DNA from: Tubiluchus corallicola
Taxonomy: Eukaryota > Priapulida > Priapulimorpha > Priapulimorphida > Tubiluchidae
DNA: 64,000 bases
Reading direction: 5' to 3'
Assembly (NCBI GenBank): GCA_030141605.1
Contig: JAQGDQ010000006.1
Location: 248,001 to 312,000, forward strand
Below are positions 1 to 64,000 of this stretch, one piece after another. Position 1 is the stretch's first letter; the number at the start of each line of letters is the position of its first letter. The notes beneath the pieces are model-generated. The model made no database searches and was not told the origin of the DNA. It saw nothing but the letters and a program-made list of their open reading frames with translations. Made by a program: the position numbers and the translations under genes.

Positions 1-1750
1 AATCACTTCCTCTATGGACTGGCCTATACTGTTATTTGTAGCTTCTACTGTCTTAGATAAAATAAAGGACATTTGCTGTGCAAGTTAGTGTAAATAGTTT
101 CTCTAAACAGCAAATGTTGTAGACCCTGATTTAAACGTGTGCATTTCCATTCTACAGGGTAGTAGAATATTGCCTACCTATTAATATTTCATTTTGTGTA
201 TGTGTATTTTTCTCAATTTACGTTATAATACTGTAAAGTGATGAAACTAGTCACGTAATCAAGCAATCATTTTGTAAAATTTTTGTCGCATTAATACTGA
301 CATTCTAGATGGAGATTTCTTGTCTTTTTTTGTAAAATTATGGAAGTGGGATAACGAGCATGCACTGAGTAATGCTTCACCTCAGTTACTGTATCTACTG
401 AAACTGAATGCTCCCAAATAAGCTAGCAGTCAAATATTAATAACTAATTCAATCGATGTTTTAGTTATTGCTTGATAAACTAGCGATTATTATTGCTGCT
501 ATAGCTGTTTAATTTTGTTTGTTATTGTTTGCAAAAATTATCATAATTATATACAGTATTTCAAGATGGGTTCACTAGAATGTTTTCTGTATTGTGTGAA
601 AGACTTGCAGAATGGAAATGTTTTAGAGGTCTTAATAGCCCAAGGTTAAGGCGGTGCCTTACAATCAAGTGAAAAGTTTGTTTGAGATCGCTTGTTAAAC
701 TAAGAAGTATGTTTGAGATTACTTGTGAAACTGCAGTCATGCGCTCATATTGCTGGCACCCTGCTTTAGTGACTTGACTATATACTCCGGTGGCGAATCA
801 GTAGCATCATATCTTTTTCCTGGTTTTCACTAGAATGATAGAATCTCGTTATAGAAATTCAACTCGGACATTGAACTAACATCTTAGCTTTAATTCAATG
901 TTCTTAACTTAGTCAAATTGGCCATTAACCGTATCACTTGAATGTAAATGCATTGGGACGAAACTCATTTGCTTACTAGTTTTAAAAATCAGGAAATAGT
1001 TGAAATTACAAAAGTAAAAGTAAGACAATAACTTCCTCAGTTGATCTCATGCAAGGTTCGAATTCAATCTCAGTTCTGTCTACATATGTCTATCTACTAG
1101 TTGTTTTGCCCTCACAGTTATTATCATTATATTATATACTTGGACACCATTTGTATTGATCAAGCTGAAAGGTAATCTGATCATTAAAAACAAATTTAGA
1201 CACCAGTTAATCATCGATTATTTCTGTTTCAAAGAGATTGCTATTCCGTTCAAAATTCATAAAGAGCGAAAAGCCTGTTACAGATTGTATTGGAATTGTT
1301 TTGATAATATCAGTATTCAGCGGGAAGCAATAGCAATGTAAACAGAGAAGGGCTGTAACATAAACAACTTTGAATTTTGTCACATGCATAGTGCTTGAAT
1401 AAATCCTGACAACATCAGAAATTGCAGACATTTTTATTTGGTAGGCTTATATGTATTACCTAAAAGATGGTGTGTTCTGATTATTTTCTTTTATCTGATG
1501 TACTTTTTTGGTGTCTTTGGCTTCAGCACATTATTAGTAACTGTGAAGCATTTGATCTGAAAATTAAAGATTCCAAGAAATGCTCCTAAAGACTTTGCAC
1601 TTAAAACACTTGTGACTTTAAAGTAAGCAGTTATAGCTCCGGTGTTGGTTTAATAAATGAATTATCACACAATCATTTTTGTTAAGTTTTGTAGTTTTCA
1701 GTAGTCACTGAGCACATTTAAAGAAATGGGTTTTTCTTCATCTGTTTCAG
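1..1750 (+). other. Intron of the MYO1D-like gene (5' side)
   Basis: This stretch precedes the first recognisable myosin exon, whose acceptor is at 1749-1750. I searched it for the missing motor N-terminus and found no open segment with myosin similarity, so the first coding exon or exons are probably left of the window. The sequence is AT-rich with no other feature I can support. Confidence 0.6.
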
Positions 1751-4700
1751 ATTTAGCAAAGGAAAAATTTATTCATACATTGGTGAAGTCTTGGTATCAG
1801 TTAATCCATATAGGAATATAGACATTTATGGAGATGCAGTCGTTCAAAGTTATAAGGGCAGGGAGATATTTGAACGACCTCCACATGTCTATGCAATTGC
1901 TGATGCAGCTTACAAGTCGATGAAAAGGCGATTCCAAGACACATGCATTGTGATATCAGGTGACACATCTTTCAAATGAATTTCTTTTGCTGTTTTGAAG
2001 TTTATCCTGGGTTGCTAAAGATCAAAATTATTTACAATTCAAAAACTGCATGTCTGTAAGCAATTGTACAACCAAACTTAAATTAAGAAAAAAGTCTTCT
2101 TTGGTTCAGAACCTCTTTGTGTGTGTGCGTGTGCGCGTGCGTGTGTGCACGTGTGTGTGTGTGTTATCTATGAGCGAGCATTCCTAGTAATTTTAATTTC
2201 TGATCATTTAAGTGCAGAATGTTTTATTTCTTAGGTGAAAGTGGGTCTGGTAAGACCGAAGCTTCCAAAATCATCATGAGATATCTAGCAGCTGTAACGA
2301 ATGTTGGACAGCGTCAAGAAATAGAGAGGTACTAAAATCTCTGAGAAAATACAACACAATTTACTTCTAAGCAATGTAACCTGGTAATCTTGCCTCTAAG
2401 TAACTGTTGTTACATTTGAAAATGTGCTTTTGCAGGTGTGACTTTTAAAATAAATACTAGATAAAAATTCTGCTGTCAGTGATGCATATGATGCATCCAC
2501 TATATTAATGTTTCTTTCACCAACTAAATACTGTCTGTTTATGTTAATATTTAGAATTTATTAAGCTGTGTTCCAAAACGAAAAATCGCTTGTGTATAAA
2601 CAGCTTGGCAGTGCTTCGTGTGGTATTCTAATGCACTTTATCGCCCTTGCAGAATATCTTCCAGTTCTGTATAGGAAATTTTATCTAACTATTTTCATAA
2701 AAATTTTAGCATTTTTTCATAGCAGAAAAACTTTAATATATTATGCACCATTATTATTTGCACTAAAAGCTTTGGTAACCCAGGGTCGATGTCACATGCT
2801 ATACAAAGATATTTTTGTAGTGGGCAGCTGTAATCGCAAATGTGTAAGCTTTTTGTTTCTTGCTTATGTGACCAAGCTGACTTGTGGTCAGGACTGTTGA
2901 TCTAGTTTGTTGATCCCCCAATTCCATCTTAATTAGAAAAAATAATGGTATCCATATGGACCAAGGCATGGCACTCACTATGTGCAAAATATAGGACTAT
3001 AGGTTACATACATATGTGAAACGATAAATTAAGCAAATAAGCATACTATCTTCTTGTTTGACTTGGTTTTTATTTGCTTTGTAGTTTTAATGATGACTAC
3101 CAGGTGCAATACTTAAATTGCTTGTTCTCTGTTTCAATATTTTTGTCATGAATTTGATTAGTTAATTTTTTTGCACTTTCATCATTTATTTGGTCAAATG
3201 ATATATATGTATGGTGTGTATTGCATATGTTAATTTTTATTATATCTTAATTTTGCATGTTTTAGGGTGAAAGACATTTTGCTAAAGTCAAATGCAATTC
3301 TGGAGGCATTTGGCAATGCAAAAACTAACAGAAATGACAATTCCAGTCGATTTGGCAAGTACATGGATATAAATTTCGATTTCAAGGGTGATCCTATAGG
3401 TGGTCATATCTATAACTATCTCCTGGAAAAATCGAGAGTTGTCACTCAACAGAAAGGAGAACGCAATTTTCATTCTTTTTATCAAGTATGTTTTAACGAA
3501 TTTGAATCACTATTTTACTTGTTGTTGTGCATTGCATTAAAATGTTGGTGTGATTTAGCTAAATCTGAGTGATAGAGTTAATGCCAGATAATTATTATTA
3601 GCTTTAGCATCAAAGAGTAACTAGTGTACTTGCAGGTTGAATAATATGCATCATTTTTTTTAAAGTCGTGCTATACTTGCTTGTTCTAATCAGGAGCTTG
3701 CTATTTTTTTTCATAGTACTGGTTCGTATTTAAATAAGTTCTACTTCATTTAACTCTGACTGCAACAAGTTTGCACAAATCATAGATAACTTACTAACCT
3801 ACCTTTAGATAAATTTACTTTTTACTCTCGTAAGTCACTGAAACTTGTACTATGCCAAACACCTATATGTGTGCTTGCAAACCAAAACCGTCCATAAGTC
3901 GGCATAGTTAAAACTACGTCATGTTGCTTCAAAGTAGAATGCAACAAAAATTTGGTCAAATGTCATCTATTTGTTTTTTATAAAAATAAACACTAAATAT
4001 ATTGGGCTTTTATATTCTAGCATCAAATTATCAAGAAAACTTTCAAAAAATACTAAAAATCTAATTTTATAACCCCTTACCCACTTTTCTGGCTAGAAAC
4101 TAGTACTACAATTGTGAAAAACTTGTATATTCAAACTTCGACAGTAGTTCATGGAAGCAATCATTTTGCTTCAGGTTTTTTCTTTTGCCAAGCTCAGATC
4201 TTTGTTTGGAAGAGCCATTTACAGGATTTAAATTTTTATGTAACTTTGATTCATTCCTGCAAAGTCCATAGCAGCCACCAGTTTATACGGTTGTTAAGTG
4301 TTTTTTTACAAGCGCGACAAAAACAATGGCATACTTTAAGAGCGATTTTCTCAAGGTTGTGTTCTTCAGCATGCAGCGTGCACCTCAACTTCAACATGGA
4401 ATATCTCAGCTTAGAAATAACATAGAGCGATGAGTTTGCTATCGAAATCATCCTCATGAACTGGAGATTCAGGATATGTGAATAACTAGAAAAGCTTAAC
4501 TGCCGACTTATGGACGATTTTGCTATGCAAGCACCCCTATGAAATAGTCACATTGAAAAAATAACATGCAGCATGTGTGAAGTAACATGTGACATACCAG
4601 TAATATATTTCTGATCTGACCTTGGAAAACCTGATGCAGTCTGTGAAAATTAACAAAGACATCAAATAAATTTGATTTATCCATAACTTATTTTCATAGT

Positions 4701-7700
4701 CAGTCTATCTTGTAATGTGTTATTTTTGGTAGAGGGACTGGACCCAGAAGTCTACATTTCTGGATGTTGTTGCTGTTGTTGTTGTTGTTGTTGGGAGAGA
4801 TGACCTTCTGAAAAAAGGCTAAGCTTATGGGAATTTGCAATGGATTATTATCATGAAACTTTACAGAAATATACTAGAATGAATTCAACATTGATTGATG
4901 GAGCCGATTTCTTATCCTCCATTTTCAATTCAGGGTCGCGGCAAAAACACTATTTTAGAAAAAAGCGTAAGCTTTTCCATTTCGCAATAGATCACCGCGA
5001 AACTTTATTAGAATATACTAGAATGCATACCACATTGAATAATAAAGTCAAATTTTCGATTTGCCATTTTGAATTCCAGATGGTGACGATAACATCATTT
5101 TCGAAAAAAGGCTACTAAAGTTCTGCCAAATCGCAATGAATCATCATGAATGTACTAGAACGACTTCTGCATCGACTACAGAGTCAGATTTTCCAATTGT
5201 CAATTTGAATTCAAGATATTTCGATTTATGAAATTTAAGTTAAAAAAAATAACGTCATTTTTGAAAAAAGTTGAGGATATAATAATTAACAATGGATTGT
5301 CGTGAAACTTTACCAGAATGCATTATAACGAGCTCTGCATCGACTGATGTAGTCAGATTTTCCATTTATCATTTTTAATTCATGGTGGCAGGGAAACATA
5401 ATTTTCGACAAAAGGCTAAGGCTCCACCAGTTTGCAATGGATCATCAACAAAATGACCATCAAATAAATGAAATTTATAGAAATATACTAGAACAAATTC
5501 TGCATCGATTAATGGAGTCGGATTTTTGATCTGCCATCTTAAATTTTAAATGGCAGCAATAACATCATTCTAGAGAAGCCTAAAGCTTGACCAATTTCCG
5601 ACAGATAATGAAATTCTGCAGGAATATACAAGAACAAATTCTGCGTTGCTCACAAAGTCGCATTTTCAATTTGCCGTCTAAGATTCTAATCCACGATCTT
5701 GAGTTCACCTAGTTCCTCAATCAAAAGTTCACGTCGAATTTGTTTCGAAAAATTGCTGCCATTTTAAGTTGTTTACGTGATTTTTTTTAATATGTTTTTA
5801 GCTTTTGTATGGTGCTCAGGATCCAGACTTGGAAAAGTTTCGATTGATAAGAGATACTAATGAGTATTTCTACATCAACCAAGGTGATTCACAAAAGGTA
5901 TTATTTTGATGTTTTTTCTCCATGTGGAGTATACATGATATTAACATTTTTAATTGTATAAACTGGGTGTAAAAATAAAAGAAACCTACTACAATTTGTT
6001 TTTATTCACAAGTATGGAATTATATACGTTAACAGTCATGTAGTCTAGTAAAGACTAAATATTATTGGTATCAATTATTTTCCATAAATATTGCGTCTAA
6101 GACTAAAATGCAAGTTTTTAGGTTCCATGACTTTCGAAGTCTAGTTACCACATGCCATCGTGCAATGTTTGTCGTCCATTCACAATTTGAGTTTAAGCCA
6201 CTTATACCTGTACAACTGTTAGCCTTGAGATGTTTGGTGTGCGCTAACTTTGGGCCAAGATTATGGCCAGGATCAAAGGTCATCCTGAGGGCTTATCCAC
6301 AGCAGAGGTAAACAGGTAGAAGCCTCGACAGCTACACAGCTGTGGTGGGCATAGTTGGGAGGATTTGAGTCAGTTCAATGCGAGGAACTAGAGCCTCTTG
6401 TCATCTACTGACAACCCAATGTAGACTAATAGAACTTTTCCGCATCCTTTTGGGAGGAAGGATCAAGGGTGGTTGGTATATTAGGAGAACTAGAGTGACC
6501 TGTTACCTACTGACAATCCAGCATTGAAAAAATTATTTTAACCCAGGAGGGAGGGAGAGGGGATCCAGGATGGAGGGTATAGTAAAGAGTTTGAGTAGCT
6601 CAGCGCAAATGAATTTACAATGGCCTGTCACTTGTTGATATTCCAACATTTACAGAAAATATTTTACCCTCCTGCCGGGGGAGGGAGTATTCTAACATTT
6701 GCAGCTATAGTATTATGAAGGTAGGTTTTGTCTTGCAAAGTGTGTTGGGTGACAATTCCTGCAAAGACCCTTCGTCTTCCTGAGGTGGAGGGACGATCTA
6801 GGATAGTAGCTACAGTAGGAGAATATATAGTCAGCTTGTGGATGAGAAAGTTTTGTATAAAATTTGGAAAGCAGTTACAGTGACCTGTCACATATTCGCA
6901 ACTCTTTTGCGACAAAACTATTTTATCTACCCCCCCCCCCCCCGACCCCAGGGAGGGAGGATCCAGTGTTCAAACAATTGCAACTGTAGTGTTATAAAGG
7001 CAGGTTTTATCTCACAAAATATCAAGTATATGAGCTAGATAATCAGTGAGAACTTTCGGGCGATGACATTCAGTGACCCAGGGACAAAGGAAAAAGTTGC
7101 CAGATGTATCTAATAAATGCCAGCTGTATGAAACTTGCTGCGAGAAGAAATTTCGATGTGAAAACTGCTTGACTTTGTAAGATGCGGAGACACCGCTGGG
7201 AAATTAGTGCTGTTTGCATACCTTTATTGCCTGTAAGGTTTTATAAAAGAAATTTGGCCAAAGAGAATGGTTTAAATAAGAAATTTGATGCTTGATGCAA
7301 ACATTTTACAGTTTTGGCTACACATTCTGTATGATCATTCCTATAAAATATCATGATTCTTATTTGCAATAACAAAAGAAAACAACAAATTTTTAAATTT
7401 ATTTCAGTTTGATAGTTCTATATTCTGTATTGTAGAATATTGCCCTGAATATAAAATCTTGCCTGCCTCGAATATATAGTAGATGGCTGTAGTGGAACCG
7501 GCATCTGTATCATTATCACAGAAAGTCTTTCAGTTGTGACACAGAGGTGATGAAAAATCAAAATCAAAACGAAAAGTATTATGCAACCTAGGCCTGCCCT
7601 ACAAACAGATGTTCTTAAGATTTTGCAGCAGTCATTCCTGTTAGTGGCACCATAACTTTGTGTTAACATTTGCTTTTATTTCTAAACACCAGTTGTTTGA

Positions 7701-10700
7701 CAATAGGCTACATTAATAATTATGCTTTTGGAAGATTTTGCTCTTAGAAATGTGTATATTTACATATAATATTATGTTACTATTTTTATTTGCACCCTTG
7801 AGGCACTTTACCATCTGGACCAAATGTAAACAAAATTTGTGGCCCTGCTCCGTGAACTTATGGGAAAAAGCCATGTACAGTGGTCATTTCTAGTTATGAA
7901 AACTTTGATTCAGAAGTTAGAACCATGGTTTGAAAATCCATAATAAGTTGTAAGTTGTATTCTTACTGATCTTGTGAGAATTCACATGGACAAGAAAATG
8001 TTGTATTTAGTTATAGTTTTGTTTTTGCAAGCTATAAGTAAAATGTCAAGAATTGTATAACATTTATATTTATTGTATAATACTAAATTATGTGTCACTG
8101 AGCAGTCTAAAATGTGTTTTTCTCCATTTGCATTACAGGTGCCCACTATAAATGACCGTCAAGACTACAAAACTGTCATGGCAGCTATGAAGGCAATAGG
8201 CTTTGCATTCAACCATGCTGAAACTTTGTGGAAGATTGTTGCTGCCATTTTACATTTGGTAAGTATCAACAAACTTTTTGCATTATCCAGTCTATGTTTT
8301 TGGAAAGTTACTGGATAACTAGATATATTTTAATTGAAGATTACTTGAAAAATAGTTTTTATGAGTGTTGCAATGTTGAAATTTGTTGAGGTGTGCTGTA
8401 ATTTGTAAGACTCGGACAATTTTCATATATAAAGGCTTTGCATATTTAGTGTTAAAATTGTTTGAATATATATTTACCTTTTTATGTTCTCAGAAATATA
8501 CATAATAATACAAAGATACAATTAATAGCATAAAAACTATGATAGCGAAATCAGGCATTACAGACACTTTGAGCAATACCTCATCTAATCAAGTTACCAA
8601 ATTATTTTAAAAAGCTGAGAATGCATATTGTTAACACTGGACTAAATTTAAGTAGCCATCTTCCAATGGAATGTATATTTCAGGGCAATATAGAGTTTGC
8701 CCAAGAAGAAGACCACACCTTAGTGACTACCAAAGACAAGTTAAAGATTCTTTCCGAGTTGATGGGTGTTACAGAAAATGACCTGCAGGAGGCGCTGTGC
8801 TCTCGAGTAATTGCTGCACGTGGAGAAGTAGTGAATAAGGTGCACACTGTACCTGAGGCGCTGTATGGAAGAGACGCTTTTGCAAAGGTCTGTATATTAA
8901 ATAATTATCATTTGCAGTATGGTATATGTGTCAATGAAATTTACAGTTGGTACCAAACAGATACAAAATCAACCCAAACTACTACGAGACTGACTTACTC
9001 AAGTTAATGTGAGACAATTATTTAGATCAAATATGGCAAGTCGTATCATTATATGCTGCATCTTTTCTCCATTCTTAGGCTTTGTATGAGCGAATGTTTT
9101 CTTGGATAGTGAAGCGAATAAACCAGGCTATAGAAGTCAAACCAAATGGCTTTCGAAATTCGATGATTGGCAAGCACACAGTGATCGGTGTACTTGACAT
9201 TTACGGATTTGAAGTTTTTGATAATAATAGGTAAGCTAACCAAGTACTTAAAATAACATAAAGAAAGGTCAGACCTTAATAAAATCATGTTGTGTATTAC
9301 ACTGTGTTATTGTTCTGCAGAAATTGCATAATATTTGGTATAATGTATTTGTTTTTTAAGTTTGTTGGACAAGTGCTGCGGGTAACTAATTATTAAGTAC
9401 CTTGTTTAGGAATTGCTAAGATACAACTTTTAATACACGATTCTCAAAGAACATATAATAATGAATACAGAGTGAGCAGTTTGTTTATGATTGTGTAGTA
9501 TTTTTATTTTGTGTAGATTTGAAGTAGCAAGTGTTCCTTTTGTTTACACTGGTGTTTAGTATTTATATAATGGTAACATATCTGCTTTAATGATAACATT
9601 ATATTTACATGTTTTATCTTTCAGTTTCGAGCAATTCTGCATCAACTACTGCAATGAAAAACTTCAGCAATTATTCATTGAGCTGGTGTTGAAACAAGAA
9701 CAGGAAGAGTACACACGAGAGGGCATAGAATGGCAAAATGTATGTATACAATATTAATGTATTTTAATAATATTTCAAAAATGTTTGTTGTGTTGATTTG
9801 TGTTACTCCATTTTTAGTCATTTCATTTGCTGGAAAAACCTGAAGGTCCTCTAACTTTCCTGGTTTTTTGGGACTGAGTTTTTGTTATTCTTTTAGATGA
9901 AAGCTTTTTATACCTGATAAACTTTTATACCTGAGAATTTTTATTTTAATTTCATTCTTCTGCTTCAGCTTCCATTTATGGCTGAATAGTATCTCATGTT
10001 TTTGATATTTGCATCAGAATTGATGAATGACTATATTTGTTAGGTCGACTACTTCAATAACCAAATTATCTGTGATCTGGTTGAACAAGCACACAAGGGT
10101 ATAATTTCTATCTTAGATGAAGCCTGCTTAAACGTTGGTAAAGTTACAGACCAGGTAAGAAAATGACCAACTGTATCAGCAAATTGTTTAGTGTAAATTT
10201 TTGTTTTGGTACATAATGCAAAAATGACTGCTATTCAATACTTGAACAGAACGAACAAAATTTTAGACATTTACAATAGTACAGGAAAGAAACAATCTAA
10301 AATTTGGAAAAACAATGACAATACACGAAAACCAGCAGCAACATAAACTTGTGTAATAGTTTACTAAATTGGTTGTAATAATCATAATTAGAATATTTTT
10401 CTTACCTAGGCTATCAACTGAAAAACGCCCTGACTTTATCTGATCATACAGAAAATGTAGCTCCGCATTCCAAACCATATGCAGTTAGTCATAGATATCT
10501 TTGCATTTACGGTGGCATAATCAACAGCCAGTTTTTGCTGATACTGATACAATCAACAATCATGTCAGCTCATATGAAGTGCATGAGTTATAAAATTATG
10601 AAAGACGTTTTAAATTTCTTAGCTGCGAGTACCTTGCTGAGTGCGGTACATGTGAAAAAAGTAAAATATTCAAATACCGCAAATGGCAATTTATTAAAAT

Positions 10701-13700
10701 ATTTAACAACAGTTCACGAAAGTGTGGTAAGAAAAGCAGATTAAACTCAGTCGCATCATAGAAAAACTGATGCCACTGGGATTTGGAGGCTGTACAGCCA
10801 TTAAAAAATGCTAAACTAATCAAGTTATATGCCAAAGGTGATTTGCCTCTTCAGCTTACATAGTGTTTCCTCCATTTTCTCTGTTTCTCTTATAATTAAT
10901 TAGTATTAGTCTGTTACTTTGGGCAATTTGTATTTGCTGAATGCTTTGCTCATACATTGTCTTACTCTTGGACTACTTGTGTTTTATATTTACTGTATAT
11001 TTATATTTATTGTATATTGTAAAATGAAGGAACTAAAGGAGTTTATTAATAATTTTCTCTCTAGTTTTTTTATTTATTTAAGTCGATGAAAGTAGATGTT
11101 TTGAAAGTAGATATAGATCCATGTTAAGTAGATAAGCTCTGTGAATTTAATAATGTCTGCACTCAGTGCACTACTTTTCAACTTACACATTTAGTGGTGA
11201 GCTTTAGGGATGGTATTCTTACAGCAGGATAAAAAATGTAAGAATCTGCTTAATTGCTGTTTTAATTGCCCTGCTGCCCCAACAGGACACTGCTACAATT
11301 GTATGACATTTCAGAAATCATTTAATTATGACTTTCACTACATAAGCCTTGGCTTATAATTAGTTCGCATGATTCCAAAACATGTTAATAACTCTAACAT
11401 AAGTGTAAATTTTTAAGCTTTTGAGTTTTAAACCTGTATAGAATTCATTGGCTAAGTCACATATCATTTTAGATGTTCTTGGAAGCCATGGATCAAAAGC
11501 TTGCTAAACATGAGCATTATACGTCCAGACGGCTTCAAACTAGTGACAAGACGTTGCAGTTTGGAAAAGATTTTCGTATTAGACATTATGCCGGTGATGT
11601 CATATACATTGTTGACGGCTTCATAGACAAAAACAAAGATACACTCTTTCAAGATTTCAAGCGATTGTTATTTAACAGGTACCTCTGTCAATTTGTTAAG
11701 TTTGTACAGAAGTAAGATTATATTTTGATCAAGTCATGACAGATGTTGAAAATTCGTACCAAAGGTAAAACTGTGTTGATAATAGAACGTACATGTAATA
11801 TTGTTTTACCTCCATCTTTTCGTCTTTGTTTAGTTTTGCAGTTTGAAAATGTGTTAAATAAGAATGTTTTCTTTTGTATAATAATAATGATGTTTCATGT
11901 TTAGTGAGCATGAGCTTCTGCAGATGATGTGGCCAGAAGGTGGGAAGCACATTGCAGAAGTCACAAAGCGTCCAACTACAGCAGGGACAATGTTCAAAAA
12001 TTCCATGATAGCCTTGGTAGACCTTTTATCAAAGAAGGCATGTTTTCATTTATTAATTTCTAATGTTAGCTCTAACAGCTAATCAAAGACAGTTCAAATT
12101 CTGATTACATTTTCTGACTTACATTTTGCAGGAGCCGTACTATGTGCGGTGCATTAAACCAAATGAACTGAAATCACCGGTGGTTTTCAACTATGAAAGG
12201 GTGCTACATCAAGTTAACTACTTGGGTCTGCTTGAGAATGTTAGAGTTAGAAGAGCTGGTTTTGCATATCGAATGGCCTATACGCGATTCTTGGCAAGGT
12301 ATTTTATTTGGATTTCCAGGTCTATTGATATTATCAATAGAAGATGTTAAATGTGCAGTAAGAATGCTTCAATGAATTTTTTGAAGCACGATTTTACTAA
12401 TGTACTGTTCAGTGATTTAACAAAATAATTCATTTCAAATTTGAGCTCTGTTGAATAATTCTCTTAAAACATCTTCAATGTAGCTTTTCGGAATTGCTGT
12501 AATAATTGTTTTAAAATATATGCTATATTTTTACAGCTTCCATTAATGATGCAATGTCTAAACTGACAGTGCAACAATAATTGTTGTATATATTAAGTAT
12601 GAATGTTCGAATAAATGATGATAATTATAACTCAGTACAGCAAGCGACAGGAGTTAGAGTAATAATACTTAATAAATTAGTTATTGATTCACATTTCAGG
12701 TACAAAATGATTTCACAGTATACCTGGCCAAACTATCGTGGTCTTGACAGGGAAGGTGTGAAAACTCTGATTGATCAGTATGAGTTTGCTAATGATGTGA
12801 AATATGGGAAGACAAAGATTTTTATCAAATCACCACAAACCATTTTCTTCTTTGAAGAAGAAAGAGCTAAATATATTCCAGGAGTTGTCATCTTTCTGCA
12901 GAAGGTTTGTACTGGTTTTGGCTGACGATAAATTAAGCTGTCTGCAAGATTTCTTGTAATTTTTCTTTGTATTATTATTTGTTAATGCTTTGTTAATCAC
13001 ACACTACATTATGTATCATAATTCACTACAGTATATGATTAAAGGCAAAGTGCTGTTTAGTAAATTAAGATGCATTATACATTAGTTAAGTTATAAAAAA
13101 TGTTACATCTTGTACTAATAATTGTGCTAAATAATTACAGTTGTACTTTGTTTAGATATGGAGAGGAACTTTGGAACGGAAGAGATATAAGCAGAAGGTT
13201 GCTTTGTTGAAGATCATGGGCTGTTACAAGCGATATAAGCTGCGATGTTTCATGAAGGACCTCATCCAAAGATTCCAGTGAGTAAAATTTGTTTTGTAAC
13301 TCTTTGAAAAAAGAACAGTTTAGTATTTTATCATTGAAATTGATAAAGCTTGTTATTTGTCTGTTTGTTTTCTAGGAACGTGAGAAGCATGCCAGGATAT
13401 GGAAAAGATGTGCATTGGCCTGAGCCTCCAAAAGTTTTAGAAGTGTTTGTTCACGATCTGAAACGTGTGCACAATCGGTATGTTTTTTGATGTTACAACT
13501 ATTTTGTAGTATAAAAAATATATCAGAAATATTCTGAATGCAGTCATTTTACTGCAATGTATATGTCTGCTTATTTTTCTCAGATGGCGTGGTTATATGA
13601 TGATAAAAGACATTCCAAGAGAAACATGGCCAGAGGTCGAGAAGAAATGTTGTGCTTGGGATGCGTTGGCTGGACGTCGTGCAGAATGGGGCATTCGATT

Positions 13701-16700
13701 ATCATGGGAAGGAAATTACTTGCTTTCGGTACTGTATTGATAAGATATGAAATTTGATTCTGTTATAGAAAAAATAGCATGTTACTCTTGCATGCAGTTA
13801 GCTGATTTGGAATGCAACATTATACCTGTATTATTCATTATACAGTTGCCTGAATTATTTTTAGCGAAATGTAACAGTTGCATGCTCACTTTTAACAAAG
13901 GTATATAATATCCTGTTGTAGAGGAAAAACATGATAACGGATACAATACTTTTCCACCATTTATTATACAGACTTGCATACAGTGACCTGGAGTTTTTCT
14001 GGCAAAGTTTAGCACTTTGTAGACTCGGTCTTGAAAAAAATCGAAAGACGACCTGAGCCATGGGCAGCAATTTACTCCCTTCACATCTTGTCAATATTTG
14101 TGTTTTGTGGGTTGGTGTTTTTGAAACAAAAATTAAGTATTTGTGTTTTGGGTTGTTTGGAACATGTCTTGCTAAGTATTCTTTGAAGTCCTTGAAGACA
14201 TTTTTCATTAATTAACTTTAAATGTAGATTTTAATAACTTTGTCAGGCTCTTGCTAAAGCTTGATGGAAAATGTAATTCTTTAGCCTAAAACCCGTAAAA
14301 TACACTAATGCCAATGCATCATATTGTTAGGTTTGACATATTAGTACGGCAAAGGGGGGAAAGAGTGCCTTAACAATATTAGACCATTCAGCTTTGTGTT
14401 CAGCACAGGTTTTGAAACAACTCTAACTCGAAGTTCAAACCATAAAGTTCAACCACAATCTAAACCATAATCTAGCCTACACAATTAGCATACTGATCCG
14501 TGTCATACAGGAAATGCAAACTTGCCATTAAATGACATGCAGGCCTAACATTTAGATACTCTAGATGTACAAACTGATCTTACATTTATTGTCCTTTATT
14601 TATTTTGTCATTGTATATTATATCTTGAAATTGCAGAAAATTATTCTAATTTGTTAATAATCACTGTAGTGTGTTTAAAAACCCTTTCAAATACTCGAAG
14701 GACAAATATGCTGTAGGCATAAAATCAGAGCCTGTCTTAGTCATGAGGTACTGGGTGTTCAATGTTCACTAAGGTGTTGAGCTTATAAATAAAATGTTAC
14801 TAGTTAAAATCCAAGCTGCATGCATTGGATTTTTTCATTTTTTTCTCTTATTCAGATTAAAAATCTAACAAATTGTATGGTTTTCACTGTTAATATAATT
14901 TTGAAATTAAGCTGATATATAGTGTTTCAACAGCTGTTTATACTAATTCTATTCCGTAGAAATGGATAAGTAGATATAAAATTTGACTTGATTTTATAAT
15001 TTAATACGTTTATAATATAAATTGTTAAAATTCATTAATCTATATGTGTAACGTTATGTTCTGTAGTAGAAGACTCAGCTTTCTAATAAATATGCTTTTT
15101 TCAGACTCAGCACAATTCAAATACTGCAGATTATGTGGCATCCGTGAATAGTGCAAAGCATCGTGATCAATGGCATAAAATTCTCTTCTCTGCATTTGTG
15201 AGAAAGGTAGCTGCATTTGCTGTTACATAGCATTTTGTGACAAAAAATGAAGCCATATGGTTTGGCGTGTGATTTACAAGCACGATCATATAGCTCAAAA
15301 AAATTTTAATTTATAGTAGTGACATTTACTCATTGCTATGGTAACCCATATTCTATAAGGCTGTTAAATACATTTTTCTGTATGTGCCTTAACATAATAT
15401 TCATACATATGAATTACGACATTGCTCATTGCAGATTTAGTGTGAGTTTCCAATAGTAAACTTGGTTAAGCCCATGATTTTTCATATAAAAATAACAGTT
15501 TGGTTAACATTACGTGTAATTATTATTTAGGTGAATAAACACAACAAATGTGAAAGTCGAGCTATTGCCATCACTGATGTAAACATCTACAAAATGGATC
15601 CAAAGAAGAAATTTAAGATCATGCACACTATTCCTATGGATGAGGTAATCATTCTTGACAAGTAACATTAAAAAACAACAACTTTTATTGTACCTTTTTT
15701 GTGTGTAACAGTTCTTTTACTTGACAACATTATTTATTAGTCCTCACTAGCTGATATTGTTGCAGTAGAGCAGGTAGCGATACTGCAATTTCAAATGTCA
15801 CTAGCAAAGCATTGCATTAATGTTTGCCAGTTTCTATCAAAACATTGTGTAAATGTTGCCCAGTTACTATTTGACTACAATATTGATATTCGCTGCTTTC
15901 AATTTTCAACAACTGGCTTGAAGTAGTAATTTAATATTGGAAATTACTTCATATTTTCAATTTATTGTTGTTAAATAGTAGGCTTCTTGGCTAGTTCACG
16001 ACAACTTAGCAATTATTTGCTAAATAAAGCAGCTGATAATCCTAAATGTTTGGTAATCAGGTGTAAGATATGAAGGCATACAGATGTGTTTCAAGATGTA
16101 ATAAAGCAGGTAATGACCGCTGAAGAGTAACTTTTGACCAAATGGAATTTCATTGTTAGTATGCCTCTAGCTGCACCATAGGCTGGCAACCAGAAGCTCC
16201 ACAGTTTGCACTGCCAGCATTTTTGCTTCCATTTCAAGCATTGAGCACCTGCAGTTTTTTTTTAATCGGCAACTTTATGCTGTTTTTCTAAATCACATGC
16301 TTAGTCTTCAATTCTTCAGTTACCCTATTTGAGATTTTAACGTCAACGGCTAAACAGGCGCTTACCAAAGAGGAACATACTTTCTAACAATCTGCATTTA
16401 TTTGATGCACTAACTCAACATGGGAAGTACTTTACCTTCCAGTTTTAACCGAGTTCCAATATGATGTGTCGGTTGATAGGAGCTTTTCAAAACCAGTCTG
16501 TATCTCAAGTTCCTGCTTCAACTTATATGCATGTATCATTGTAGCAGAAATGTCTATTTGTTATATTTTGCAATCACGCATCTAGAGTTTTGACTTTGGA
16601 CTAATTTTGCTCTTAAAATTATAGATTACAGGGATAACTGTTACGCCTGGCACAGATGGTTTGGTAGTTGTTCATCTGCAAGGAGGAAATGATTTAGCTG

Positions 16701-17256
16701 TTTGTTTAACTGGCGTCAGTTCTAATCGAGGCCAAAGCCGTGCATGTGAAATTGTTGGTGCTCTGTCGCAATTGTGGTTTAAGTATGTGCTTTTGATTTA
16801 TCGCAAGCATTATTGTTAAATACGATTTATGTAGAGTTGAGTGTTAAATATTGAGCTTTAGAACTAATGTGATGTACAGAGGTTGCAAATTTTTTGCACA
16901 GAAAAATTTGAAAAATGCCTGAACGAATTGTTATATGTAGTAGACTAGGCAAAAGTCATTTTTGTTCACTTAGTCTACATTATGAAAATCTGCAATGGAA
17001 ATATGCTAATTTGCTTTCTTGGCTAGTAATTTTTGATATGCTCTTAAGAAAGCTATGTATTTCGTTTTATGTTCTATTAGTTAAAGTCACATTATTTTCT
17101 AGGAAACATAGACGACCACTAAAGGTTGTTGTTGACAACGCAGTGCACTGCATGTTGGGAAACAAAGAGCGAAGCATTTCTATTGCAAAGTCTAATGTTA
17201 CCGAACCTTTGTTCAGAAAAAATGGACAGGAGCTGATACTTGATGTACCAAACTAA
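1751..17256 (+). CDS. MYO1D: Unconventional myosin class I, MYO1D/MYO1G-like, 5' partial
   Basis: Actin-based motor with a membrane-binding tail. Exons: 1751-1959, 2235-2328, 3266-3485, 5802-5897, 8139-8258, 8684-8887, 9079-9230, 9625-9739, 10044-10154, 11473-11678, 11905-12037, 12132-12298, 12700-12904, 13156-13277, 13376-13477, 13584-13728, 15105-15206, 15531-15644, 16625-16782, 17103-17256; phases agree at every junction, giving 975 residues and a TAA stop. The P-loop GESGSGKT opens at 2235, switch I (NDNSSRFGK) lies in the third exon and switch II (DIYGFE) at 9196. Glu sits at the TEDS position (8825-8827). After the converter come IQ-like sequence ([14 protein letters not shown]) and a basic TH1 tail ending in LDVPN. 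Human MYO1D has about 1,006 residues, so about 35-40 N-terminal residues lie upstream of the window. The tail length excludes long-tailed class I myosins. The donor at 12038 is GC rather than GT. Assignment to the 1D/1G clade rests on remembered motor and tail similarity; an invertebrate gene could be ancestral to both. Confidence 0.95.
2115..2163. repeat. Imperfect (GT)n microsatellite
   Basis: About 49 bp of alternating GT with GC and AC interruptions, in the intron between the first two myosin exons of the window. The purine-pyrimidine alternation is unbroken. Confidence 0.85.
3865..4540. mobile_element. Short nonautonomous TIR element (MITE-like)
   Basis: The segment 3865-3904 matches the reverse complement of 4501-4540 at about 35 of 40 positions. 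The inner part, CGTCCATAAGTCGGCA, is identical in both arms. The 676-bp unit lies inside a myosin intron. Its longest open frame (4114-4425) resembles no transposase I know, so it is probably nonautonomous. Target-site duplications are not clear; both flanks carry CTAT-like sequence. I cannot name the superfamily. Confidence 0.65.
4764..4793. repeat. (TTG)n trinucleotide microsatellite
   Basis: Around nine TTG units with one substitution, directly upstream of the degenerate tandem array in the same intron. Confidence 0.85.
4810..5700. repeat. Degenerate tandem array, about six units of ~150 bp
   Basis: A recurring block follows this order: AAAAGGCTAAGCTT-like sequence, 'TTGCAATGGATCATC', 'GAAACTTTA', 'ATATACTAGAA', 'TTCTGCATCGA', a GAGTCGGATTTT-like segment, 'TTTGCCATTTTGAATTC', then 'ATAACATCATTTTCG'. 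Copies start near 4830, 4975, 5120, 5290, 5430 and 5590. They differ by many substitutions and small indels. The array fills much of the intron between exons 3266-3485 and 5802-5897. The apparent 92-residue frame at 4840-5118 is just two repeat units read through. Confidence 0.75.
6330..7030. repeat. Second degenerate repeat with G/C-rich tracts
   Basis: Blocks share 'tgacctgtcac-tactgacaat', 'caacatt', 'aaaatattttacc', a GGGAGGGAGGATCCAG-like G-rich segment, then 'gcaactgtagtgttat-aaggcaggtttt-tct'. The best pair is around 6655-6750 and 6915-7020, about 265 bp apart. A 14-C run lies near 6930-6943. It sits in the intron between 5898 and 8138. The G-rich blocks could be recombination or slippage-prone; origin unknown. 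Confidence 0.6.
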
Positions 17257-20200
17257 ATTGAAAGATACAAAAAGATCCAGGAAATTTATTAGTGCGAGTT
17301 TAATTTGTATGAAATAATTGAAGTCCTCTTGAATACCATGTCTTTTATTCTAACATAATACAAGTTTTTTTCCTTATTAAAAATATAATTTTTGGTATAG
17401 TTTCCAGCATGTCTCTGACTGCTATCGGAAAAGTCACTTTAGTTATAGTGTGTTCATAATAAGAGGTATCAGTTACCTTCTTTAAAAGTATACGCATGCA
17501 CGAACAAACACAAACACTCATTTATTATTATCATACAAAGGTAATGATACCTCCCACATCTTATAAGCTGACAGGAATGCAAAATCAAAATATGTTTGTA
17601 AAACATTTTTCTATCATTTAAGTAAGTGTAAGGAGTTTTTTCGTATGTGTTTTGAAAATCGAGGCCTCTATTCTTGATGTACTATTGCAGTCGATTTCTA
17701 AGTCCTCCATTTCCCGGTGTATTTCTGTTAATGTTTGGTGTATAGTGGCCTTCACTTTATCAATTGTCTTGTCATTGTAGACCTCGGGTTTTCAGGTAGA
17801 GACCAAATAAACAAATGAGGAGATGAGCGTACAGGCCAACCAATGTCACCATGTTAGGAAATCAAGTGTCCCGTTGGCATAGTTGCCAAATTTTGCCAGT
17901 TTTGGCTCCAAAAAATTTGTAACATTTTCACATAACCAATGGGAATAATTTGTTAATTAGTTTTCTGGTTATTTTGACTGACAGCCGGGAACATGTCCAC
18001 TGTTTTGACAATGTTTCTTAATTATGTAGAGCCTGCCCTATTTCTGTCTTTGGTCACTTAACATACATCACTTGCAAAGATGCTAAATAATGAATACTGA
18101 ATAAAATATTGAAACTTTATCAACATAATGACACCGTTACCATCTGCTTAGCTTCGTTAGCAATATACCAATGTGGGTATGTAAAATGTGGGAGGTTTTG
18201 TTGCCGCACCCTGTGTTTGTGCACAGTGTACTGGCTGTACTGTTACTTTAAAGTAATGCAGTTGCTTATACATTTTCATTGCATACTATACAACACTTGA
18301 TTGTACCACTTACGTTGATGCTGGAATCTAAAGCACATGCATTTTGTTATAGATATTGACACACTGAAGAGTAAGCGAAAATTTATAATTTGATTAAAAA
18401 GAAATGTACGTATGTAATGTGATTAGAACTTCAACGAATATCTAACACTTACATGTGTGGTGCTAAATAGTGCTTAGCCTTGTCATTTGAATCTGATGGC
18501 AGCGAGTGACATGCAAGGCTGCTAATTATTTATCTTATGAATTCATTGAAAGTTTAAGCAAGTACTTTTACTGTGGACTTTAATTATTACATTTCACTTT
18601 TGCCAAATACTATTGAATATGTCTTTCACTATTCAACTTTTCTACATGAAATTTTTAATTTGGACATGATTATTTAAATTTGTATACACTAACTATAAAC
18701 GACTGTAGTTGTAGCTTTCTAGCCAGTAATATTATCATGCCGATATTTTATGTATATAAATTTTTTGTAGACGACTAAATTATAAAGTTTAATTGCACGT
18801 GTTACATAGTTCTTGTCTTTTGTACAATCATTTGCACATTTACTGTGATTTTGCTTCGTTTGAGGTGGCTTAATGATTATGAAGTTATAATTAGTACCTA
18901 TAGGATTTTTCTACAAAAGCTAATGGGAAGTATCTTGAATTTGCACTCAGTTAAACTGGATTGTTTGGAAGGTATGAAAACCACTTAAAAATGCTGTTTT
19001 GATCTGCTAAATTATGAAATATGCACTTCATCAAGATGGGTGTGTCTTCCTTTAAATTTACTTATGATAACGTTGATGGTGACTCAATAAGTATTTTTTA
19101 TCAGAGAGCTTTTCAGCTTAGATGCACTATGTCTAAGTGCAGTGTCAGTACACAAGATTATGGTCACAATTAAATGTGTCTGTGAGTGCAGTCTGACTTT
19201 ATTTTGCATAATCACAAGTCATGATTGACAAGGCGATATAGCTGTGTTGAAATTTGTATTTTTGCCAAGACTCAGTTTTAGTTTTAGCTGATTTTGTAAA
19301 TTTAGGTTTCTGAAATTACAATAACATCATGGTTGCAATGCAGTAGCTCTGACATTGTTCATGGATCCCTTGTGTGTAGAATCTTGGTTTTTTTACTGCG
19401 TGTTTTCTTTGAATACAGCTGTCTATTGTATGGTAGGAAAGGATTTAGGTAGTAAATTTTATGAAGTAATTCCTATTTTCTCGAAAATGTCTTGACTGAA
19501 TCATTATTGCTAGTTTCTCTTTTGTATTACAGATAATGTCGCTAGTCAATTTTCTTTTTGGTATAAAATCTTGTGACTGAATTGGCAAATGACACATGGT
19601 GAAAATGATTACGTCTTGACTGCTAAACAATTTTTTACCCGAGTTATTGTGCCATTCATTCTTGAATTTTTTATACATGTATTATGAAACTTGCTTAAAT
19701 TATATCCATATGTTATTGTATGTCTATATATATATATATTATTATTATGTAGTATGTGTCTCTTTGAATGTGTTGTTTGCATGTTGTTAGTATACATCAT
19801 TGTAGTAAATTATTGCCTTGCTATTTTTCTGTACAAGTATGATTTTTGCAGAGAACTATAGATTTACTGATAATGAATTCTAAACTGCACATTATAAAGG
19901 TCGCGTTTGTGTGTGGTGGATAGTTTAATTATTTTTCGAGCGCCACAGTGCTTTTAAGGTTACAATGATTTTCGCCAGGGGCCAAAGTTCAAGAAAATAA
20001 TTTATTATTAATTGTGTTCTTATGCGAAGTGTATTATAGAATAATAATTTTCTAAGTAATAAAATAAATCAATTGTAATTAGTTTATTGTTTTGCTTGGT
20101 TGATAGTGCACATAACGCTTAATTGTATACATATCAGCAATGGTGTTTTATACCGAGCGTGCTCTGGTTTTGTGAAATGGCATGAAGTTTTTTGTTCCGT

Positions 20201-23200
20201 GATTATGTTGACGTATTGTAGTACCAAACGCTGATTTTAGTAATAGAAAATCCTGATTTAAGTAATTATTTTCTTGTCTTGCTGTTTAATTCTCAAAAAG
20301 TGTTCAGACTGCTATCTAGTTTAGTTTGTACCAGCTTCATATGATGCTTTTAATGCAATTTATTTGCCATTTATTAATTATAATTGTTCAGCGCATCAGT
20401 TCCAACCAGTAGTGAATTACTGTAGTTCAAAAACAAAACTATGACGTTAGCCTTTTGTACACTCGCATAACAAATGGAAAGAAAAAACTTGAAGGAACAG
20501 ACATAATAACTAAAATTTAGTCCACGTGAAGTTTATATAATTGTAATAATAATAATAATAATGATAATAGTTTATTCTTAAAAACGCACTCCATCTGAAA
20601 ATCTCTGCTTTTTACAATAAAATTAAAGGAAATAAAAAATCACACAGTCAATCGCAATAAAAATAATTGTGCAGTTACAATTTAAAAGAATTAGCTTCGT
20701 ATGATACTGAATAAAAATTTGTAGTTACAGTTTACAGTTATACAAACTACATGTATTTAATATTGAAATTCGACATTACAATTTCGGTTGTCCAACACTT
20801 CAAAAGAGAGTGAAATTGACTAGTACATAGATATGAGACAGTAGTTATATATTTAAGTATGTCGTTCAGTTTATGTTACTTAAAAACTGACATTGGTATT
20901 TTCATTCGCATCTAAAAGGTTTAATAAAAATGTACAGTATTCGTTTTATCATTATCAAGACTATATTCGCGTTTATTGATATATTTTAAGACTCTACTCG
21001 AATTCGACATCAAATCTAGAATACTTATGCAGCTTTCAACAACCTGTAAATTAAACCCTAGAACGCAACAAGCAGACAAGCTAGCATTACGAGCAAAGAC
21101 GCTGATCAGTGAATTATTGCTACACAAACTTTTTATAAGCATCCTTACAAAACGTTTAGAATACCACACTAGGGTGATTAGTATTGCATACAAATTCCAA
21201 AGTTTTCTTATCGTAATAGGAAATATTTTAATTTCCACTTTAGAATTACCAAATAAAAATCATTTTTCGACCGAGATTTATCATCATGATCAGACAAGTC
21301 AGCTGAAGTTATTATATATACGACCTAAATGAAACACCGTTTTAAGCCAAGTTAAGGGAATTCCATCAAGAAAAACCCTGTATTACATGAATGCTGGGGA
21401 TTACCGAGAATGAATAATACCCATTTACTTATACTATTACTTTAAATTGATATTTTACTAAGAAACTGTTTTAAATGTGACTGGCTTACAATCACCTGTC
21501 ATCTAGAGAAATGTCATAATTAAGCAAATTAATTTAGTGAAATAAGTCAATAATTAAATAAGCAGTGATAATAAATGGTTAGCAAACTGGTTCAACAATT
21601 TATTCAAGAATTTTTGTCAGCGTTCTTAAATAGCACTATCAACTAGCAAGTACTTGACCTTAATTAAGCTAATAACATTAGCTGTTGGCCTGTTGGCCTT
21701 GACCTTTGGCCACTAATATCTACATTATATTGTTAGGTATGGAGTGCATTAAACCAAAAAAGTATGATAACCTTCAAATTGTAGCAGCTTCTAAATTGGG
21801 TGAAAAAGATAGAGCAAAAATTTAAATGTTATTTCATATGAAACTTTTAAAAATGAATTCACTCACTGCTTTTGCGCTTGAAAAAAACGTTTCATGGTTA
21901 GACAAAAAATAGACAAAACTTTTAGTAGATGTCACACATTCGATTGAGTGTTCTCTTTATAGTAACAATTATCTCGTAGCAGACAGGAGTCTACTGTTAG
22001 GCAATGACGTGCAGGCAAGGAAAACCTTTGGGTGAAAATTTCACCAAGCTGTTGATATTTGCATCAACTATGTATTCTGACAATACTGACAATAAAAAAT
22101 GCCAGCCCGCTGCAAATTTGACTAAGCATTGGCCTTTGATAGATTAACCATAAATCTTTGACCTTCGATTTTTCTCTTCATATTTAAGTCAGGTGGAAGG
22201 AATCTAACCAACGACCTCAACAAATTTTGCTGATATTAAAAGTAGTATTGAACAGATTCTGAGTTATACGTGTCAATCGCAACATAGTCTGTCATCTGTC
22301 ATCTCCAAAATTTATATTCATCTGAACAAAATCAGTAGCTTCAAAATTACAGGCAGACGCAAACAACATTCAACACACACCTCCGTAGCTTTTTACCTCA
22401 CAATTCTCGTTCCATTTGTGATGAAACTGTAATACAGGTTCAAAATACCGCACTAAGCGAATCATTCATATGTGCAGTTATCCAGTAAGACACGACAAGT
22501 ATTGATTTTGGTCAATCTGGTCGACACTAAAATTCTGTTTTGAAGAATTCGTTCGGGTTTTAACGGCGAATACATTTAAAGATGTATTGTCACAATCTAA
22601 TACATACTGTAAATGAAAACAAGCATTTATATCTCATGCTTCTGGAGACGAAATTGTTGTACAATTATTTTCCTACACTCGTATCTAGTGACTGGTGTCT
22701 ACCCTCATATCTAGTGACTGTTACAACATTTTACTGACTGCAAGCAAAATAAACAACCTTGTCCAATTTTGCGGTTCCACGGCGTTGACAGTTGACTCAC
22801 ATTTGTCTTGGAGACATCGCTGGCCCTCTTTTATTTTTATGCCCTCCTCTCTGTTTAGACTGCAACTAAAGCCGTGACATATGTTCGTGAATGGTACAGT
22901 GTAACTGCTACAAGCGGCTTCATGGCTTTTCAATGCGGAGAAATGGAGTGCGATTCTGTGCGAAGATTTCTTTGTGGCTTATTATTTTGTCTGTAACGAC
23001 TTCTGAGTGCATCAGACTGAGTTGCGCACTTGTCAAGAGATTGATTAGACACTAGCTACTATGCGACAAAATTGCCTAAGCTTTATTAAAACTGTTGTTG
23101 ACTTAATTCTAACTTATTTATTTCGTATTATCAGGTGCCGTCTACTGTTTTAAACCTTTACCGGTTATTTATACTGTGGACGGTTACCTACATTTTGTTC

Positions 23201-23746
23201 TGCCAGACCTATGGGATAGAGTTTTTTTAAGTACAAACTTTCAACAGTATTTTTAGAATCTTTCTGTTAGCGCTGGCTGGCGCAGGGGCGGGAAGCACAG
23301 TCCACCTTTAACATTCGATTCGTCAAGAAATATTGTCCAGACCTCTTCCTGCAGTTATAATAATTATTATTATTATTATAAAACGAACAAAAGTAAATTG
23401 AGTAACATGGTGTTGTAATATTAGTACGACGTAGGGAAAATATATATGATATAAGCACATTTTAGTTAGTGACGTTAGTTACATATTAGTCCTGTCTTGC
23501 CATACTATGGTAACTTCTCTACTACACAGACTGGAAGTCTGCTTATCCGTTCAGCTGGCGTTAATAAACAATAATTTTAAACACCGCAGCTAGCAAGCTG
23601 TAGCAGCAAATGTTATTATGATATCGTATTCACTTCCTTTCCCTGAGAAGCGAAGAGAGGATGTGAGTTGAATGATCTGGTACAACACGTACATTCCGAA
23701 TTCTGTCATGCATGGTTGAACGAGGCCATTTTCTGTCATTGTGAAA
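17257..23746. other. Intergenic region between MYO1D-like and fucosyltransferase genes
   Basis: AT-rich sequence starting with the myosin 3' UTR. Apart from the transposase remnant described separately, I see a short TA tract near 19726 and a (TAA)n run at 20544-20568. The latter is next to sequence that, read on the minus strand, could be a LINE 3' end. Open frames here (for example 20976-21332 and its reverse) show no recognisable domain or splice context. Confidence 0.6.
17617..17880 (-). pseudogene. Mariner/IS630-like transposase C-terminal remnant
   Basis: Read on the minus strand, one frame gives IGWPVRSSPHLFIW and a shifted frame gives VYNDKTIDKVKATIHQTL. This order resembles the C-terminal 'WPxRSPDL...FFLWGYLK..VY' block of Tc1/mariner-type DDE transposases. 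At least two frame changes and a stop interrupt it, so it is dead. Just beyond its stop, 17464-17480 and 17538-17556 form a short inverted pair around AGGTATCA-TTACCTT, possibly a terminal repeat. The family call depends on short motifs. Confidence 0.42.
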
Positions 23747-24901
23747 ATGATAATACGGAACGTAGATACCGCGTTTGTGTTATTCCTGGTTTTATTAGCA
23801 GCAGGGATTTGTGTACTTTTCCTACGAGCTTTTAACCTCCATAATTATTCGTACAGCGTGTATTTCATTAAAACGCACAGCTTGTTTTTAGAACCAAGCG
23901 GAAATCACTTATCAGGAAACCGCATCAGGAACAGCGAAGCAAACCGAAGGCCTTTGACACGAATTTTGTTTTGGAATAGGTTTTCATCTTTTGATGCGTT
24001 CAATTTTGGTTTAGGAAATGAACCATTTCAAAAGTTCCATTGTCCTGTGTCGGAGTGTGAAACTACTGAAGACAAGTTACTGATAAACAGCAGCAGTGCT
24101 ATTGTTATCAACATGGACATTCCTTTAATACATTTTGAACTGCCGCAGCATAGATTTTTCTGGCAAAGTTGGGTGTATTTTTCATTAGAACCGCCAGTGT
24201 ACGCTAGAAATCCAAATTTTTCATCATTAAATAATCTTTTTAATTTGACGCTGACATACAAATCGAATTCGGATGTAATCCGATGGTACGGGAATATTTA
24301 CGCCGGCCGTCGTCCTCAGATGGGAACAAACTTTGCTGCTAACAAAACAAGATTAGTAGCCTGGATTGTGAGTCGCTGTAAAAGTTCAAGTAGACGCGAA
24401 GTTTTAGTTGAACAACTGCAAGAATTTATCCCAGTTGACATATACGGTCGATGCGGTAATCTAACTTGTCCTAGAAACATCTCGTGTATGCAAATGATAG
24501 AGCAAAATTATAAATTTTATTTATCCTTTGAAAATGCAGTATGTAAAGACTATGTTACGGAGAAATTTTTTAATGTTCTGCGCTGGAACATTGTTCCCAT
24601 TGTGTTGGGAGGAGCCAACTATTCCAACATTGCTCCTAAAACTGCATACATTGACGTCAACAATTTCTCTTCTGCTAAACAGCTTGCTACCTATCTATTG
24701 TTTTTGGATCAAAATCCCGATGCGTATAATGAGTATTTTTCTTGGAAGGGAAAGCATCGCTTTATCCACAAACACTCGTTTTGCGACCTTTGCGCTCTCT
24801 TAAATAACAAAAGTGCCAATGAAAAAATACTTGGTGATGTAGAAGATTTTTGGAGTGTGGATAGTGAATGTGTAAATGGCGGCTGGTGGAATAAAAGCTG
24901 A
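23747..24901 (+). CDS. Alpha-(1,3)-fucosyltransferase, GT10 family, intronless
   Basis: A Golgi type II membrane enzyme that transfers fucose from GDP-fucose to N-acetylglucosamine-containing glycans. The frame is uninterrupted for 384 residues from the ATG at 23747; a GTG two codons upstream is not a likely start. A short cytosolic tail is followed by a hydrophobic anchor (about residues 9-27), a stem, and the GT10 catalytic domain. Diagnostic segments are VAWIVSRCKSSSRRE, VDIYGRCGNLTCPR, FYLSFENAVCKDYVTEKFFN and VPIVLGGANYS, the last two carrying the GDP-fucose-binding signature. NxS/T sites are present. It is one exon among intron-rich neighbours, so it may derive from retroposition or belong to an intronless subfamily. 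Acceptor specificity (core alpha-1,3 versus Lewis type) cannot be read from sequence. Confidence 0.93.
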   Translation: MIIRNVDTAFVLFLVLLAAGICVLFLRAFNLHNYSYSVYFIKTHSLFLEPSGNHLSGNRIRNSEANRRPLTRILFWNRFSSFDAFNFGLGNEPFQKFHCPVSECETTEDKLLINSSSAIVINMDIPLIHFELPQHRFFWQSWVYFSLEPPVYARNPNFSSLNNLFNLTLTYKSNSDVIRWYGNIYAGRRPQMGTNFAANKTRLVAWIVSRCKSSSRREVLVEQLQEFIPVDIYGRCGNLTCPRNISCMQMIEQNYKFYLSFENAVCKDYVTEKFFNVLRWNIVPIVLGGANYSNIAPKTAYIDVNNFSSAKQLATYLLFLDQNPDAYNEYFSWKGKHRFIHKHSFCDLCALLNNKSANEKILGDVEDFWSVDSECVNGGWWNKS

Positions 24902-25689
24902 TATCAGAAAATTTAGCGATGCTTTTATTATTGATGATCCACGGAAGCTTATAGCTCCTAATCTCTACAATATCCAGCTGGTGTCAGTTGTATTATTTGT
25001 ACATAGACAGACAATGGCCCATTATGTATCTTTATTGACTTCTATTCACACCTGTGGGTCTACACTAATTAACTGTGTTTTCTTTTGAAGTTTATGGTTT
25101 TGTCAAACCATGCATATAGAGTACACTGAAATAACTAAACAAAAAAAAACATCTGTAAGGTATACTGTAAGGTATAAGGACAATAATCAATGAAGCCTAC
25201 ACTAAACAGGCCCTTACGACAATGTCTGTTATCGTGTCTCTCAATAGTATTTAAGTTTTTTGTATGGGTTTTAGCTAAATTTACGACACTGCAGAGGCCG
25301 GCATCAGTTGTCACTCTATTTAAAATTTGCTTGAAGTTCAGTAACTTGAAGAGTCGCTAACCCATACAGGTGCAGGTGGGTGTCCTTACGTGTTTCACAT
25401 CTTTTTTCATTATACAGGGAGTTACCGTCTTTGAAAACCATTTAACTATTACTGGACAAAGTCATAACATCTAATAATGCCTTCAATACAGTGCTCATGA
25501 AAACGACAAAGATGAAGGAAAATTTGCGTTTCATGATACACCGGCTATTAGTGCCTTAATTTTTAATTTACAAACGTATATAGGCTTTAGCTTGTAAGTG
25601 AACATAGATAACCTTAACGCGTGTGTGTACCGCATATACGTATGTAGGTAGTAAAATAAAAAATAAGCAAAGTCTGGTATTCTGTTCGG

Positions 25690-26150
25690 TGACCGATAAA
25701 AAAGTCAAAGGAGAAAAGTCACAATTAATGTATAGAGACCGGGAAAAGTCACAATTTGGGTTATGAAAGAAAGTCAGGTAATAAATCAAAAATATTCAAT
25801 TCACTTAATTTATTTATTTAAAATTCACAGTTTCTTTAAGTATCATAAACAATAAACATAAACAATAAGTAATAAAACAGAAAATATTTTAAATCAGTTA
25901 TTAACTGGCAATATAAACTTGTGCATATTGACAACACTGTTTAGATGTGATGACATTGCAAAAAGGTGAAAAAACACGTTTTGTTCAATGTCTTAGGGTT
26001 TAGGATTAGAGTTAGGGCTAGGGGTTATAGGGCTCAGGTTAGGGTTATTTCCTGTGACTTTTTTCCTATGAGATTTTTCCCTTTGACTTTTTATCTGTGA
26101 CTTTTTCATGTGAGTTTCTTACTTGTGATTTTATTACCTGGATTCTTCTG
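25690..26150. repeat. Inverted arrays of an AAAAAGTCACA-type unit (foldback-like)
   Basis: The left arm (25693-25785) repeats GATAAAAAAGTCAAAGG / GAAAAGTCACA / CAGGTAATAAA. The right arm (26045-26145) holds the same units in reverse complement: CCTGTGACTTTTTTCC, CCCTTTGACTTTTTATC, ATTACCTGG. The arms are ~250 bp apart and enclose the telomere-like stretch. Unit order is not strictly mirrored, as expected for arrays rather than a simple hairpin. This resembles foldback-type elements, but the family is unknown to me. Confidence 0.6.
25992..26047 (+). repeat. Degenerate interstitial telomere-like repeat
   Basis: About 56 bp of TTAGGG-like units with variants (TTTAGGA, TTAGAG, TTAGGGC, TAGGGG, TATAGGGC, TCAGG, TTAGGG). 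Only two or three units are exact. It lies at the inner edge of the right arm of the inverted array. Confidence 0.6.
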
Positions 26151-27679
26151 TTCACTATTTGACATAATTTGTTTGGAAATGCAATGCGTACGCCAAAATG
26201 ACATACACTAATTTTCTTGCTGAGGTGATCCATTTCGGGATTCCAGTCATTCTGGAAGGTAGGCTGGTGTAATTTATAGCTCCATCACTGTAGGGCTTTC
26301 CATCGCTTGCGGCACGTCGCTTATAGACGACCATTTACTGATTTCTTCGAAGTGAAGAATTTGTAGTTATCTTAAATTCGCGTTATTTTTATAAGAACGA
26401 AGATTGATCACCACAAGGTAACAGGTCAAGGTTAAATAGCAAAACTGTTAATTAGCGCTACAGCTACTTCAGCAGAAGTTTTGCACCTGTCGTACTGTAT
26501 CGTCATTAATAGCAAACTGAATAATATTTTTAAAATACAACGGTATCTGGTTTAGACATTATTTTTTGACACTGAGCGCCCAATGTCGTTAATTTGCTTT
26601 GGCTTGTTTTTGACTAGTTAAATATTTTTATACCAAAGTTTCAGCGCTGGTGAGCTGATGTGTCGAAAACAAATTTCATATTATTAGTTTTGACGACGAA
26701 TAAATGCAACGTATACAGTGCCTGACCTAGTCATCCAGCTACAGTGTAGCTCGAGCTTTGGCGAGTTCGTGTATTGCTTGATTTTGCCATTAGATTATAG
26801 TTTTTGTTTTGGACAAATTTAGCACTGCTCTACATTCTTGATTGAATTCCGATTGAAATTAACTTGCGAAAATTCCCTCATCCAAAGTTCTTGGAACTGC
26901 TTGATTTTTGAAATGTACGTATGTAGTGGGTGATACATTTTGGATATTTCATATCAGTGCGAAATATGTGTGTCAGTACTAAAGTGCAACCATGAAAATT
27001 AGCAATTCACTTACAATAAGTAATGAAAATAAAGGTAGCAATTAATTATAATAACAATAAACAAGTTTCATGAGATATGTAAGCAATTATTGAATGCGTT
27101 TTCAAAAGAAAATCGTGACACGCATTCAGAATTATATCAGCACTGTGTACACGCAAAATACGTTTAAATCATCACTTATTTTTTTCGTCGGCATGCAGTT
27201 TTTGGATGTATTTATTCTCATTATGAAAATCACGGTAATTGGTACAAACATACTTCTACGAAAAAAAATGGGTGAGTTGTTAAGTTAAGCGACACTGAAT
27301 CTGACCAGAGGCGCCAGGAAAACTGCTCTTATAGGCTGTTTCATCTACTACAATGTCGCCGGCCGCATGTGATTGTAGGTATTTTATGGTAGAGGATGTG
27401 TGCAAGCGTACGCATCCAAACGTTGCAACGGCACTCTAAGGTTTTTCCTTGGCAATCAGCAAGATTTCGATCTCGTTACAACTATCTACATCAAGTAGGA
27501 TCCGTCGTTCGTTGCTGGGAGTTCACAAGCTGCCGAAGCATATAAAAGAAGTTTCAAAATTGAGCAGATGCTAGAGCGAAGTTCTAACTGTTAGGTGCTT
27601 TGTGCAATCGAATGAACAGTGTCTATAAGCAGACAAACAGAGAAGCAACCAATTCAAGACTGCTGGATCAGTCAACTAG

Positions 27680-27960
27680 TCAGTTAGACCTGACATTCGT
27701 TTATAATCAACCCTACTAGCCAATCAATTAATTCATTAATCAATCACTATGATTAACCAGCCAGCCAGTTAGCCTTTCACTAATAAATAACCATGAACTA
27801 GCCAACCAATAACCAACCAGCTAGCGAACCTGCCAATAAAAGCTAGTCAACCAACCAGCCACTTCAGCTATCCAAACTATCAACAATGAACTAGTTTCTA
27901 TGGTATACTACATAACTATCCACAGCCACTCACCAACCAACTCAATGGACCAAACAGCAG
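27680..27960. repeat. Degenerate 4-bp-periodic CCAA/CCAG/TCAA array
   Basis: Across roughly 280 bp the sequence repeats CCAAC, CCAGC, CAGTCAAC and CAATCAAT with a 4-bp rhythm, for example ccagccagccagttagcc and gtcaaccaaccagcc. It is a decayed tetranucleotide satellite with no coding sense. Confidence 0.6.
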
Positions 27961-28817
27961 GCATAGAAACAAGTAACTTTTGCATTCAAATGCGGATCGT
28001 GAGTTGTAATTAACCGATTGAAAAATAGTCGCGTTTTGTTGACCTTCAGTTGATGAATAGAGGGCATAATTTATAATGGGAATAACATCTGACAAGTGAC
28101 ATCTAAAACCCTGAAAACAGATTTTTCGTCAACACTTTTTATTACTCCAACCTCCAGGTTAATAAGATTTAACATTTTCTTAATGCTTCTTTGATTAATT
28201 TAGTACAGAAGGTTCAATCACTGTTACAGGTCTTTGGTCACGCATAGAACGCTTTAACTTTTGCAGTTCAGCTAATCGTAAACGTTACAAGAAGAATGTC
28301 GCTACTCAAGCCAGAAGACGAAACCTTGAGGTGGCGCGAATAGTTTCAAACTGGAAAACTATGACTTTTGGGTCCCAACGGAAAATGGATTGTGTCAACA
28401 ATTGCCCTTTAATGCTCAAAAATCCGACGAATGCGTTCGGAAAAGAAATCCCTCAAATTAGACCGAACGCAGCGATTTGAAATTTAAAGCTGTTTAGCTT
28501 TTATGTCAGCGCGCAGTAGTTTGTTGTAAACGGCAAACAAGTTATTCTTTGAAAACCCGTTAGGTATTCAGCGTTAGAGTAGGCCGTCAGGCCTGCGGCA
28601 ATGTCTTGCCTGCATCTTGTCAGCATCCGCAACCTGTATACGACAATTACAGAGGCAGGTAACCAAGGACGTTGAAAATTCACGCTCTTATGATACTCAT
28701 CAAAGCATATCGAACAAAAAAGAATCCGGGATTTGCACTCTTAGTGAACATAGGGAAAACAGAGTACCGTGTACTATATTGTTTTTGTATACAGTTTCGT
28801 ATCTGTGATAGTGGAAA

Positions 28818-31800
28818 ATGCGGGCACTAGTAGCCCTTTGTTTTATGCTAATTTTGTGTACTTATGGTAAGTTTTACGTTACCTTCTTTAGAGTAATACC
28901 GATGTGTTTATTTACCTTGTTTACTGAAAAATGAATAAAGGGATCAGCGTATATTTCTTGAATAGGTTGACTTACTGCAGGATTTTATTAAGGAAATTGG
29001 TTATAACATAAGTGCACTAAGTTATCTGCACAGGACATCTGTATCTGGCTTTTACAATGTACACAATAATTAACTGTTATTTCCTTCACAAGGACATGAA
29101 AAAACTTACTGAATAATCAGTGTACGTTCAAATGGCTTTCAGATGTTACTCAAGTGAGGCTAATCTGTTAATCTCTTCCGGTCACATGTGTCGCAGATTT
29201 CACAAGTCAGTGCACTAAAGAACTTATTCGCGTCCAAAAAAGTAATGTTTACAGATTAATTATGATTGTAATTGTAATTACATTCATTACATTACAATTC
29301 ATTCATTTATTGTAGTTACAGTTAATTATGTGACTATTTGTTATAACTTTCACTCTAAAGTAGCGGTAACTTGATCCATTATGTAGGAATGCAAAATGGT
29401 CATCAATTAAACTATAAACGCACCTGTATATAAAACAGTGACAAACACAGCAGTTCCAATAGATTGAATAGGTGTACAGAATCAATAGATTCAATAGGCG
29501 TAGGCTAGTATATATGACACTGGGTTTAAAAAAGAAACAAGTTATTTATGACGTGGGTGGTATGAATGACGCGAGAGTCGTAGAAGCAGACTTAATAAAA
29601 TTTCCAAAAGCAACCAAGGTTAATTAAAGTCTCTCAAATTGCATCGAACAATTAAACTATAGATCAAAATTATGATAATAACTTATAAACATATAAACTG
29701 TATCACAATATGGCCGGTCGGACAAGGTTAAGATAAACGCTAAGTAAATGATCTCGGTTCAAGTACTGTAATATTTCAGTTGACTGTTTTCTATAGATAC
29801 TACAAATTGAAACAATGCCTAAATCATTCTCGACACTATTTTGCCAAACATGCGGAGCAAATGACTTAAGAATGTATACGTACTTTACATACGCATGACT
29901 ATCCTTTCTAAGTAAATTAAATAACCCGCCATATAGATAACTTTATTTTGTGTTGTTACTGAACAAACTGCACAAACATTGCCAAATACATATCTCATTT
30001 TTTATTTATCAATTTGTCTGTGGTAATAATATAGAAATTTAGCAATTCGATTTCCCAGAAAAACGTGCCGCTGGAAAAACATTTTCGGCATTTGTCATGC
30101 ATGCCTTTTGTGTGAGTGACTCACTCACAATGAGATCAACTGAATAAAATGCTTGACTAAATAAAAGAGCAGCAAAAACATCTTTGATGAGATAAATGTT
30201 CTATGATTAAACCGTCAGAGTGAATGGAACTTTTGATTAAACCGTCCATATTGTAAATAGTTTTTTCATAATGAAATTACAGTCCGTTTAGTAAGTCATT
30301 CTTGTGTGACTAGGATTCCTGGTAGAAATATCGTGGTCTTGGCGAGGATAAGTTTCTCGATCAAACTACTTTAGTGAGAAAAACTTTGTTTGGTGAAACT
30401 ATTTTAGTGTCAATAGACCTATAGACGAGACTGCTTCGATAAGACTAGGGTTCAACAAAACCACACGATCAATGTTTCAGTGTGATTAGAACCTGACGAA
30501 GCCTTTTTAAAATGAATGACATTCATATAAACCCCAATAAGAAATATTTTTAAATTAACTCCTTCAGTGTGAATTTTTTTTAAACAAACTGCCTGGCTGT
30601 ACAGGTTTATGGCACATTCAGACGTAGAGAGTTCTCGCGCGAGTGAACGCAAGTGTGAACGGCTTCGCAACTTTCTCGCAATTTGTTGCGCAACAAGTTG
30701 CGAGAGCTCTCTAGGTCTGAGCGCATCATTAGTTTAAGTAAATGCGTTAGCGTATATAATTTTATTTCATTACTTCTGTTTGCAGCTAATTCAAATATTG
30801 TCAGAAAACGCTTTGCACCATTTAATCCAGAAGTAGAAGAAGCATGTGATCCTCAGGGAGGGAACCAAACATTCGTAGAAGATGCAGATGACTGCAGTTC
30901 TTATTATATTTGCGACCATGGCTGGCCAAAGAGGCAGTAAGTATTGATGGATTTTCTATACTTGTGGACGGTGGCTGAACGAAGCTAGCAATAAGTGTAA
31001 TTTCTGAAAACAGATGATGTAAAGCGTGATTGGCAAAATGGCAAATAGTAATTCTCATTTGGAAAACTTATTGTTTGTTATTTGTAGCCATAGCTAGGTA
31101 AAGTGTGGAAAGGAGTAATTAGCAATTCTTTGGGCTAAGGCTAGTAAATTGGTAATTAAAGTACATAGGTTTATCTTTTATTGATATATATCTGTGAACA
31201 TGGCTAGTCAAGCTACGTAAATACAGCTATGAGTTTCTCTTCAGTGTGTAGAGCCTGGGTGTCATTATGGCTTACGTAAGTAAATCATTTCTTTGATTCT
31301 GACCCATCCAGAGTATAATCGCTTCTTGCTATGTTTGTGACGACAGCAGGGAAAAACGTCAAGTTCACTTCTGAGACGCTCCGGTTTTCTTGTGAACCAT
31401 TAAAACCTCTGAAAAATTTATGGTGGCAAGTGACAAGTACAGTCCTTGGGCGTTAATGATGATTATTTAATAGAATGTTTCAGAAGGATTTTATAACTAA
31501 TCACTTTTTATTCTAAGCTAAATCTTTGTTCATTTACGATTTCCAAACAGTTACGCTGCATTCTGAAATTTGAGCAATGAAGGTACTGCGATTTAAAAGA
31601 TTTGCCTCTACTTTAAATAGGAGAGTGTCGCTGCGGCTATGCTTGACAATGAATAACCTTACCAAGGAGCTTGCCTCTACATATTACAAATGTTGTTGCA
31701 AGTTGGTCAACCTTGTAAAAGAAAAAGTTTACTTGCAGACATTATGCAAGTCTAAGCAAACTAGGCAATTAATAAACGCACTAAAGTTTGTGTGGTCTTG

Positions 31801-34800
31801 CCAAAAAACAAAATTTACACGCCATATAGGGTTAAAATTATAATCTTAATAGACAACTATACTCCTAATTATCTCTGCAATTCGAAGACAAGAATGTCAA
31901 GCGGCATCGTGCTTCTATTGCAAAACGTTTGGGTAACTTTTATTAATACCATTGTAAAATCCGTGCTAGAACTTATTTTATATCTACACTTAAACTTATA
32001 AGATCTAAATCTTTTTCTTTTCGTGAGTTTACTGCCAGACAAGAATAATTATTTATTTCGCTAACGCCTAACGGCAAGGCCAGTTATAAAAAATCTTTCA
32101 TGTGTACGTGATACGGACCGCTATTTTTCCGACAAAGTAACAGTTATTAATTACTCTTTTGGCAAGTTACAAAAATGGCCTTTTGTGTATTATAGGCCTA
32201 AATCGTAAGATACTTAGTTCTTAAAATCGCTGCAGGTTTGCGAGTGCTGTGCTACCTGGACGGCCGGCAGTGCACGACGATTTCTGTGAAACAAGCTGTG
32301 CCTGTTGTTGTATCATTATAATTGGCTAAACAAGTTATTTAATAAGGGTAACCTACGTTATTTTGTCAATTTTACATCTTACTTGTAAGAATTAAATGGA
32401 CAACAATTCTATGTGCAATGTCAAATTACTAGAGTAAGCTGTCTGCGCGAAGCCGACCATAATTAATTTAGCTATTTTGATCTTACGCAGTACGAAATTT
32501 AATGAAGCCACGACTGATTTACCAAACTTCCTTGTTCGTACATGTACAACAAAAAGGCAATAATTCAATCAATTCAAAAACTTCTTTGGAAAATGTTAGG
32601 GACCAGTGTAAAATCCGTCTGCTTAAACACGCCGACACAGCATGAAGCAAAGTTTTACCAATCTTCGTTTTTGCTCCTTTATGTTTTGCAGAGGTGCTTG
32701 TCGTCATTTCAGCAGCAACCACTAACAATTTAGGTTTTTCTGCCTCACCGCCTGCCGCTATTTTAAACAGTTTTTCTAAAACTAATGAGTTTTTACAGTG
32801 GTCCTATCTTCAAGCAGTGCTTTGGAGCATACCTTATATTAATAGGATTATAATTTCACTACTGGCGGAACTGATTAAGCTACAGACCAGTTAGTGTGTG
32901 GTAAATGTTCCATAATGCAGTAAATTGAGGTCTCGCTTTTCAGTGCAGATGCATTCATTTCTTTTACCACAGGAGGTATTATAAACTGAACTATGCACAC
33001 TGAAGATGGACAATCTTTTATGTATGTACATGTCTTGACAGTAAAACCCTTGGTACACGTACATCAAAGTTGAAGACATTACAGGATTCGCAGCATAATA
33101 AAACAAAAATTTTATTACAGCTTAGAAAACTCATTCTGCAACTTCAGACAAGTGTGACTGCAAGTGTAATAGAAGCGATACTTGAAAAATTCAAAAATTT
33201 CGTGGTGTTCCTGTATAACGTAATTTACACCGCTAAACAGGATAATTTGAAGAGAAACCTATAAGTTAATCGATCACTAAAATCATTTTTAACCTAGTTT
33301 TTCAGCGCTTTGTTACAGATATTAGCAAAATGCAAATCGAAAAGCAAGCAGCTAACTACCGCCCCCGCTATACTTAACGCAAGTAGTCTACCGTATACGC
33401 GTATAAAAGCTACTTATTTGCAGACTAAAAGCGCACAACAAAAAGTTTTTAAAGCATTTACTACATTGCTTTGATGGACTGGGTTATAATATTAGTGAAA
33501 ACAATTGTTATTCTTATACATTCTATGTTTTCATTACTCCTAATGAATCACTAAACAGTAAACACTAGTAATTTGTTTTCTCTACGTTGCTCTCGTGCGA
33601 GTGATCTGAAAAAATAAGAAAAAACGACAAAAACAAGAAGACAAAAGAAAGGAAGAAAGAGCGAAAAAACAAGCAAAGAAACAAACAAATGAGAAGAGAG
33701 AAAGAGAGAGAAAGAAAAAAGGAGAAAACAAGAAAAGAGGAAAGAATGAAAGCAAGAAAAGGGGCATTTATATGTACGTAGCACTCCGGTCGCAATTAGC
33801 CGTGTTTATTTACATGCGTTCGTCAAATAATCATTTATCAAACAACCTTAACAAAACAGCGTGTTATGTCAGTAATCAATCAAATTTACAGATTAACCGG
33901 ATTTTGATAGTGACTGAGAATCAATTGATCGAGTATGAACAGAATTCTGTACACGCCTGAATGAAATTACCATTACGCGAGTCGTATCACTTGCATGAGC
34001 ATTCATGTCAATGCGACTTTTTTGTCATTTTCGCAAGCCGTTCATGGTCTAGGTTGTGGACATCAAAGAAAATTATGTATATATCTTAAAATATCCGAGA
34101 ATCTGCTATTCATTCGTGTTCACGAAAATCGTTTGCAAAATATTATAGTTGTAGCGATTCGAAAGCCATGAAGCATAAAAGACAAAACAAAAATGGACCA
34201 CAAAATATCATTTATTTCTTCTTGTTTTTTTGCGCTCAGTGTTTTTTGCTCAACATGTTCTTGTCCTCAACAGCAGCTAATGGTTTTCTAGTTTCTTTGC
34301 TTTTTCTATTTCATGAATTATCCCTTTTCCGAGCAGTGGAGCGCTGGGGTAATAAAACACAAACCACATAGACCCTACAAATTTCTTGCAGAGAAACTCG
34401 GTATTATTAATTTCTAAGTTTCTTGCAATTATACCTCTCAAAAGCATTCTCTTCGAGTTTGATCTGATTAATTTGATTTTATTTTGGACAGCAACTTATA
34501 AAAAATAAAATAAAAGTTATCCTGGGAAATGACCCTTATAAAGAAAATGATCCTTACTTTCCTTTTAGTCCCGAATTTATCAATGTAGTTATACAAACAC
34601 TGTTGAATATATTGTGTAAGCTGGACAAATAAAGTAAAATATATAAAACACATATAGGCTTAGTTTGTGCCTACAGTTCTTGTCGTCCTACAGGACAAAC
34701 GTTTATCTGATTTGCTCTTTTATTTTAGAAAATGTCCTGAGAATACGATTTGGACACAAAATGGTCCAGATGACGGTAGATGTGAGGATTATGCTATAGC

Positions 34801-37679
34801 AGTGAACGAAGTATGCGGCTACGTACCTCCTTTAGAAACAACAACTCTGTTCACCACCGAAAAACCACCAGGTATAAAGTCAGTTTTTGTTTATTTTGGA
34901 GTTTACAGAAACGCTTACAAACTCATATAAAAGCAAGCAAAAATTCATACCAGTTTGTGACGTTTAATATTAACTGCATAACTGTAGTTTAAGCTCATCG
35001 GACATAATAACTAATATTCATGAACTGTAGTCTTAATTCAGTCTTTATGTACGTGTATATTTCGTTGATTATGGAGGAAATATTGTAATTATAATGGGCC
35101 ATCGCCCTCAAGCGTTTTCTAATAAATATAAATGCAATACCATAGCGAGCCACATTCTTGAATTAAAACAGGAATATACATGTAGTTTCAACAATACGTA
35201 GAAACACAGAGCGTATGGAAGTTTGTAGAAAACACTACTACAACTATATGTCGACTTATATAATGCCATAAAGTACTCTACAGTCTCTACTGTATCACCT
35301 TCGGCGGTAAGTATAACACACATGAAGTTTTTTATAAGTAGCGGCCTTATTACATGACATGAATGGGTAATTACTGAGAGAAAATTACTAAATGAGTCCA
35401 ATTGTGTCCTTAACAAAATACAAAAATCATGGCGTTTCAACTGTTCAAATTCAAGGTGCTCATGCAATGTGTAAGCTAAAAAATCTTAGCTTTACCTTAA
35501 GTGTCATAGTTAATGTCAGATGACGAAATATGACAAGAAGTTGTATTTATTTTACTATAGTTTAAAAATTAAAAATCTAAGACTAAGCCATTACAGGTTT
35601 ACTTCTGTTTACCCTATTTCACACATACTGTAGGCGTACTACCCCCAATAAGATCCTCATCTAACAACCTAAGTTTTAAAGCGGCGCTGGGGGCATTTTT
35701 AATGTTAAGCTCAAATTATAGCTTTGTCCACACCTACTTAAATGCATTATATGCGACGGATGGAAAATATTACAGTAAAGCAGCCGAAAGTTTTAGCGTC
35801 ACTTTACTGGTATCTCCCAGTTCGCTGTTTCAGCGTGGTTAAATTTTCCGTTTTCTCATCATTTTGCTGCTTTTGCCTTACCCTGAGTGGTTCAATTAAT
35901 CCTTTTGACAAAAAGTGGGCAACAAAATTTAACGTAGAGAGCCCTTTTTAAAAAGATAAAAAGTGCTGCCTTCACGTTAGGCATTAAAACAGGCACCTAA
36001 AAATGCTAGAATGTAAAAAATCATCGAAAATTGGGTCCCTACTACGGGTGCTTACAGAGCTCCCCCTTAGAAGCCGGGACTAGCAGAAGTTTTGTGGAAT
36101 TTCGCTACATTACACACGTATAGGTTAGAATGTCTGGTGATGAGTAGTCTGTTGTGTAAATTCGGGAGAAAAATTCCGACACAGTAGCATTTCATTTGTG
36201 TTTTACCACATACGCCCATGTATTGTTAAATACGCTAGAGATACCAGTGACGTCACGTTAAAAGTAACACTTATTTTTGTCTGTACAAAGCTTTCGTCAG
36301 TCTTTAAATATAACATGGTTATCAGCAATATCTAAACTAACTACATTTTGTCACCCGCTCATGTTTTGAATACCTAAAATTCCATATGCAAACAAACACT
36401 AAATGGTATTAAAAACCATTAATGCATGCAATAATTAAGTTTCCTCATTGCAGAATATACTGGAGTATGTGAATACGAATGTGGCGACACCTGTATTGCA
36501 TATGAGATGATATGTGATGGGGTTGTTAACTGTCCAGATAGTTCAGACGAACCAGCTACATGTGGTAAGAATAGCAAGCCCAATCTGGCAAAAAATGAAG
36601 TCATTTACAAATATTATAATTATTGTTTATTTACTACTTGAAATGTGTAATGTAATCGACTGTGTTATATAGTTTATATCATACTGTGTGGATATACTGT
36701 ACTACTGTTATAGATTGTATTACTTTATTCTGAAAATAATTCAAAATTTAGAAAAATGCAGGGGCAAGGTGGGGTAAGCAATCATTGACATTAGATGATT
36801 TTGCTCTATCATAAGAGCTACAGAGTTTCAAATTGGTGAATTATACAATTTTCATAAGGTAGAGCTATTTTTTCTTTATACATGCCTTTGATGATTTGTT
36901 TTACTTTCAGCTGAACCATGTGCAGAGGATAACTGCAGGGCACCAGATTGTAGGTGCGCTAGTCCTGAAATACCTGGTGGATTTAATGCAGGAGAAATTC
37001 CTCAACTAATCATGATGACATGGGAAAATGCATTGCGTCTTGAAGATTACAATCACTTATATACACAGGTGAGATCACTGCAAAAACCAGTTGACATGAA
37101 TTTCCAAGAAAAGGATCCAGTTATATATTAGGAATAAAATATTACCAAGATACCAGAAATACCTCAAGGTAATTGACATAAAAAATGTGAGCCACCAAGA
37201 ACTAATGGTTTATTTATACAGTTCTACACAATTCAAACTAGTATCCAGCAATCAATGCCAAGGCTTGCATATTACCTTGATGGTCGTAGCAGGACTGGAA
37301 CGTACCTACACTTACAGATTAACCTCCAAAATGAGATATTTAGCCAGTAAAGATATTTTGACCACATCTGGATGTACATATAAACTTTTTCAGCAAGACA
37401 AATAACTAGAGGCAGTATAAGGCAGAAACAACCAGAAACGATTTTCCTGGCAGTCACCTACCATTTTACTAACCAAGCCCAGTATTGCTTAACCTCAGTC
37501 GGCACAAGCACATACCATAACCATACCGGAGTGGAGAAATTTAATAGTTTTTCAAGTAATTACTATAAATTCTGAAAACTTACATCAATAACATGAAAGT
37601 ACATGTTCCAGTTATATATATATATATATATATAAAATTGAATTTTAACTGATACTGACCTTTGTACATGCTTGCATGT

Positions 37680-37748
<69 letters not shown>

Positions 37749-40700
37749 ATATAAAAACTGGAGTGACAACTCCTGCCACGATGTAGGCAACAACCACGAT
37801 AGCTTATGGGTTATCAGTCCCAAGTAGATAATTTATAGTCAAGGAGTTGAGGGGTTTATGATAGTCACTATGAATACCTGGACAATTATAATAAGTAACT
37901 ACTGGGTGGAATACAATGTTGATGAAAATTTGAGTGACGCCTTGTGACCAAGGTTGGACAACAGGTGTTATGAGTTGTACAGGTACACATAAGGATAGCA
38001 GCAAAAATGAGAAGTGAAATATGAAAGTGATGCATTTTGTGTACAACGTTTGTATTGGTTATTGTTAAAAATGAAGACACAGCAAATTTTAATGCATGTG
38101 GCAAGGAAAGGTGAATTGTTGTAAAGCCTTGAGAGATTGTAGAACTACAATTAAATACTCGTAGCACCCAAAATAGATATCCTTGGCTTTTATTCTCTAC
38201 AGCTTAAAGGCAATAAAACCTGAGCCACTAGAGGTTTCTAATTCAGTGACCTGGCCTCACCCACTGGACAAAGGCTGATAAATATGGAATCATCAGAACT
38301 TTATCATGACATAATGAAAGATGTCTGTGACAGATAGAGAGTTCAGAAAACTCAGGCATTGTTAAATGCTGATTCACTGCTAAATACCGGTTAGCAGTGT
38401 GTTGCATTACATAAAAATATAAAACAATATTAAAGTTTTGCAGTTGCAAATGCTCAGTAATCCAATTTATCAGTACTTCATGTCAAGCTAATCAAATCAG
38501 TAGGAATTGCAATAGGCTAGTGAAACCAAGCACAGTCACAGATTGCAAAAAAGCTAAATTTGCAGTTACAATGGACAAGAGTCCCAATTATTATTAAAAA
38601 GCAAAAAGTTTATAATTCATGCAGGCCACTATACAGTTTGTAATCACTTTTTCAGATATTTATGAAAATGAGAGGTAACAGAGTACAAGATATCCGAAGA
38701 AACCCGAATAATTGCCCAATTGTTGGGACATTTTTTGTACAACATCAGTTCACAGATTATGTTGGAGTACAGCACATGTATTTTTCTGGGAATGAAATAG
38801 CTGCATTTTCTGTTAGGTACGTTATTAATCTAGTAAATCTACTAATGTGTAAATTGCAAATGTTTTAGATAAACAATTGTTCCAGTGTAACTGCCATGTC
38901 AGTAGACAATCTGTAGAAGATGTATAATAATAGAAATCTGTAACACATGAAGCCACTTCTGTCACTGTTATAGAGCATTTGTGAAACAGCAAAAAGGTTT
39001 GCTATTAGAGACTTCCTCTAGCAACTAACTTATCTAATGCAATTATACTGCTGACTTGTTAACCAAATGGCAATCTTTGCAGTCATCGCACCCCAGCGGA
39101 ATACTGGAAGACTGCCAACGTTGACCAATGGGCAGAAGAGTTTGGGCCTCAACACACAATGTTCGCAACATTCGCAAGTGTTAATGACGTGAAAGGTGTA
39201 AAGGCACCATTTCTGGAAATGGGAGGCGATAACATGTTTAGCATGATGGAGTCAAATGGCTATGATTGGGACATGAGCTGGTCCACTCCACAGATGGGAG
39301 AGGAACCAATATTCCCTTTTACGCTTGATTACAGGGCAAATATAGGCTGTGCGATTGAACCATGTCCTGTACAATCACATCCAGGTTAGTAAAAGTTAGA
39401 AAACATAGTCAAATTGCATGAAGTTACATGTTATTACTTGCTGAAGTCTAGTAAAAGACCATGACCATGACCATGCTCTGCTGCTTGAATGCATGTCTAC
39501 CTAATGTATTGTCACAGTTTCATGCAATGTACCTTCTCTTTCATGGGTGGCAATCTATATGTACTAGTTACTGGATACCAAGCATATGATTAGATTTTAA
39601 AAGGCATACAAAGGCAATTTTAAAGTATGTCCCAAAAAACATTCCACACAAAGTTATAATACTTAGCATTACACTTCCCTACTTGAGACTTACATAACTA
39701 GAAAAGAAAATTCTTAGTAATTTGTTTCAAACAACTCAGTGTTAAAATGGTTATGTTTAACGATTAACAAGGGAGTTTAAATTTACAAGTTCTATACAGC
39801 ATTATTGTTAATGCAGTAAGACAATATACGAGTGATATAAAATTTCAAGACAGATTTTTCAAGCTTTATTTATGAAGATGTTTTTTTGTGCTTTAACTTG
39901 GTATTTCTCAACAGGTAAATGGGAGGTTTCGCTAGTCAACTGGATAGACACAAACGATACACTTTGCAGCAATGTAGATGCATGCTATATGCCAAATGAC
40001 AAGGAAGAAGCTTTAGAGCTGCTCCGCACAAATTTTGACAGGCATTACAGGAGCAATCGGGCACCAATTCCACTGGTTCTTCGCCCAAGGTGAATAACAA
40101 ATGCATTGAAATTTCAGTCAAAATGCATTTTATCTAAAAGAAATGCCCTGTAGGCTTTTCTTTTCCACCACTGTAATTAAACTGAAACAGGTTGCTAATT
40201 CTGAAGTAACAATAATTACTAATTAAATCTGTTTCCAGTGCCATAAGGGTTTATTTACTAGCTTCGTAGAAGAAGTAAATAATTGAGTAGCTATCACAGA
40301 CTTGTGCTTATCTGCAAAGTTATGCAATGATGGGTCCTTTAGTAAATGGATAGGTAACAGTTTCTGGGCAATGAATCTGTTGCATTACTATTAGCTATTT
40401 ATCTCATCAATGGAGAATACCAAGAATAGTATATATAATGTTTACGTGTCCAAAAAAACTTCAGACAGTTTAATATCATTTCAACATTACCTCAGATTAG
40501 TAAGATTTCAGCCACAGTCATGTACATTAAGTACCAGTTGTTACCATGCACAAAAACAACAAACGTTTGTCGATTTTGGCTTTGCATAATTTTTTTCAAT
40601 TTTCACTCTTTTTTAGGTGGTTCTATGAAAACCACTACAACTTAGAAGCACTTCAAGAATGGCTTCAAGAGCTAGAAGAAATGCCAGATGTCTACTTTGT

Positions 40701-40944
40701 CACAGTGAGCGATGCTTTGCGGTGGATGAAGAACCCAGTGTCTAATACAGAGGCTGCCGACTTCTTTGGATGTGATTACAGTGACCGTGTACCAGCCTGC
40801 TTAGGAAGCCTCCTGTGTGAATATATGAATATCACATACCCACCAAATAGCGAGGAACATCCAGGAGACAGATTCTTGCATACTTGTGCCGACGCCTGTC
40901 CTGACGTCTACCCCTGGACAGACAATCCTACAGGAAAACTTTGA
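28818..40944 (+). CDS. Secreted chitin-deacetylase-like protein (CBM14-LDLa-CE4), probable pseudoenzyme
   Basis: Exons: 28818-28866, 30786-30936, 34729-34871, 36454-36564, 36911-37068, 38656-38816, 39083-39384, 39915-40089, 40617-40944, giving 525 residues; all splice phases agree. Order: signal peptide (MRALVALCFMLILCTYA), six-cysteine CBM14 chitin-binding module, six-cysteine LDL-receptor class A module (about residues 132-150), then a carbohydrate-esterase-4 deacetylase domain. The architecture matches arthropod serpentine/vermiform-type chitin deacetylases. Active-site motifs are altered: TFDDA is TWENA (188-192), HSxSH is FSVSH (255-259), the arginine of RAPxL is Lys298, and the catalytic His of the 'FHAAW' segment is Arg415. 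The base, most metal ligands and the acid are therefore missing. Structural motifs (GTFFV, YFVTVSDALRWM) are intact, so the fold is kept. I infer a chitin- or matrix-binding role without deacetylation. Confidence 0.92.
30617..30721. mobile_element. Very short TIR/hairpin element
   Basis: The left arm TCAGACGTAGAGAGTTCTCGC (about 30618-30638) matches the reverse complement of the right arm (about 30700-30720) with two mismatches. The ~105-bp interior contains a perfect palindrome, TTGTTGCGCAACAA. It lies ~65 bp upstream of the second exon of the deacetylase-like gene. It looks like a miniature element; the superfamily is undetermined. Confidence 0.5.
33608..33765 (+). repeat. Purine-rich low-complexity tract
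   Basis: About 155 bp of nearly pure A/G with rare C, in a deacetylase-like gene intron. Open frames on the opposite strand across it encode only F/S/L-rich sequence and are composition artefacts. Confidence 0.8.
37611..37742. repeat. (TA)n and compound (AT)n(GT)n microsatellites
   Basis: A TA run at 37612-37635, then, after about 48 bp, an AT run (37682-37710) passing straight into GT (37711-37743). All lie in the intron before exon 38656. Confidence 0.85.
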
Positions 40945-41684
40945 AACTCTCATTGGTTAAAAAAAATTTGAAAAGAGTTTTGAACTAGATTTTGAAAGTG
41001 AATGTACTCTAGTATTTTAACTCACTAAAAAGCATGAAAGACTTTTGGAAGTAGGCAGCTGTTTTCACAGAAATCTATGAGATCACCGATAATGTTTCCT
41101 TTTGCATCACAAGCTTTGCCAATGATTTGAAACTGACTAAATTCATCTCACCTATTTATTTAGCTTTGTAAGCATAATTAGAAGAACTTAGTATAGATGT
41201 CTTTGTAAAATGTAATACACTCCAAATACACAATAACAATGCTATATTGCCTTTGTATAAGGTACCACTGTTGTTACTATTTACCGCAAGATTACAAACT
41301 CAAGAAAACGGGTTAAATTAGCACTAACCAGTTTAAGATTATGTCTTTCAAACATTATCAATACAAATTATACATATAATATTATGACGAAAACAGTTGC
41401 AGTAATTCGACCGTTCAATTTGCATGAAGCATAACTTTTATGTGGTGTTTTGTAAAAAATGTAAATTGCCTGTTATTAAATTTTGTCAGATTGTATGTAC
41501 ATATATATAAAATAATAATGTAATTTCTCACATATCGTCTTGAACTGTGTTGCACCTTTAATTTACCTTAACAGTGGATTTTATTCATAGCAAAATTAAC
41601 TTGGTGTTGACAATATGATGAAGAGCACGTGACAATGCCTTGGAATTCAAAATGCACAACATCAATGTTCATACAGCAATAGGA

Positions 41685-41690
41685 TTTATT
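41685..41690 (-). terminator. Polyadenylation signal AATAAA for RPL11
   Basis: AATAAA on the minus strand, about 26 nt after the RPL11 stop codon. This fits the very short 3' UTRs of ribosomal protein genes. The deacetylase-like gene ends head-on at 40944, leaving about 770 bp between the two stop codons. Confidence 0.6.
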
Positions 41691-41715
41691 TTACTTACAA
41701 AATTACAGAAACACT

Positions 41716-46549
<4,834 letters not shown>

Positions 46550-46556
46550 GATCATC

Positions 46557-46568
46557 GAAAAAGGAAGT
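46557..46568 (-). promoter_or_regulatory. TOP-like pyrimidine tract at RPL11 transcription start
   Basis: The minus-strand sequence CACTTCCTTTTTC lies about 10-20 nt upstream of the RPL11 start codon. Ribosomal protein mRNAs of animals typically begin at a C followed by such a tract, which confers mTOR/LARP1-dependent translation. The exact start site is inferred. Confidence 0.5.
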
Positions 46569-46699
46569 GACGATAAACGTACTACGGCATCACGCGAGAT
46601 ACGGATGTGACTGTTTCTAAGCAACAAAGAAACATTACTGTTTTCACTTTTGTGTGTACAGTTTGTAATTTTGCGCGTTAAAGAGGTAAAAGCTTCAAA

Positions 46700-47135
46700 T
46701 TTTAATGTTGTTGTTGTAAGACTTCGATTATTTAGTGCTTATGTTACCAGCATATTTATGTACAACAGCGAAACTTGTGGTTTGACGATTACTCAAGAAA
46801 AGCAGATTTATACACCACAACGAAAGAAATTTATTGGAGTTCAAAAGTCAAAATCCGATGATTAAGGTGGCTAGGACATCTTCTAAGATTACCAAATGAA
46901 GCACCAGTAAGAATCGCTTTAAAGGAAGCCTTAAAACCACATGACAAACCTAAAACAACATGGGTAGCTAAGACAAATAAAGATGTTCAACAACTTCAAC
47001 CAAGCCTATCTTTAGGAGTAGAACTTGCGCTGCTACTGTTAGATGCAGATAGAAGTGGGTGGAACACTCTGATAAATGTTGATACCGCCAATACCTACAA
47101 TAGGTGGAATGAGATTTTGAAGAAGAAGAAGTTGG
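46700..47135 (+). pseudogene. Non-LTR retrotransposon 3' ORF remnant
   Basis: One frame ends at a stop near 46862 after a segment resembling the post-RT region (FSAYVTSIFMYNSETC). A second frame continues with RWLGHLLRLPNEAPVRIALK, then WVAKTNKDVQQL and a long tail. 'RWLGHLLRLP' followed by a DxxGRPKxTW-like stretch is common at the C-terminus of RTE/Ingi/Rex-type retrotransposon proteins; here it reads KPKTTW. The frameshift shows decay. It occupies the space between the divergent RPL11 and DRC1 genes. Confidence 0.6.
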
Positions 47136-47701
47136 ATATTATTAAGTGTTCCATCCATAAAGGTTCATTTCTAGGGTATAGTCTGCAGGAAAACATTCTA
47201 TTTAATGCATTTAAAAAACATACTTGCTTTTATAAAATTTAATTTGATTCAAATTTATTTGTTCTACTACTTACTGATTTAACTGGATGGAGATAGGATA
47301 TGAAATCATAATTTTTTGCACTACAAGTAATTGTATATTGTATCTTTGCCAAATCTCTGGAAATTGGAGATCGACCAGTGACCACTATAGATTGTACCAG
47401 TAACTTCTGTTTTCCCAAAAATGTTTATATAATTAAATAATAATAATGATAATAATAATGTAGACTTTTCAAACAAACACACTGATTCGGTAAAAGCACA
47501 TGGCTTTCCAGTTTTGTTTCCGGATCTTTTCTTAATTATGCACACATGCAGTGTTTTTTGTAAGAATTTTCCCATATTGCGGTAGTTTTTGTTTGAGTAA
47601 CAGTTAAATGAATACTTTGCTGCGTTTCTAGATTTAATTGTGAAGACATGTCAATGTGAAATGATTGGAGATCTTCAGATAAGTGTCATCACCAACGTTT
47701 A

Positions 47702-59595
<11,894 letters not shown>

Positions 59596-59652
59596 AGAGT
59601 TTCTTCAAGCACTTGTAAAGTGTGGGCCTGCAATGCATGTTAGAGTTAGGTT

Positions 59653-59763
<111 letters not shown>

Positions 59764-59983
59764 ACGTTATTGGAATCAGACGCACGCAACATCATAGCTA
59801 TGTATGTCAACAAAATTGGTCAGCTGTTGCATTATGGATTATAATATGACTGCACTATGAATTGAAATTGCCACTGGCAATGCATAGTTCTGCACATATT
59901 ATTTGCTTGTCATTGTATAGCTGTTTGTCCTAATTAATATTTAAGACAATTCGTTTCTGTTAAAAATATGTGGGTGAAATTTA

Positions 59984-59989
59984 AATAAA
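59984..59989 (+). terminator. Candidate polyadenylation signal for DRC1
   Basis: AATAAA about 390 nt after the DRC1 stop, beyond the AC microsatellite. Other AT-rich variants are nearby, so the site is only probable. Confidence 0.4.
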
Positions 59990-62666
59990 TTTATATAAAG
60001 TGCACATACGCTAATAACAAAGTTTTGGTTATATTGTTTACTACAAAAGTGTTATTGTCCTAGAGATTTTTGATTGCATGTATTGCTTTCTTAAAAGTGT
60101 GACATATAGTTGTACGGCCAACTTGGCCATAGCGCCAGTTTCTGCTTTTTCTGACAGCTATAGTAAATAATGCCAGCCTCATTTAATGTCATCAGCTAAA
60201 ATATCATTGCTGTGACAAATGCAATTCTGCATGATAAATTAAGCTTGCTGTAATGCTAGCTTCTCAGTGCACTAATTGTTTCTGCAAAACAGATGGTGTA
60301 CTATATTTTTTAACAATAATTGAGCACAAAAACAATTACTAGGTATTTACGTTTGTTTTTCATAACGATCAAGAAGGAACCATTAAACTGCACAAAACTG
60401 ATAATGGGTTTCAATATAAATTGCCTGCAGTGATTTTACATAATTAAATAAATTAATCTCACGCAAGATTGTTCACAGAAATAACATGCTGCTTCCCAGC
60501 TTAATATACAGCAGCACGAAAGCCATTGCACCGGTGGCAAATTACCAGCATTATTTTTATGATTAATAACGGTAATTGTTTCTTCCGCACTGTACTGCAT
60601 TATTTTTCTAGAACTGTAATACACATGTATTAATGAATATTTTCATAAGTTTTTAACACATCTCAGTTATTTATTTTGAAAACACTCCAATTAAATTTAC
60701 AGCTTATTAACTAAGGAGATAAAAAAAAATAACAAAACAGAATACACAATGTCAGGAAAGCAGGAAACAATGACAAACAAGGTCACAATGAAATGTTTAC
60801 TTAGACAACTGCAATAACAAAATGCTGTTGAACATAATAGACCACATAGATTTTAAAAATACTGTATGGATCTGCATACATGGTGCAACAACCAAAAATG
60901 AACTAAATTAATTTGTATACCGTATGTTCTTAATAAAAAACAAAGCACCACATGCAACTTTAAAGCTTTGTGCATCGATTAATTGCAAACTATTTTAAAT
61001 ACTATAAAATAAAAATATTGTCTGTATATAAATGATGAGGCAGCACCAACACAGCTTATAAGCCCAGGTGCTCAGAAATAGTCAAACATTTTAGGCAATA
61101 TAAATATGTGAATTACCACTGTACAACTGCAGCATTAAAGAAGTATGATAGCAGTATGTTGAAATGGAATAAAAAGCAAAGAAATATGATCCTACTGACA
61201 GTTAAGTCAATAAATTCTATACAATAATACTATCAACTTGAATTAAATGCTACAAAAGTGAATTCATGCATTATATTTAGCTAACACTTTCACTGATCAG
61301 CCAAACGACTGTAATATGCAAAAATCTACGTACATAGAAACTAACTACTAATAAACAGCGACTAAATTTAAATATTTTGCACTATCTATAAAACCTTTAT
61401 TCTTCTAGTTATCATAGTTACTAAGACAATTCACTTTTCAAAAGCACAATTTAAAGTACATGCAAGTTTATTTATCAATCTATAATTACAGATATAGAAA
61501 ATTCTATCTAAAAAGTGTTGTGATATCTTTATTATTTTCTGGAACGATTACACTAAATTCAATTGCTCGTCTTATTTTCCATTTGAAGAAATAAACACAA
61601 ACAACAAGTGCAAGTTTTGCGTTTTCGAAATACTGTTCCAAAGCAAATTCAAGTTTTTCAAAAACAACCAAATAAACCACAATTCCATTTGCATAGTTGT
61701 AAAAGAAATTGAAATTTTATTTTCTACATAATATGTGTATATTATATGAAGCTAAGAATTCAAAAGTATCAATTAGCATTACAAGTAACATTAAAGAATA
61801 ACTAGCCAATGCACATTAAAAAAGTTTATGCAAAAGTTTTACTCTCTGCGTACTACAAGTTTTCCCTGAGAAACACCTTTCAAAGTGGTAGAAACAACAG
61901 ACTACAAAGAAAAGTTTCTATCAATAATGTGTTTCATTATATGGTACAAAGTTGAACATACAATCAAACCCCATCAATAATTATTTTCATGGACGCAAAT
62001 ATTTTTTTATATTCATTGAGTTCATTATAAAGTGGTTACTTATCAGCTGCTTGAGCAAAGAAAAAGCACTGCATGTTAACAGTTAGGTTAAATGTAAACA
62101 AGCAAAACAAGAATTTTCACTTCTTTAAAACCATCACGAATGAAACTATTTAAACAAGTTACAACGTAACCGTGATTAGTGGGTAAATTTCATTCAGTAA
62201 CAAACAACATTTTAGGTATCATTAAACAACTTCCATATTGAAAAAATATACATAATAATGAACCCAGGATGCTGTCAAGCAGCAGTGCATATAAAATATA
62301 AAATTTAATTACAAGTCATTATTTAGATGACAGCATACAATTACTGAACAGACTGTAACAAAACAAAAGCTTGGCTGCAACCTGTGAAAAATCATTGAGC
62401 TTGTTAAAAACTGAACAATGTTATGGAAATTCAGCTGTATATAATAAAAATTTACCATGAATTACATCATAAATATATACAATGTAGTCATGCAAAATGT
62501 GATATACATATTATCATACAAACTGTGACCTTCATTAATGCAACACAATTATAATCAAACTATACGTACACATATGCGACATTGAAGCAATGGTGCAAAT
62601 ATTACACAGTTAAATGTACAGTACCATGGCGTTTCAGGTTGTCTACAAAAACGTATGACAAACAAT

Positions 62667-62672
62667 TTTATT
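62667..62672 (-). terminator. Candidate polyadenylation signal for MYG1
   Basis: AATAAA on the minus strand, about 113 nt after the MYG1 stop codon (62785-62787). Confidence 0.4.
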
Positions 62673-62784
62673 GAAACTGCATCATTCATAGACAGTGCAC
62701 CAAAATATCTATTTACATGATTTTCAAGGAAACTACATTTGAGTATCATACAATTACATATGCCTGAGCCTGACTGATACACAA

Positions 62785-63851
62785 TTACTTGGATGGGTTT
62801 AGTTCAAGTGATTTTTTACACATTTCTAATGCTCCCTTGTAAGTTTTATTCCCTCCACAGAAGCCATTGGCATGTACAAACACACAATCAGGAATACCTG
62901 TTACTTTACTCAGTTCTTCATCCCGTAAACCTCGCCATTCCTCCGGGAAAGGAAGCCTATATTACACACATTCATATAAACACAAGCAATAAACCTGGAA
63001 CTTCACTAATCATAATATAATTGCTGCTGTAACTTTTGGTGTGTGGATAATGTGGTGTGTCACTGAGCGTGCAAACACAATAGAGTTGTCAGATTGATGA
63101 TATTATAATGATTCTGTAATAATACAGAAAATTAAAAGTATTAGACCTCATTCTAATACCACTAGAAAACAAACATTTTACACAATTATTGTCCATCTGT
63201 AATGATCCGACACTGTATAAATTGGTTGCAGCAATGAACTAGATTCAAAGCTAGTGCAAATATAGGCTAGCGAAAACCCAAAATATTTTGTTGGCAACTT
63301 TACTGTCTTCTAGTCGTGCCACTGGTCTGACAAATCAATATGCCTAAAGCATTAACACTGTCTATGAACTATCATGCTTTCTTTCTTGCTGATACTATGC
63401 TTTCAATATGACGATATGTGTCACAATTTATATAATAGTATTATTTAACAATTGTGAAACTAATACCTGCAGTGGAAGCAATTAGGAAATAATGGAGCAC
63501 TCTGGTTGATCCAAGTGCTACCTTCTGCGTACAAGACATACTTAATTTCTTGTTCTATTCCCAAAGAAAATTCAAGAGAAAATAAGTGATCCTCCCAAGG
63601 AAGCAAGCGATTAAAAACAACAACTTCGCCACTTGCATAAGCCTGATAAAATAAAAAGAATATTACCTGTTTGTAAACGTATGAGAATCAACTGGAACAC
63701 ATTGATTACGCCAGGTGTCATGCTCTTCATCAGCAAACAGAACATATTTTATTGGAACATCCACCTTCAGCTTAACTTCAAGGTCAAATAGATGATCTTT
63801 CCAAGGACAGCCAGTCTGCTTGAAGGATATTATCTCCCCCGTTTTGTGAAC
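62785..63851 (-). CDS. MYG1: MYG1 exonuclease (UPF0160), 3' part
   Basis: C-terminal part of a DHH-type nuclease-related protein that in vertebrates acts in nucleus and mitochondria on RNA processing. In transcription order: exon A 63667-63851, exon B 63467-63642 (an alternative to A), terminal exon 62785-62956 ending in TAA. Human MYG1 carries CPWKEHL, WRIQCVP and LPEPWRGLRDE in this order. Here exon A gives CPWKDHLFDLE and WRNQCVP, and the terminal exon gives LPFPEEWRGLRDEELSKVTG, then IPDCVFVHANGFCGGNKTYKG. Both A and B start in phase 0, end with AG after two codon bases and splice to the same G of the terminal exon. The N-terminal catalytic part lies right of the window. With A the product matches the family; with B it carries a diverged version. 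Confidence 0.9.
63467..63642 (-). other. MYG1 alternative exon B (diverged copy)
   Basis: 58 codons plus two bases, acceptor AG at 63643-63644 and donor GTATTA beginning at 63466. Aligns along its whole length with exon A: GE, PW-DHLF-LE, IKYVL-A, W-NQ and P are shared. Both family cysteines are replaced (LLPW, NQSAP). The open frame and both splice sites are intact, which argues against a dead copy. Confidence 0.8.
63667..63851 (-). other. MYG1 alternative exon A (canonical version)
   Basis: 61 codons plus two bases. The acceptor AG is at 63852-63853 and the donor GTAATA begins at 63666. It keeps both cysteines conserved with human MYG1 (GCPWKDHL and RNQCVP). Confidence 0.85.
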
Positions 63852-64000
63852 CTATTGCCCAACAAGAATTATTCTTTGGCGTGAAACAGACTAAATCTAG
63901 TGATAGCATTTTCTTTCAACAGGAATCCAATTTTCCACAGGTGCAGCAATGTACTTATGTATAATCAGGAAGTCATATAATATAACACATTGTCAACATA

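Follow-up and report, generated by a model that had tools for sequence, protein, structure and literature searches.

Analysis of the window, i.e., the whole 64,000-nucleotide stretch of the Tubiluchus corallicola contig, revealed the 3' part of a gene for MYG1, known as CG11980 in the fly, in which one internal exon has probably undergone an old tandem duplication, the two copies, named exons A and B here, now presumably being used in a mutually exclusive manner. The pair displays the sequence features of such exons, namely homology, a common phase, similar length, a frame clash upon joining, and a short intervening intron of 24 nt, and the open frame was demonstrated together with the downstream neighbor, the terminal coding exon T. 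Mutually exclusive exons and their steric enforcement are well known, and the MYG1 pair is a probable, apparently undescribed, and unusually tight example of both.

The layout of the region is given in Table 1. Both A and B possess an AG acceptor and a GT donor, start at the same MYG1 alignment column just before a GEI/GEV motif, and end in the same split arginine, whose codon consists of the AG at the end of A or B and the first G of T. The original prediction had described two homologous segments of about 60 residues with identical phases, each joining in frame to one terminal exon, and a frameshift with a stop after about 30 codons upon joining A to B. All of this was borne out: the segments comprise 62 and 59 residues, the exon boundaries place the entry of both at phase 0 (first base) and the exit at phase 2, A+T and B+T are each open as far as one common TAA, and the shifted frame of A+B+T terminates after 28 codons, neither exon length being a multiple of three. 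Read-through from A into the following intron leads to an immediate TAA; the length of this intron had not been part of the earlier description. Judging from their acceptors, A and B appear to be internal exons with the previous exon lying beyond the window, in which 149 nt of sequence 5' of A are present. Two stretches within these 149 nt gave no Pfam match, and a candidate relic of the preceding exon, taken up at 63869-63992 on account of some W-I-P and RF-like letters, was dropped for lack of a Pfam match.

Table 1. Features at the 3' end of the MYG1 gene in window coordinates (a slash marks an exon boundary; ss, splice site)
Feature	Position	Strand	Length and remarks
Exon A	63851..63667	minus	185 nt; 62 residues including the split last codon; canonical-like MYG1 segment
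Exon A splice sites			acceptor ...CAATAG/GTT; donor CAG/GTAATA
A-B intervening intron	63643..63666	minus	24 nt, GTAATATTCTTTTTATTTTATCAG
Exon B	63642..63467	minus	176 nt; 59 residues including the split last codon; diverged alternative of A
Exon B splice sites			acceptor TTTTATCAG/GCT; donor CAG/GTATTA
Candidate branch points of B (yTnAy adenines)	63688, 63682, 63674	minus	45, 39, and 31 nt from the 3'ss; within coding exon A
Candidate branch point of B (A in GTAAT)	63663	minus	20 nt from the 3'ss; on the 5' splice site of A; found by eye
Terminal coding exon T	62956..62785	minus	172 nt including the stop TAA; common to A and B; AG acceptor
AATAAA, poly(A)-signal-like hexamer	62667..62672	minus	starts 113 nt beyond the stop; read in the sequence

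Assignment to the MYG1 family was based on matches to the Pfam family PF03690 and to PDB chains of MYG1 exonuclease. Taken alone, A scored 54.5 bits and B 35.0 bits against PF03690 (cut-off 22.1), with A aligning to profile positions 209-268 of 318, and joined to T the scores amounted to 148.9 bits (A+T) and 129.1 bits (B+T). The PDB chains matched A+T with an E value of 2.8e-35 and B+T with 2.7e-27, and for both products the matches cover the C-terminal third of MYG1 / UPF0160 (PF03690; PDB 24ah and others). A tblastn search with A against the window retrieved B at an E value of 5.9e-12. The two share 26/59 aligned residues (53% identity at the nucleotide level), and their local BLOSUM62 score of 121 compares with a mean of 20.8 (SD 4.1) and a maximum of 57 in 5000 shuffles of B. 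Judged by these comparisons, the homology of A and B is beyond chance. An open frame of 59 codons alone is weak evidence, since 4837 of the 127,646 start positions in the window, both strands counted, are open over such a length.

When the 3526 six-frame fragments of the window were searched with a profile combining both exons and the PDB MYG1 segment, no third copy or relic of the exon was detected, the next best fragment reaching 7.8 bits (E 0.58). No A/B repeat of at least 20 nt was detected at the DNA level in the repeat search of the window, as expected at the given nucleotide identity, and scans of the window for Rfam families and tRNAs remained empty. Bacterial MYG1 relatives were identified in 6 of the 29 stretches obtained from a scan of prokaryotes and are useful as outgroups only, and the sole match in scans of viral contigs, an IMG/VR contig (L007) matching over 13 residues at the tail of an unrelated frame, was taken as chance.

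In regard to the age of the duplication, the distance between A and B is about the same as that between A and the PDB MYG1 chain, with 24/59 identities for A and the PDB chain and 20/56 for B and the PDB chain. A topology test on 61 segment columns, including five of the six bacterial rows (L005 was left out as nearly identical to L004), favored A and B as sisters, with AU p values of 0.82, 0.24, and 0.07 excluding none of the topologies, so that the duplication may have followed or preceded the split from the lineage of the PDB MYG1; bp-RELL marked the topology with B and PDB as sisters as excluded (0.024). From these distances, either the duplication is old or B is evolving fast.

Several estimates addressed selection on exon B. 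Between A and B, dN amounted to 0.53, and dS was saturated (1.8 by LWL85, undefined by NG86, 9.7 by maximum likelihood, and none obtained by YN00), so there has been time enough to scramble an unconstrained copy. Differences at the three codon positions numbered 29, 21, and 33, and the third-position skew is not significant (p 0.26), which is explained by saturation yet lends no support to constraint. In a neutral simulation placing all divergence on B, 162/4000 sequences stayed open and 0/4000 retained 26 identities, with a best score against A of 123, slightly above the real 121; with half of the divergence on B, 610/4000 stayed open and 3978/4000 retained at least 26 identities. This identity-based test is thus mixed, its outcome depending on the branch where the change fell.

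As a further measure, five bacterial proteins plus the PDB chain were combined into a profile independent of both exons, against which A scored 27.3 bits and B 20.0 bits. Of 1000 simulated neutral descendants of A at each divergence, 397, 106, 8, 6, 0, and 0 were open and scored at least as high as B at 0.05, 0.1, 0.2, 0.3, 0.45, and 0.9 substitutions per site, respectively, with exon A standing in for the ancestor and with substitutions only, i.e., without indels or splice sites. Since synonymous sites are saturated yet the frame and the profile score were kept, B is, on this reasoning, not a long-dead copy. It was probably constrained through most of its history, and a release from constraint could fall within the last c. 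0.1 substitutions per site. The latter leads to the strongest rival explanation, which we regard as improbable and nevertheless worth weighing, namely that B was an alternative exon for long and has recently been abandoned or is nearly unused, so that no protein is produced from it in this species any more. B has diverged further from the PDB chain than A has (20/56 against 24/59 identities), scores lower against PF03690 (35.0 against 54.5 bits) as well as against the independent profile (20.0 against 27.3), and would often survive neutral drift of 0.05-0.1 substitutions per site intact (397 and 106 of 1000). Against abandonment, B displays neither a stop nor a frameshift nor a lost splice site, and its acceptor possesses a better pyrimidine tract than that of A (75% against 45%).

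Under the favored reading of mutually exclusive use, the 24-nt intron is the most telling feature of the pair; within it, the donor of A lies back to back with the acceptor and pyrimidine tract of B. The pyrimidine content was 75% before B (20 nt ahead of the CAG) and 45% before both A and T, and since the T acceptor also has 45%, this content is no strong guide to acceptor choice. Five yTnAy sites were found in the 60 nt before the B acceptor, three of them in exon A and the others at distances of just 4 and 9 nt, the latter being taken as too close for branching; no yTnAy site at least 18 nt from the 3' splice site is present within the 24-nt intron. The branch consensus of the fly is CTAAT. 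By eye, the GTAAT at the donor of A is one base off this consensus. Whichever candidate serves, the branch point of B likely lies on the 5' splice site of A or within the coding sequence of A, and for this reason A and B should not be spliceable to each other.

The spacing agrees with this expectation. According to the excerpted text of PMC6692369, a minimum spacing of about 50 nt between 5' splice site and branch site is needed, and in one pre-mRNA no spliceosome assembled at 35 nt; a threshold of about 50 nt from 5' splice site to branch point also appears in the excerpts of PMC5740500 and PMC7969005, and insufficient intron length is put forward as a mechanism of mutual exclusion for exon pairs in that of PMC6071210. 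Here, the whole intron measures 24 nt, and any branch point inside it would be closer than that to the donor, the branch points themselves being predicted. In addition to the positions of the candidates, we considered that the last coding bases and the 5' splice site of A also serve B as its branch site, forming an overlapping either/or switch at a single site that is old, kept across the wider lineage of the host, and lets one gene encode two MYG1 RNA exonucleases with distinct functions. We propose this fuller version tentatively and consider it possible rather than probable; the terminal AG of A, which sits between the branch candidates in exon A and the AG of B, counts against the overlap. 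The 24-nt intron also offers a small, experimentally tractable example in which a 5' splice site and a putative branch site overlap.

Based on these features, the pre-mRNA would be spliced either from the upstream exon beyond the window to A and on to T, or from the upstream exon to B and on to T. Recruitment of U2 for B would occupy the end and the donor of A, which would then be removed along with the intron, and definition of the A donor by U1 would occupy the branch region of B, with splicing proceeding to T. Leakage into an A-B product or into read-through would meet a premature stop. The choice would therefore be a competition between the A acceptor (45% pyrimidine) and the B acceptor (75%), presumably tuned by trans factors, and both products would keep the N-terminal DHH part and the terminal exon T. 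A docking/selector RNA structure of the Dscam type would not be needed for a cluster of two exons with a 24-nt intron.

The same stops, immediate upon read-through of the intron and after 28 codons upon A-B joining, would also suit a poison or regulatory arrangement, in which B mainly lowers MYG1 output via degraded B-containing or A-B read-through RNAs and makes no second protein; we consider this very unlikely, as the B+T frame is open and the protein sequence of B looks constrained, for which a poison exon, needing no conserved MYG1 sequence, would have no use. Hardly credible, finally, is a broken or partial MYG1 copy in which A, B, and T belong to a gene that does not work, since all three exons retain open frames and intact splice sites and the stop is followed by an AATAAA, and in its favor stands the position of the upstream MYG1 exons beyond the window. 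The original prediction of mutually exclusive exons is partly supported: the sequence features of the pair fit it, and past selection on B is backed by the neutral simulations, whereas the inference from lost cysteines is weakened.

This inference had started from two conserved cysteines said to be lost from B, suggesting two proteins with different C-terminal properties. Exon A and the PDB MYG1 chain indeed have both cysteines in common; B has L and S at these sites. The six bacterial MYG1 proteins lack both of them, the first site being occupied by M or V and the second by A or G, and therefore the two cysteines are not required across the family and B cannot be regarded as defective on account of their absence; for the same reason, the argument for differing C-terminal properties is weak. 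Exon B harbors two other cysteines close to its end (NCFHCR).

As the DHH motif is N-terminal in the six bacterial relatives (L001-L006), the catalytic residues should be common to both products. The A and B forms would differ in a stretch of about 60 residues in the C-terminal part, which would most likely affect substrate, partner, or stability and not catalytic chemistry. In a structural model of the bacterial relative L001, the swapped segment contains two predicted strands (193-199 and 205-211), which may serve as a hint only, as the model had a mean pLDDT of 65.2, with residues 171-192 and 213-222 below 50. A Foldseek search with this model resulted in 188 matches at E values of up to 10, with 0 at 0.001 or below and no MYG1 or DHH protein among the best 50 of the 188. 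Placing the swapped segment by this structure was consequently rejected, model and Foldseek result being too poor.

Among known systems, alpha-tropomyosin contains a mutually exclusive pair enforced by a short distance between 5' splice site and branch point. In OGDH, exons 4a and 4b are mutually exclusive, with the block arising from branch points at a distance of 25-41 nt from the 5' splice site, and the intervening intron measures 118-131 nt in birds and mammals with the branch points inside, as far as the excerpt of PMC7969005 goes. Like both of these, the MYG1 pair consists of tandem-duplicated homologous exons in which a 5' splice site and a branch region are too close for joint splicing. 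Unlike OGDH, where the branch points lie within the intron, its intron is only 24 nt long, and the branch point of B would fall on the 5' splice site of A or within exon A. With the case described in the available part of PMC5740500 it shares exon lengths not divisible by three (185 and 176 nt) and a joined product with a premature stop; in contrast to that case, the MYG1 pair would be safeguarded by a frame clash and a steric block together.

The earlier statement that no such exon pair is known for MYG1 agrees with the openly licensed PMC literature, in which, judged by titles and the beginnings of abstracts, no alternative exon pair of MYG1 is described. Likewise, no paper in this openly licensed literature paired an exonic branch point with mutually exclusive exons. 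The A and B isoforms may already be listed in annotation databases; a table in the excerpted text of a paper on whitefly methylation includes the entry 'UPF0160 protein MYG1, mitochondrial isoform X2', without exon detail (PMC11721087). The 3'-5' RNA exonuclease MYG1 is widely conserved and in human cells occurs in both the nucleus and the mitochondria (PMC11167044, in excerpt), and an antiviral role is given for yeast MYG1 (PMC10089162, in excerpt). If the proposed switch is true, one MYG1 gene would give rise to two versions differing in part of the C-terminal region, and the diverged exon B would provide a natural set of substitutions for probing the role of the swapped segment.

Apart from MYG1, some further features were identified in the window. 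Exons of an unconventional myosin were found on the plus strand at about 1751-2335, 8573-9004, and 12581-12922, the first stretch being read by eye, the second matching the myosin-head Pfam family with 39.8 bits, and the third reaching 14.1 bits, which is below the cut-off. Two open stretches at 39063-39386 and 40531-40941 (plus strand), which we take to resemble the end of a chitin deacetylase, gave no Pfam match. A coiled-coil open frame at 54196-54561 (plus strand) resembled, by eye, a dynein regulatory complex protein, with Pfam showing sub-threshold matches to other families only. On the minus strand, an open reverse transcriptase fragment of 330 residues (56309-57298; RVT_1, 76.6 bits) has long simple repeats of (TC)n/(GA)n in its vicinity and appears non-LTR-like by eye. 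Finally, an apparently intronless open frame of 393 residues from stop to stop (23720-24898, plus strand) encodes a putative GT10 alpha-1,3-fucosyltransferase with both the N- and the C-terminal Pfam domains.
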